Shown: positions 1 through 48,059 of the stretch, piece by piece
Position numbering within the stretch: the first letter of the stretch is position 1
How the letters are laid out: each line of letters opens with the position of its first letter
From: Bacteroidales bacterium
Lineage (GTDB): Bacteria; Bacteroidota; Bacteroidia; Bacteroidales; UBA932
DNA: 48,059 nt
NCBI GenBank assembly: GCA_017454905.1
Contig: JAFTCB010000059.1
Coordinates: 1-48,059, forward strand
Direction of reading: 5' to 3'
Position numbers and translations under genes: made by a program
Notes under the pieces: model-generated
Database searches by the model: none
What the model was told of the DNA's origin: nothing
What the model saw: only the letters and a program-made list of their open reading frames with translations

Positions 1-913
1 AGCGGAAGTTCTCCGCGCCCATGCCGAGGTTGACATGCCATTTCATGCGGTTCTCCTTCCACTTGGCGAACCACTCGAGCTCGGTGCCCGGCTTGATGAA
101 GAACTGCATCTCCATCTTTTCGAATTCGCGCATGCGGAAGATGAACTGGCGGGCGACGATCTCGTTGCGGAAGGCCTTGCCGATCTGGGCGATGCCGAAG
201 GGGATCTTCATGCGGCCCGTCTTCTGGACGTTCAGGTAGTTGACAAAGATGCCCTGGGCCGTCTCAGGACGCAGGTAGATGGTATTGGCGCCCTCGGAGG
301 TGCTGCCTATCGAGGTGCTGAACATCAGGTTGAACTGGCGGACCTCCGTCCAGTTGCAGGTGCCGCTGATCGGGCAGACGATGCCGCAGTCGATGATGAT
401 CTGGCGGTATTCCTTGAAGTCGGAAGCCTGCTCGGCGGCGACGTAGCGGTTGTGCACCTCGTCGTACTTGGCCTGCTCGCGCAGCACGTTGGGGTTGGTG
501 GCGCGGAACTGGGCCTCGTCGAAACTCTCGCCGAAGCGCTTGCGGCCCTTCTGGACCTCCTTGTCGATCTTCTCTTCGATCTTGCCGAGATAGTCCTCGA
601 TCAGGACGTCCGCGCGGTAGCGCTTCTTGGAGTCCTTGTTGTCGATGAGCGGGTCATTGAAGGCGCTCACGTGGCCGGAGGCCTCCCAGATGCGGGGGTG
701 CATGAAGATGCAGGAGTCGATACCGACGATGTTCTCGTTCAGGCGGGTCATCGCGTTCCACCAATACTGCTTGATGTTGTTCTTGAGCTCGACACCCATC
801 TGGCCGTAGTCATACACGGCTGCCAGGCCGTCATAAATCTCGCTGGACGGGAAAATGAAACCGTACTCCTTGCAATGTGCCACGAGTACCTTGAACAATT
901 CTTCTTGTGTCAT
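1..913 (-). CDS. glyS: Glycyl-tRNA synthetase, class II homodimeric type (N-terminal ~304 residues; C-terminus outside window)
   Basis: Charges tRNA-Gly with glycine in the cytoplasm. The reading frame runs from an ATG at 913 to the window edge, so the C-terminal catalytic end and the anticodon-binding domain are not visible. Reading the minus strand gives an N-terminus MTQEELFKVLVAHCKEYGF. Further on it has the class II motif 2 region with RPETAQGIFVNY, GKAFRNEI and FIFRMREFEKMEMQFF, which is characteristic of the alpha2 GlyRS used by archaea, eukaryotes and Bacteroidota rather than the bacterial alpha2beta2 enzyme. A TAnnTTTG promoter element overlaps the stop of the upstream folK, so the gene can be transcribed on its own. 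The only oddity is truncation by the window. Confidence 0.95.
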   Translation of the reverse strand, partial: MTQEELFKVLVAHCKEYGFIFPSSEIYDGLAAVYDYGQMGVELKNNIKQYWWNAMTRLNENIVGIDSCIFMHPRIWEASGHVSAFNDPLIDNKDSKKRYRADVLIEDYLGKIEEKIDKEVQKGRKRFGESFDEAQFRATNPNVLREQAKYDEVHNRYVAAEQASDFKEYRQIIIDCGIVCPISGTCNWTEVRQFNLMFSTSIGSTSEGANTIYLRPETAQGIFVNYLNVQKTGRMKIPFGIAQIGKAFRNEIVARQFIFRMREFEKMEMQFFIKPGTELEWFAKWKENRMKWHVNLGMGAENFR

Positions 914-944
914 ATCTTTTATACTAACTATTTGTCAATTCGGA

Positions 945-952
945 CAAAGGTA
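945..952 (-). promoter_or_regulatory. Putative -7 element for glyS
   Basis: The minus strand reads TACCTTTG, an exact match to the Bacteroidota -7 consensus TAnnTTTG, about 31 bases upstream of the glyS ATG. It abuts the end of folK. Motif match only. Confidence 0.5.
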
Positions 953-953
953 A

Positions 954-1388
954 TCATTTCTGCTCAAAAATCTCGCGCAATGGCCGCATAACGAACTCCC
1001 GCTCCTGCATCAGCGGGTGCGGTATCTGCAGTTCGGGGGTATCGATGCGCTCGTCCCCGTAGAGCAGAATGTCGATGTCGATCGGCCGGTCATGGTAGAT
1101 CCGGCGGCCTTCCGCGTCATATTCAAGCGTTTCTTTCCGCCCCATCGCGCGCTCGATCCGCTTGCAGATTTTCAATAGGGTCTGCGGTCTTCGTGCCGTG
1201 CGGTAGCGCACCGCGCAATTGAGGAAAGCCGGGCCGTCGAACCCCCATGCAGGCGTCTCAATGATGGAAGAAAGGGCTTCATGCGGCCGCCCGATCGCGG
1301 CATCCAGCCGCCGCAGCGCCTCTTCGATCTGCGCAGTCCGGTCCCCCTGGTTGGTCCCGATCGAGAAATATACGGGTACCGGCTTCAT
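954..1388 (-). CDS. folK: 2-amino-4-hydroxy-6-hydroxymethyldihydropteridine pyrophosphokinase (HPPK)
   Basis: Transfers pyrophosphate from ATP to 6-hydroxymethyl-7,8-dihydropterin in folate synthesis (cytoplasmic). The 144-aa length fits a single-domain HPPK. Visible signatures are the N-terminal YFSIGTNQGDR strand/loop, the PAWGFDGPAFLNCAV substrate region, the family signature DRPIDIDILLYG with its metal-binding aspartates, and the C-terminal PHPLMQEREFVMRPL. It starts 3 bases after the sufT stop codon, so it is probably the last gene of a sufS-sufE-sufT-folK transcript. The link between folate and Fe-S genes here is positional only. Confidence 0.96.
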   Translation of the reverse strand: MKPVPVYFSIGTNQGDRTAQIEEALRRLDAAIGRPHEALSSIIETPAWGFDGPAFLNCAVRYRTARRPQTLLKICKRIERAMGRKETLEYDAEGRRIYHDRPIDIDILLYGDERIDTPELQIPHPLMQEREFVMRPLREIFEQK

Positions 1389-1391
1389 CGG

Positions 1392-1748
1392 CTACAGTTC
1401 GGGGTCCCAGCCCAGCGCCACGCGCGCCTCATCGGAGAGCATGCTCTGGTCCCAGACGGGGTCGAAGACCAGTTCAATCTCACAACTCTTCACGCCGGGC
1501 GTATTCTCCACATTGTGCTGCACTTCCGCCACGACCTCGTCCGCCATCGGGCAGGTCGGCGCCGTAAAGGTCATCTTGATATAGACCTCGTGCTCTTTGT
1601 TGATATGCAGCTCATAAATCAGGCCCAGGTCATAGATGTTCACGGGGATTTCGGGATCATAGACCTGCTTGAGCGCCAGGACGACATCCTCGTACAGAGG
1701 TGCCAGTTCCTTCACATCCTGGGGTGTCAAAACTTCGTGGGAATCCAT
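1392..1748 (-). CDS. sufT: SufT/MIP18-family (DUF59) Fe-S assembly protein
   Basis: A 118-aa protein that is almost entirely one DUF59/MIP18 domain. The hallmark segment VYDPEIPVNIYDLGLIYEL is present, followed by TFTAPTCPMAD with the conserved Cys and then a DPVWD motif near the C-terminus. In this family the protein helps deliver or mature Fe-S clusters. It lies between sufE (3-base gap) and folK (3-base gap), which fits an accessory role to the SufS-SufE cysteine desulfurase encoded just upstream. The core scaffold genes sufBCD are not in this window. The family call is firm; the exact role (SufT) is inferred from context. Confidence 0.9.
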   Translation of the reverse strand: MDSHEVLTPQDVKELAPLYEDVVLALKQVYDPEIPVNIYDLGLIYELHINKEHEVYIKMTFTAPTCPMADEVVAEVQHNVENTPGVKSCEIELVFDPVWDQSMLSDEARVALGWDPEL

Positions 1749-1751
1749 CTT

Positions 1752-2165
1752 TCAGCAGTATTGCCGGGCCGTTTCCCGGATGGTTTCAATCATGGAGGCA
1801 AGGCCGCCGGCGCGGGTCGGGGAAAGGTTTTCGCGCAATCCGAGCCGCTCCACGAAGGAGAAATCGTCTTCCGCGATTTCCCGGGCCGTACGCCCGGAAT
1901 AGACGCCGATCAGCAGGGAAATGATCCCCTTGGTGATGATGGCGTCGCTGTCTGCCCGGAACAGGATCCGGTCCCCTTCGACGGCAGCATCCAGCCACAC
2001 CCGGGACTGGCAGCCCTTGATCAGGCGGTCTTCGGTCTTCAGTTCCTCGGGAAACGGCTCCAGGTTGTGCCCCAGATCGATTAGATATTCATATTTGTCC
2101 AGCCACTCGTCGAACATGGAAAACTCCTCGACGACCTCGTCCTGGACCTCTTGCAAAGTCTTCAT
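1752..2165 (-). CDS. sufE: SufE, sulfur acceptor for cysteine desulfurase
   Basis: Accepts persulfide sulfur from SufS and passes it to the Fe-S scaffold. Starting at the ATG at 2165 gives 137 aa, the usual SufE size. That ATG overlaps the sufS stop in an ATGA arrangement, which implies translational coupling. The frame is open further upstream, but that stretch is antisense-like sequence inside sufS and I reject it. The catalytic Cys sits in LIKGCQSRVWL (about residue 55), and the conserved region ITKGIISLLIGVYSG follows. The C-terminal LSPTRAGGLASMI segment is also typical. Confidence 0.95.
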   Translation of the reverse strand: MKTLQEVQDEVVEEFSMFDEWLDKYEYLIDLGHNLEPFPEELKTEDRLIKGCQSRVWLDAAVEGDRILFRADSDAIITKGIISLLIGVYSGRTAREIAEDDFSFVERLGLRENLSPTRAGGLASMIETIRETARQYC

Positions 2166-3391
2166 CCTTCCAGCATTTTTATCGCCCTGTCGAGCGATTT
2201 GACCAAATATTCTGCCTCTTCCAACGTGTTGTACGGAGCGAACGAAACGCGCAGCATCCCGGTCACGCCGAAGCGGTCCATCAGCGGTTCGGCACACATC
2301 TGTCCCGAGCGCACGGCGATACCCAACTTGTCCAGGATCAGCGCCAGGTCCTCGTGGTGGGAATGTTCCACGGAGAACGAAAACAGGGGAATCTTCTCCT
2401 CGAGGCTGTCGGGGACACCGTAAAGACGGACCTTTGTGTTTTCTTTTAACTTATTGATTATAAATGTTTTAATCTTTTCTTGCTCATCCTGTACGGCCGG
2501 GTCGCGCATCGCCTGCGCCATCTGCAGCGCCGGGACCAGGGTCGGCGTTCCGGCCATATTCTGCGTGCCGGCTTCGAATTTCTGCGGCAACGGCGCATAC
2601 GTCGTTCCGGACCAGCGGACCGTGCCGATCATCTCTCCGCCGCCCATGTATGGCGGCATCTGCTCCAGCAGGCTGCGGCGTCCGTAGAGCACGCCGGTCC
2701 CGGGGGCGGCGTACACCTTGTGCCCGGAAAACACATAGAAATCGCAGTCCATCTCGCGGACGTCCACCGCTTCGTGAACAATCCCCTGCGCGCCGTCCAC
2801 CAGGACCTTGCAACCCTTTTCGTGACAGATCCGGATGATCTCCCGGACGGGATTGACCAGGCCGAGGACATTGGAAATGTGGGACACGCAAAGGATCCGG
2901 GTCCGGTCGGACAGCAGGCCAGGAAGCAGGTCCAGGCGCAGATGGCCGCGATCATCCACGGGGAGCACCTTCAGCGTCGCTCCCTTGCGTCCGCACAGCA
3001 TCTGCCAGGGTACGATGTTCGAGTGATGCTCTGCTTCCGTGACGATGATCTCGTCCCCTTCGCGGACAAAAGCCTCTCCGAAACTGAATGCCACCAGGTT
3101 GATGGAAGCCGTGGCGCCGGAGGTGAAGATGATTTCTTCGCGATGTGCGGCATGCAGATAATCCCGTACGAAAACCCGCGCAGACTCGTACTCTGCCGTT
3201 GCCACATCGGCGATATGATGCACGGCCCGGTGCAGGTTGGCGTTGTATTTCGTGGACAGTTCCGTCCACTTCCGGATCACGGAAAGCGGACGCTGCGACG
3301 TAGCCGCATTGTCCAGGTAAACCAGCGGCTTGCCGTACACCGATTCCCCCAGTTCCGGGAATTCCTGCCGTATTTTTTCAACTTGCATCAT
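2162..3391 (-). CDS. sufS: SufS-type cysteine desulfurase
   Basis: PLP enzyme that removes sulfur from cysteine as an enzyme-bound persulfide for Fe-S assembly. With the start at 3391 (MMQVEKIRQEFPEL) it is 409 aa, normal for group II NifS/SufS; starts at 3388 and 3412 are also possible. Visible features are the N-terminal VYLDNAATSQRP, the PLP-ring region TEAEHHSNIVPWQ, the PLP lysine in FSGHKVYAAPGTGVLYG, and the catalytic Cys in RSGQMCAEPLMDRFG. It is followed by sufE with a 4-base overlap and is divergent from ruvA across a gap of about 33 bp. Confidence 0.96.
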   Translation of the reverse strand: MMQVEKIRQEFPELGESVYGKPLVYLDNAATSQRPLSVIRKWTELSTKYNANLHRAVHHIADVATAEYESARVFVRDYLHAAHREEIIFTSGATASINLVAFSFGEAFVREGDEIIVTEAEHHSNIVPWQMLCGRKGATLKVLPVDDRGHLRLDLLPGLLSDRTRILCVSHISNVLGLVNPVREIIRICHEKGCKVLVDGAQGIVHEAVDVREMDCDFYVFSGHKVYAAPGTGVLYGRRSLLEQMPPYMGGGEMIGTVRWSGTTYAPLPQKFEAGTQNMAGTPTLVPALQMAQAMRDPAVQDEQEKIKTFIINKLKENTKVRLYGVPDSLEEKIPLFSFSVEHSHHEDLALILDKLGIAVRSGQMCAEPLMDRFGVTGMLRVSFAPYNTLEEAEYLVKSLDRAIKMLEG

Positions 3392-3400
3392 AGAGAAATG

Positions 3401-3408
3401 CAAATTTA
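3401..3408 (-). promoter_or_regulatory. Putative -7 element for sufS
   Basis: The minus strand reads TAAATTTG, an exact TAnnTTTG match, only 9-12 bases from the candidate sufS start codons. The transcript would have almost no leader. It lies back to back with the ruvA promoter motif at 3413-3420. Confidence 0.4.
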
Positions 3409-3412
3409 ACAT

Positions 3413-3420
3413 TATTTTTG
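3413..3420 (+). promoter_or_regulatory. Putative -7 element for ruvA
   Basis: TATTTTTG matches TAnnTTTG and ends only 4 bases before the ruvA ATG at 3425. If used, transcription would begin at or next to the start codon. Confidence 0.35.
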
Positions 3421-3424
3421 TGAT

Positions 3425-4018
3425 ATGATAGACTACATTTCAGGAAAGCTTGTGACACTGACCCCAACGATGGCAGTGATCGACAATCACGGGATCGGAT
3501 ACGCAACGGAGATCTCCCTCCAGACTTATGACGTATTGAACGGCAAAACCGAAGCCGTCGTCTACCTCCAGCGCCAGGTCAATCCGCGCGACGGATCCGA
3601 AGCCGACTACGGTTTCGCGACGCAAGAAGAGCGCGAATTGTTCCGACAGATCACCAGCGTCTCGGGCATGGGCGCCGCATCCGCCCGCATGGTGCTCTCC
3701 TCCCTCAGCGCGGAAGAACTCCGCAATGCCATCCTGAGCGAAGATGTCAACCGGCTCAAAGCCGTCAAGGGCATCGGACTGAAGACGGCACAGCGCCTGG
3801 TGCTCGAACTGAAAGACAAGATCGTAAAGGGCGAAGCGGCCGGGACGGAGGTGCTGTTCAAGACAGACTCCGGCGCTGCGGCGGAAGAAGCCTCCTCCGC
3901 GCTGCAGATGCTGGGCTTCTCCAAGCCGAATATCAACAAGGCCATCCAGGCAATCCTGAAACAAGACCCCGGCGCTTCTGTCGAGGAAATCATCAAAGCC
4001 GCACTCAAACGGCTCTGA
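3425..4018 (+). CDS. ruvA: Holliday junction branch migration protein RuvA
   Basis: Tetrameric junction-binding subunit that loads RuvB onto Holliday junctions. The 197-aa protein has the three family parts in order: an N-terminal OB-fold (MIDYISGKLVTLTPTMAVI), two helix-hairpin-helix motifs in the middle (SVSGMGAASARMVLSSL and LKAVKGIGLKTAQRLVLEL), and a C-terminal domain of about 45 residues that contacts RuvB (ALQMLGFSKPNINKAIQAI). It stands alone, convergent with mnmG (2 bases between stops) and divergent from sufS. ruvB is about 7 kb away on the other strand. The start is fixed by the conserved N-terminus. Confidence 0.97.
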   Translation: MIDYISGKLVTLTPTMAVIDNHGIGYATEISLQTYDVLNGKTEAVVYLQRQVNPRDGSEADYGFATQEERELFRQITSVSGMGAASARMVLSSLSAEELRNAILSEDVNRLKAVKGIGLKTAQRLVLELKDKIVKGEAAGTEVLFKTDSGAAAEEASSALQMLGFSKPNINKAIQAILKQDPGASVEEIIKAALKRL

Positions 4019-4020
4019 GT

Positions 4021-5880
4021 CTACCTGCCGAAATACACCAAAAGGACGGATATATCCGCTGGCGAGACCCCGGAAATGCGAGAAGCCTGGGCTATCGTCA
4101 GCGGATGGTATTTTTTGAATTTCTGCCGGCATTCGATGGTCAGGCCGGAGACTTTGTCAAAGTCAAATCCTTCCGGAATCCGCAGGTCTTCCAGGCGCTG
4201 GAGCTTGCCAGCCATGGCAAGTTCACGGTCAATATAGCCTTTGTAGCGGATAGAGATCTCCACGATATCAACAATTTCCTGTTGATAAGTTCCACGTGGA
4301 ACGATTTTCAACAAGTCTGCAAGTTTCACTTCGGGCCGGGAAGCAAGATCAGAAATCCGTTTTGACTCGGTGATAGGACTCGAACCGACGGACTCCAGAT
4401 AAGGATTCGCCTGCTGTTTTGTCAGGTTTTTGTTCTCGCAGTATTCCAGCAATTCGTCAACCTGGCGGTATTTTTCCACGACGGAGTCGTAGCGTTCCTG
4501 GCTGATCAGGCCGAGCCGGTAGCCCAGCGGAGTCAGGCGCTGATCCGCGTTGTCCTGTCGGAGAAGGATGCGGTATTCGGCCCGGGAAGTAAACATCCGG
4601 TACGGTTCATCCACGCCTTTCGTGACAAGGTCATCGATCAGCACGCCGATATACGATTGATCGCGGCGCAGGACGAAAGCCTCTTCCCCGACGAGTTTCC
4701 GGTGGGCATTGATGCCGGCAATGATTCCCTGCGCGGCAGCTTCTTCGTACCCGGTCGTCCCGTTGACCTGTCCGGCCAGATAGAGATTGTCGACCAGTTT
4801 GGATTCCAGGGTCGGCCGCAGTTGGGTCGGATCAAAGTAGTCGTATTCGACGGCGTAGGCCGGACGGAAGATCCTCACCTGCTCCAATCCTTCGATCGCA
4901 TGCAGGGCGTCGACCTGGACCTGCAGCGGCAAGGAAGATGAGAAACCCTGGAGATAGTATTCGTTCGTCCATCTCCCTTCCGGCTCCAGGAAAAGCTGGT
5001 GCGCATTGTTCTCCGGGAAGACGCGCAGTTTGTCCTCGATGCTCGGACAGTAGCGCGGTCCCCTTCCGTGGATCAGTCCCGTGAACAGCGGAGAATCGCC
5101 GAAGCCGGTCCGCAGGATTTCATGGACACGATCGTTCGTGTGGAGAATGTAGCAAGGCATCTGTTCTCCGCTCCCCTGGACGGCTGAAGGTTCCGGGAGG
5201 AAAGAAAAACGCGCCGGCTCCGGATCGCCCAGCTGGAGCGGGAGCCGGGAGACATCTACCGAGGAAATGTCGATGCGCGGAGGCGTTCCCGTTTTCATCC
5301 GGTCGGTCACGAACCCCATTTCCCGGAGTTGTTCCGTCAGTCCATGGGAGGCCTGCTCGCCGATCCGCCCGCCTTCCATCTGGGTGCGGCCGATGAACAG
5401 TTTGCCGCCAAGGAACGTTCCCGCGGTCAAAATAACCGCGCGAGACTTGAAAATCGCACCGGTATTTGTACGAATTCCGCAGATTTTTGAATTCTCAAAG
5501 ACGAAAGAAGTCGCAGAATCAGCGTAAATATCTAATTTACAGCAACTTTCGAGTATTTTCCTCCATTCCAGAGAAAACTGGATTTTATCGCACTGCGCAC
5601 GGGGGCTCCACATGGCCGGGCCCTTGGAACGGTTCAGCATCCGGAACTGCAAGGTAGAGCGGTCCGTGACGATGCCGGTCCATCCGCCCAGCGCATCGAT
5701 CTCCCTGACAATCTGACCCTTGGCAATTCCGCCGATGGCCGGATTGCAGGACATCTTGGCAAAACCCAGCATATCCATCGAGACAAGCAGGACGGACGAA
5801 CCCAGCGTTGCAGCCGCCATGGCGGCCTCGCACCCGGCGTGCCCTCCCCCGACCACGATGATATCGTACACTTTCTCCAT
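4021..5880 (-). CDS. mnmG: tRNA uridine-5-carboxymethylaminomethyl modification enzyme MnmG (GidA)
   Basis: FAD-dependent partner of MnmE that modifies the wobble uridine of several tRNAs. The 619-aa length is normal. The FAD-binding N-terminus [15 protein letters not shown] is followed by the conserved [23 protein letters not shown], shown in this entry only in part, with its Cys. Later blocks include [23 protein letters not shown] and [15 protein letters not shown]. The ATG at 5880 overlaps the ybeY stop (TGATG), giving a two-gene unit. Oddity: codons for the KIVPRGTY stretch contain a perfect parS-like palindrome (4289-4302). Confidence 0.97.
4289..4302. promoter_or_regulatory. parS-like palindrome inside mnmG
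   Basis: GTTCCACGTGGAAC is a perfect 14-bp palindrome that equals the core of the ParB-binding parS consensus (TGTTCCACGTGGAACA type). It is flanked directly by TGTTGATAA at 4280-4288 and TTTTCAACA at 4305-4313, both one-mismatch DnaA-box-like words. parA and parB are not in the window. The sequence match is direct; ParB binding is inferred. Confidence 0.55.
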
Positions 5881-6299
5881 CACAGGGAGGCTTTCATCTC
5901 AATATAATAATTCTCTTTCTGGCGCATAACGGCAATATCCGCTTCGGTATGGTCGTCGTATCCGATCAGGTGCAGCAGACCGTGGACCATCACCCGGTTG
6001 AGTTCGTCTGCGAATTCCGTCCCGTAGAACAGCGCATTTTCCCGGACGGAATCAATGCTGATAAACAAATCTCCCGAGAGGACATCCCCTTCGCAATAAT
6101 CGAAAGTGATGATATCCGTGAAGTAGTCATGCTGCAGGTATTTCATATTCACATCCAGGATGTAATTGTCCGAACAGAAGATGATATTGATGGCGCCGAG
6201 ACGGCGCATCTCGCTTCCGGCGACCATTTTCAACCAGCGGTTGTTCTGCATCTTTTGCTTCAGTTCGAAGCGTATATCTTCCTGAAAATAGCGTATCAT
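5880..6299 (-). CDS. ybeY: Endoribonuclease YbeY (16S rRNA maturation factor)
   Basis: Metal-dependent RNase involved in rRNA maturation and ribosome quality control. The start at 6299 ([14 protein letters not shown]) gives 139 aa. A longer open frame runs to 6401 through the promoter region and lacks family similarity. Conserved blocks are [32 protein letters not shown], the strand with [15 protein letters not shown], and the metal site [13 protein letters not shown]. In the usual motif HxxxHxxxxxH the third His is the tenth residue after the first; here that position is Asp and a His follows it. ybeY is upstream of, and coupled to, mnmG. Confidence 0.94.
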
Positions 6300-6314
6300 A
6301 GCTGAAAATTTTTG

Positions 6315-6322
6315 CAAATTTA
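6315..6322 (-). promoter_or_regulatory. Putative -7 element for ybeY-mnmG
   Basis: The minus strand reads TAAATTTG, an exact TAnnTTTG match, 15 bases upstream of the ybeY ATG. It lies in an AT-rich gap shared with the divergent tonB promoter. Confidence 0.45.
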
Positions 6323-6364
6323 CATCTATTAAATTAAAAAATTGGATTTGAAAATAAATATTTC

Positions 6365-6372
6365 TATCTTTG
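6365..6372 (+). promoter_or_regulatory. Putative -7 element for tonB
   Basis: TATCTTTG, an exact TAnnTTTG match, with a TTG about 20 bases upstream (6342-6344) as a possible -33 element. It is about 31 bases before the tonB ATG. Confidence 0.5.
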
Positions 6373-6403
6373 AAACTCGAACGGATTATTAATAACCACA
6401 AAT

Positions 6404-7093
6404 ATGGAAGTCAAGAAATCACCCAAAGCAGATCTGAACAACAAGAAACTCTTGTTTGTCGAGATCGGTTTAGTCTTGTCTCTCCTGGTGACCATCGGTG
6501 CTTTCGAGTACAAGACCAGAGAGAAGGCCGCCACCGTGTTCGATGATCAGCCCACCGAACTGATTGAGGAAGAGATCATTCCTATCACCCAGGATACCCC
6601 TCCGCCGCCCCCCGAGACCCCGAAGATCCCTATCCTCTCCGACCAGATCGACATCGTCGATGATAACATCAAGGTGGATGACAATATCCTCAACCTCGAG
6701 GATGATTCCAACCTGGGTGTCGAGATCATGGACTATGTAGAGGAAGTTCAGGAAGAAGTCGTCGAGGAAGAGGCTATTCCGTTCGCACTCGTCGAGGAGA
6801 AGCCGAAGTTCCAGGGTGGCGACGCCAACACGTTCTCCAAGTGGGTGTCCCAGCATCTCGACTATCCTGAGATCGCCAAGGAAAATGGTGTTTCCGGCCG
6901 TGTGATGGTGCAGTTCACCGTCAACCCGAACGGTACCGTCTCCGACGTGAAGGTTCTCCGTGGTGTGGATCCTTCCCTTGACAAGGAAGCTGTCCGCGTC
7001 ATCCAGAGCTCCCCGAAGTGGACGCCCGGCAAGCAGCGTGACCGCGCTGTCAAGGTGACCTACCAGTTCCCTGTGATCTTCCAGCTGCGCTAA
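6404..7093 (+). CDS. tonB: Energy transducer TonB
   Basis: Couples the proton motive force from ExbB/ExbD to outer-membrane TonB-dependent transporters. The 229-aa protein has a short cytoplasmic N-terminus, one membrane anchor (about residues 15-36, LLFVEIGLVLSLLVTIGAF), an acidic periplasmic linker with only one short proline run (DTPPPPPETPKIP), and a C-terminal TonB domain from about residue 140 (KPKFQGGDANTFSKWV, then VSGRVMVQFTVNPNGTV and SSPKWTPGKQRDRAVKV). No exbB or exbD is nearby. It forms its own transcription unit with a promoter motif and a terminator. Confidence 0.95.
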   Translation: MEVKKSPKADLNNKKLLFVEIGLVLSLLVTIGAFEYKTREKAATVFDDQPTELIEEEIIPITQDTPPPPPETPKIPILSDQIDIVDDNIKVDDNILNLEDDSNLGVEIMDYVEEVQEEVVEEEAIPFALVEEKPKFQGGDANTFSKWVSQHLDYPEIAKENGVSGRVMVQFTVNPNGTVSDVKVLRGVDPSLDKEAVRVIQSSPKWTPGKQRDRAVKVTYQFPVIFQLR

Positions 7094-7113
7094 TCCGTAG
7101 AGACCAACATAAG

Positions 7114-7143
7114 AGGCCGTCCGTACGCGGATGGCCTTTTTTT
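7114..7143 (+). terminator. Rho-independent terminator after tonB
   Basis: A GC-rich stem pairing AGGCCGTCCG with CGGATGGCCT (one G-T pair), a short loop, and a run of seven T. It ends just before the hflX start. Confidence 0.9.
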
Positions 7144-7150
7144 GACTGAA

Positions 7151-8335
7151 ATGGCAGAACAGAAAGTAGAAAAAGCCGTATTTGTCGGCATCATCCGGCA
7201 GGATGACGACGAACGCAAGATTTACGAATACCTCGAAGAATTGCAATTCCTCGCGGAGACGGCCGGTGCTACGGGCGACAAGAAATTCGTCCAGCGCGTA
7301 GACCGCCCCGACAAGGCTACCTATATCCGAAGCGGGAAACTGCAGGAAATTGCGCAATACTGCGAAGACAACTGCATCGACTACGTCATTTTCGATGACG
7401 AGCTTACCGGCATGCAGCAAAGGAATATCGAGAAAGTCATCAAGACCTCCGCCGTCATCGACCGGACGAGCCTGATCCTCGAAATCTTCTCGCAGCGCGC
7501 CCAGACGGCCTATGCCAAGACGCAAGTCGAACTGGCAAGATACAACTATATGCTCCCCCGCCTCGCAGGTATGTGGACCCACCTGGAGCGCCAGAGAGGC
7601 GGCATGGGTACCCGCGGGGGCATGGGCGAGACCCAGATTGAAATCGACCGACGCATCGTCCGCGAACGCATTTCCAAGCTGAAAGAAGAGCTGAAGAAAA
7701 TAGACCGTCAGATGGCCACCCAGCGCAGCAACCGCGGCCAGCTGGTCCGGCTTTCGCTGGTCGGATACACCAATGTAGGCAAGTCCACACTGATGAATTT
7801 GCTATCCAAATCCGATGTTTTCGCTGAAAACAAACTGTTCGCCACCCTCGACACGACAGTCCGCAAGGTCGTCATCGGCAATGTCCCCTTCCTGCTCAGC
7901 GACACCGTAGGATTCATCCGGAAACTGCCTACGCAACTCATTGAGGCCTTCAAGAGCACCTTGGACGAAGTACGAGAAGCCGATATCCTAGTACATGTCG
8001 TCGATATCTCCCACCCGGATTATGAAGAGCAGATGGAGGTCGTGGACAAGACGCTCAAGGACATTTCCGCGGCAGACAAACCCGTTTACGTGGTTTTCAA
8101 CAAGACGGACGCCTACACCTACGAACCCTACGACGAGTTCTCCCTGCAGCCCAAGACAGAAAAGAACTTCTCGCTGGAAGAGGTAAAATACAAATGGATC
8201 AGCGGACGCAAGATTCCCTGTATCTTCATCTCCGCCATCAAGAAGGAAAACATCGACAAACTCCGCGACGACATATATAAAATGGTCGCGGAAATCCACG
8301 CAGGACGCTATCCTTTCAATAATTTCCTCTGGTAA
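7151..8335 (+). CDS. hflX: GTPase HflX
   Basis: Ribosome-associated GTPase that can split or rescue 50S/70S ribosomes. From the ATG at 7151 it is 394 aa; an in-frame TTG at 7142 lies in the tonB terminator T-run and is rejected. The N-terminal HflX domain is followed by the glycine-rich linker RGGMGTRGGMGETQIEIDR, a coiled segment (ERISKLKEELKKIDRQM), then the G domain: G1 GYTNVGKSTL, the switch region ATLDTTVRK, G3 DTVGFIRKLP and G4 NKTD. It is monocistronic, between two terminators. Confidence 0.97.
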   Translation: MAEQKVEKAVFVGIIRQDDDERKIYEYLEELQFLAETAGATGDKKFVQRVDRPDKATYIRSGKLQEIAQYCEDNCIDYVIFDDELTGMQQRNIEKVIKTSAVIDRTSLILEIFSQRAQTAYAKTQVELARYNYMLPRLAGMWTHLERQRGGMGTRGGMGETQIEIDRRIVRERISKLKEELKKIDRQMATQRSNRGQLVRLSLVGYTNVGKSTLMNLLSKSDVFAENKLFATLDTTVRKVVIGNVPFLLSDTVGFIRKLPTQLIEAFKSTLDEVREADILVHVVDISHPDYEEQMEVVDKTLKDISAADKPVYVVFNKTDAYTYEPYDEFSLQPKTEKNFSLEEVKYKWISGRKIPCIFISAIKKENIDKLRDDIYKMVAEIHAGRYPFNNFLW

Positions 8336-8341
8336 ACAAAA

Positions 8342-8371
8342 AAGCAGCAAGTTTTTTTCTTGCTGCTTTTT
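8342..8371. terminator. Bidirectional terminator between hflX and sdhB
   Basis: A 10-bp perfect stem AAGCAGCAAG/CTTGCTGCTT with a loop of seven T, flanked by A and T runs, so it can act for both the plus-strand hflX and the minus-strand sdhA-sdhB. Confidence 0.85.
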
Positions 8372-8378
8372 CTGTGAA

Positions 8379-8397
8379 TTCCGGGTCGCACCCGGAA
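8379..8397. repeat. GC-rich hairpin after sdhB
   Basis: TTCCGGGT and ACCCGGAA form a perfect 8-bp stem around CGC, placed between the sdhB stop and the bidirectional terminator. A very similar hairpin follows galK at 26125-26143. Confidence 0.6.
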
Positions 8398-8403
8398 CGA
8401 GTT

Positions 8404-9183
8404 TTAGTCCGAGAACTTCGCCTTCAGGAACTCGCGGTTCAGGCGGGCGATGTGGGAGACATTGATACCCTTCGGGCACTCCAACTCGCACGCACGCGTG
8501 TTCGTACAGTTGCCGAAGCCCAGTTCGTCCATCTTGGCCACCATCGCCTTGGCGCGGCGCTTCGCCTCCGGACGACCCTGGGGAAGCAGGGCGAGGGAGC
8601 TCACGCGCGCGGCAACGAACAGCATGGCAGAACCGTTCTTGCAGGTCGCGACACAGGCGCCGCAACCCACGCAAGCGGCAGCATCCATGCTCTCTTCGGC
8701 GTCATCGTGCGGGATCAGGATGTTGTTGGCATCCTGCGCCGCACCGGTACGCACGGAGATGAATCCGCCGGCCTGGAGGATCTTGTCGAAAGCAGAACGG
8801 TCCACTACCAGGTCCTTGATGATCGGGAAACCGGCACTGCGCCAGGGCTCCACCGTGATGGTGGCGCCATCCTTGAAATGGCGCATGAACAACTGGCAGG
8901 TCGTCACGTGATCGTCCGGACCGTGTGCACGGCCGTCGATATAAAGACCGCAAGCGCCGCAAATACCTTCACGGCAATCGTGGTCGAAGGATACGGGACC
9001 GCTGCTCTGGCAGCCACGCTCCACCGCCACGGGATCGCAACCCTCGCGGATCAGCTGCTCATTGAGAATATCGAGCATCTCCAGGAAGGACGCATCCTCC
9101 TCAATCCCGGCAATATGATAGGTCTCGAAATGGCCTTTGGCCTTGGCGTTCTTCTGGCGCCATATTTTAAGATTGAATTCCAT
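8404..9183 (-). CDS. sdhB: Succinate dehydrogenase/fumarate reductase iron-sulfur subunit
   Basis: Carries electrons between the flavoprotein and the quinone side of complex II. The 259-aa protein has the [2Fe-2S] ferredoxin cysteines ([19 protein letters not shown] region and [10 protein letters not shown]), then the C-terminal clusters [13 protein letters not shown] and [15 protein letters not shown]. All ligand cysteines appear to be present. It lies 5 bases after sdhA. No cytochrome b membrane-anchor gene (sdhC/frdC) adjoins the pair. In anaerobic Bacteroidota this enzyme usually works as a fumarate reductase. Confidence 0.96.
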
Positions 9184-9188
9184 CTCGC

Positions 9189-11135
9189 TTAGTCTTTGTA
9201 ATTTCTCGTTTTCACCTCGATAAACTCATACTTGAGCGGTTCCTTGTGGAGTTCAGGATCCTTGTCCTCTCCCTTGTACTCCCAGGCGGCGACATACATG
9301 AAGTTGGCATCGTCACGCTTGGCTTCGCCTTCTTCAGTCTGGCTTTCCACGCGGAAATGGCCGCCGCAAGACTCGGTACGGTTCAGGGCATCGCGCGCCA
9401 TCAGTTCACCGATATCGAAGAAATCTTCCAGACGGAGGGCTTTCTCAAGTTCCTGGTTGAATTCGAACTGGGAACCGGGCACATTGACATTCTGGTAGAA
9501 TTCCTTCTTGAGATCACGGATCTCCTGGATGGCTTTCTTCAGGCCGGCCTCGTCGCGGGCCATACCCACGTTGTCCCACATGATGTTGCCCAGGCGCTTG
9601 TGGATAGAATCCACGGTCTCCTTACCCTTGATGGAGAAGAGACGGTCGATACGGGCCTGCACGGCCTTCTCAGCCTCGTCGAATTCAGGCGTGTTGATAT
9701 CCGTCTTGGGCTCGGCGAACTTATAGGAAAGATAGTCACCGATCGTGACAGGCAGGATGAAATAACCGTCGGCCAGACCCTGCATCAGGGCGGAAGCGCC
9801 GAGGCGGTTGCCGCCGTGGTCGGAGAAGTTGGCCTCGCCGATAGCATACAGGCCGGGCACAGTGGTCTGGAGGTCATAGTCTACCCAGATACCGCCCATC
9901 GTATAGTGGATGGCCGGATAGATCATCATCGGCTCCTCCCAAGGGGAACTCGCCGTGATCTTCTCGTACATCTCGAAGAGGTTGCCGTACCGCTCGGCCA
10001 CACGCTGGTGGCCCAGACGCTTGATGGCATCGGAGAAATCAAGGAACACGGCTTTGCCCGTCTCATTCACACCGAAACCGGCATCGCAACGCTCCTTCGC
10101 GGCGCGGGAAGCCACGTCACGCGGGACCAGGTTGCCGAAGGCCGGATAGCGGCGCTCGAGATAGTAGTCACGATCCTCTTCAGGGATCTGGGAAGCCTTG
10201 ATCTGATGCTTGCGGAGTTTCTCCACATCCTCCTTCTTCTTCGGAACCCAGATACGGCCGTCATTACGCAGGGACTCACTCATCAGGGTGAGCTTGCACT
10301 GCTGGTCGCCGTGGACCGGAATACAGGTCGGGTGGATCTGTGCGAAGCAGGGATTGGCAAAGAAAGCACCCTTGCGGTAGCACTGCATGGCAGCGGAACC
10401 GTTGCTGTTCATGGCATTGGTGGAGAGGAAATAGGTATTTCCGTAACCGCCGGTCGCAATCACGACGGCGTGGGCGCCGAAACGCTCCAGCTTACCGGTC
10501 ACGAGGTTGCGGGCGATGATACCCTTCGCCTGGCCGTTCACGATAACCAGGTCCAGCATCTCATGACGCGGATAGGCTTTCACGGTACCGTTGGCAATCT
10601 CTTTGTTCAGGGAAGCATAAGCACCCAGCAGCAGTTGCTGTCCGGTTTGGCCACGGGCATAGAATGTACGGCTCACCTGCACGCCGCCGAAGGAGCGGTT
10701 GGCCAGGTATCCGCCGTATTCGCGGGCGAAAGGAATGCCCTGCGCTACGCACTGGTCGATGATCGCCGCGCTCACCTCGGCCAAACGGTACACGTTGGCT
10801 TCGCGGGCCCGGTAGTCACCGCCCTTGATGGTGTCGTAGAACAGACGGTACACGGAGTCGTTGTCGTTCTGATAGTTCTTGGCGGCATTGATACCGCCCT
10901 GCGCCGCGATGGAGTGCGCCCGGCGCGGCGTGTCGCTGATGCAGAAAATCTTGACATTGTAGCCGAGCTCTCCCAGGGAGGCAGCTGCGGAAGCACCGCC
11001 GAGACCGGTACCCACCACGATGATTTCAAGTTTTCTCTTGTTGTTCGGACTGACGAGACGGATTTCCGACTTGCGCCGGGTCCACTTGGTCTCAAGCGGT
11101 CCTGCAGGAATTTTAGAAATTAACTTGTCTGACAT
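9189..11135 (-). CDS. sdhA: Succinate dehydrogenase/fumarate reductase flavoprotein subunit
   Basis: Catalytic subunit interconverting succinate and fumarate. 648 aa, the long non-classical form seen in Bacteroidota and Firmicutes. Visible features are the FAD fold [19 protein letters not shown], the covalent-FAD histidine in [15 protein letters not shown], the substrate region [22 protein letters not shown] with the catalytic Arg, [13 protein letters not shown], and GANFSDHGG-type C-terminal FAD contacts ([19 protein letters not shown]). It starts 30 bases after the ruvB stop, with no space for an sdhC gene between them. Confidence 0.96.
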
Positions 11136-11165
11136 TGTTAGGTGTTTATATATATTGTTACTTTC

Positions 11166-12185
11166 CTAAAAAAGCGTATTGGCGTTGTTCTGATAGGGAT
11201 CCAGTCCCAGATGCGAATAGGACAGTTCGGTCGCAACGCGTCCGCGCTGCGTCCGGACAATGAAGCCTTCCTTGATCAGGAACGGCTCATAGACCTCTTC
11301 ATAAGTCCCCTGGTCCTCACCGATGGCGGTCGCCAGCGTATTGGCCCCGACAGGACCTCCCTTGAACGTGGAAATGATCGTCCGCAGGATCTTGTTGTCG
11401 ATGGCATCCAGCCCCCGCTTGTCGATGTTCAGTTTGTCCAGCGCATAGCGCGCGATCTGCAGATCGATGTGCCCGTCCCCCATTACCTGTGCGAAATCCC
11501 GCACCCGGCGGAGCAGGGAATTGGCGATACGCGGCGTACCGCGGCTGCGGAGGGCGATCTCGCGGGAAGCCTGCGGCTCGATCTCCACTTTCAGGATGCC
11601 GGCGCTGCGCGTCACGATGCGCACCAGGTCGTCCGTATCATAATACTCCAGCCCCTCCGTGATTCCGAAACGGGCACGCAGCGGCGCGGTCAGCAAGCCG
11701 GCGCGGGTCGTAGCGCCCACGAGCGTGAAAGGATTGAGGGAAATGCGGACGGACCGGGCCCCGGGCCCCTTGTCGATCATGATATCGATGACATAATCCT
11801 CCATCGCAGAATAGAGATACTCCTCCACTTCCGGAGAAAGCCGGTGGATCTCATCGATGAAGAGCACGTCTCCCGTCTCCAGGGAAGTCAGCAGTCCGGC
11901 CAGGTCGCCCGGACGGTCCAGGACGGGGCCGGAAGTGATCTTCATGTTGACCCCCATCTCATTGGCGATGATATGCGCCAGCGTCGTCTTGCCCAGACCG
12001 GGAGGGCCATGGAACAAGGTATGGTCCAGAGACTCTCCACGCATCTTGGCGGCCTGGATATAGATACGGAGCCGGGAGACGATTTCTCCCTGTCCCGTGA
12101 AATCTTCCAGTTCCTGAGGCCGGATTATTCCGTCTAAATCCTTATCTTTGCCGTCGTTTGTGTTATGAGGGTCGAAGTCTGGCAT
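11166..12185 (-). CDS. ruvB: Holliday junction branch migration ATPase RuvB
   Basis: Hexameric AAA+ motor that drives branch migration with RuvA. The ATG at 12185 ([12 protein letters not shown]) gives 339 aa; an upstream in-frame TTG is less likely. Visible features are the N-terminal [14 protein letters not shown], Walker A in [20 protein letters not shown], Walker B FIDEIHRL, sensor 1 [20 protein letters not shown], and the C-terminal winged helix with QRTPRGR-like [12 protein letters not shown] promoter motif precedes it at the edge of the oriC-like gap. sdhA follows 30 bp downstream. Confidence 0.97.
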
Positions 12186-12208
12186 ACAAGTCGGTGACAA
12201 TCAGAATA

Positions 12209-12216
12209 CAAATATA
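12209..12216 (-). promoter_or_regulatory. Putative -7 element for ruvB
   Basis: The minus strand reads TATATTTG, an exact TAnnTTTG match, 23 bases upstream of the ruvB ATG. Confidence 0.45.
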
Positions 12217-12443
12217 GTTCTTTTATTTGGATAATTTGTTGTTTTATTTTAGGGTTGTTGAAATGTTGATAATATATTCAAGTCCCTGGCATTCAAATTA
12301 TTAAATAAAGAATTGAAAGTTAAAAAGTCTGTTGAAATACTGTTTTCAATCAAGTTGAAAACCCGGCGGCGCTTTTTATCCACAGCCGGAAAGAGCTTTT
12401 TCACCGCTTTTCAACAGGCTTTTCAACCGCTTTTTAGTTGGTA
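12217..12443. other. AT-rich gap with DnaA-box-like sites (possible replication origin)
   Basis: Between divergent ruvB and mfd. It holds one perfect DnaA box, TTATCCACA (12376-12384), and near-matches in both orientations: TGTTGATAA (12264-12272 and 12445-12453, the latter at the mfd start), TTTTCAACA (12408-12416), TTTTCAACC (12420-12428), TGTTGAAAT (12256-12264 and 12331-12339) and AGTTGAAAA (12353-12361). The left half is strongly AT-rich, a plausible unwinding element. No mfd promoter consensus is obvious. Role as oriC is inferred. Confidence 0.4.
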
Positions 12444-15400
12444 ATGTTGATAAGTTCGAAATCTTCGGAACTGCTTCGGGACAGGATCCAATCCGGGAAG
12501 GATGTATTCTGCCGCGGGCTTTTTTTGTCTGCACGCTGGTTCGTCTTCAGTCAGGTTGCCCGGGAGGGCATGCATGTCATCGTACTTCCCAACCGGGAAA
12601 GTGCAGAATACTGCGCCGCGGATCTGTACCACCTCATCGAAGGGGACCGGGTATTCTTCCTGCCTGAGTCCGGAAAGAACGTGGAGCGCAGCAATTACAA
12701 ATCCTCCCTGGGAGTCCAGCGCACAGCTGCCATCGCGCAGATCCTTGCGGCATATTCTTCTGATCTGTTGATCATCGTGACCTATCCGGAGGCGCTTTCG
12801 GAAGAAATCCCGGCCACAGACACCATCAAGGAAGCTGTCATGACCGTCAAGATCGGAGATGAAATATCCCATGAAGAAATCATCCGTATCCTCTCCTCCC
12901 GCGGCTTCGAAAAAGTGGATTTCGTCTCCTCTCCGGGCCAGTATGCCATCCGCGGATCCATCGTGGACATCTTTTCCTTCTCGGACAATTATCCCTATCG
13001 TTTCTCCTTCTGGGGCAATGAGATAGAGAATATCCACTCTTTCGACTGCAACACCCAGCTCTCCAAGGAAGAAATCCAGCAGGTGGACATCGTCTCCGAC
13101 GTGGTGGGAGGTGTCGCCGGATCCGGGCAGAACGTTGCCGGGATTTTTCCGAAAGGGAGCCTGATCTGGCTGGATTCTTCGGATATGTATGCTTCCGAAA
13201 CCTTCTTCCCCCTGCTGCAGGAATTCCAGGATATCTATATCGATACTCCCCTCTCGCACGGCGGAGAAGACTTTGTCACGTTCCAGATATCTCCGCAACC
13301 TTCTTTCAACAAGAATTTCGAACTGCTCACGGAGGATATCCGCAGCCGTATCGAAAACAATTATACGGTCTATATCTATGGAGAAAAAGAATCCCAGCTG
13401 GAACGCATCCGCTCCATCCTTTCCCAGAACGGCGGGCTGATTCCGCAATTCGTGCCCGGAAAGAACATCCACAGCGGCTTCATCGATGCGCAGGACAGGA
13501 TCTGCTGCTACTCGGACCACGAGATTTTCGACCGCTTCCACCGGGTCAGCATCCGGCGTACCGTCGAGAAGAGCGAGCAACTGACCATCAACGACCTGAA
13601 TTCCTTCAACATAGGTGATTACGTGGTCCATATCGACCACGGCGTCGGCATCTTCGGCGGACTGGTCCGGATGCGGGATGATTTCGGGCGCATGCGCGAA
13701 GTGGTCAAGATCACCTACAAAGATGGGGATGTCGTGTTCGTCTCCGTCCACGCCCTGCACAAGATCTCCCGTTTTCGCTCCAAGGACGGCGAAGCCCCGC
13801 GGATCAACAAACTGGGATCCAAAACCTGGACGACCCTCAAAACAAGCGCCAAATCCAAGGTCAAGGACATTGCCAAGGACCTGATCCAACTGTACGCCAA
13901 GCGCAGGGCTTCGAAAGGATTCTCCTTCTCCCCCGACACCTATCTTCAGGAAGAACTTGAATCCTCCTTCATGTTCGAAGATACCCCGGATCAGGAGACG
14001 GCCACCGCCGCGGTCAAGCGGGACATGGAAGATAATTGCCCGATGGACCGCCTGATTTGCGGGGACGTAGGATTCGGCAAGACCGAAATCGCAGTCCGGG
14101 CGGCGTTCAAGGCCGTTAACGACAGCAAGCAGGTTGCGGTCCTGGTGCCTACCACCATCCTGGCGCTGCAGCACTACAATACCTTCCGCCAGCGGCTCCA
14201 GAACCTCCCCTGCAACGTCGAATATGTCAGCCGCCTGCGCACGGCCAAAGAGATCACCGACATCAAGCGCCGGTTGCAGGCGGGACAGATAGACATCCTG
14301 ATAGGTACGCACAAGATCCTCGGAAAGGAATTCGTTTTCAAGGACCTCGGGCTGCTCATCATCGACGAAGAGCAGAAATTCGGCGTCTCCGCAAAAGAAA
14401 AACTCCGCGAGATCAAAGCCTCCGTGGACACGCTGACCCTGACGGCGACCCCGATCCCGCGTACCCTGCAGTTCTCCCTGCTGGGTGCCCGGGACCTCAG
14501 CATCATCAACACGCCGCCGCCCAACCGCATCCCGGTGCAGACGGAAATCATCCTCTTCGACGAAAAGGAGATCAAGAGCATCATCAACTACGAACTCAAC
14601 CGCGGCGGCCAGGTCTTCTTCCTCCACAACAAGGTCGAAGAACTCCCTGCCATCCACGACATCCTGCACCGCCTGATCCCGGACATGAAGATCTGTGTCG
14701 CACACGGACAGATGGAAGCCAAGGAACTGGAAACCAAGATGCTCGACTTCATCCGGGGAGACTATGACATGATGCTCTGCACCACGCTGATCGAGAACGG
14801 ACTGGACATCCCCAATGCCAATACGATCCTGATCAACCAGGCGCAGAATTTCGGCCTGAGCGACCTGCATCAGCTGCGCGGCCGCGTGGGCCGTTCCAAC
14901 AAGAAAGCCTTCTGCTACCTGATCGTTCCCCCGCTGGTCAGCATCACCGACGACGCCCGCCGTCGGCTCAAGGCCATCGAGGAATTCTCCGACCTGGGCA
15001 GCGGTTTCAACATCGCCATGCAGGACCTGGATATCCGCGGGGCGGGCAACCTGCTGGGTGCCGAGCAGAGCGGCTTCATCATGGACATGGGCTTCGAAAC
15101 CTACCAGAAGATCCTGGCGGAAGCCATGGAGGAACTGGGCGTGGAGACGGGCATCGTGACCAAGAGCGAGAGAAGCCGTTTCGTCACGGAATGCACCATC
15201 GAGACGGACCAGCCCGCCATGATCCCGGACGACTACATCGACGTCACCGCCGAGAAGATCCGGATCTACCGGACCATCGATGCGATGTCTTCGGACAAGG
15301 AGATCGACCGCTTCGCCGCCCAGCTCGCAGACCGTTTCGGCACCTTCCCCCAGGAACTGTCCAACTTGTTCGAAGTCGTCAAGATCCGCAACCTCGGCGC

Positions 15401-15629
15401 ATCCCTGGGATTCGAGAAGGTCATCGTCAAGAACGGCCTGATGATCGCTTTCTTCATCGCCAATCCCATGTCGCCGTACTACAAGTCCCAGACTTTTGCG
15501 ACGATCCTGGAGCGCACGGTCGCCGTGCCCCGCTACGAACTCAAACAGTCGGAGAGCAAACTTAAAATCGTGGTGCGCGGGGTACCTTCGCTGAAGGATG
15601 CACACAGCTTGCTGGGGAAGTTGCGATAA
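12444..15629 (+). CDS. mfd: Transcription-repair coupling factor Mfd
   Basis: Translocase that removes RNA polymerase stalled at DNA lesions and recruits UvrA. From the ATG at 12444 it is 1061 aa, slightly short of the usual ~1100-1150. Order of parts: a UvrB-like N-terminal region (HVIVLPNRESAEYCAADLY, FFLPESG), the CarD-like RNAP interaction domain (FNIGDYVVHIDHGVGIFGG), the RecG-like helicase with Walker A ICGDVGFGKTEIA and DEEQ box LLIIDEEQKFG, LTATPIPRTLQFSLLGARD, QLRGRVGRSNKKAFCYL, and the C-terminal TRCF domain. A TTG six bases upstream is an alternative start. Confidence 0.97.
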   Translation: MLISSKSSELLRDRIQSGKDVFCRGLFLSARWFVFSQVAREGMHVIVLPNRESAEYCAADLYHLIEGDRVFFLPESGKNVERSNYKSSLGVQRTAAIAQILAAYSSDLLIIVTYPEALSEEIPATDTIKEAVMTVKIGDEISHEEIIRILSSRGFEKVDFVSSPGQYAIRGSIVDIFSFSDNYPYRFSFWGNEIENIHSFDCNTQLSKEEIQQVDIVSDVVGGVAGSGQNVAGIFPKGSLIWLDSSDMYASETFFPLLQEFQDIYIDTPLSHGGEDFVTFQISPQPSFNKNFELLTEDIRSRIENNYTVYIYGEKESQLERIRSILSQNGGLIPQFVPGKNIHSGFIDAQDRICCYSDHEIFDRFHRVSIRRTVEKSEQLTINDLNSFNIGDYVVHIDHGVGIFGGLVRMRDDFGRMREVVKITYKDGDVVFVSVHALHKISRFRSKDGEAPRINKLGSKTWTTLKTSAKSKVKDIAKDLIQLYAKRRASKGFSFSPDTYLQEELESSFMFEDTPDQETATAAVKRDMEDNCPMDRLICGDVGFGKTEIAVRAAFKAVNDSKQVAVLVPTTILALQHYNTFRQRLQNLPCNVEYVSRLRTAKEITDIKRRLQAGQIDILIGTHKILGKEFVFKDLGLLIIDEEQKFGVSAKEKLREIKASVDTLTLTATPIPRTLQFSLLGARDLSIINTPPPNRIPVQTEIILFDEKEIKSIINYELNRGGQVFFLHNKVEELPAIHDILHRLIPDMKICVAHGQMEAKELETKMLDFIRGDYDMMLCTTLIENGLDIPNANTILINQAQNFGLSDLHQLRGRVGRSNKKAFCYLIVPPLVSITDDARRRLKAIEEFSDLGSGFNIAMQDLDIRGAGNLLGAEQSGFIMDMGFETYQKILAEAMEELGVETGIVTKSERSRFVTECTIETDQPAMIPDDYIDVTAEKIRIYRTIDAMSSDKEIDRFAAQLADRFGTFPQELSNLFEVVKIRNLGASLGFEKVIVKNGLMIAFFIANPMSPYYKSQTFATILERTVAVPRYELKQSESKLKIVVRGVPSLKDAHSLLGKLR

Positions 15630-15635
15630 ATTTCT

Positions 15636-15643
15636 TAAATTTG
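15636..15643 (+). promoter_or_regulatory. Putative -7 element for coaX operon
   Basis: TAAATTTG, an exact TAnnTTTG match, 7 bases after the mfd stop and 14 bases before the coaX ATG. It suggests a separate promoter for the coaX-to-lptC run. Confidence 0.45.
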
Positions 15644-15657
15644 CAGGAATTGCGATC

Positions 15658-16386
15658 ATGGCCAACCTTGTAGTAGAAGCAGGAAATACGGCGCTCAAAG
15701 CCGCCTGGGTCGAGGGAACCACCCTCGGCAAGACCTTCAGATACCAGGGCGAGAAGATGATGGATTATCTGCTCTCCCTGCTGGAGAAGGACCGTCCCGA
15801 GGTGCTGACCGTGGCCTCCGCCAGCGGCGTATCTCCCGAAGAGGAGCAGCAGCTGCGCGCATTTTGCGGCCATCTGCTTATCCTGGACCAGGCACATACC
15901 GGCCTGCTGCTGCGCTACAACCTGCCGGAATATCTGTCCTATGACCGTGCAGCGGAACTCGTCGCGGCCGGCTTCCTGTTCAAGGAGAAACCCGTCACCG
16001 TCTTCGACTTCGGCACGACGCTCACGGTGGATTTCCTGAGCCGCGAGGGCCGCTACCTCGGCGGCAACATCTCCCCCGGCTGCCGGACGCGCTTCAAGGC
16101 GCTCGAACGCTATTCCAAAACGCTCCCGCTGGTCGACACGCCGGACCGGATCGAACCGGAAGGACACTCGATCCGGGAGTCGGTTGCCTCCGGCGTGATT
16201 TCGGGCATAATGTTTGAAATTGAAGGGTACACCAGGCTCAGACCCGAAAATATTGTGATTTTTACAGGAGGTGACGCAATTTATTTTGCCAAAAAAATGA
16301 AAAATTCCATATTTGTAGTTTGCAATATGGTTTTGATGGGCCTGGCACTGATAACGGATGACTATGTTAAGAAGAATCTTAAATAG
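15658..16386 (+). CDS. coaX: Type III pantothenate kinase
   Basis: Phosphorylates pantothenate in CoA synthesis (ASKHA fold, cytoplasmic). The ATG at 15658 gives 242 aa; the frame runs further upstream into the end of mfd but has no family similarity there. Visible features are the first phosphate motif NLVVEAGNTALKAAW, SYDRAAELVAAGFLF, the second phosphate motif TVFDFGTTLTVDFL, GGNISPGCRTRFKAL, and the adenosine motif FTGGDA. In most family members the first motif reads D-x-GNT; here Asp is replaced by Glu (E-A-GNT), a conservative change at a catalytic or metal-facing position. It overlaps the next gene. Confidence 0.94.
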   Translation: MANLVVEAGNTALKAAWVEGTTLGKTFRYQGEKMMDYLLSLLEKDRPEVLTVASASGVSPEEEQQLRAFCGHLLILDQAHTGLLLRYNLPEYLSYDRAAELVAAGFLFKEKPVTVFDFGTTLTVDFLSREGRYLGGNISPGCRTRFKALERYSKTLPLVDTPDRIEPEGHSIRESVASGVISGIMFEIEGYTRLRPENIVIFTGGDAIYFAKKMKNSIFVVCNMVLMGLALITDDYVKKNLK

Positions 16387-17686
16387 AACAGCATTGGCCG
16401 CCATCCTTGCCGTGAGCACTGCTATCAGCGCGCACGGGCAGGCTGATGGTGTCTTCACGCCTTATTCCATCTACGGTGTCGGCGATCTGAGCCAGCCGGG
16501 CAGCGCCTACAACAAATCCATGGGCGGCGTCGGCGTGGCCATGCGCAACAACTCTGTACTGAATATCATGAACCCCGCCGCGGTCACGGCGCGGGACAGC
16601 CTCGCCTTCATGACGGACTTCTCGCTCTACAGCGACAACAAAATATTCAAGCAGGGCAACATCGAATCCGCCAGCAACACGTTCAACATCAACGATCTGG
16701 CGATGTCCTTCCCGCTGTGGCACAACATGGCCATGATGGTGGGCGTCATGCCGTTCAGCGACACGGGTTTCAGCTACGGATTCATGTACACCGATCCGGA
16801 CCTGATCGGACGCACGGGCAACATCACCTACTCTGCCGACGGTTCCGGAAGCATCTATAAGGCTTTCGCCGCTGTGGGTGTGACCTTCGCCAAACGGCTT
16901 TCCCTCGGCGCCCAATGGAATTATCACTTCGGCAATATCGAGAAGACCTACTATACGACCTTCAACGATGCCTCCTACAACAGCATCAAGAACGGTACGA
17001 GCGCCAAGCTGACCGCCCACTCCTTCAAGTTCGGTCTCCAGTTCGAGCAGCCGGTGAGCGCCCGCTATACCATCGGGATCGGCGCCACCTATTCCACGCC
17101 GGCGACCATCCGGGGGACCATGGAAAGCAGCCGCTTCTCCGCAGGTACCGCGGCCTCGGATACGCTCTTCTACAAACTTGACAAACTGGGCCAGGATGCC
17201 GTCGTGACCATTCCGAGCGAGTTGGCCGTAGGCATTTCTTTCAAGAATTCCGGCAAGTGGATGGCCGAATTCGACTACAGCCGGGCGGACTGGTCCGGTT
17301 CCGGGATGGATAACGCACGCGGCTTCTCCGCCAGCAAGCTTTTCCGTGCTTCCGTCGCGGATTCCTACCGCTTCGGATTCGAGATCATCCCCAACCGCAA
17401 CGACGTGCGTTCCTACCTGATGAGGACCGCCTACAGGGTTGGTGCGTACCACAAGAACGAGTATTATTTGCTCGATGGCAAGAAAGTTGCATCTACTGGT
17501 ATAACGATCGGAGTGACGTTCCCCGTTTACCTCGGTAATCTCGGACGCAACAACGGCATCACACTGGGTGTCGACTTCGGACGGAGGGGCAGCCCCGCGG
17601 GAGAAATGATCCGCGAGAATTACGTCAACTTCTCGATCGGCTTTAACTTTTTTGACATTTGGTTCCGCAAGACCCAATACAATTAA
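16364..17686 (+). CDS. Secreted outer-membrane beta-barrel protein, FadL/OmpP1-like
   Basis: 440 aa with a clear Sec signal peptide (MLRRILNRTALAAILAVSTAISAHGQ, cleaved after about residue 25). The rest reads as alternating beta strands with YGVGDLSQPGSAYNKSMGG and SVLNIMNPAAVTARDSLAF, which resemble the N-terminal hatch region of FadL/OmpP1-type barrels, and ends in aromatic Phe-rich strands (NYVNFSIGFNFFDIWF). It overlaps coaX by about 23 bases (an ATG at 16358 is also possible) and heads an envelope-gene run with the TPR protein, LptC and the PPIase. Ligand unknown. Confidence 0.8.
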   Translation: MLRRILNRTALAAILAVSTAISAHGQADGVFTPYSIYGVGDLSQPGSAYNKSMGGVGVAMRNNSVLNIMNPAAVTARDSLAFMTDFSLYSDNKIFKQGNIESASNTFNINDLAMSFPLWHNMAMMVGVMPFSDTGFSYGFMYTDPDLIGRTGNITYSADGSGSIYKAFAAVGVTFAKRLSLGAQWNYHFGNIEKTYYTTFNDASYNSIKNGTSAKLTAHSFKFGLQFEQPVSARYTIGIGATYSTPATIRGTMESSRFSAGTAASDTLFYKLDKLGQDAVVTIPSELAVGISFKNSGKWMAEFDYSRADWSGSGMDNARGFSASKLFRASVADSYRFGFEIIPNRNDVRSYLMRTAYRVGAYHKNEYYLLDGKKVASTGITIGVTFPVYLGNLGRNNGITLGVDFGRRGSPAGEMIRENYVNFSIGFNFFDIWFRKTQYN

Positions 17687-17708
17687 AATAAAATAACACT
17701 ATAGCGAT

Positions 17709-19028
17709 ATGAAAAAATTAACTGTTGTCATTCTGACCTTTGCTGCGATGCTGGTGGGGACCCATGGCTTCGCTCAGGGCAAGTACGGCGCCGACAGCGC
17801 CCAGTGCATCACGAATCTCTCCTTCTACAAGGAGTACTTCAAGCAGAAGAATTACGATGAGTCCATCCCGAGCTGGCGCAAGGCTTACAAGATCTGCCCT
17901 CCTACGGCCAGCCAGAACCTCCTGATCGACGGTACGACCCTGCTCCGCCGCCTGATCACCAAGAATGCCAAGGACGCCGAATATCAGGCCAAGCTGGTGG
18001 ATACCCTTCTGACCATCCACGATACGCGTGCCCAGTACTATCCCAAGTATGCCGTGACCGCGTACAACAACAAGGGCCAGGATCTCCACAACTATGTCAA
18101 GGACGCTCAGAAACTCTATGACGGTTATGAGGGCATCATCGCTAATAATCAGGCCGATACCCGCGCCACGATCCTGCTCTTCGACATGCAGGCCGCCATC
18201 GACCTCTTCCAGGACGGCAAGCTGGACGCCGAGACCGTGATCAACGCCTACCAGCGCAACTCCGACCTGCTGGAGAACGCCAAGCCGGACAACGACGCCG
18301 AGAAGGAGCAGATCGCCAATGTCAAGAATGACATGGGCAGCCTCTTTGCCGGCAGCAAGGTCGCCAGCTGCGAGAGCCTCGTCGAGCTCTATACCCCGCG
18401 CCTGGCCGCCGATCCGGACAACCTCCAGCTCGCCCAGAGCATTGTCAAGACGATGAGCATGACCGAGGGTTGCGACAACAACGATCTCTTCCTCCAGGCC
18501 GTCACCACGATGAACAAGCTGGATCCTTCCGCCAGTTCTTCCTACTATCTGTATCGTCTGCACGGCGCCCGCGGCAATGTGAAGGAAGCCATTGTCTATA
18601 TGGAGAATGCCCTTGCCAGCGACGATATCGAAGATACCCGCAAGGCCGACTGGACCTATGAACTCGCCACCTTCTGCTTCAAGAACGGAGAGAGCGCCCG
18701 CGCCTTCGAGTATGCCTCCAAGGTGGCTGCCGAGAACGAGTCCCTCGCCGGCAAGGCCTACTTCCTGATCGGCAACATCTGGGGCAGCACCCGCTGCGGT
18801 GGCGACGAGATCTCCCGCCGCGCTCCTTACTGGGTCGCCTGCGACTATATGAACAAGGCAAAGGCTGCCGACGCGAGCCTCACCGACGAGGCCAACCGCT
18901 ACATCAGCCAGTACAGCGTCTACTTCCCGGAGACCGCCGAGGCCTTCATGTACGACATCACCAAGGGACAGTCCTACACGGTTGTCTGCGGTGGCATGCG
19001 CGCCACCACCACGGTGCGTACCCGATAA
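17709..19028 (+). CDS. Secreted TPR-like repeat protein
   Basis: 439 aa with a signal peptide (MKKLTVVILTFAAMLVGTHGFAQ), so periplasmic or outer-membrane associated. The body is helical with tetratricopeptide-like pairs, for example YFKQKNYDESIPSWRKAYK near the N-terminus and ELATFCFKNGESARAFEYA near residue 320. A Cys-containing C-terminal segment ends in ATTTVRTR. This type of protein is common in Bacteroidota and has no assigned reaction. Position between a barrel protein and LptC suggests an envelope-assembly role, which is inference. Its stop is one base before the possible TTG start of lptC. Confidence 0.8.
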   Translation: MKKLTVVILTFAAMLVGTHGFAQGKYGADSAQCITNLSFYKEYFKQKNYDESIPSWRKAYKICPPTASQNLLIDGTTLLRRLITKNAKDAEYQAKLVDTLLTIHDTRAQYYPKYAVTAYNNKGQDLHNYVKDAQKLYDGYEGIIANNQADTRATILLFDMQAAIDLFQDGKLDAETVINAYQRNSDLLENAKPDNDAEKEQIANVKNDMGSLFAGSKVASCESLVELYTPRLAADPDNLQLAQSIVKTMSMTEGCDNNDLFLQAVTTMNKLDPSASSSYYLYRLHGARGNVKEAIVYMENALASDDIEDTRKADWTYELATFCFKNGESARAFEYASKVAAENESLAGKAYFLIGNIWGSTRCGGDEISRRAPYWVACDYMNKAKAADASLTDEANRYISQYSVYFPETAEAFMYDITKGQSYTVVCGGMRATTTVRTR

Positions 19029-19029
19029 T

Positions 19030-19662
19030 TTGGACAGACACGCAAATATCTTGCGCATGCTGGCAATCACGGCTGTGATTGCCAGCATTGTCGTTTCTTG
19101 CAAGAACCGGATAGGGGAGGCGGACAAGCTTGACCTGAGCAAGACTCCGACCCAGCGGACGTATGATATGTTCGCGGTCCAGACCAGGAACGGGGCCGTC
19201 TCGATGCGGATCGAGTCCAACCTGATGGAGCACTACGACACGGACACGGCATCCTTCGATGCCTTCCCGCAGGGGCTGTCCGTCTACGGTTATACCGAGG
19301 ACGGGCTGCTCGAATCCATCATCGTCGCGGACGACGCCCGGCACATCGTCCCCAAGGACAGGAACCGGGACGAGATCTGGGAAGCCTTCGGCAATGTCAT
19401 CCTGCACAACGTCATCGAGCAGGAGACCATGGAGACGGACACGATCTACTGGGACCAGAAAAAGAAAGAACTCTACACGGACTGCTATGTCAAGATGTAC
19501 TCCCGACAGGGCTTCCTGCAGGGATTCGGAATGCGCTCGGATGACCACGTGCGCAACTCCATTCTGTACCGTCCTTTCGACGGTTACGGGGTGGTCGTGC
19601 AGGATTCTACGGCGGTAATCATTGATTCTGTGAATTTTATTGGGCCATTTCCAAAAAAATGA
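19030..19662 (+). CDS. lptC: LPS export protein LptC-like lipoprotein
   Basis: Part of the Lpt bridge that carries lipopolysaccharide across the periplasm. The OstA/LptC-type beta-jellyroll is seen in strands such as DMFAVQTRNGAVSMRIES, LFESIIVADDARH-like LLESIIVADDARHIV, and GNVILHNVIEQETMETDTI, ending in VKMYSRQGFLQGFGMRSDD. A lipobox (IVVSC) makes it a lipoprotein. Start choice: the TTG at 19030 gives MDRHANILRMLAITAVIAS, a normal charged n-region, and sits one base after the upstream stop. The ATG at 19057 (201 aa) lacks positive charge and falls inside a perfect 14-bp hairpin. Confidence 0.85.
   Translation: MDRHANILRMLAITAVIASIVVSCKNRIGEADKLDLSKTPTQRTYDMFAVQTRNGAVSMRIESNLMEHYDTDTASFDAFPQGLSVYGYTEDGLLESIIVADDARHIVPKDRNRDEIWEAFGNVILHNVIEQETMETDTIYWDQKKKELYTDCYVKMYSRQGFLQGFGMRSDDHVRNSILYRPFDGYGVVVQDSTAVIIDSVNFIGPFPKK
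19057..19088 (+). repeat. Perfect 14-bp inverted repeat at the lptC start
   Basis: ATGCTGGCAATCAC and its exact complement GTGATTGCCAGCAT flank a 4-base loop (GGCT). The left arm begins at the candidate lptC ATG, and the whole hairpin encodes the signal-peptide core. There is no T-run, so it is not a simple terminator; it could control lptC translation. Confidence 0.75.
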
Positions 19663-19706
19663 CTAAATTCGCACCCCTTATCGGAAAATTATAAAAACAC
19701 ATAACA

Positions 19707-21782
19707 ATGGCGGTACTTGAAAAAATACGCGTTAAGTTCGGCCTCGTGATCTCCATCATCATCGCGCTGGCCCTTCTGTCCTTCATCATCGACCCTAGCA
19801 CGCTGGAGTCTGCACTCAATTCGATGTCTTCCAAATATGACGTCGGACAGATTGCAGGCAAGAATGTATCCTACACGGATTTCCAGGCGGACATCGACCG
19901 TTACACGACCATCAACGAGCTCCTCTCCGGCTCCGTCCGCGACGAGGACACCCAGAAGCAGATCCGCAACGCTGCCTGGCAGGAGCTCCTGGACAAATAC
20001 ATGTTTGTCAAGAATGCCAAGGAGGCGGGTATCACCGTCGGTGAGGAAGAGATGCTGGCCCTGATGGGCGGCGAATTCGTCTCCCCGGCGATCTCCCAGA
20101 ACCCGATCTTCATGGATGAGACCGGCAACTTCTCCGCCGATCGCCTAAAGGCTTTCATCCAGAACGTCGAGAGTGACGAGAGCGGCCAGCTCCGCACCTA
20201 CTGGAACTACCTCCAGAACACGGTCCACAACCAGCAGTACTATGCCAAGTACGGCGCCCTGTTCACCGCCAGCGGCAACGACAACGCCCTGCAGCTCACC
20301 CAGGCCATCGAAGAGGGCAACACCACCGCAGACGTGGACTACTGCCTCGCTTTCTATCCCGTGGTCCCGGACAGTACGGTCACCGTCTCCTCCGACGAGA
20401 TCCGCGCCTACTACAAGAACCACAAGGATTTCTTCAAGCAGAAAGCCAGCCGCGATGTGGAGTATGTGGTCTATGAGGTCGTCCCGTCCGCAGCCGACAT
20501 CGCCGCCGCCAGCGACGCGATGAACGAGGCTTACGACGAGTTCGCCACGACGGACAACATGCGCACCTTCCTGTCCAAGAACTCCGAGCAGCCCCTCAGC
20601 AACTACTGGTACAAGGCCGGTGAGCTCCGTACCATCAACAGCGAGATCGACGACCAGATCTTCGGCGGCAGCAAGCTGACGCAGATCGTGACCGCCGGCA
20701 ACAGCTTCTTCGCTGCCCGCGAAATGGACAACAAGATGCTTCCCGACTCCGCTTTCGTCAAGCACATCCTGCTCCAGGGTGACAATGCCGCCCACACGGC
20801 CGACAGCCTCGTGACCGTCCTCAAGAAGGGCGGCAACCTCGCCAACCTGGCCGTCAGCTATTCCGCTGACCAGGCTTCCGCCGCTGACGGTGAACTCGGC
20901 AGCATCGGCTGGATGACCCAGTCCTACATGATTCCGGGTTTCGAGGGTGTCTTCGATGCCAAGGTCGGTGAGCCGTTCGTGCTCAACACCCAGTATGGCA
21001 CCCACGTGGTCGTCGTGAGCCAGAAGACCAAGCCGGTCGCCAAGAAGCAGGTCGCGATCCTCGAGAAGACCGCCCTGGCCAGCAAGGAGACCTTCAACAA
21101 CTACTACAGCCAGGCCAACACCTTCGCCACCCTCGCCGGCGGTACCTACGATGGCTACAAGAAGGCCCTCGACTCCACCAAGGTCTATTCCCATCCGGCC
21201 ACCATCACCGAGGCCACGGCCAACTACGGCGCCATCGACAACGCCAAGGAAGTGACCCGCTGGGCTTTCGACGCCAAGGTCGGCAAGGCTTCCAACATCA
21301 TCACCGTGGACAACAACTACTTCTTCGTCGTGGCCCTCAAGGATGCGACCAAGGAAGGCTTCGCCCCGGTCGAGAAGGTTGCTTCCCAGATCCAGGACAA
21401 GCTCTATACTGACAAGCTCCAGGCCAAGAAGAACCAGGAAGTCGCCGAGAAGATCGCCGGTGCCAAGACCATCGAGGAAGTGGCCGAGCGTCTCGGCGTC
21501 CAGGTCGAGCACCGCGATGCGATGTCCCTGGGCTCCACGAGCATCGAGCCGGCGCTCATCGGCGCCATCGCTTCCGCCAAGGAAGGCGAGATCTACGGTC
21601 CCGTGGCCGGTGTCATGGGCACCTATGTTGTCAGCGTATCCGGCAAGCAGACCGGCAGCTTCTACACCGAGGCTGACGCCAAGAACCTGGCCACCCAGAA
21701 GGCGCAGTACCTCTCCCAGCTGATCCTCTCCGTCATGCAGGACTACGACAACGTCAAGGACAACCGCGAGCGGTTCTTCTAG
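19707..21782 (+). CDS. PpiD/SurA-type peptidyl-prolyl cis-trans isomerase
   Basis: A 691-aa membrane-anchored periplasmic foldase. One N-terminal TM segment (about residues 12-28, GLVISIIIALALLSFII) leads into a SurA_N-like chaperone region (IAGKNVSYTDFQADIDRY), then a parvulin (PPIC) domain around residues 340-450 with FVKHILLQGD, DGELGSIGWM, MIPGFEGVFDAKVGEPF and YGTHVVVVSQK. A long C-terminal region includes a second, divergent parvulin-like stretch (SIEPALIGAIASAKEGEIY). It follows lptC by 44 bp and is ended by a strong hairpin, consistent with a role in outer-membrane protein folding. Confidence 0.92.
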   Translation: MAVLEKIRVKFGLVISIIIALALLSFIIDPSTLESALNSMSSKYDVGQIAGKNVSYTDFQADIDRYTTINELLSGSVRDEDTQKQIRNAAWQELLDKYMFVKNAKEAGITVGEEEMLALMGGEFVSPAISQNPIFMDETGNFSADRLKAFIQNVESDESGQLRTYWNYLQNTVHNQQYYAKYGALFTASGNDNALQLTQAIEEGNTTADVDYCLAFYPVVPDSTVTVSSDEIRAYYKNHKDFFKQKASRDVEYVVYEVVPSAADIAAASDAMNEAYDEFATTDNMRTFLSKNSEQPLSNYWYKAGELRTINSEIDDQIFGGSKLTQIVTAGNSFFAAREMDNKMLPDSAFVKHILLQGDNAAHTADSLVTVLKKGGNLANLAVSYSADQASAADGELGSIGWMTQSYMIPGFEGVFDAKVGEPFVLNTQYGTHVVVVSQKTKPVAKKQVAILEKTALASKETFNNYYSQANTFATLAGGTYDGYKKALDSTKVYSHPATITEATANYGAIDNAKEVTRWAFDAKVGKASNIITVDNNYFFVVALKDATKEGFAPVEKVASQIQDKLYTDKLQAKKNQEVAEKIAGAKTIEEVAERLGVQVEHRDAMSLGSTSIEPALIGAIASAKEGEIYGPVAGVMGTYVVSVSGKQTGSFYTEADAKNLATQKAQYLSQLILSVMQDYDNVKDNRERFF

Positions 21783-21813
21783 CGGCTACGCCCCGACTGT
21801 CTTGGGAGGCAGC

Positions 21814-21854
21814 AAAAAAGCCAATGTCTGAAAATCTCGGACATTGGCTTTTTT
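21814..21854 (+). terminator. Terminator after ppiD-like gene (GACATTGG hairpin A)
   Basis: AAAAAAGCCAATGTC pairs perfectly with GACATTGGCTTTTTT around an 11-base loop, giving an A-run, stem and T-run. It is probably bidirectional. It shares the CCAATGTC/GACATTGG core with three other hairpins downstream. Confidence 0.88.
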
Positions 21855-21870
21855 CTGTTCCCCCGGACCC

Positions 21871-21902
21871 TCTTCAATGTCCGTCTTACCGGACATTGAA
21901 GA
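21871..21902. repeat. GACATTG hairpin B
   Basis: A 13-bp perfect stem, TCTTCAATGTCCG with CGGACATTGAAGA, around a 6-base loop, 17 bases after hairpin A. There is no T-run. It lies in the gap before the GH2 gene. The rest of this gap (21903-22006) shows no recognisable gene. Confidence 0.75.
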
Positions 21903-22006
21903 CGCTAGGGAAGGGAAGGAATCTTCGTCGTGCAAAGAAGGGTGTCGTTTCGGTCATTTGGATATGTACGCGCGAGGTCTCCGTTGTTTTTCTTGCCTAT
22001 TTTTAG

Positions 22007-22014
22007 TAGTTTTG
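22007..22014 (+). promoter_or_regulatory. Putative -7 element for the GH2 gene
   Basis: TAGTTTTG, an exact TAnnTTTG match, 24 bases upstream of the GH2 ATG. A T-rich stretch lies about 20 bases further upstream. Confidence 0.45.
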
Positions 22015-22038
22015 GATAGAACCTATTTCTGATCCGAC

Positions 22039-24873
22039 ATGAAACGTCTATTCTCCCTTATCCTCCTCCTGATCCTGGCCTGGACCGCCGGCGCCCAGCA
22101 GACGGAAACACGCTATCTTTCCGGCACGGGTCCGGAGGATACCGTGACCTGGGATTTCTGGTGTTCCGACGGGATGAACGCCCGGAAATGGAGCAAGATC
22201 GAGGTCCCTTCCTGCTGGGAGCAGCAGGGGTTCGGCGGCTACACCTATGGCCGCTACTACATCTACGACCGCGATTCCGAAAAGGCCTGGCGGGACTACC
22301 GTGAGCACGCATTCACTGAGGAATATGGCATCTACCGGCACAGCTTCGAGGTGCCGCGCACCTGGAACGGGAAGCAGGTCCGAATCGTCTTCGAGGGCGT
22401 GATGACGGACGCCGAGGTCAAGGTCAACGGCGTCAGCGCCGGGGCCGTGCACCAGGGCGGTTTCTACCGGTTCTCCTATGATATCAGCCACCTGGTCAAA
22501 TACGGACGGAAGAACCAGCTTGAGGTAACGGTCCACAAGCAGTCGGCCGACGCTTCGGTCAATGCCGCGGAGCGCCGGGCAGACTGGTGGCTCTTCGGCG
22601 GCATCTACCGGCCCGTGTATCTGGAGGCGCGTCCGCAGCACTGCATCGAGCGGGTGGCTGTGGATGCGCGTGCCGACGGCACCCTGCGCACCGAACTCCA
22701 CCTCGCCGGGATTTCCGGCTCGGAAAAGGTGGAGCTGCGCCTGGAGGAGATCGCCTCGGGGCAGGTGGCCGGCACGCAGGTGCTCCCGTTGGACGCTTCG
22801 TCCGTCCAGACGCTTTCCACCCGCTGGGCGGGTGTGAAAACCTGGGATCCGGAGCACCCCAACCGCTATCGGCTGCGCCTGCGGCTGCTCTCCGGGGACG
22901 GCGCCCTGCTCCACCAGAGTGAGGAGCGCATCGGCTTCCGGACCGTTGAGTTTCGTCCGCAGGACGGCCTCTACCTCAATGGCGTGAAACTCCTGGTCAA
23001 GGGAACCAACCGCCACTGCTTCGAGTCGCGCACCGGCCGGAGCGTCAGCAAGGCGACGGACCTGCAGGACGCCCGCCTGATCAAGGCCATGAACATGAAT
23101 GCCGTGCGCTCGCACTATCCGCCGGACGTACATTTCCTGGACGTCTGCGACTCGCTGGGACTGCTGTACCTCGACGAGCTGGCCGGCTGGCAGAACTCCT
23201 ACAGCGACGAGCTGGCCGCCCGGCTGCTGCCGGAAATGATTACGCGCGATGTCAACCATCCCTGCATCTTCCTGTGGAGCAACGGCAACGAAGGCGGATG
23301 GAATACCTCGATCGACCGGGATTTCGCAAAATATGACCCCCAGAAGCGGCACGTCATCCATCCCTGGGCGGCTTTCGACGGCCTGGACACGCGGCACTAC
23401 CCGACCGCCGCGGACAATGTCTACCGCCAAGAGCGGGGGCAGCAGGTCTTCATGATGACGGAGTTCCTCCACGGCCTCTATGACCGTGGGCAGGGCGCCG
23501 GCCTGGACGGCCTGTGGGCCAAATTCCGGCGGAGCCCCCTCTTTGCGGGCGGCTTCCTGTGGGCCTATGTGGACGAGGCCTTGCTACGCAGCGATACGGG
23601 CAAGCTGGACACCTACGGCCCCAATGCGCCGGACGGCATCGTCAGTGCGGACCGGCAGCCGGAGGGGAGTTTCTATACCGTCCGCGAGGTCTGGTCACCT
23701 GTGCAGGTGAAGCCCTTCGTCGCGGGCGCGGCCTTCCGGGGGGATTTCCTGGTGGAGAACGCCTTCCTGTTCTCCTCGCTCACGGAGAGCCGCATGGGTT
23801 GGAAAGTGCTCCGTCTGCCGGCGCCGGGCGCTGCGGAAGCACCAGACTGCCTCGCCTCCGGCGCGGTGATGCTGCCCGCCATCGGTCCCGGAGAGACCGG
23901 AAAGGCCCATTTTGACCTTCCGGCAGGCTTCCGCGAGGGCGATGTGCTCGAACTCGAGGCCTATGGTGCCGCGGGGGATACCCTCTGCACCTGGACTTTC
24001 CCGATCAGGACAGCGTCGGAGTATTATGCCGCCCACGCCCCGGCACGCAGGAATCCGGGTGCTGCGTCCTTCGCTACGGCTGCGGACGGGTCCTATATGC
24101 TCTCCGCCGCCGGCGTGAGCGCCCGTTTCAACCCTAAGGACGGGACGCTGACCGAGCTGCGCAAGGACGGAAGCGCGCTTCCGCTGCGGAACGGTCCGGT
24201 GGCTGTCGGGATGCAGATGCAACTCCGCACCGCTGACCTGCGCATGCAGGGCGACACGGCCGTCCTGGCCTTGAAATACGACGGCGCGGCCGACACCATC
24301 GTGTGGAAAATGACGCCGGACGGACGGCTGGGCATGGATGCGCTGGTGCTCAACTTCCGCACCGACAACCAGTTCAAGGGCAGCTACGTGGACCGGGAAG
24401 TCTTCAACCTGGGCTTCTCCTTCGACTTCCCGGAGGAGGCGGTCACGGGCGTGCGCTACCTCGGCCGTGGACCGTATCGCGTCTGGAAAAACCGCCTTAA
24501 GGGCACCCGTTACAATATCTGGGAAAAAGCGAAGAACAACACCGTGACGGGCGAGTACTATGAGCCGCTGGTCTATCCCGAGTTCAAGGGCTATCATGCC
24601 GGTCTCTACTGGGCGACGCTGCTCACGGAAGACGCGGCTCCCCTGACCGTCCATAGCGAGACGGACGGCCTGTTCCTGCGCCTCTATACCCCCGAAGAGC
24701 CGCGCGACAAGGAAGGGCGCGGCAATTCCTGGCCTGCCTTCCCGGCGGGAGACATCTCCTTCCTGCTGGATATCCCGGCCGTCAACTCCCAGGGCACGGA
24801 CGGAGGCAGCGCCTCCGTCAAGATGAACAAGGGGGATGAGGGATATCACATCCGCCTCTGGTTCGACTTCTGA
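22039..24873 (+). CDS. Secreted glycoside hydrolase family 2 enzyme, beta-galactosidase-like
   Basis: 944 aa with a signal peptide (MKRLFSLILLLILAWTAGAQQ). Domain order follows LacZ-type GH2: an N-terminal sugar-binding jellyroll (VPSCWEQQGFGGYTYG, GIYRHSFEVP), an immunoglobulin-like domain (DWWLFGGIYRPVYLEA), then the TIM barrel with VKGTNRHCFESRTGR, the acid/base Glu in SNGNEGGWNTS and the likely nucleophile Glu in FMMTEFLHGLY. The C-terminal part has YLGRGPYRVWKNR and resembles a Bgal_small domain. Neighbouring galK supports a galactoside substrate; the exact linkage is not known. Confidence 0.9.
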   Translation: MKRLFSLILLLILAWTAGAQQTETRYLSGTGPEDTVTWDFWCSDGMNARKWSKIEVPSCWEQQGFGGYTYGRYYIYDRDSEKAWRDYREHAFTEEYGIYRHSFEVPRTWNGKQVRIVFEGVMTDAEVKVNGVSAGAVHQGGFYRFSYDISHLVKYGRKNQLEVTVHKQSADASVNAAERRADWWLFGGIYRPVYLEARPQHCIERVAVDARADGTLRTELHLAGISGSEKVELRLEEIASGQVAGTQVLPLDASSVQTLSTRWAGVKTWDPEHPNRYRLRLRLLSGDGALLHQSEERIGFRTVEFRPQDGLYLNGVKLLVKGTNRHCFESRTGRSVSKATDLQDARLIKAMNMNAVRSHYPPDVHFLDVCDSLGLLYLDELAGWQNSYSDELAARLLPEMITRDVNHPCIFLWSNGNEGGWNTSIDRDFAKYDPQKRHVIHPWAAFDGLDTRHYPTAADNVYRQERGQQVFMMTEFLHGLYDRGQGAGLDGLWAKFRRSPLFAGGFLWAYVDEALLRSDTGKLDTYGPNAPDGIVSADRQPEGSFYTVREVWSPVQVKPFVAGAAFRGDFLVENAFLFSSLTESRMGWKVLRLPAPGAAEAPDCLASGAVMLPAIGPGETGKAHFDLPAGFREGDVLELEAYGAAGDTLCTWTFPIRTASEYYAAHAPARRNPGAASFATAADGSYMLSAAGVSARFNPKDGTLTELRKDGSALPLRNGPVAVGMQMQLRTADLRMQGDTAVLALKYDGAADTIVWKMTPDGRLGMDALVLNFRTDNQFKGSYVDREVFNLGFSFDFPEEAVTGVRYLGRGPYRVWKNRLKGTRYNIWEKAKNNTVTGEYYEPLVYPEFKGYHAGLYWATLLTEDAAPLTVHSETDGLFLRLYTPEEPRDKEGRGNSWPAFPAGDISFLLDIPAVNSQGTDGGSASVKMNKGDEGYHIRLWFDF

Positions 24874-24908
24874 TGCCTCCGGAGGGCCTCGCCTCTTCCG
24901 GAGAGCGG

Positions 24909-24958
24909 AATTACCGCCAATGTCCTGCATTTTGGGGATATTGGCGGTAATTAATTTT
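24909..24958 (+). terminator. Terminator after GH2 gene (GACATTGG-type hairpin C)
   Basis: AATTACCGCCAAT pairs with ATTGGCGGTAATT (13 bp), and the pairing continues inward over GTCC/GGAT with one G-T pair, followed by a T-run. The inner left arm carries the CCAATGTCC word shared with hairpins A, B and D. Confidence 0.85.
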
Positions 24959-24963
24959 TTAGT

Positions 24964-24971
24964 TATATTTG
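24964..24971 (+). promoter_or_regulatory. Putative -7 element for the propeller lipoprotein
   Basis: TATATTTG, an exact TAnnTTTG match, 25 bases before the ATG. A TTG 20 bases upstream lies within the preceding terminator stem. Confidence 0.45.
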
Positions 24972-24996
24972 TGAAGAGACTGAAGACTAATCAAAT

Positions 24997-26049
24997 ATGA
25001 AAAAGACAAGATGTTTCTGCCTCATGGCCGCAGTGCTGTTGTTTTTTGCCGCCTGTGCCCCGAAGGACGGGGAATATGCCGAACCCCGCTTCCGCAAGGT
25101 CGAGCAGCGGGATTTCACCATCCTGGGTGAGGAATTGATGCACTCGGTCGTGGGGGCCGAAGCAGCATGGCAAGACCATCTGATCCTGATGTCGAACGAT
25201 AGGGCTCCCGGCAACAATATCCATTTCTACAGCAAACGCACGGGTGCTTGGGAGCTGAGCACGCTTCCGACCGGCCGGTCCGCAGGGGAAATCACGCTCG
25301 CCTTGGATATCCAGGTGATGGGAGATACCCTGTATGTGTTCGATGCCAATCCGCCCCGACTGAAGCGGTATTCCCTGCCGGCACTTCTGGCCCAGGGGCC
25401 GATGGCGGAGGCGTTCCTGGGAGAAATCCCGATGAGCGACAGGAGTATGACCTGGGCGGGCGTCGCCCCGGACCGGATGGTTGTAGTTACCAGTCTGTCC
25501 CCGCGGGCCGGGCCGGACCATACGCCGCGGATCCTTTGGACCGGACCGGACGGCCCCGTCGCAAGCTATGATGAATACCCGTACGAGGACCGGTATCTCA
25601 TCTGGAGGCAGTATAGTACGGCATGGCCGTATTTCGCCCTGTCTCCGGATGGCAGCAAACTCGCCCTGTCCACCACCTGGGGCTGTGTCATGGAGCTGTT
25701 CAGCCTCTCGCATGGGGAGATTGTCCGGAAACACTGCCTGTACTGGGTCGATCCCGGGTTCGTCCAGGGTAAGCCTGCTTCGACATCCCGCGTGGGCCTG
25801 TCCCGGATCATGGCGACGGATGACGGCTTCATCACGTCTTTCTTCAACGAAGAAAAGGATTTCGAAACCGGGCGGCCGGCTTGCGACCGGATTGCCTTCT
25901 TCGATTGGGAAGGCCGGGGCCTGCGCTGCATCCAGACCGGTGGCTACAGTGCCGCTCCGATCAGTTTCGACAAAGCCGAGAATACACTCTATGCCCTTCT
26001 TTGGGACAAGGACCATGTCATGTACCTGGGCAAGATGATACTGGATTGA
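24997..26049 (+). CDS. TolB-like six-bladed beta-propeller lipoprotein
   Basis: 350 aa with a lipoprotein signal peptide and lipobox (LLFFAAC, Cys about residue 21). The mature part has repeated short beta-sheet blades with propeller-like turns such as GDTLYVFDANPPRLKRY, WPYFALSPDGSKLALSTTWG and ENTLYALLWDKDHVMYLGK. This pattern matches the BF3164/TolB_like lipoprotein family common in Bacteroidota, whose function is unassigned. It lies between the GH2 enzyme and convergent galK, each with its own hairpin. A surface sugar- or ligand-binding role is inference. Confidence 0.8.
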   Translation: MKKTRCFCLMAAVLLFFAACAPKDGEYAEPRFRKVEQRDFTILGEELMHSVVGAEAAWQDHLILMSNDRAPGNNIHFYSKRTGAWELSTLPTGRSAGEITLALDIQVMGDTLYVFDANPPRLKRYSLPALLAQGPMAEAFLGEIPMSDRSMTWAGVAPDRMVVVTSLSPRAGPDHTPRILWTGPDGPVASYDEYPYEDRYLIWRQYSTAWPYFALSPDGSKLALSTTWGCVMELFSLSHGEIVRKHCLYWVDPGFVQGKPASTSRVGLSRIMATDDGFITSFFNEEKDFETGRPACDRIAFFDWEGRGLRCIQTGGYSAAPISFDKAENTLYALLWDKDHVMYLGKMILD

Positions 26050-26055
26050 TAGAAA

Positions 26056-26098
26056 AAGTGCTGCCAACGTCCATCAGAATGGGACATTGGCAGCATTT
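26056..26098 (+). terminator. Terminator after propeller gene (GACATTGG hairpin D)
   Basis: TGCTGCCAACGTCC pairs with GGACATTGGCAGCA with a single C-A mismatch. A-rich bases precede it and a short T-stretch follows. It shares the GACATTGGC arm with hairpin A. Confidence 0.75.
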
Positions 26099-26124
26099 CC
26101 GGGGACATAGGCGACGCTGCACGA

Positions 26125-26143
26125 TTCCGGGTCCGGCCCGGAA
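26125..26143. repeat. GC-rich hairpin after galK
   Basis: TTCCGGG and CCCGGAA form a 7-bp stem, 9 bases downstream of the galK stop on the minus strand. It is nearly the same as the hairpin after sdhB (8379-8397). Confidence 0.6.
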
Positions 26144-26152
26144 AGGCGGGGT

Positions 26153-27301
26153 CTAGAGCTTGCGGGCGCCGTCGGAGATGACGACGTCGTAGATCTTCGG
26201 GGCGTGGCCGAACTTGAGGGTGAACTCCGCCTTGGCGGCCGCGACAAACGGCAGGTAGAGCTCGTCCTTGACCAGGTTGATGGTGCAGCCGCCGAAGCCG
26301 CCGCCCATCACGCGGGAACCGGTCACACCGATCCGGCGGGCCAGCTTGTTGAGGAAGTCCAGCTCCTCGCAGCTCACTTCGTAAAGCCGGCTCAGGCCGA
26401 AGTGGGTCTGGTACATCATTTCACCGACGGTCTCATAGTCGCTGCGCTCCAGGGCGTCGCAGACGTCGAGCACGCGCTGCACCTCGCCGATCACGTACTC
26501 CGCGCGGATGAAGTCCTCGCTGGAGATCTCGTCGCGCACCTCGTCCAGCCAGACGCGCTTGCAGTCGCTCAGGAAGTCGATTTCCGGGTGGTTCTTCTTG
26601 ATGGCGGCAGCAGCGCGCTCGCAGCTCTGGCGGCGGTAATTGTAGGCGGAGGAGGCGAGCTCATGCTTCACGCAGGAGTCCACCAGCACCAGCTTGTAGC
26701 CCTTGGGATCAAAGGGGAAATACTTGTATTCAAGAGTCTTGCAGTTGAGGCGGATCAGGCTGCCCTTCTTGCCGAAGCAGGAGGCGAACTGGTCCATGAT
26801 GCCGCAGTTCACGCCGCAGTAGTTGTGTTCGGTGCTCTGGCCGATCTTGGCAAGCTCGAACTTGTCGATATTGTTCTGGAAGAGGTCGTTGAGCGCGAAA
26901 GCGAAGCAGCTCTCGAGGGCAGCGGAGGAGGACAGGCCGGCGCCGAGGGGCACGTCGCCTGCAAAGACGGCGTCAAAGCCCTCGACCTTGCCGCCGCGCT
27001 TGAGGGTCTCGCGGCAGACGCCGAAGACATAGCGGGCCCAGGCCTCTTCGGGCTTGTCCTCTTCGTTCAGGCCGAAGGAGGTGGAGGCGTCATAATCCAT
27101 CGAGTGGAGATGGACGCGGTTTGTTCCGTTGAGCTTGATCTCGGCCATGATCCCCTTGTCGATGGCGCCGGGGAAGACGTAACCGCCGTTGTAGTCAGTG
27201 TGTTCGCCGATGAGGTTGATACGGCCGGCAGAGGCGTACATGGTACCGCCTTCGCCGAAGGATGCGAGGAATTTCTCGTGGATTTTGGTCTGCATGTCCA
27301 T
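26153..27301 (-). CDS. galK: Galactokinase
   Basis: GHMP kinase that phosphorylates alpha-D-galactose at C1, the first step of the Leloir pathway. The start at 27301 (MDMQTKIHEKFLASFG) gives 382 aa; the longer frame to 27364 runs into the upstream gene. Visible features are the galactokinase signature GRINLIGEHTDYNGGYVFPG, the ATP loop PLGAGLSSSAALES, the catalytic Asp region GVNCGIMDQFASCFG, and the C-terminal SRVMGGGFGGCTINLV. It is convergent with the secreted GH2/propeller pair, giving a compact galactoside-use locus; galT, galE and a transporter are not in the window. Confidence 0.97.
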   Translation of the reverse strand: MDMQTKIHEKFLASFGEGGTMYASAGRINLIGEHTDYNGGYVFPGAIDKGIMAEIKLNGTNRVHLHSMDYDASTSFGLNEEDKPEEAWARYVFGVCRETLKRGGKVEGFDAVFAGDVPLGAGLSSSAALESCFAFALNDLFQNNIDKFELAKIGQSTEHNYCGVNCGIMDQFASCFGKKGSLIRLNCKTLEYKYFPFDPKGYKLVLVDSCVKHELASSAYNYRRQSCERAAAAIKKNHPEIDFLSDCKRVWLDEVRDEISSEDFIRAEYVIGEVQRVLDVCDALERSDYETVGEMMYQTHFGLSRLYEVSCEELDFLNKLARRIGVTGSRVMGGGFGGCTINLVKDELYLPFVAAAKAEFTLKFGHAPKIYDVVISDGARKL

Positions 27302-27333
27302 AACTATGTGATTATTCAGAATTGTCGCAATCA

Positions 27334-27341
27334 CAAATGTA
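27334..27341 (-). promoter_or_regulatory. Putative -7 element for galK
   Basis: The minus strand reads TACATTTG, an exact TAnnTTTG match, directly next to the stop codon of the upstream gene and 32 bases from the galK ATG. galK can therefore be expressed separately. Confidence 0.45.
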
Positions 27342-28190
27342 TCAAAAATAAACGATAAAGACAACAGGCAGATGATCGCTCACGCCGCCCCGGTAGCGCG
27401 GCCCGACGAAGGTCCGGCGCGGTTTCTGTCCGCCGAAGGCCGCATCCGGCTCCAGCAGGACCGGATCCGCGAATACTTCCTCCCGCACCGCGGAGAAGCC
27501 TTCGGCAAACCCGCCGTCAATCTTCTCCCAGCGCCCGTTGTACTTCAGCGTCCCCTGGCCGCCCCACAGATCCTCGTTGAAATCCCCGACCGCCAGCGTC
27601 CGCCGGCATCCCGCCGCGTGCAGCGAATCCGTGAGCTCCCGCAGCCGCGCGCGGGCCCGCTCCCGCCGGTCCGACTTCCCGCCCAGCTGCGAAGGATGGT
27701 GGTTCACCAGGACCGCCAGGCTGTCGGACTCCGCGAGCAGGATGTCGCGGGTCGCCATCACCCCGCCGGCGCTGTCCGGAATGTGTTTGGGTGCGCTGGC
27801 GCGCACGGGAAACGTGCTCCGTCGGCAGAGCAGCGCGCAGTCGATGCCCCGGTGGTCCGGGGATTCGTAGTGCACGATCCGGTAGTCCAGTTTGCGCAGC
27901 GCCGTCGCTCCGGCCAGCTGCCGCAGCACGAATCCGTTCTCGACCTCAGCCAGCCCCAGCGCATCCGGCAGCCGTCCGTAGCGGTCCGCGATGCGCAGCA
28001 GGGTCTTGGCCACGGCATCACACTTGGCATAGAAGCGGCCCGCCGTCCAGTACTGCGGCTTGTTTTCGGAATGGTAGTCGAAGAAATTCTCGACGTTCCA
28101 GAAGACAATCAGAAGGGAATCCTTCGGTTGGGAAAAACCTTGGGCCGGGAATCCGGCCAGCAAGAGAAGTAGGATCATAGTTCGTTTCAT
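27342..28190 (-). CDS. Secreted endonuclease/exonuclease/phosphatase-family protein
   Basis: 282 aa with a signal peptide (MKRTMILLLLLAGFPAQGFSQ). The EEP fold catalytic set is visible in order: Asn in VFWNVENFFD, Glu in GLAEVENGFVLRQL, the His/Asp pair in SPDHRGIDCALL, NHHPSQLGG, GDFNED, and the terminal SDHLPVVF. These residues mark an Mg-dependent phosphodiesterase or phosphatase; the substrate (DNA, RNA or phosphorylated sugar or lipid) cannot be told. It lies upstream of galK with a 40-bp gap and is divergent from ychF. Confidence 0.88.
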   Translation of the reverse strand: MKRTMILLLLLAGFPAQGFSQPKDSLLIVFWNVENFFDYHSENKPQYWTAGRFYAKCDAVAKTLLRIADRYGRLPDALGLAEVENGFVLRQLAGATALRKLDYRIVHYESPDHRGIDCALLCRRSTFPVRASAPKHIPDSAGGVMATRDILLAESDSLAVLVNHHPSQLGGKSDRRERARARLRELTDSLHAAGCRRTLAVGDFNEDLWGGQGTLKYNGRWEKIDGGFAEGFSAVREEVFADPVLLEPDAAFGGQKPRRTFVGPRYRGGVSDHLPVVFIVYF

Positions 28191-28214
28191 ACCGCGAATA
28201 TGGCGAAAAATGCG

Positions 28215-28222
28215 TAAATTTG
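28215..28222 (+). promoter_or_regulatory. Putative -7 element for ychF
   Basis: TAAATTTG, an exact TAnnTTTG match, 22 bases before the ychF ATG in the short divergent gap. Confidence 0.5.
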
Positions 28223-28244
28223 CCTTGTTTTAAAAGAAAGAATC

Positions 28245-29348
28245 ATGTCCCTCAAGTGCGGTATCGTCGGCCTGCCGAATGTCGGCAAATCCACCCTCTT
28301 CAACTGCGTCAGCGTCGGAGGCGCCCAGAGCGCCAATTTCCCGTTCTGTACCATCGAGCCCAACCTCGGTTCCACCAATGTCCCGGACAAGCGCCTGGAG
28401 GTGCTGACGGAGATCTGTCACCCGCAGCGCACCATCCCGGCCACGGTCGATATCGTGGACATCGCGGGCCTGGTGCGGGGAGCCAGCCGCGGGGAGGGCC
28501 TGGGCAACCAGTTCCTGGCCAACATCCGTGAATGCGACGCCATCCTGCATGTGCTGCGCTGCTTCGACGACGGCAATGTCGTCCACGTGGACGGCTCCGT
28601 GGACCCGGTGCGCGACAAGGAAGTCGTGGACCTGGAGCTCCAGATCAAGGACCTGGAGACGGTGAATGCCCGCATCGCCAAGGTCCAGAAACAAGCCACG
28701 ACCGGCGGCGACAAGGAAGCCAAGAAACTCCTGGCCCTGCTGCTCCGCTACAAGGAAGCCCTGGAGCAGGGCAAATCCTGCCGCAGCGTCGCCCTGCTCA
28801 ATGACGAGGAGACCGTCCTGGCGCATGATCTCTTCCTGCTCACCAACAAGCCGGTGATGTATGTCTGCAATGTAGACGATGCTTCCGTGGTGAACGGCAA
28901 TCCCTATGTCGAAGCCGTCCGCGAGGCCGTAGGGGATGAGCATGCTGAGATCCTCGTGATCTCCGCCCGCACGGAGTCCGAGATCGCCGAGATGGAGGAC
29001 TACGAAGACCGGCAGATGTTCCTCGAGGAGATGGGCCTGCACGAATCCGGCGTGGTCCGCCTGATCCAGAGTGCCTACCACCTCCTGGGCCTGCAGACCT
29101 TCTTCACCGCCGGCGCCGACGAGTGCCGCGCCTGGACCATCCACAAAGGAGACAAGGCGCCCAAGGCCGCGGGCGTGATCCACTCCGATTTTGAGAAGGG
29201 CTTCATCCGCGCCGAGGTGATCAAGTACGACGACTTCGTCCAGTACAAGACGGAAGCCGCCGTGCGCGCCGCCGGCAAGATGGGTATCGAGGGCAAGGAC
29301 TATGTCGTCCAGGATGGTGACATCATGCACTTCCTATTTAACGTTTAA
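28245..29348 (+). CDS. ychF: Ribosome-binding ATPase YchF (OLA1/Obg family)
   Basis: Obg-related P-loop protein that binds ribosomes and prefers ATP to GTP. The 367-aa length is exact for the family. Visible features are G1 [16 protein letters not shown], the segment [15 protein letters not shown]3 [20 protein letters not shown], the altered G4 CNVDD, a central coiled-coil insertion, and the C-terminal TGS domain with [30 protein letters not shown] and [11 protein letters not shown]. It is a single-gene unit with its own promoter motif. Confidence 0.98.
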
Positions 29349-29375
29349 TCTGCTGAAATACAGAAGATTAAATAG

Positions 29376-29391
29376 TGTTCCACGGGAAACG
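29376..29391. promoter_or_regulatory. Degenerate parS-like site after ychF
   Basis: TGTTCCACGGGAAACG matches the parS pattern TGTTNCACGTGAAACA at 14 of 16 positions. The central T and the last A are replaced by G. It lies in the gap between ychF and the CpXC gene. Confidence 0.25.
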
Positions 29392-29421
29392 TTTTTCCGA
29401 TTTCAAAAGAATTTTCAATTC

Positions 29422-30003
29422 ATGCAATACCGTCCTCATTGCAGCCGTTGCGGCGAAGAACATGCCCTGGACATACCCCAGAGCGTGAATGCCGCGACGC
29501 AGCCTGAACTCCGTGACCGGGTCCGGAACGGGGAGCTTTTCACCTGGACCTGCCCGCACTGCGGGACGGTCAATCTGCTGAAAGTGCCCTTCCTCTACCA
29601 CGACCCCGCGGAGCACCTGATGCTGGTCCTGACCGATGCTCCCGTCAATGCCGAGGGCGTGCCCGAAGGATACACCGGACGCCAGGTGCGCAGCGTCGGG
29701 GACCTCATCGAGAAGATCAAGATCTTCGATGCAGGCCTGGACGACGTGATCATCGAGATGTGCAAATACGTGACCTACCAGGAACTGAAGAAAGAGGTTC
29801 CGCTCAAGTTCGTGGGCACGGACGGCGCCGACGGTGAGATGACCTTCACCTATCCGGAGAAGGGACAGATGGAGATGGTGGCCGTGGGCTTCAATGTATA
29901 CGAAGATTGCGCCGGCATTCTCCGGCGCAATCCCCAGGTTCGCGAGGGTGTTTCAGGCCTCGCAACGGTCGATCAGGACTGGTTGTCCCGCTATTTCCGT
30001 TAG
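29422..30003 (+). CDS. CpXC-domain zinc-ribbon-like protein
   Basis: 193 aa from the ATG at 29422 (MQYRPHCSRCGEEHALDIP); a longer frame from 29302 runs through ychF and the gap and is rejected. Two CxxC pairs (CSRC near residue 7 and CPHC near residue 47) form the zinc-ribbon-like CpXC domain, followed by an alpha/beta domain (VRSVGDLIEKIKIFDAGLDD) and a strand-rich C-terminus. The family is widespread and uncharacterised. No promoter consensus was found, so it may be co-transcribed with ychF. Its stop overlaps the convergent hydrolase gene by 4 bases. Confidence 0.82.
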   Translation: MQYRPHCSRCGEEHALDIPQSVNAATQPELRDRVRNGELFTWTCPHCGTVNLLKVPFLYHDPAEHLMLVLTDAPVNAEGVPEGYTGRQVRSVGDLIEKIKIFDAGLDDVIIEMCKYVTYQELKKEVPLKFVGTDGADGEMTFTYPEKGQMEMVAVGFNVYEDCAGILRRNPQVREGVSGLATVDQDWLSRYFR

Positions 30004-30551
30004 AACATCGCGATCAGCTCGTCGTTGGACAGGGCCGGTGCGCCGTAGCAGGTCTTCAGGTAGGCCAGGCCGCCTTGATAGTCCTCTTCCGTGAAGGAGT
30101 TGGTCGCTTCTTTGGCGGCCACCACGTCATATCCGAGGCAGTAGGCGTCGGCGGAGGTGTGGCGGCAGCACATGTGCGTGTGGAGGCCGGTGATGATGAC
30201 GGTCTTGACGCCGAGTTCCTTCAGCAGGATGTCCAGGGAGGTCTGGAAGAAGCCGCTGTAGCGGCGCTTGGGCACGACGAAATCCTGCGGCTGCGGAGCC
30301 AGTTCGGGGATCACTTCCGCGCCGGGAGTGCCGACGATGGCGTGGTCGCCCCAGATTTCCAGCTCGCGGTCGATGCCGGGCAGGTGGGCGTCATTGCAGT
30401 AGATCACGGGGACGCCCTTGGCGCGGGCGGCGTCCAGCAGGCGGGCGGTCGCCGGGACGATGGCACGGGCGCGGTCGCAACCGATCGCGCCGGTCACGAA
30501 GTCGTTGAGCATGTCAACGACCAGGATGGCGGGATGATTCAGCTTTTCCAT
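30000..30551 (-). CDS. Isochorismatase/nicotinamidase-family cysteine hydrolase
   Basis: 183 aa, one domain. The catalytic triad pattern is visible: Asp13 in ILVVDMLNDFV, Lys in VVPKRRYSGFF, and Cys in THMCCRHTSADA. NDAHLPG and WGDHAIVGTPGAEV resemble the metal and substrate region of nicotinamidases, but the full Asp-His-His metal set of PncA is not clear, so nicotinamidase is only one option. It is single-gene, with its own promoter motif, and shares 4 bases with the end of the CpXC gene. Confidence 0.87.
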   Translation of the reverse strand: MEKLNHPAILVVDMLNDFVTGAIGCDRARAIVPATARLLDAARAKGVPVIYCNDAHLPGIDRELEIWGDHAIVGTPGAEVIPELAPQPQDFVVPKRRYSGFFQTSLDILLKELGVKTVIITGLHTHMCCRHTSADAYCLGYDVVAAKEATNSFTEEDYQGGLAYLKTCYGAPALSNDELIAMF

Positions 30552-30583
30552 ATCGTATTTGGCAAATAATTATTTCGTAACCC

Positions 30584-30591
30584 CAAATATA
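30584..30591 (-). promoter_or_regulatory. Putative -7 element for the cysteine hydrolase
   Basis: The minus strand reads TATATTTG, an exact TAnnTTTG match, 32 bases upstream of the ATG at 30551. Confidence 0.45.
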
Positions 30592-30642
30592 CAGAAAAAA
30601 ACCAAAATAGGAAGCCACGGCGCACAAGCCTGTTTTTTTCAT

Positions 30643-30650
30643 TACCTTTG
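30643..30650 (+). promoter_or_regulatory. Putative -7 element for uxuA
   Basis: TACCTTTG, an exact TAnnTTTG match, 21 bases before the uxuA ATG, with a T-rich tract just upstream. Confidence 0.5.
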
Positions 30651-30671
30651 TTCCGATAAAACAGCAACCCA

Positions 30672-31838
30672 ATGGAAAAGACCTGGAGATGGTTCGGCCC
30701 GTCCGACAAAGTTACCTTGGAAATGATGCGCCAGATCGGCGTGGAAGGCGTGGTGACCGCCCTGCATCAGTATGCCCCCGGGCAGCTCTGGCCCGAAGCG
30801 GAGATCCGCGCCACGCAGGAGAAGATCGCTGCGGCCGGCATGCGCTGGTCGGTGGTGGAGAGCCTGCCCGTCAGCGAACAGATCAAATACGCCGGCCCGG
30901 AGCGGGACGCGCTGATCGCCACCTACATCCAAAGCCTGGAGAATCTCGGGCGCTGCGGCATCCACACGGTCTGCTACAATTTCATGCCCGTCATCGACTG
31001 GGTGCGAACCGACCTGGAGCGTCCGATGCCCGACGGGACCCTTTCCCTGTATTTCGACTATGTCCGCTTCGCGTGGTTCGACATCAAGATCCTTGCGCGC
31101 GAAGGGGCGGAGAAGGATTTCCCGCCGGAGGTGGTGGAAAAAGCAGAAGCGCTGGACCGTACGGCGACGGAAGCCGACCGGGCGCAGATCATCGACACGA
31201 TCATCACCAAGACGCAGGGGTTCATCAACGGCCCTCTGGGCGGCGGCGGCTCTCCGGTGGAGAAATTCCGCGCCCTGATGGTGCCTTACAAAGGCATCTC
31301 GAAGGCGCAGCTGCGCGAGAACCTACGCTATTTCCTCGAAGCCGTGATGCCCGTCTGCCGGAAATGGGACATCCGCATGTGCATCCACCCCGACGACCCG
31401 CCCATGCCGGTATTCGGCATGCCCCGCCTGTGCTGCGACGCGGAGGACATCCGCTGGATCCTGGGTGCGGTGGATGATTTCCAGAACGGGGTGACCTTCT
31501 GCGCCGGTTCGCTTTCCGCAGGCGCCCAAAATGACGTGGTCGCGATGGCGCGGGAATTCGCTCCGCGTACGCATTTCGTGCACCTGCGCTCCTGCGACGT
31601 GCTGCCGGGCGGGGACTTCGTCGAGGCGCCGCACACCGCCGGCCGCGCGGACCTGGTGGAACTGGTGCGGATCTTTGAGCGCGAAGGGCGCAATCTCCCG
31701 ATGCGCGTGGACCACGGCAAGACGATGCTCGGCGACGAAAAGCGCGGCTACAATCCTGGCTACAGTTTCCTCGGCCGCATGCTGGCCCTCGGGCAGGTCG
31801 AAGGGATGATGGCCGCCGTGCGGAAGGAGCAGCGATGA
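30672..31838 (+). CDS. uxuA: D-mannonate dehydratase
   Basis: Converts D-mannonate to 2-keto-3-deoxygluconate in glucuronate catabolism. The 388-aa length is typical. Visible features are the N-terminal KTWRWFGPSDKVTLEMMRQ, VTALHQYAPGQLW, and metal/substrate residues in CIHPDDPPMPVFGMPRLC (His and Cys), THFVHLRS (His) and MRVDHGKTM (Asp/His). Partner genes such as uxuB, uxaC or kdgK are absent from the window, so it is an orphan here. It is followed by a transporter gene with its own promoter motif. Confidence 0.96.
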   Translation: MEKTWRWFGPSDKVTLEMMRQIGVEGVVTALHQYAPGQLWPEAEIRATQEKIAAAGMRWSVVESLPVSEQIKYAGPERDALIATYIQSLENLGRCGIHTVCYNFMPVIDWVRTDLERPMPDGTLSLYFDYVRFAWFDIKILAREGAEKDFPPEVVEKAEALDRTATEADRAQIIDTIITKTQGFINGPLGGGGSPVEKFRALMVPYKGISKAQLRENLRYFLEAVMPVCRKWDIRMCIHPDDPPMPVFGMPRLCCDAEDIRWILGAVDDFQNGVTFCAGSLSAGAQNDVVAMAREFAPRTHFVHLRSCDVLPGGDFVEAPHTAGRADLVELVRIFEREGRNLPMRVDHGKTMLGDEKRGYNPGYSFLGRMLALGQVEGMMAAVRKEQR

Positions 31839-31860
31839 CCGCGTTATAAAGAAAAATACC

Positions 31861-31868
31861 TATCTTTG
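31861..31868 (+). promoter_or_regulatory. Putative -7 element for the YeiH-type gene
   Basis: TATCTTTG, an exact TAnnTTTG match, 31 bases before the ATG at 31900. Confidence 0.5.
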
Positions 31869-31899
31869 CCCCCTGTATTTGAACCAAAACCTGTAGATA

Positions 31900-33255
31900 A
31901 TGGCAAACAACAAAAGCGGATCCAAGCTCCTCAAGACCGAAGACTGGCTTTCGGTGTGGATCGGATTCATCATCATCGCGATCGGATGCGTGGCCGTCCT
32001 GACCGGCGCGTTCGATTTCTCTGCATTGACGTTCAAGACCTGGACCTGGGGTGAGGCCCTGACCGACGCCCAGATGGCGAAAGTCGTCCCCCTGGGCCAG
32101 CAGTTCGCTGCCGGCGCTTTCTGGGGCAAGCTCCTGCGCACGGTCCTCGTGCTCGGCATCCTCTTCACCGCCGGAGCGGTCTTGCTGGGCGAGAAAGCCA
32201 AGAAATACATTCCCGCCTTCCTGGGCGTCTTCGTGCTGGCGGTCGTCGTCCGCCTCATCAGTGCGGAATTCACCCTCAACCGCTACCTCGAATGGGCCTT
32301 CTGGGCGCTGATCGTGGGCATGCTGATCTCCAATACGGTGGGCACGCCCGCCTGGCTGCGTCCGGCCGTCAAGACCGAGTTCTACATCAAGACGGGCCTG
32401 GTGATCATGGGCTTCTCCGTGCTCTTCTCCAACATCGCGAAATTCGGCCTCTACGGCCTCGGTATCGCGTGGATCGTGACCCCGGTCGTGATCCTGTTCA
32501 TGTGGTGGTTCGGCACCCGCGTGCTCAAGATGGACAACAAGCCGCTGGTGATCACGATGGCTTCCGCGACGAGCGTCTGCGGTACTTCCGCCGCCATCGC
32601 GAGCGGCGCGGCTTCCGGCTGCAAGAAGGATGACCTGACGATGACGATTTCCATCTCCATCATCTTCACGGTCCTGATGATGGCCCTCGAGCCCGTGATC
32701 ATCCGCTGGACGGGCATGTCCCCGATCATGGGCGGCGCGCTCATCGGCGGCACGGTGGACAGCACCGGCGCCGTGGCCGTGGCCGGCAGCGTCCTGGGCG
32801 GCGAGGCCGAGCAGGCCGCCGTGCTCGTCAAGATGATCCAGAACATCCTCATCGGCTTCATCGCCTTTTTCGTGGCCCTCTTCTTCGCGACGAGCGTGAA
32901 CAAGAAGGACGGCCAGAAAGTCGGTGCCGGCGAGATCTGGACCCGTTTCCCGAAATTCATCATCGGTTTCTTCGTGGCCTCGCTGGTGGCTTCCTTCATC
33001 ATCCTGCCGCTCTGCGGTGCGGACCAGGTCAAGGCCATCAACGGCGTGCTCGACCAGTATAAGAACTGGGCCTTCGTGCTGGCCTTCGTCTGCATCGGAC
33101 TGGATACCAACTTCAAGGATCTCGTCAAGCAGATGCAGGGCGGCAAGCCGCTGTGGCTCTATCTCGTTGGCCAGACCTTCAACATCGTGCTGACCTTCTT
33201 CGCCGTGTGGCTGCTGCTCAGCGGCGTGCTCTTCCCGGTCCCGCACCTTTCCTAA
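31900..33255 (+). CDS. YeiH-family putative sulfate exporter
   Basis: 451 aa with roughly ten or eleven hydrophobic segments, so an inner-membrane transporter. It begins with a TM segment at about residues 19-39 (VWIGFIIIAIGCVAVLTG). The conserved core is present: LIVGMLISNTVGTPAWL, FYIKTGLVIMGFSVLF, the signature ATSVCGTSAAIASG, MGGALIGGTVDSTGAVAVAG, and FVCIGLDTNFKDLV near the end. Substrate naming in this family is tentative. It is followed after 3 bases by a small two-TM protein gene, probably in the same transcript. Confidence 0.9.
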   Translation: MANNKSGSKLLKTEDWLSVWIGFIIIAIGCVAVLTGAFDFSALTFKTWTWGEALTDAQMAKVVPLGQQFAAGAFWGKLLRTVLVLGILFTAGAVLLGEKAKKYIPAFLGVFVLAVVVRLISAEFTLNRYLEWAFWALIVGMLISNTVGTPAWLRPAVKTEFYIKTGLVIMGFSVLFSNIAKFGLYGLGIAWIVTPVVILFMWWFGTRVLKMDNKPLVITMASATSVCGTSAAIASGAASGCKKDDLTMTISISIIFTVLMMALEPVIIRWTGMSPIMGGALIGGTVDSTGAVAVAGSVLGGEAEQAAVLVKMIQNILIGFIAFFVALFFATSVNKKDGQKVGAGEIWTRFPKFIIGFFVASLVASFIILPLCGADQVKAINGVLDQYKNWAFVLAFVCIGLDTNFKDLVKQMQGGKPLWLYLVGQTFNIVLTFFAVWLLLSGVLFPVPHLS

Positions 33256-33258
33256 GCG

Positions 33259-33537
33259 ATGTCCAAGCGCAAGACGGCCGCCAGGATCGCCTTCCTCGTC
33301 GTGGGAGGCCTGATCCTGGCGGCTGCCGTCTATATCATGGTCCGGCGCATCGGGCTCAATCCGGAGCTGGACTTCGGCGCGGGCGCCTATTACTACGCCG
33401 ATATCCCCGACTACGAGCACCGGCTCAATTGGGATATCTACCAGGCGCAACTGCCCTTCTGGGTCTATGTCGTGCTCTTCCTCGCCTGGGGTGCGCTGAT
33501 GTACTGGATCTGGAAAAAACTGGACGGACGGAAATAG
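33259..33537 (+). CDS. Small two-TM membrane protein, unknown
   Basis: 92 aa. It has a basic N-terminus (MSKRKTAAR), a first TM (about residues 9-28, IAFLVVGGLILAAAVYIMV), an acidic and Tyr-rich loop of about 37 residues (GAGAYYYADIPDYEHRLNW), and a second TM (about 67-86) ending in KKLDGRK. I do not recognise the family. The start lies 3 bases after the transporter stop, and codon use matches its neighbours, so it is probably real and may be an accessory subunit. It is convergent with the LytTR gene (5-base gap). Confidence 0.7.
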   Translation: MSKRKTAARIAFLVVGGLILAAAVYIMVRRIGLNPELDFGAGAYYYADIPDYEHRLNWDIYQAQLPFWVYVVLFLAWGALMYWIWKKLDGRK

Positions 33538-33542
33538 CGGGG

Positions 33543-34274
33543 CTATCCCAGGCTGGATTTTGCGAGGTAGTCGCGGAAAGCCTGGCGGTAGAGGTCTCCG
33601 ACCGGGACCGCGGTGCCGTCGTCCAGGATGATGTCGTTCTTGCCGGCCTCGCGGATGCGTCCGAGGTTGATGATGAAGGATTTGTGCACGCGCATGAAGC
33701 GGGCGGCGGGCAGGCGCTCCTCCAGCTGCTTGAGGCGCATGAGGACAATCAGCGGCACAGGTGCTCCATCGTAAAAGACCTTGACGTATTCGCTCATCCC
33801 TTCGATGCAGCGGATGTCCCCCAGGCGCACCCGTACGGTCCGGCCGTCGGCACGGAAGAAGACGGCATCCTCCTGCAGGGAGACGGGCACGTCCCCGGCC
33901 AGCGCCGCCTGTGCGCCCAGCCGCTCGCGCAGCCGCTCCGCCGCCGCGACGAAATCCGCCAGGCTGAACGGCTTGAGCAGGTAGTCCACGGCATGGACCC
34001 GGAAGCCCTCGACGGCATATTCCGAATAAGCCGTGGTGAAGACCACCAGGGGAGGATGGGCGAGCGTGCGCACGAATTCCATCCCGGAGATGTCCGGCAT
34101 GTTGATATCCAGGAACATCGCATCCACGCCGGCAGCGTCCAGCACGCGGCGCGCTTCGAGAGCGCTGCGGCAGGCTGCCACCGGCTCCAGGAACGGCACC
34201 TTGGCGATGTACATCTCCAATTGCTTGAGCGCCAGGGGCTCGTCATCGACGGCGATTACGCGGATCTTGTTCAT
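33543..34274 (-). CDS. LytTR-family response regulator
   Basis: 243 aa. An N-terminal receiver domain (about residues 3-118) has acidic residues VDDE, the phospho-acceptor Asp56 in MFLDINMPDISG, Thr in VVFTTAYSEYAVEGF, and Lys in DYLLKPFSLADF. A C-terminal LytTR DNA-binding domain (about 140-240) has DIRCIEGMSEYVKVFY and ARFMRVHKSFIINLGRI. The start overlaps the kinase stop (ATGA), so the pair is translationally coupled. It probably controls the divergent beta-helix/VTC operon through the direct repeats at 35439-35468; this is inferred. Confidence 0.96.
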   Translation of the reverse strand: MNKIRVIAVDDEPLALKQLEMYIAKVPFLEPVAACRSALEARRVLDAAGVDAMFLDINMPDISGMEFVRTLAHPPLVVFTTAYSEYAVEGFRVHAVDYLLKPFSLADFVAAAERLRERLGAQAALAGDVPVSLQEDAVFFRADGRTVRVRLGDIRCIEGMSEYVKVFYDGAPVPLIVLMRLKQLEERLPAARFMRVHKSFIINLGRIREAGKNDIILDDGTAVPVGDLYRQAFRDYLAKSSLG

Positions 34275-35398
34275 ATCTGGGCGGTTTCGGGCTGGCAGGG
34301 CAGGACCAGCAGGAGCTCATAGGCCCCGGCGGGCTGGTCGATGTGCAGGGTGTAACGGTCGCCGTAGAGCAGGTCCAGCCGGCGGCGGACATTCTCCTGG
34401 CCGATTCCGGAGCCGCTTTTCTGCGGAGCAGGCGCCTGCCGGCTGTTGGCGCAGCGGAAGATGATCTTGCCGCCGTCCAGGGCCAGCGAGATGCGTACGA
34501 ACGACGGGGTTTCGTAACTGATTCCGTGCTTGAAGGCATTTTCGACGAAGGAGGCGAAGACCAACGGGGGCACCTGGGCCCCGCCGTCCCCCTCCGGGAG
34601 CTGCAGCGAGATGTCCACGCCCTCCGGGTAGCGGATGCGCATCAGGGACAGGTAATGCCGCAGGAAGTCGATTTCCTGGGCCAGCGGGAGGGTGGCGCTG
34701 CCCGAATCATACAGGATGTGCCGCATCATCTTGGACAGCTCCACGATGCTCTCTTTGGCCTTTTCCGGGTCCAGGTCCACGAGCGCGTGGATGTTGTTGA
34801 GCGTGTTCATGAAGAAATGCGGATTGATCTGGTAGCGCAGCGTGTCCAGTTTCTGCTGCAGGTTCTCGCGTTCGAGCTCCTGCACCCGCGCGGCATTGCG
34901 GGCCGCCTGGAACTGGTACTTGATCCCGAGGTTCGCGGCCATCAGCATCAGGCCCAGCACGCCTTTGAGCAGTTCCGGGCTCAGAGGCATCGGTCCGCCG
35001 CGCAGACCGGGCGGCATCATGTCCGGTCCTCCCGGCACCCCCCGCATTCCGGGTCCGCCCGGAGGCTCCGGCGGGCGCATGGTCGGATCGGGGCCGATCC
35101 GCGTCAGGACCAGGAAAACCGTGAAGGCGGCCAGCAGTCCCAGGGCCGCGAGAACATACGCCCAGGGCTTCTGCCGTCGGATCAGCAACGGTGCCGCCAG
35201 GTAGTTGTGGGCAAGGAACAGCACCAGGAACGGCAGCATCCGTCCCCAGATCTGCAGGACATCCCGGATGCCGGGCGAATCTCCGGGCCGGGAAACTCCC
35301 TGGAGCAGCACCAGCAGCGCCGCGACCAGGAACAGTCCCGTCCAGACCAGCAGGTAGATCAGATTCTCCCGCTTCTCATCCGTGAAAATTCTTTTCAT
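34271..35398 (-). CDS. LytS/YehU-type sensor histidine kinase
   Basis: 375 aa from the ATG at 35398; the frame is open further upstream, but that stretch lies in the divergent regulatory gap. Four TM segments (about residues 14-33, 53-72, 79-99, 142-158). Between TM3 and TM4 is an unusual loop (about 103-138) very rich in Pro, Gly and Met. A coiled stretch (RVQELERENLQQKLDTL) leads to the HisKA_7TM-type H-box with His194 in YQINPHFFMNTLNNIHAL, and the ATPase region has FVENAFKHGIS and GSGIGQENVRRRL. Partner is the adjacent LytTR regulator. Confidence 0.95.
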   Translation of the reverse strand: MKRIFTDEKRENLIYLLVWTGLFLVAALLVLLQGVSRPGDSPGIRDVLQIWGRMLPFLVLFLAHNYLAAPLLIRRQKPWAYVLAALGLLAAFTVFLVLTRIGPDPTMRPPEPPGGPGMRGVPGGPDMMPPGLRGGPMPLSPELLKGVLGLMLMAANLGIKYQFQAARNAARVQELERENLQQKLDTLRYQINPHFFMNTLNNIHALVDLDPEKAKESIVELSKMMRHILYDSGSATLPLAQEIDFLRHYLSLMRIRYPEGVDISLQLPEGDGGAQVPPLVFASFVENAFKHGISYETPSFVRISLALDGGKIIFRCANSRQAPAPQKSGSGIGQENVRRRLDLLYGDRYTLHIDQPAGAYELLLVLPCQPETAQI

Positions 35399-35438
35399 TT
35401 TCGCAAAAATAGACAATAATCGGCAAAGCTCCGTCCGG

Positions 35439-35468
35439 TTCGCTGAAGAAATCCGCCCTTTCGCTGAA
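35439..35468. promoter_or_regulatory. Candidate LytTR operator (two 9-bp direct repeats)
   Basis: TTCGCTGAA occurs at 35439-35447 and again at 35460-35468, the same orientation, with a 12-bp spacer. Two 9-bp direct repeats 12-13 bp apart is the usual LytTR operator layout. It lies in the 133-bp gap between the divergent kinase and beta-helix genes. A weak -7-like TAATTTCA sits 28 bases downstream (35497-35504), which would place the repeats just upstream of a promoter core. Confidence 0.55.
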
Positions 35469-35531
35469 TCTGGTGCAGGGCGGCAGAGTAATTGCGTAAT
35501 TTCAACATGTATTAAACTAAACCAACCATTT

Positions 35532-37946
35532 ATGAAAAGGGTATTTTCTTTTTTGATTCCGCTCCTGCTGCTCTCGGCAGGCGGCTGCATGAAAGACCTG
35601 ATTACGGTCTCTGATGCAGAAGAGGGTGTCAGCGTGTCCTGCGACGCCCTGAATTCCGATATTGCGGCGCTCCAGACCCTTCTCACGGAGATCGGCTCCG
35701 GTAGCACCGTGACTTCCTATAGCGATGGCAAGATCACCTTCTCCTCCGGGACCACAGTGACGGTCATTGCGCGTAGCGCGTACGACTTCTCCTATGTCAA
35801 TCCTGTCGTCGCGTCCTCCAACGGCTACTGGACCCTTGACGGGACGCAACTCTCCGCCAAGGTCGAGAGCGAAGCCATAAAACTCAAGGGAGAAGACGGT
35901 GCATGGTATGCCTATTACGGCTCTTCCTGGCACGAACTGGGGGAGATTACTTCCGGGTCCAGCGTGCCGGTCTTCCAGAGCGTCTCTTCCGGCAGCAGCG
36001 CGGTTAGTGTGACGCTTGCCGATGGGACGGTCATTTCTGCGGAGACCTATCAGGGCTCCGACAGCATCGAACTCAACAGTACCTCCGCTACGGTAGCCCA
36101 GAGCGGCGGCGCAGCCGTCGTGACCATCACATCCAGCGGCTCATGGACGGCCACGGTGAGCGACAGCTGGATCTCCCTCAATGCGACGTCCGGCTCCTCC
36201 GGCGACAAGATTACCGCCACCGTGACGGCCAATACCGGCAGCCGGCGCACCGGCACGGTGACCTTCACCTGCGGGTCCGTCTCGGCAACCCTGACGATCG
36301 TCCAGTCCGGCGAGACGGATGCCATCAGCTCCGCCGACACCGAGCAGTCCGAAGACAACGTAGGCACGGTCAGTTTCGACCGCACCATCAGCATCGTGTT
36401 CTCCTCCTCCGGCAGCGCCAGTGTCAGCGGAGACGATAACGGCGTCGTTACGGTCAGCGGCAACGACGTGACCGTCAAGAACGCCAACTACGACGAGAAA
36501 GTCATCTACGAGTTGTCCGGTACGACCTCCGACGGCTTCTTTAAGCTCTACAGTTCCAACAAGCAGGCGATCGTGCTCAACGGCGTCAGCATCACGAACA
36601 AGAACGGCGCCGCCATCAATGTCCAGAGCAACAAGCGGACATTTATTGTAGTCAATGGCTCCAACAAGCTCGCCGACGGCTCAAACTACTCCGACACGCC
36701 GTCTGACGAAGACGAGAAGGCGGCCCTGTTCAGTGAAGGACAACTCATCTTCAGCGGCAGCGGTTCGCTCACTGTGACCGCGACCGGCAAGGCCGGCATC
36801 ACTTCCGATGACTACGTCCGCTTCATGTCCAGTCCCACCGTGACGGTCAACAGCACTTCCGGGCACGGTGTGCGCGGTAAGGACGCCATTACCGTTTCCA
36901 ACGGCGCGATCGCCATCACCGCCAGCGCCGCGGGCAAGAAAGGCATGAGTTCCGACGGCACCGTGACGTTCGACGGCGGCAAGACCACCATCACCGTCTC
37001 CGGTGGCGTGGACACCTCCGACAGCAGCGACCTTTCCGGTTCGGCCGGCATCAAGTCCGACGGCATCTTCACGATGAATGCCGGCTCGCTGACCATCACC
37101 AACTCGGGACAGGGCGGCAAGGGCATCAGCGGTGATGTCCAGGGCTACTTCAACGGCGGGACCGTCTCCGTGACCGTCACCGGCAGCAACTACGGCTCTT
37201 CCGGCGGCAATCAGGGCGGCAATGTCCCGGGTCAGCGAGCCGGCAGCTCCTCCGACAACTCCGTGGCGGCCAAGGGTATCAAGTTCGACGGGGATCTGGT
37301 CTTTACCGGCGGCACCATCAGCGCTGCGGCTAAGAATCACGAGGCGATCGAGTCCAAGGGAACCATCACAATCTCAGGCGGTTATATTTTCGGAAATTCT
37401 TCCGACGACGCCATCAACGCGGCCAGTCACATGACCATCTCCGACGGCTACGTTTGTGCTTACTCGACCGGCAACGACGGTCTCGACTCCAACGGCAATA
37501 TGTACATCAAGGGAGGCGTCATCTATGCCGTATGCTCCGGCAGTCCGGAAGTGGCGCTCGACGCCAACACAGAAGGCGGCTACAAACTCTATGTCAGCGG
37601 CGGCGTCCTGTTCGCCCTCGGCGGACTGGAAAGCGGCGCCCAGCTCACGCAGAACTGCTATTCCTCCTCCTGGAGCAAGAATACCTGGTATGCGATGACG
37701 GTCGGCTCCGACACGTACGCTTTCAAGACGCCCGCCAGCGGCGGCAGCGGCCTGGTGGTCTCCGGCGCGTCGCAGCCTGCAGTCAAATCCGGCGTGAGTG
37801 TCTCCGGCGGTACGGCGCTCCCGGGCGACCTTGTCGTGATCGCCCCGACGGTCTCCGGCGGCAGCACTGTCTCCCTGTCCAGCTACTCCGGCGGCAGCGG
37901 GATGGGCGGTGGCAATCAGGGCGGCGGCCCCGGCAGAGGTTGGTAA
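35532..37946 (+). CDS. Cthe_2159-type beta-helix lipoprotein with DUF4988 and BACON domains
   Basis: 804 aa, surface or periplasmic lipoprotein (lipobox LSAGGC, Cys19). Residues about 30-175 look like the DUF4988-type N-terminal module (DALNSDIAALQTLL coiled start, GEDGAWYAYYGSSW). Residues about 178-258 are a BACON-like Ig domain (SSGSWTATVSDSWISL, GSRRTGTVTFTCG). From about 285 to 690 are serial short strands of the Cthe_2159-type carbohydrate-binding beta-helix (NGVSITNKNGAAINVQSNK, GDDAIN-like SSDDAINAASHM, GNDGLDSNGNMYIKGG). The C-terminal tail is Gly-rich (GGGNQGGGPGRGW). It is first in the run before the VTC and DUF4956 genes. Confidence 0.85.
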   Translation: MKRVFSFLIPLLLLSAGGCMKDLITVSDAEEGVSVSCDALNSDIAALQTLLTEIGSGSTVTSYSDGKITFSSGTTVTVIARSAYDFSYVNPVVASSNGYWTLDGTQLSAKVESEAIKLKGEDGAWYAYYGSSWHELGEITSGSSVPVFQSVSSGSSAVSVTLADGTVISAETYQGSDSIELNSTSATVAQSGGAAVVTITSSGSWTATVSDSWISLNATSGSSGDKITATVTANTGSRRTGTVTFTCGSVSATLTIVQSGETDAISSADTEQSEDNVGTVSFDRTISIVFSSSGSASVSGDDNGVVTVSGNDVTVKNANYDEKVIYELSGTTSDGFFKLYSSNKQAIVLNGVSITNKNGAAINVQSNKRTFIVVNGSNKLADGSNYSDTPSDEDEKAALFSEGQLIFSGSGSLTVTATGKAGITSDDYVRFMSSPTVTVNSTSGHGVRGKDAITVSNGAIAITASAAGKKGMSSDGTVTFDGGKTTITVSGGVDTSDSSDLSGSAGIKSDGIFTMNAGSLTITNSGQGGKGISGDVQGYFNGGTVSVTVTGSNYGSSGGNQGGNVPGQRAGSSSDNSVAAKGIKFDGDLVFTGGTISAAAKNHEAIESKGTITISGGYIFGNSSDDAINAASHMTISDGYVCAYSTGNDGLDSNGNMYIKGGVIYAVCSGSPEVALDANTEGGYKLYVSGGVLFALGGLESGAQLTQNCYSSSWSKNTWYAMTVGSDTYAFKTPASGGSGLVVSGASQPAVKSGVSVSGGTALPGDLVVIAPTVSGGSTVSLSSYSGGSGMGGGNQGGGPGRGW

Positions 37947-37970
37947 AAACAGAATAAAAGAATGCACGAT

Positions 37971-38384
37971 ATGATGAAAAAGACGATTCTTCTCCTCCTG
38001 GCCGCCGCGCTGCTGTGGCCCTGCGGAGCCGCTGCGCAGACGGCGCAGAAGATCAACAAGAAGAACCTGGTCATCAAAGAATGGAACACCGATGCCAACT
38101 CCAAGGCACGCATCCTGGACCACGTGACCACCTACAACGCGGACGGCAAGAAGATCGAAGAGATCGAATACAGCCAGAGCGGCCAGAAATGGCGCAAACG
38201 CTTCGAATACGACGCCGCCGGGCGCGTGAGCCTGGAATCCGTGTACGACGAACACAACAGGCTCGACAACTACAAGAAGTTCGAATACAACGAGTTCGGA
38301 CGCAAGAAGACCCAATACTCCTACACACCCAAGGGCAAGCTCAAAACCATCAAGGTCTATGAATATCTCGCAGAAGATGATTGA
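37971..38384 (+). CDS. Small secreted YD/RHS-like repeat protein
   Basis: 137 aa from the ATG at 37971 (ATGs at 37962 and 37974 are also possible), with a signal peptide (MKKTILLLLAAALLWPCGAAAQ). The mature part, about 115 residues, consists of about four beta-hairpin repeats of roughly 20 residues: TTYNADGKKIEEIEY, FEYDAAGRVSLESVY, FEYNEFGRKKTQYSY and TPKGKLKTIKVYEY, similar to YD/RHS or YwqK-like repeats. It is rich in Lys and Arg. It lies in the VTC operon and overlaps the VTC gene by 8 bases. I do not recognise a defined family; binding to a polyanion is a guess. Confidence 0.75.
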   Translation: MMKKTILLLLAAALLWPCGAAAQTAQKINKKNLVIKEWNTDANSKARILDHVTTYNADGKKIEEIEYSQSGQKWRKRFEYDAAGRVSLESVYDEHNRLDNYKKFEYNEFGRKKTQYSYTPKGKLKTIKVYEYLAEDD

Positions 38385-39153
38385 GCAGACGCTGGAACTC
38401 CTCTCCCCGATCCACCTCGGGGAGATGGATTCCATCCAGCTCATGAACCGGATCGACACCAAGTACCTGACCACGGAGCAGGTCTTGTCGGAGATCCTGC
38501 GGGATGCTGCCGGCCGTGGCTACCGGGCTCTCGAGACGGAGGGGACGAAGATTTCTTCCTACGATTCCCTCTACTACGACACCCCGGAGCTGCAGATGTT
38601 CCTCGACCACCACAACCGGCGCCTGGTGCGCCAGAAAGTCCGTACGCGGACCTATGTGGGCAGCGGCCAGACCTTCCTGGAGATCAAGCGCAAGAACAAC
38701 CACGGCCGGACGAAGAAGAAACGGACCGAGATCGATCCGGCCGCTTTCCGGGACTTCCGCACGGACCCGTCCGCCCCGGCCCTGCTGGAGAAATACTCGG
38801 TCATTCCGGCCGGGCGCCTGTCGCCCGCGCTGGAGACCGTCTTCCGCAGGATCACCCTGGTCAATGCCGCCCGAACCGAGCGCCTGACCATCGACACGGC
38901 GCTGTGCTTCCGCAACCACCGCACCGGGCGGGAGGTCTCCCTGCAGGACGCGGTGGTCATCGAACTCAAGCAGGACGGCCGCGCACAGAGCGAAATGAAG
39001 GAAATCCTGCTGGAGCACCGGGTCAAGCCGGTCCGCGTGAGCAAATACTGCATCGGGATCACCCTCACGGACACCTCCGTCAAGAGCAACCGCTTTAAGC
39101 AGAAAGTCCGCCTGATCGAAAAAACCATTGACAAAAAACTCATAACGACATGA
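38377..39153 (+). CDS. VTC-domain polyphosphate-polymerase-like protein
   Basis: 258 aa from the ATG at 38377, which overlaps the upstream stop; an ATG at 38359 is also open. The fold is the triphosphate-tunnel (TTM/VTC) type, with tunnel residues in RIDTKYL (Lys29), RQKVRTRTY (Arg85, Lys87, Arg89, Arg91), FLEIKRKN (Glu102, Lys104, Arg105, Lys106), RLTIDTALCF, VVIELKQDG and VSKYCIGI. Yeast Vtc4 uses such a tunnel to make polyphosphate from ATP at the membrane. The next gene, a DUF4956 membrane protein, overlaps by ATGA and is a plausible anchor or channel. Product chemistry is not proven by sequence. Confidence 0.88.
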   Translation: MIEQTLELLSPIHLGEMDSIQLMNRIDTKYLTTEQVLSEILRDAAGRGYRALETEGTKISSYDSLYYDTPELQMFLDHHNRRLVRQKVRTRTYVGSGQTFLEIKRKNNHGRTKKKRTEIDPAAFRDFRTDPSAPALLEKYSVIPAGRLSPALETVFRRITLVNAARTERLTIDTALCFRNHRTGREVSLQDAVVIELKQDGRAQSEMKEILLEHRVKPVRVSKYCIGITLTDTSVKSNRFKQKVRLIEKTIDKKLITT

Positions 39154-39917
39154 TACAGATTGACAACCTGGGCGATTACCAGATCGCCGACGAAGAAGTC
39201 TTCGACGTCCAGGCCATCACCGACGCGATGATGACCACGGGACAGAGCCTTACGGAACTGGGTATCCGCTTCCTGCTCAACCTCCTGGTGTGCTGGATCC
39301 TCGTCCGGTTCTTCTATTATCCGAAAAGCCGCCGGCGCGACTACTTTTTCACTTTCATGGTATTCTCCTCTGCCATGGTCCTGCTGCTCTACATGATGGG
39401 CAACGCCGAAGTGGGGGTGGGCCTGACCCTGGGCCTGTTCGCCATCTTCGGGGTGATCCGCTACCGGACGGAGACCGTCCCGATCCGCGAGATGACCTAT
39501 CTCTTCGTCATCATCGCCCTGGCGGCGCTCAACGGCCTGTCTCCCATCTACCGGCTGGCCGGGGCGGTCACGGACCATCCGCACTATGTCCTTTCCGGCG
39601 GAGCCGTGGGCGTCACGGTGCTGGCCAACCTGCTCGTCGTGTGCCTGATCGGCGTGCTGGAGAGCCGCCGCTTCCTCGCCCGGACTTCTACCAAGCTCGT
39701 CCTCTACGACCGGATCGAGCTGATCGTCCCCGAGCGGCGGGAAGAGCTTATTGCAGACCTGAAGCAGCGCCTGGGCCTGCAGATTGACAGCGTGGAGATT
39801 GGCCACGTGGACTTCCTCAAGGACGCAGCCTTCATCAAAGTCAGTTATACGCTGGACGGGAGCCAGGTTGCTCCCACCATCGACCAGCTCACCAAAGCCA
39901 AAGATTTCGTCGGATAA
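39150..39917 (+). CDS. DUF4956 five-TM membrane protein
   Basis: 255 aa. An N-terminal soluble segment of about 37 residues is followed by five hydrophobic segments (about 38-56, 65-83, 88-103, 115-130, 150-169) and a soluble C-terminal domain from about 178 (VLYDRIELIVPERREEL, VSYTLDGSQVAPTID). The family-type motif FAIFGVIRYRTE lies at residues 97-108 at the end of TM3. The start overlaps the VTC stop (ATGA), so the two are made together. Pairing suggests this protein tethers the VTC enzyme or passes its product through the inner membrane; this is inference. Confidence 0.88.
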   Translation: MIQIDNLGDYQIADEEVFDVQAITDAMMTTGQSLTELGIRFLLNLLVCWILVRFFYYPKSRRRDYFFTFMVFSSAMVLLLYMMGNAEVGVGLTLGLFAIFGVIRYRTETVPIREMTYLFVIIALAALNGLSPIYRLAGAVTDHPHYVLSGGAVGVTVLANLLVVCLIGVLESRRFLARTSTKLVLYDRIELIVPERREELIADLKQRLGLQIDSVEIGHVDFLKDAAFIKVSYTLDGSQVAPTIDQLTKAKDFVG

Positions 39918-39933
39918 TTAATACCGCAACATC

Positions 39934-40734
39934 ATGAAACCCAAACCTATATTTCTTCTGTTGTCCCTGCTTCTGCTCCCGGTCTCCGGCCGGGCGCAGG
40001 GCACGGTGAATGCCCTGGAGAACGATTTCGCCACGCGCACCTCGCTCTCCGTCGACAAGAAACTCGCCAAGGGCCTGCATCTCTCGGCAGAATATCAGCT
40101 CCGTACAGAGAATGCCCTGTCCAAGATCGACCGCCACCAGGTCTCGCTGGGCCTGGACTACAAGTTCAACAATTGGCTCAAGGGCGGCCTGTCCTATACT
40201 TTCATCGACCACAACGGGACCAATTCCGGCTGGGAGCCCCGCCACCGGGTCTCCGGCTCGCTGACCTTCGGCTACCGGATCGGCGACTGGCGCTTCTCCC
40301 TGCGGGAAATGCTGCAGCTGACCCACCAGTCCGGAGATTTCAATCCCTATCAGGAAGTGCCGAACCTGCTGACACTCAAATCCCGTTTCAAGATTCAGTA
40401 CAAGGGATTTTCCGCCGTGGAACCCTATGCCTTCTTCGAGTTGAAGAACGTGTTTAACGCCCCCGCCTGCTCAGCCACGTACAACAGTTCGACGGCAACC
40501 TACAGCGACTACTCTTTCCTTGGCTATGGCGACACCTACATCAACCGCTGGCGCGGCGGCCTGGGTCTGGAGTGGAAGCTCAACAAACACAACGCCCTGG
40601 AGTTCTACGGTCTGTTCGACTACCTTTACGATAAGGACATCGACACCAATAAAGCTGGCACCAAGCTCAAGAGCCTGACCTGGGACCAGACTTTCCGCAC
40701 GACCGTCGGCGTGGGATACAAATTCAGTTTCTGA
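39934..40734 (+). CDS. DUF2490-type outer-membrane beta-barrel protein
   Basis: 266 aa with a signal peptide (MKPKPIFLLLSLLLLPVSGRAQ). The rest alternates amphipathic strands such as LSVDKKLAKGLHLSAEYQL, HQVSLGLDYKFNNWLKGGL and WRGGLGLEWKLNKHNALEF, ending in the strand TTVGVGYKFSF with a C-terminal Phe, the usual mark of an outer-membrane barrel. It begins 16 bases after the DUF4956 gene and is the last gene of the run. It is convergent with dnaE (4-base gap). An outer-membrane exit or anchor for the system is possible but unproven. Confidence 0.85.
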   Translation: MKPKPIFLLLSLLLLPVSGRAQGTVNALENDFATRTSLSVDKKLAKGLHLSAEYQLRTENALSKIDRHQVSLGLDYKFNNWLKGGLSYTFIDHNGTNSGWEPRHRVSGSLTFGYRIGDWRFSLREMLQLTHQSGDFNPYQEVPNLLTLKSRFKIQYKGFSAVEPYAFFELKNVFNAPACSATYNSSTATYSDYSFLGYGDTYINRWRGGLGLEWKLNKHNALEFYGLFDYLYDKDIDTNKAGTKLKSLTWDQTFRTTVGVGYKFSF

Positions 40735-40738
40735 CAGG

Positions 40739-43700
40739 CTATTTGTGCGAGACGGAGTACTGGACCCCGAGTTTCTGCAGGGAGGAGATGAATTCCTCAC
40801 AGACGCCGACCTGGAATTTCTTGGAATAGAATTCCAGGTTGTAGCCGGTGGTCTTGTCGTGCAGGAACAGCGACAGCGCGGTCTTGCCCTTGCTCTTCTT
40901 GAGCAGCTTGACGAGTTTGTCCCGGAAGTCCGGTGAGAGCCGGTCGGAGTCCAGGACGATGTTGAACGCCGTGATCTTGTCCTCCCCGAGGTTGCCCAGC
41001 AGGGTGATCTTCTTGATCTTGATGCCGTATGGGGCGCGCTTGCCCTGCGCGCGCTCCTCGGGCTTGAGGAAGTAGCGTGCGGAGATCTCCCCTTCGATGA
41101 AGATCTGGGCGTGGAGCTGCATGAAAGGCAGCCATGCCTGGTAATCCTTGCCGAACAGGGCGAACTCGAAGGTACCGCTGTAGTCCTCCAGCAGGACGCG
41201 GGCGCCCTGGGAGCCGTTGCGTGTCGTGAGCGTCTTGATGTCCGTGACGATACCGGCCACGAAGGCTTTGCCGGCCTTGTCCTTGGATTCGCATTCGTCG
41301 ATGCGGGACTGGAGGGCGGCCAGCTGGCAATCCGTGAAAGTCTCGATCTCGAAGCGGTAGCGGTCCAGCGGATGCGAGGAGAGGTACATGCCGACGTACT
41401 CCTTTTCCTGCTGGAGCAGGGCGAGCTGGTCTTCTTCGCCGGTCATCATCGGGGCCTCCGGGCGGACGGGCTTGAGCTCCTCGACTTCGCCGAAAAGCGA
41501 ATTGGCGGAGTCCATCTGGTCGTTGCGGTAGAGCCAGGCATATTTGACGGCCTCGTCGATGAAGAGTTCGCCGTTCTTGCAGGGCAGGAAGTACTGCGTG
41601 CGCTTGTAGCCGAAGGAATCGAGGGCGCCGGAGTAGATCAGCGTCTCGAGGCTGCGGCGGTTGAGCATCTCCGCCATGCGCTCCACGAAGTCGAACAGGT
41701 CCTGGAAGGTTCCGTGCTCCGTGCGTTCCTTGATGATGGCTTCCACGACGTTCTCGCCGAAGCCCTTGAGGCCGCCGAGGCCGTAGCGGATGTCGCCCTG
41801 CCGGTTGACGGAGAACTGGGCGTCGGACTCGTTGACATCGGGGCTGAGGACCTTGATGCCCGCCTTGCGGCAGTCCGCCATGATCTCCTTGAGTTCCTCC
41901 ATGTTGGAGATGTTCTGCGTCAGGTTGGACGCCTGGAACTCCGAGGGGTAGTGGGCCTTGATCCACGCGGTCTGGTAGCTTACCCAGGCGTAGCAGGTGG
42001 CGTGGGACTTGTTGAAGGCGTATTTCGCGAAAGCTTCCCAGTCGGACCAGATCTTCTGCAGGACCGGCTCGGGATGGCCGTTGGCGAGCGCTCCCTTCAT
42101 GAAGGACTCCTTGAGCGAGTCGAGCACCGCCTTCTGCTTCTTGCCCATGGCCTTGCGGAGCTTGTCCGCCTTGCCCTTGGAGAAGCCCGCGAGCTTCTGG
42201 GACAGACGCATCACCTGCTCCTGGTAGACCGTGACGCCGTAGGTCTCCTTGAGGAGTTCCTCCATCTCGGGGAGGTCGTAATGGATCTTGGACGGGTCGT
42301 TCTTGCCCGCCACGAAGTCCGGGATGTAGTCCATCGGGCCCGGACGGTAGAGGGCGTTCATAGCGATGAGGTCCTCGAAGCGCTCGGGATGCAGGCGGAT
42401 CAGCCATTCCTTCATGCCGCCGGATTCGAACTGGAAGATGCTCTTGGTGTCGCCGCGGGCGTACAGGTCATAGACTTCCGGATCGTCGATGGGGATCTTC
42501 TCGATGTCGATATCCTTGCCGAAGCGCTTCTTCACCAGGGCCAGGGCACGGTCGATGATGGAGAGGGTCTTGAGCCCGAGGAAGTCCATCTTGAGCATGC
42601 CCACGTCCTCGATCTTGGTGCCTTCGTACTGGCTCACCCAGACCTCCTGGCCGGTGGCCTTGTCCACGCCCATCGTGATGGGGATGTAGTCGGTGAGATT
42701 GCCGCGGCCGATGATCATGGCGCAGGCGTGGATGCCCGTCTGGCGGATGCATCCTTCGAGCCGGAGGGCGTAGTCGAGGACTTCCCGCACCAGCGGTTCG
42801 CCCTCTTCGTACTCGTGCTTGAGCTCCTTGATGTATTTGACGCTGTTGGCCAGCGTTGGCTTGTATTCCTTGTCCTCGCCGTTCTCGCGGACCACGATGG
42901 GGCGGTCCGGGATCATCTTGGTGAGGCGGTTGGATTCCGGGATGGGGAGGTTGGAGATGCGTGCCACATCCTTGACCGCCAGCTTGGCGGCCATCGTGCC
43001 GAAGGTGATGACGTGCGAGATGTGGTCGGCGCCGTAGTGGTCCTGCACATACTGGATCACGCGGTAGCGGCCCTCGTCGTCGAAGTCCACGTCGATATCC
43101 GGCATCGAGATACGCTCCGGGTTGAGGAAACGCTCGAACAGGAGGTCGTAGCGGATCGGGTCGAGGTTGGTGATGCCGAGGCAGTAGGCCACGCACGAGC
43201 CGGCGGCGGAGCCTCGTCCGGGGCCCACGGACACGCCGTTGCGGCGCCCCCAGTTGATGAAGTCCTGGACGATGAGGAAGTAGTCCGGGAAGCCCATGAA
43301 CGAGATCGTCATCAGCTCGAAGTGCAGGCGGTCGCGCTGCTCGTCCGTGAGGGTGTCGCCGTAGCGCATCCGGGCGCCTTCGTAGGTGAGGTGGCAGAGG
43401 TACGCCACGGAGCGGCAGAACTCATCTCCGCGGTAGTTCTTCACTTCATTGCCGTCCGCGTCTTTGGAGATGTCGTATTTGCCGTTCTCGATGATGTCGG
43501 CGTATTTCTCCAGGTGGCTGCCGATGTCCGCGAGGAAGGCCTCGGGCAGCTCGAATTTGGGCAGGACGTGCCCGCGGTTGATCTCGTAGCGCTCCACCTT
43601 TCCGAGCACCTCCAGCGTATTCGCCAGCGCTTCCGGATGCTCCGGGAACAGGGCCGCCATCTCCTCCTCGCTCTTGAGGTACTCCTGCTGCGTGTAGCGC

Positions 43701-44434
43701 AGGCGCTTGGGGTCGTCCACCATGGCATTGGTGGTCAGGCAGATGAGCCGGTCGTGCGCCGGTCCGTCCTCCTTGCGGACGAAATGCACGTCGTTGGTCG
43801 CCACGACCTTGACGCCGTGCTCCCTGGCCAGCTCGAAGATGCGGGCGGTGTATTCCTTCTGCTGCTCGTAGAGGTCCAGGGACATGTTGGGCACCTCCGT
43901 CTTGTGCAGCATCACCTCGAGGTAATAATCCTCCCCGAAGACGCGCTTGTGCCACTCGATTGCCTTGCGGACGCCTTCGGTGTCGCCCGCGAGGATGCCG
44001 CGGGGGATTTCGCCGGCCATGCAGGCGGAGCAGCAGATCAGGTCTTCGTGGTACTGCTCCAGCACCTCATGGCTCACGCGCGGCTTGTAGTACATACCCT
44101 CGATGTGCCCGGTGGACACGATCTTCATCAGGTTCTTGTAGCCGTTGTAGTTCTTCGCGAGCAGGGTGAGGTGGTAGTACTTCTTGTGCTCGTTGTCCTT
44201 GAGGCGGTGGTCGTAGTGCTGCGTGACATAGATCTCGCAGCCGAAGATGGGCTTGACGTCCGGGTGCTTCTTGGAGATGTCGCTGAACTCCTTGACACCG
44301 TACATGTTGCCGTGGTCCGTGATGGCCAGGCCCGGCATGCCGAGCTCCTCCGCGCGGCGGAAGAGCTTCTCGATGTCGCTCATCCCGTCGAGGATGGAAT
44401 ACTGGGTATGGACATGCAGGTGTACGAAGGACAT
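40739..44434 (-). CDS. dnaE: DNA polymerase III alpha subunit
   Basis: Replicative polymerase. The ATG at 44434 (MSFVHLHVHTQYSILDG) gives 1231 aa. The N-terminal PHP domain has HLHVHTQYS and AITDHGNMYGV. The polymerase palm has VSVGPGRGSAAGSCVAYCL and the catalytic aspartates in MPDIDVDFDDEGR. Fingers and helix-hairpin-helix regions follow (GVTVYQEQVMRLSQKLAGF, FNKSHATCYAWVSYQTAW), then an OB-type domain near the C-terminus. No separate 3'-5' exonuclease insert was seen, so it is DnaE rather than PolC. The promoter motif is so close to the start that a leaderless mRNA is possible. Confidence 0.98.
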   Translation of the reverse strand: MSFVHLHVHTQYSILDGMSDIEKLFRRAEELGMPGLAITDHGNMYGVKEFSDISKKHPDVKPIFGCEIYVTQHYDHRLKDNEHKKYYHLTLLAKNYNGYKNLMKIVSTGHIEGMYYKPRVSHEVLEQYHEDLICCSACMAGEIPRGILAGDTEGVRKAIEWHKRVFGEDYYLEVMLHKTEVPNMSLDLYEQQKEYTARIFELAREHGVKVVATNDVHFVRKEDGPAHDRLICLTTNAMVDDPKRLRYTQQEYLKSEEEMAALFPEHPEALANTLEVLGKVERYEINRGHVLPKFELPEAFLADIGSHLEKYADIIENGKYDISKDADGNEVKNYRGDEFCRSVAYLCHLTYEGARMRYGDTLTDEQRDRLHFELMTISFMGFPDYFLIVQDFINWGRRNGVSVGPGRGSAAGSCVAYCLGITNLDPIRYDLLFERFLNPERISMPDIDVDFDDEGRYRVIQYVQDHYGADHISHVITFGTMAAKLAVKDVARISNLPIPESNRLTKMIPDRPIVVRENGEDKEYKPTLANSVKYIKELKHEYEEGEPLVREVLDYALRLEGCIRQTGIHACAMIIGRGNLTDYIPITMGVDKATGQEVWVSQYEGTKIEDVGMLKMDFLGLKTLSIIDRALALVKKRFGKDIDIEKIPIDDPEVYDLYARGDTKSIFQFESGGMKEWLIRLHPERFEDLIAMNALYRPGPMDYIPDFVAGKNDPSKIHYDLPEMEELLKETYGVTVYQEQVMRLSQKLAGFSKGKADKLRKAMGKKQKAVLDSLKESFMKGALANGHPEPVLQKIWSDWEAFAKYAFNKSHATCYAWVSYQTAWIKAHYPSEFQASNLTQNISNMEELKEIMADCRKAGIKVLSPDVNESDAQFSVNRQGDIRYGLGGLKGFGENVVEAIIKERTEHGTFQDLFDFVERMAEMLNRRSLETLIYSGALDSFGYKRTQYFLPCKNGELFIDEAVKYAWLYRNDQMDSANSLFGEVEELKPVRPEAPMMTGEEDQLALLQQEKEYVGMYLSSHPLDRYRFEIETFTDCQLAALQSRIDECESKDKAGKAFVAGIVTDIKTLTTRNGSQGARVLLEDYSGTFEFALFGKDYQAWLPFMQLHAQIFIEGEISARYFLKPEERAQGKRAPYGIKIKKITLLGNLGEDKITAFNIVLDSDRLSPDFRDKLVKLLKKSKGKTALSLFLHDKTTGYNLEFYSKKFQVGVCEEFISSLQKLGVQYSVSHK

Positions 44435-44441
44435 GGCAGCA

Positions 44442-44449
44442 CAAAGATA
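44442..44449 (-). promoter_or_regulatory. Putative -7 element for dnaE
   Basis: The minus strand reads TATCTTTG, an exact TAnnTTTG match, only 7 bases from the dnaE ATG. Confidence 0.4.
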
Positions 44450-44455
44450 CACAAA

Positions 44456-44483
44456 AACACCCGACCTTTGCAGGCCGGGTGTT
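44456..44483 (-). terminator. Terminator after secDF
   Basis: AACACCCG pairs with CGGGTGTT, and the pairing continues through CCT/AGG past one mismatch. On the minus strand it is followed by a T-run (TTTTTGTG). It lies between the secDF stop and the dnaE promoter motif. Confidence 0.85.
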
Positions 44484-44502
44484 CGAATGTTGATAACTTT
44501 TA

Positions 44503-47500
44503 TTACTTCTTGGACGTCTTGGCTGCACCCTTCTTGCGGGCTGCCATTTCGGCGTCGTACATGATCGGGGTACCGATCATGATGGAAGCGTAGGTTCCGA
44601 TCAGGACACCGAGGCAGAGCGCGACGGACAGACCGCGGATGGACTCGCCGCCGAAGATCGCGATGGCGAGCATCGGGAGGAGGGTCGAGACCGAGGTGTT
44701 GACCGTACGGGTCAGGGTGGCGTTGAGGGACTTGTTGACCGTCTCCTTGAAGTCGTCGCTCGGGTGGAGCGCGAGGTTCTCACGGATACGGTCGAAGATA
44801 ACCACGTTGTCGTTGATGGCGTAACCGATGATCGTCAGGATAGCGGCGATGAAGGTCTGGTCCACGTCCAGGTTGAAGGGCAGGATGCCGCTGAACAGGG
44901 AGAAGAAGCCGATGATGATGATCGCGGTATGGGCCAGGGAGACGACACCGCCGAGACCCCAGTTCCAGCCCTTGAACCGCATCGCGATGTAGGCGAAGAT
45001 GACGATGAGGGCGAGGATGATGGAGATGATGGCGTTGCGTTTGATGTCGTTGGCGATGGAGGCGCCCACCTTGTCGGAGGAGATGATACCGTTGGGGTTG
45101 TCCAGCGTGGAGGTGAAGCCGTCGAGGGTGACAGGCTCGGTGTAGAAGTCCTTGAGGGACTCGTAGAGCATGCCTTCGATCTCGGCGTCCACGGTGGAGG
45201 TCTCATCCTGGAACTTGTAGGAGGTGGTGATCTTCATCTGGCTGTCTCCACCGAACTGCTTGACCTCGACGGAGGACTCGGGATCGGCCAGGTTGAAGGT
45301 CTTGTTCACGGCGGAACGGACCTCTTCTGCGGTCACGGGCTTGTCGAAGCGGACCACGTAGGTGCGGCCGCCGGTGAAGTCGACACCGTAGGTGAAGCCC
45401 TTGATGAACATGGAACCGATGGCGATCACGATGAGGGCGCCGGAGATGATGTAGGACCACTTGCGGCCGTCCAGGAAGTTGATGTGGGTGTTCTTGAGGA
45501 AGTTCTTTGTCAGGTTGTTCTCGAAGGTGATGTTCTTGCCACGGGCAATGCGGCCTTCGAAGATCAGGCGGGTGACGAAGATGGAGGTGAACACGGAGGT
45601 GATGATACCGATGATGAGGGTCGTGGCGAAGCCCTTGATCGGACCGGAGCCGAAGAAGAACAGCACGAGACCCGTCAGGAGGGTGGTCACCTGGCCGTCG
45701 ATGATGGCAGAATAGGCGTTCTTGTAACCGTCGGCGACTGCCTTGCTGAGGCCCTTGCCGGCCTTGAGCTCTTCCTTGATGCGCTCATAGATGATCACGT
45801 TCGCATCCACGGCCATACCGAGGGTCAGGACGAGACCGGCGATACCCGGCAGCGTCAGGACCGCTCCGAAGGCGGAGAGGACACCGAACAGGAGCACCAC
45901 GTTGGAGAGCAGGGCGATGTCTGCCGCCACACCGGCTCCCTGATAGAAGAAGAGCATGTAGAGGAGGACGAGGCAGAAAGCGATCAGGAAGGAGATCAGA
46001 CCCGCGCGGATGGACTCGGCACCGAGGGAAGGACCGACGACCTGCTCCTGGACGATCGTAGCCGGGGCGGGAAGCTTACCGGACTTGAGGACGTTGGTAA
46101 GGTCGGTGGCCTCTTCGATGGTGAAGTTGCTGGTGATGGAGGAGGAACCTCCGGTGATCTCGTTCTGGACGTTCGGATAGGAATACACGGTACCGTCGAG
46201 CACGATGGCGATCTGGCGGCCGATGTTCTCCTTGGTCAGGCGGGCCCAGATGTTGGCACCCTCGGCGTTCATGGTCATGGAGACGCCCGGGTTGCCGCCG
46301 CGGCGCTGGTCATAATCCACATGGGCGTCGGTCACGACACCGCCGTCGAGCGGAGCCTTGCCGTCACGGGAGGTGGACTTGATGGCGACGAGTTCGTAGA
46401 TATTCTCGCTCTGCATATAGCTGGACGGCTGGACGGACCACATCGGGCGGAACTCCGCCGGGAAGATGGCCTCGATCTCAGGCATCCGGAGGTACTTGTT
46501 GATGAGGGCGGTGTCGGCAGCGGCGGCGAAGCCGATGCAGGCGTTGCCGCGCATGCCGGAGGGGCTCAGCACCGCGTAGAGCGGGTTGGCCTTGCGGGCG
46601 GCGGCCATGTTGGCGTCCTCGGAAGCGGCGTTCTGGGCCTGCAGTTCCTGGGAGACGGCATCCGTGGCGGCGGCGGCCTCCTGGGCGGGAGCGGTCTCGG
46701 CCTCGTCGGCGGAGAGCAGCTCTGCGAGACGGGTGTTGGCCTCGTCGAGGTAGGTAGCCATCTCGTCATAGGTGAAGGTCGGCCAGAACTCGAGGGATGC
46801 GGTACCCTGGAGCAGTTTGCGGACACGCTCCGGCTCCTTGACGCCCGGGAGTTCCACGAGGATGCGGCCGGTGTTGCCGAGCTTCTGGATGGACGGCTGG
46901 GTCACACCGAAGCGGTCGATACGGTTGCGCAGGACGTTGAAGGAGTTGGCGACGGCGCTTTCGGCTTCTTCCTTGATCACGGCGATGACCTGCTCGTCGG
47001 TGGATTCGGGCTTGATGCGGTCGCGCATCTCATAGGTACCGAATACCTGGGCGAGGCGGGTGCCGGGGGCCGTTTCCTTGAACGCCTCGGCGAACAGGGT
47101 GATGAAATCGGACTGGGAAGATACGCTGCGGCTCTTGGCAAGCGCGATGGCCTGCTGGAATTCCGGGGTCTGGTTGCCGCCGGACAGGGCGCGCACGAGG
47201 TCCTCGAGCTGGACCTGGAGCATCACGTTCATACCGCCCTTGAGGTCGAGGCCGAGGTTGATCTCCTGGTTCTGGACCTGCTTGAATGTATAACCCAAAT
47301 ACACTTTCTCGCCGGCGATGGAATCCGTATAGCGGCGAGCCTCGATCTTGCGGATGGAGTCGAGGAAGAAGGCACGGTCAGCCTCGGCAACGGCCGTGAC
47401 ATCGGCAGTCGCGGCAATCTGCTCGGCACGCTTCTCCGCCTTCTTGTTGTGGATGGCGGTCACCAAAGTGAATGAAAGCTGCCAGAAACAGGCGAGCAGG

Positions 47501-47541
47501 AGGCAGATCGTGACAAATCTGATAGCACCTTTGCTTTGCAT
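44503..47541 (-). CDS. secDF: SecDF fusion protein translocase subunit
   Basis: Membrane component that uses the proton gradient to complete Sec protein export. 1012 aa, with SecD and SecF fused, as usual in Bacteroidota. The SecD half has TM1 (VTICLLLACFWQLSFTLV), INLGLDLKGGMNVMLQV, LVELPGVKEP, the large P1 region with an Ala/Gln-rich insert, and GLVLTLGMAVDANVIIYERI. The SecF half starts near residue 680 (FLDGRKWSYIISGALIVIA), with GVDFTGGRTYVVRF and IGYAINDNVVIFDRIRENL. It lies between floA and dnaE on the minus strand. Confidence 0.98.
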   Translation of the reverse strand: MQSKGAIRFVTICLLLACFWQLSFTLVTAIHNKKAEKRAEQIAATADVTAVAEADRAFFLDSIRKIEARRYTDSIAGEKVYLGYTFKQVQNQEINLGLDLKGGMNVMLQVQLEDLVRALSGGNQTPEFQQAIALAKSRSVSSQSDFITLFAEAFKETAPGTRLAQVFGTYEMRDRIKPESTDEQVIAVIKEEAESAVANSFNVLRNRIDRFGVTQPSIQKLGNTGRILVELPGVKEPERVRKLLQGTASLEFWPTFTYDEMATYLDEANTRLAELLSADEAETAPAQEAAAATDAVSQELQAQNAASEDANMAAARKANPLYAVLSPSGMRGNACIGFAAAADTALINKYLRMPEIEAIFPAEFRPMWSVQPSSYMQSENIYELVAIKSTSRDGKAPLDGGVVTDAHVDYDQRRGGNPGVSMTMNAEGANIWARLTKENIGRQIAIVLDGTVYSYPNVQNEITGGSSSITSNFTIEEATDLTNVLKSGKLPAPATIVQEQVVGPSLGAESIRAGLISFLIAFCLVLLYMLFFYQGAGVAADIALLSNVVLLFGVLSAFGAVLTLPGIAGLVLTLGMAVDANVIIYERIKEELKAGKGLSKAVADGYKNAYSAIIDGQVTTLLTGLVLFFFGSGPIKGFATTLIIGIITSVFTSIFVTRLIFEGRIARGKNITFENNLTKNFLKNTHINFLDGRKWSYIISGALIVIAIGSMFIKGFTYGVDFTGGRTYVVRFDKPVTAEEVRSAVNKTFNLADPESSVEVKQFGGDSQMKITTSYKFQDETSTVDAEIEGMLYESLKDFYTEPVTLDGFTSTLDNPNGIISSDKVGASIANDIKRNAIISIILALIVIFAYIAMRFKGWNWGLGGVVSLAHTAIIIIGFFSLFSGILPFNLDVDQTFIAAILTIIGYAINDNVVIFDRIRENLALHPSDDFKETVNKSLNATLTRTVNTSVSTLLPMLAIAIFGGESIRGLSVALCLGVLIGTYASIMIGTPIMYDAEMAARKKGAAKTSKK

Positions 47542-47573
47542 AATTATGGTAAATTAAATATATTTCACAAAAT

Positions 47574-47621
47574 AGTCCGCAAAGTTAGTATTTTTCTCAA
47601 AAGAAAGAAACTTTGCGGACT
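47574..47621 (-). terminator. Large inverted repeat between floA and secDF (possible terminator)
   Basis: AGTCCGCAAAGTT and AACTTTGCGGACT form a perfect 13-bp stem around an AT-rich 22-base loop that can partly pair further. On the minus strand it lies after the floA stop and is followed by ATTTTG, a weak T-tract. A smaller hairpin (TTTCTGC/GCAGAAA) lies nearer the floA stop. Confidence 0.6.
47580..47587 (-). promoter_or_regulatory. Putative -7 element for secDF
   Basis: The minus strand reads TAACTTTG, an exact TAnnTTTG match, 38 bases before the secDF ATG. It lies inside one arm of the 13-bp inverted repeat at 47574-47621. Confidence 0.4.
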
Positions 47622-47650
47622 GATTTTCTGCTTTTTGGGCAGAAAGGTGC

Positions 47651-48059
47651 TTATTTCGCGATGTTCTCGCGCATCTCGGTGTCTGCCTGGATGTTCTTCA
47701 TCCGGTAGTAATCCATGATGCCGAGATTGCCGCTGCGGAAGGCTTCCGCCATGGCCAGCGGCACCTGCGCCTCGGCCTCGATGACGCGTGCCCGCGCCTC
47801 CTGCGCCTTGGCCTTCATCTCCTGCTCCTGGGCCACCGCCATGGCGCGGCGCTCCTCGGCGCGGGCCTGGGCGATGTTCTTGTCGGCATCGGCCTGGTCC
47901 ATCTGCAGGACGGCGCCGATGTTCTTGCCCACGTCGATGTCGGCGATATCGATGGAGAGGATCTCATAGGCCGTACCGGCGTCGAGGCCCTTGCCGAGCA
48001 CGAGCTTGGAGATGCTGTCCGGGTTCTCCAGCACGCTCTTGTGGCTCTCGGAGGAGCCG
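47651..48059 (-). CDS. floA: Flotillin-like protein FloA (C-terminal ~135 residues; N-terminus outside window)
   Basis: Membrane scaffold protein of the UPF0365/YqfA flotillin-like family, involved in membrane microdomain organisation. The frame is open to the window edge and reads [20 protein letters not shown], then the highly conserved [20 protein letters not shown] coiled-coil rich in Ala and Glu follows ([20 protein letters not shown]), then [19 protein letters not shown] near the end and a short C-terminal tail ending in ENIAK. The missing part would hold the N-terminal membrane segment. It lies upstream of secDF on the same strand. Confidence 0.95.

Follow-up and report, generated by a model that had tools for sequence, protein, structure and literature searches.

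Conserved genes with a regulator of their own in a gut Bacteroidales genome that probably make polyphosphate at the inner face of the inner membrane and pass it outwards

Layout and regulation of the locus

The window analyzed here is a stretch of 48,059 nucleotides from a Bacteroidales bacterium. At positions 33543-40734 an earlier note, made from the sequence alone, had described a kinase/LytTR pair divergent from five overlapping or nearly adjoining genes, and our analysis confirms this arrangement. The five forward-strand genes encode, in order, a BACON plus Cthe_2159 beta-helix protein, a YD-repeat protein, a VTC protein, a DUF4956 protein and a DUF2490 protein, with successive spacings of 15, -26, -4 and 16 bp. 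This order recurs in many other loci and is therefore more than chance. Bacteroides cellulosilyticus DSM 14838, for instance, has a related operon in which VTC, DUF4956, DUF2490, Cthe_2159, the kinase and the regulator follow one another. The features are:

33543..34274, minus strand: LytTR response regulator (Pfam Response_reg 1.1e-18, LytTR 6.3e-16)
34271..35398, minus strand: sensor histidine kinase, PF06580 (Pfam His_kinase 1.5e-24)
35439..35468, no strand: tandem direct repeat TTCGCTGAA-N12-TTCGCTGAA, probable LytTR operator (sequence match and conservation)
35532..37946, plus strand: secreted, possible lipoprotein with BACON and Cthe_2159 right-handed beta-helix (Cthe_2159 4.4e-40, BACON 2e-10)
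37962..38384, plus strand: small basic secreted YD/RHS-repeat protein (RHS_repeat 2.3e-05; alignment A8)
38359..39153, plus strand: VTC-domain polymerase, probable polyphosphate polymerase (PF09359 2.8e-35)
39150..39917, plus strand: DUF4956 inner-membrane partner, five TM helices and a C-terminal domain (PF16316 3e-47)
39934..40734, plus strand: DUF2490 outer-membrane beta-barrel (Pfam 1.6e-19)

The kinase open reading frame spans 34271-35707 on the minus strand, with a likely start at the ATG at 35398. The dnaE gene lies convergent, just 3' of the operon. Promoter and terminator scans gave results near chance level.

The regulator shares 55-65% identity with its divergent counterparts in five related loci (L182, L198, L203, L204, L259) and 48% with the downstream regulators of L110 and L231; for the kinases of the same loci the values are 45-52% and 40-41%. 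Between the divergent genes of the window lie the 9-bp direct repeats TTCGCTGAA-N12-TTCGCTGAA, with a 21-bp period. In the target promoters of other LytTR regulators, tandem 9-bp direct repeats are spaced by about two helical turns, a layout that the window repeat shares. An exact 9-bp repeat at a period of 20-22 occurred in 40 of 3000 random 260-bp sequences, so a lone repeat is weak evidence, and the operator claim depends on this repeat being unique in the genome and recurring at the 5' side of relatives. The pattern TTCGYTSAA-N11-13-TTCGYTSAA matched once in the 2.42 Mb source genome, at the window's own site, while the backwards control gave 0 matches. Perfect matches lie 5' of the operons in L259, L183, L201, L188 and L192. 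Among 11 near-perfect sites in related loci, three fall in genes (L063, L212, L215) and that of L187 in an open reading frame cut by the contig end. The window was compared with ten other divergent kinase regions, leaving out L175, which is not operon-linked. The same word as in the window, or one close to it, is repeated in 3/10 (L259, L188, L192), another or an A-rich word in L215, L182, L191 and L204, and no repeat of at least 8/9 was seen in L198, L199 and L203. The newly found repeat is thus a probable LytTR operator, judged from its sequence and conservation, to which the regulator would bind. The regulatory link drawn in the earlier note is supported by this probable operator and by the repeated occurrence, next to the operon, of a kinase and a regulator from one subfamily.

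The VTC enzyme and its DUF4956 partner

The VTC protein (264 amino acids) matches PF09359 at 122.4 bits, against a curated cut-off of 23, and no second Pfam domain was found over cut-off. A VTC profile matched yeast Vtc4 structures (E 2.8e-10, profile positions 28-237 of 257); a PDB search with the single sequence returned no match. Vtc4 residues R196, K200, R264, R266, E279 and K281 align to R31, K35, R95, R97, E108 and K110 of the window protein, and R361, R373, E426, K428, S457 and K458 to R164, R175, E202, K204, S228 and K229. The R-x3-K of the N-terminal strand is common to both proteins. All 12 tunnel residues are identical in 197/199 aligned rows and in 192/193 distinct VTC sequences, in keeping with the tunnel residues recognized earlier. 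In the yeast complex, R264, R266 and E426 are the residues that were replaced to impair VTC (PMC9911596). The bacterial proteins carry two extra basic residues, R91 (198/199) and K93 (199/199), where Vtc4 has Ala260 and Ala262. Since the tunnel residues are all but invariant, a polyphosphate-type polymerase appears to be the best reading of this protein. No match to PPK1, PPK2 or PPX/GppA was found in the source genome, which is 81.7% complete, and this leaves VTC as the sole candidate polymerase identified there. A seeming VTC-DUF4956 fusion (542 aa, Bacteroides cellulosilyticus L231) was rejected as a gap artefact, its reading frame crossing an N stretch (X in the translation). The 778-aa VTC open reading frame of L273 matches only VTC in Pfam.

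DUF4956 proved to be a regular companion of VTC. In a survey of 395 Bacteroidota genomes it was present in 57/57 VTC genomes, compared with 88/395 overall (85 over cut-off). Measured between domain matches, it lay on the same strand within 1 kb at 61/65 VTC places and within 3 kb at 64/65. Our Bacteroidales order sample comprises 121 loci, namely the window and 120 VTC places from 116 of the 143 other VTC-positive genomes; many contigs end within the fetched stretch, so its neighbour counts are lower bounds. DUF4956 accompanies VTC in 117/121 of these loci. L075, L079 and L139 have VTC without DUF4956 in the stretch fetched and are unexplained exceptions, L134 is cut by a contig end, and DUF4956 of L072 is broken. 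Both families match in the same 3/14 control genomes, and 16/17 plasmid records with a DUF4956 match, nine of them from Aminobacter, also match VTC; on one Enterococcus faecalis plasmid VTC is matched weakly and DUF4956 is not matched. The earlier note had named missing co-conservation and unconserved tunnel residues as refuting results, and on neither count did the data go against it. VTC was absent from a same-genus genome and two same-family genomes in the order survey, which makes the set patchy. DUF4956 must also have other uses, since 31 of the 88 DUF4956 genomes, three of them below cut-off, are without VTC.

The window DUF4956 protein matches PF16316 at 160.9 bits, and its AlphaFold2 model (pLDDT 82, pTM 0.69) has five transmembrane helices and a beta-alpha-beta-beta C-terminal domain. 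Mean charges over 47 sequences are net positive for loops 1-2 and 3-4 and net negative for the N-terminus and loops 2-3 and 4-5; the predicted topology is N-out, C-in. R104-Y105-R106-T107 is invariant across these sequences. The model alone shows no pore and matched nothing in the PDB at E<=0.001; several ACT domains are among its weak Foldseek rows (E about 1). Five transmembrane helices and an ACT-like C-terminal domain characterize the MgtC/SapB family, and for the window model the ACT rows are only weak. Two other DUF4956 subfamilies, compared with MgtC (PF02308) by hhalign alongside four control families of three sequences each, gave E 3.1e-6 versus 0.08 for the reversed control. In Pfam, 12/14 of their members match MgtC at E<=1 (best 8.9e-5), although the one match shown in full, at 18.3 bits, is below the cut-off of 31.4. 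A mixture of 117 DUF4956 sequences gave E 0.018. A direct match of the window's own subfamily was looked for and rejected (alignment A1 against MgtC, E 0.6; no Pfam match to MgtC for the window protein), so this subfamily is linked through the other two only. Where the MgtC family has GIGFLGAG, the window subfamily has GLFAIFGVIRYRT. These comparisons indicate a newly found relationship of the two other subfamilies to MgtC.

Envelope genes around the core

VTC and DUF4956 are surrounded by a looser shell made up of DUF2490, the YD protein, the Cthe_2159 protein and the LytTR pair. The DUF2490 barrel occurs in 62/121 loci, and its AlphaFold2 model is an all-beta barrel with 11 DSSP strands (pLDDT 93.5). 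KdgM-type porins are 12-stranded monomeric barrels with basic lumen tracks. In shape only, the model resembles the KdgM/NanC/VhGalP acidic-oligosaccharide porins, a newly found likeness that is tied with autotransporter barrels; mitochondrial VDAC came first by Foldseek E-value, with TM-scores near 0.2, and no KdgM match was found in Pfam at E<=0.1. Basicity of the barrel was discarded as evidence for polyanion exit, the median pI being 9.27 in 18 profile-matching open reading frames away from VTC and 9.25 in 131 linked ones (p 0.94; of 20 regions fetched, L298 and L310 were left out, the latter being an MgtC place). The barrel of the earlier note is upheld as a model, and its role as an exit is weak. 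An iron response of the Bacteroides thetaiotaomicron DUF4956/DUF2490 genes (BT3498-99, 7.6-fold down in iron depletion) was also set aside as not significant (P 0.175; PMC10434189).

The Cthe_2159 protein may be a lipoprotein, its signal ending in SAGGC as read from the sequence, and is the only candidate of the two secreted proteins; a crude lipobox-like pattern was found in 14/48 of its homologues and 5/109 YD homologues. The YD protein (pI 9.1 in the window) is secreted but not a lipoprotein; it is present in 46/121 loci, in 45 of them directly 5' of VTC. That lipoproteins hold the polymer, as the earlier note proposed, is not supported: the Cthe_2159 proteins have an acidic median pI of 4.56 and occur in only 14/121 loci, with CotH in 37 others. 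CotH-type loci have lipoprotein-like proteins that are acidic as well (median pI 4.69), and the idea that either group holds the polymer was rejected.

CotH lies within 6 kb of VTC in 37/121 loci, a lower bound since the profile was built from one sequence, and none of the 121 has both CotH and Cthe_2159. L276, outside the order sample, carries both, so the two are not strict alternatives, and the wider figure of 0/195 is inflated by relatedness. Eighty named loci are those that match the DUF4956 subfamily of the window most closely, and are biased towards it; six loci were left out of the combined count because their VTC end was identical. Two of three scanned CotH proteins have a Por secretion tail, which places their action outside the cytoplasm. 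No CotH was found in the 81.7% complete source genome. In Gram-positives, CotH-PPP-DUF4956(-DUF4832) accessory genes adjoining Pel genes have already been published (PMC7112168), and the CotH-PPP-DUF4956 set also occurs in Deinococcus. These clusters share the VTC and DUF4956 core with the window, which differs in having Cthe_2159, the YD protein, the DUF2490 barrel and the LytTR pair.

A proposed polyphosphate route and its alternatives

In the eukaryotic VTC complex (Vtc1/Vtc3/Vtc4), as in the window set, a membrane part is paired with a tunnel domain, and the catalytic residues of the two tunnel domains are the same; in yeast, polyphosphate synthesis is coupled to translocation (PMC9911596, PMC12526157). 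Unlike that complex, the window set has DUF4956 as membrane partner and linked envelope genes and LytTR pair; in the nine window proteins scanned with Pfam, neither an SPX domain (E<=0.1) nor a Vtc1-type membrane domain was found. Our main reading, with a probability of about one half, is that this gene set corresponds in bacteria to the yeast machine, with synthesis by VTC, crossing by DUF4956 and a LytTR switch. Most likely, VTC would make polyphosphate and DUF4956 would move it across the inner membrane, in a manner similar to the filling of the vacuole in yeast. The cytoplasmic VTC protein would extend the chain from ATP through its basic tunnel, as its near-invariant residues suggest, and DUF4956 would take it over for crossing. 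Within the periplasm a possible binder of the chain is the basic YD protein, and a possible outer-membrane passage for it, or for short chains, is the DUF2490 barrel. The Cthe_2159 protein would be an exchangeable surface client, and the LytTR pair would switch the operon, probably via the 9-bp repeats. Of the earlier interpretation, the VTC-DUF4956 pairing, tunnel residues and regulator are retained, the lipoproteins are dropped and the barrel exit is weak; the CotH and MgtC links and the operator were beyond the reach of the note.

One alternative is that VTC makes polyphosphate that stays inside, with DUF4956 as an MgtC-like anchor and regulator with an ACT-like tail, rather than a channel, and the envelope genes serving a separate function under the same regulator. 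The MgtC relationship of other subfamilies, the weak ACT rows and the 31 DUF4956 genomes without VTC are consistent with this. We nevertheless consider it rather unlikely: at many loci the pair overlaps or borders genes for secreted and outer-membrane proteins, the incomplete genome gave no PPX/GppA match for recycling an internal store, and yeast couples synthesis with translocation (PMC9911596). VTC could also be a tunnel enzyme with another substrate, either a triphosphatase or a polymerase of some other nucleotide-derived polymer. The additional R91 and K93 and the failure of the single-sequence PDB search would suit such an enzyme, but the 12 retained Vtc4 residues (including R264, R266 and E426), the long profile match and the shared R-x3-K make it quite improbable.

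It is also conceivable that the exported polymer is used, as a substrate or a donor of phosphate, to modify a polysaccharide or protein of the surface, with CotH kinases as users and the Cthe_2159/YD pair here as acceptor or binder. The distribution of CotH (37/121) and Cthe_2159 (14/121, both 0/121), the Por tails and the CotH clusters beside Pel genes (PMC7112168) and in Deinococcus speak for such a role; the failure to find CotH in the source genome, the presence of both in L276 and the kinship behind 0/195 speak against it, and it seems improbable to us. A broader proposal, which we regard as doubtful, is that VTC and DUF4956 form a bacterial polyphosphate synthase-translocase with an MgtC-related conduit, feeding surface clients where ATP is absent. 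Polyphosphate would then be an extracytoplasmic phosphate or energy currency, with CotH kinases or Cthe_2159 beta-helix proteins as clients.

The polyphosphate of bacteria is usually credited to PPK enzymes. With VTC always accompanied by DUF4956 in the 395-genome survey, no PPK found and envelope genes adjoining, exported polyphosphate in gut bacteria would become directly testable, and the LytTR pair and repeats would give a simple expression switch for such tests. DUF4956 would gain a job and a possible superfamily and, if the broader proposal is true, a polyanion- or phosphate-related role would be suggested for the MgtC superfamily.

Gene set and its conservation

The window corresponds to contig 39 in a 2.42-Mb genome that is 81.7% complete, and the nearest relatives of its DUF4956 (PF16316) gene are found mostly in ruminant-gut Bacteroidales assemblies. 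At 33543-40734, a LytTR regulator and a kinase on the minus strand are divergent from plus-strand genes for a Cthe_2159 protein, a small YD/RHS-repeat protein (YD protein), a VTC enzyme (PF09359), DUF4956 and DUF2490. Pfam returned the same names as those assigned in the earlier note. The five plus-strand genes are spaced by 15, -26, -4 and 16 bp, with dnaE convergent directly downstream. The YD protein is a basic secreted protein, not a lipoprotein. Just past the regulator gene lie two genes in tandem (31900-33537), one for a putative sulfate exporter of YeiH type and the other for a 92-aa small protein.

VTC was detected in 144 of 295 Bacteroidales genomes, and not in the same-genus genome or the two same-family genomes listed in this survey. 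We fetched 120 VTC places from 116 genomes and searched these and the window (121 loci) with profiles grown from the window proteins, counting neighbours within 6 kb; these counts are lower bounds, as many contigs end inside the stretch. DUF4956 was found in 117 loci and DUF2490 in 62, standing second after VTC in 59. The YD protein occurred in 46, with its gene immediately before VTC in 45, and 40 loci encode a small acidic protein that weakly matches SdrD_B. CotH was present in 37, the regulator in 20, Cthe_2159 in 14 and the kinase in 11. One of the four loci lacking DUF4956, L134, is cut by a contig end; for the fetched stretches of L075, L079 and L139, a six-frame search gave no explanation. 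DUF2490 directly follows VTC in L079. The DUF4956 gene is broken in L072.

A second set comprised the 80 named loci nearest the window, 74 once duplicates were removed. VTC was present in 72, DUF2490 in 66, the YD protein in 60, Cthe_2159 in 36, the regulator in 19, the kinase in 16 and CotH in 2; the two loci without VTC (L234, L245) begin at DUF4956. The exact window order, including the divergent pair, recurs in L182, L192, L198, L203, L204 and L259.

Across 395 Bacteroidota genomes, VTC was identified in 57 and DUF4956 in 88 (85 above cut-off); 140 have DUF2490, and 16 have Cthe_2159 (13 above cut-off). All 57 VTC genomes possess DUF4956 (Fisher p 1.6e-46, relatedness ignored), which lies, measured between domain matches, within 1 kb at 61 of 65 VTC places and within 3 kb at 64, on the same strand throughout. 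VTC is present in 8 of the 13 Cthe_2159 genomes, at a distance of 2 kb or less in 4. The neighbourhood counts thus define VTC and DUF4956 as a firm core, with the remaining genes as a looser shell, and DUF4956 is very probably the working partner of VTC (probability about 0.9).

No VTC among 195 Bacteroidales loci had both CotH (39 loci) and Cthe_2159 (50 loci) within 6 kb (p 2.6e-6, relatedness uncorrected). Against this exclusion, a locus outside Bacteroidales (L276, 5211-10931) combines CotH, VTC, DUF4956 and Cthe_2159. Plasmid records contained DUF4956 in 17 cases and VTC in 17, with 16 common to both; a Pseudoalteromonas plasmid carries only DUF4956, beside a lamin-tail protein and a porin, and an Enterococcus faecalis plasmid gave only a weak VTC match. 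Deinococcus shows the order CotH-PPP-DUF4956 (PPP, polyphosphate polymerase, being VTC), and in Aminobacter (L316, 4956-7268) the gene after a DUF4956-PPP pair encodes a phytase-like protein. A passage in PMC7112168 already describes CotH-PPP-DUF4956-DUF4832 adjoining Pel genes; in the portions of the literature searched, no work on the function of a VTC-DUF4956 pair from bacteria came up.

Regulator pair and tandem repeat

Compared with the window, the divergent pairs of L182, L198, L203, L204 and L259 have kinases 45-52% and regulators 55-65% identical, while in L110 and L231, where the pair lies downstream of the operon, the kinases are 40-41% and the regulators 48% identical. These identities indicate that a single regulator subfamily recurs with the gene set. 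LytTR regulators elsewhere bind 9-bp repeats arranged in tandem at a spacing of about 21 bp, and one such feature was located here:

35439-35468, between the divergent genes: tandem repeat TTCGCTGAA-N12-TTCGCTGAA

A degenerate form of this pattern matched the window's genome only at this site, and the backwards pattern gave 0 matches. A scan of 201 loci (2.96 Mb) gave 11 sites scoring 17 or 18 of 18, as against 0 in three shuffles. Outside the window, L259, L183, L201, L188 and L192 have perfect sites upstream of the operon; since the left neighbour in L183 and L201 is not the kinase, the site goes with the operon, not just with the kinase gene. Some divergent relatives lack the repeat. Control of the operon through this repeat is probable.

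VTC enzyme and its product

A profile of 17 VTC proteins matched yeast Vtc4 structures at 2.8e-10; the window sequence alone gave no match to them. The profile alignment pairs twelve tunnel residues.

Tunnel residues paired by profile alignment (window/Vtc4)
R31/R196, K35/K200, R95/R264, R97/R266, E108/E279, K110/K281
R164/R361, R175/R373, E202/E426, K204/K428, S228/S457, K229/K458

None of the twelve differs in 197 of the 199 alignment rows (median modal fraction of other columns, 0.41), and the full set is kept in 192 of 193 distinct VTC sequences, the exception being L173, where R31 is replaced by K. R264, R266 and E426 are residues that were substituted in order to impair yeast VTC, according to a passage in PMC9911596. 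Two extra basic residues, R91 (198/199) and K93 (199/199), correspond to Ala in Vtc4. The product of VTC is likely to be polyphosphate. PPK1, PPK2 and PPX/GppA were not found in the window's genome, which is suggestive only, with an estimated 18% absent from the assembly.

Locus L273 (7800-10136) encodes a 778-aa protein with a C-terminal VTC domain and no Pfam match in its first 500 residues; in this locus a CotH gene comes after DUF4956. What looks like a VTC-DUF4956 fusion in one reference genome (L231, 7023-8651) was made by a run of N.

DUF4956 and its relation to MgtC

Three motif types of DUF4956 were distinguished: type 1 (RYRT, the window), type 2 (VRFRA) and type 3 (IIRFRT). By profile comparison, the branches other than the window's are related to MgtC: types 2/3 aligned with it at 3.1e-6 over 109 columns in hhalign (reversed control 0.08; no better than 0.14 for any of four other membrane families). 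Of 14 single members, 12 matched the Pfam family MgtC at E<=1, with a best value of 8.9e-5; the member given in full scored under the curated cut-off. Type 1 gave no direct match to MgtC and is linked to it only through its own match with types 2/3 (9.1e-9). Subfamilies bearing the GLVGAMSIIRFRT or GLVGALSIVRFRA motif are detectable MgtC relatives (loci L161-L176 and others; DUF4956 subfamily alignment A5). MgtC is unmentioned in passages on DUF4956 from three papers. Two loci, L287 (8009-10926) and L284 (8263-11371), contain DUF4956 without VTC, adjoining an HlyD-type protein or a purple-acid-phosphatase-like metallophosphatase.

In the DUF4956 model, five membrane helices are followed by a beta-alpha-beta-beta tail. 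From the loop charges, the N-terminus is predicted to lie outside and the tail to lie inside, and the invariant R-Y-R-T falls where helix 3 is predicted to reach the inner side. VTC would sit on the inner side, the same side as the tail. There is about an even chance that DUF4956 acts as a conduit, and the DUF2490 barrel, proposed in the earlier note as an outer-membrane exit, is a rather doubtful candidate for that role.
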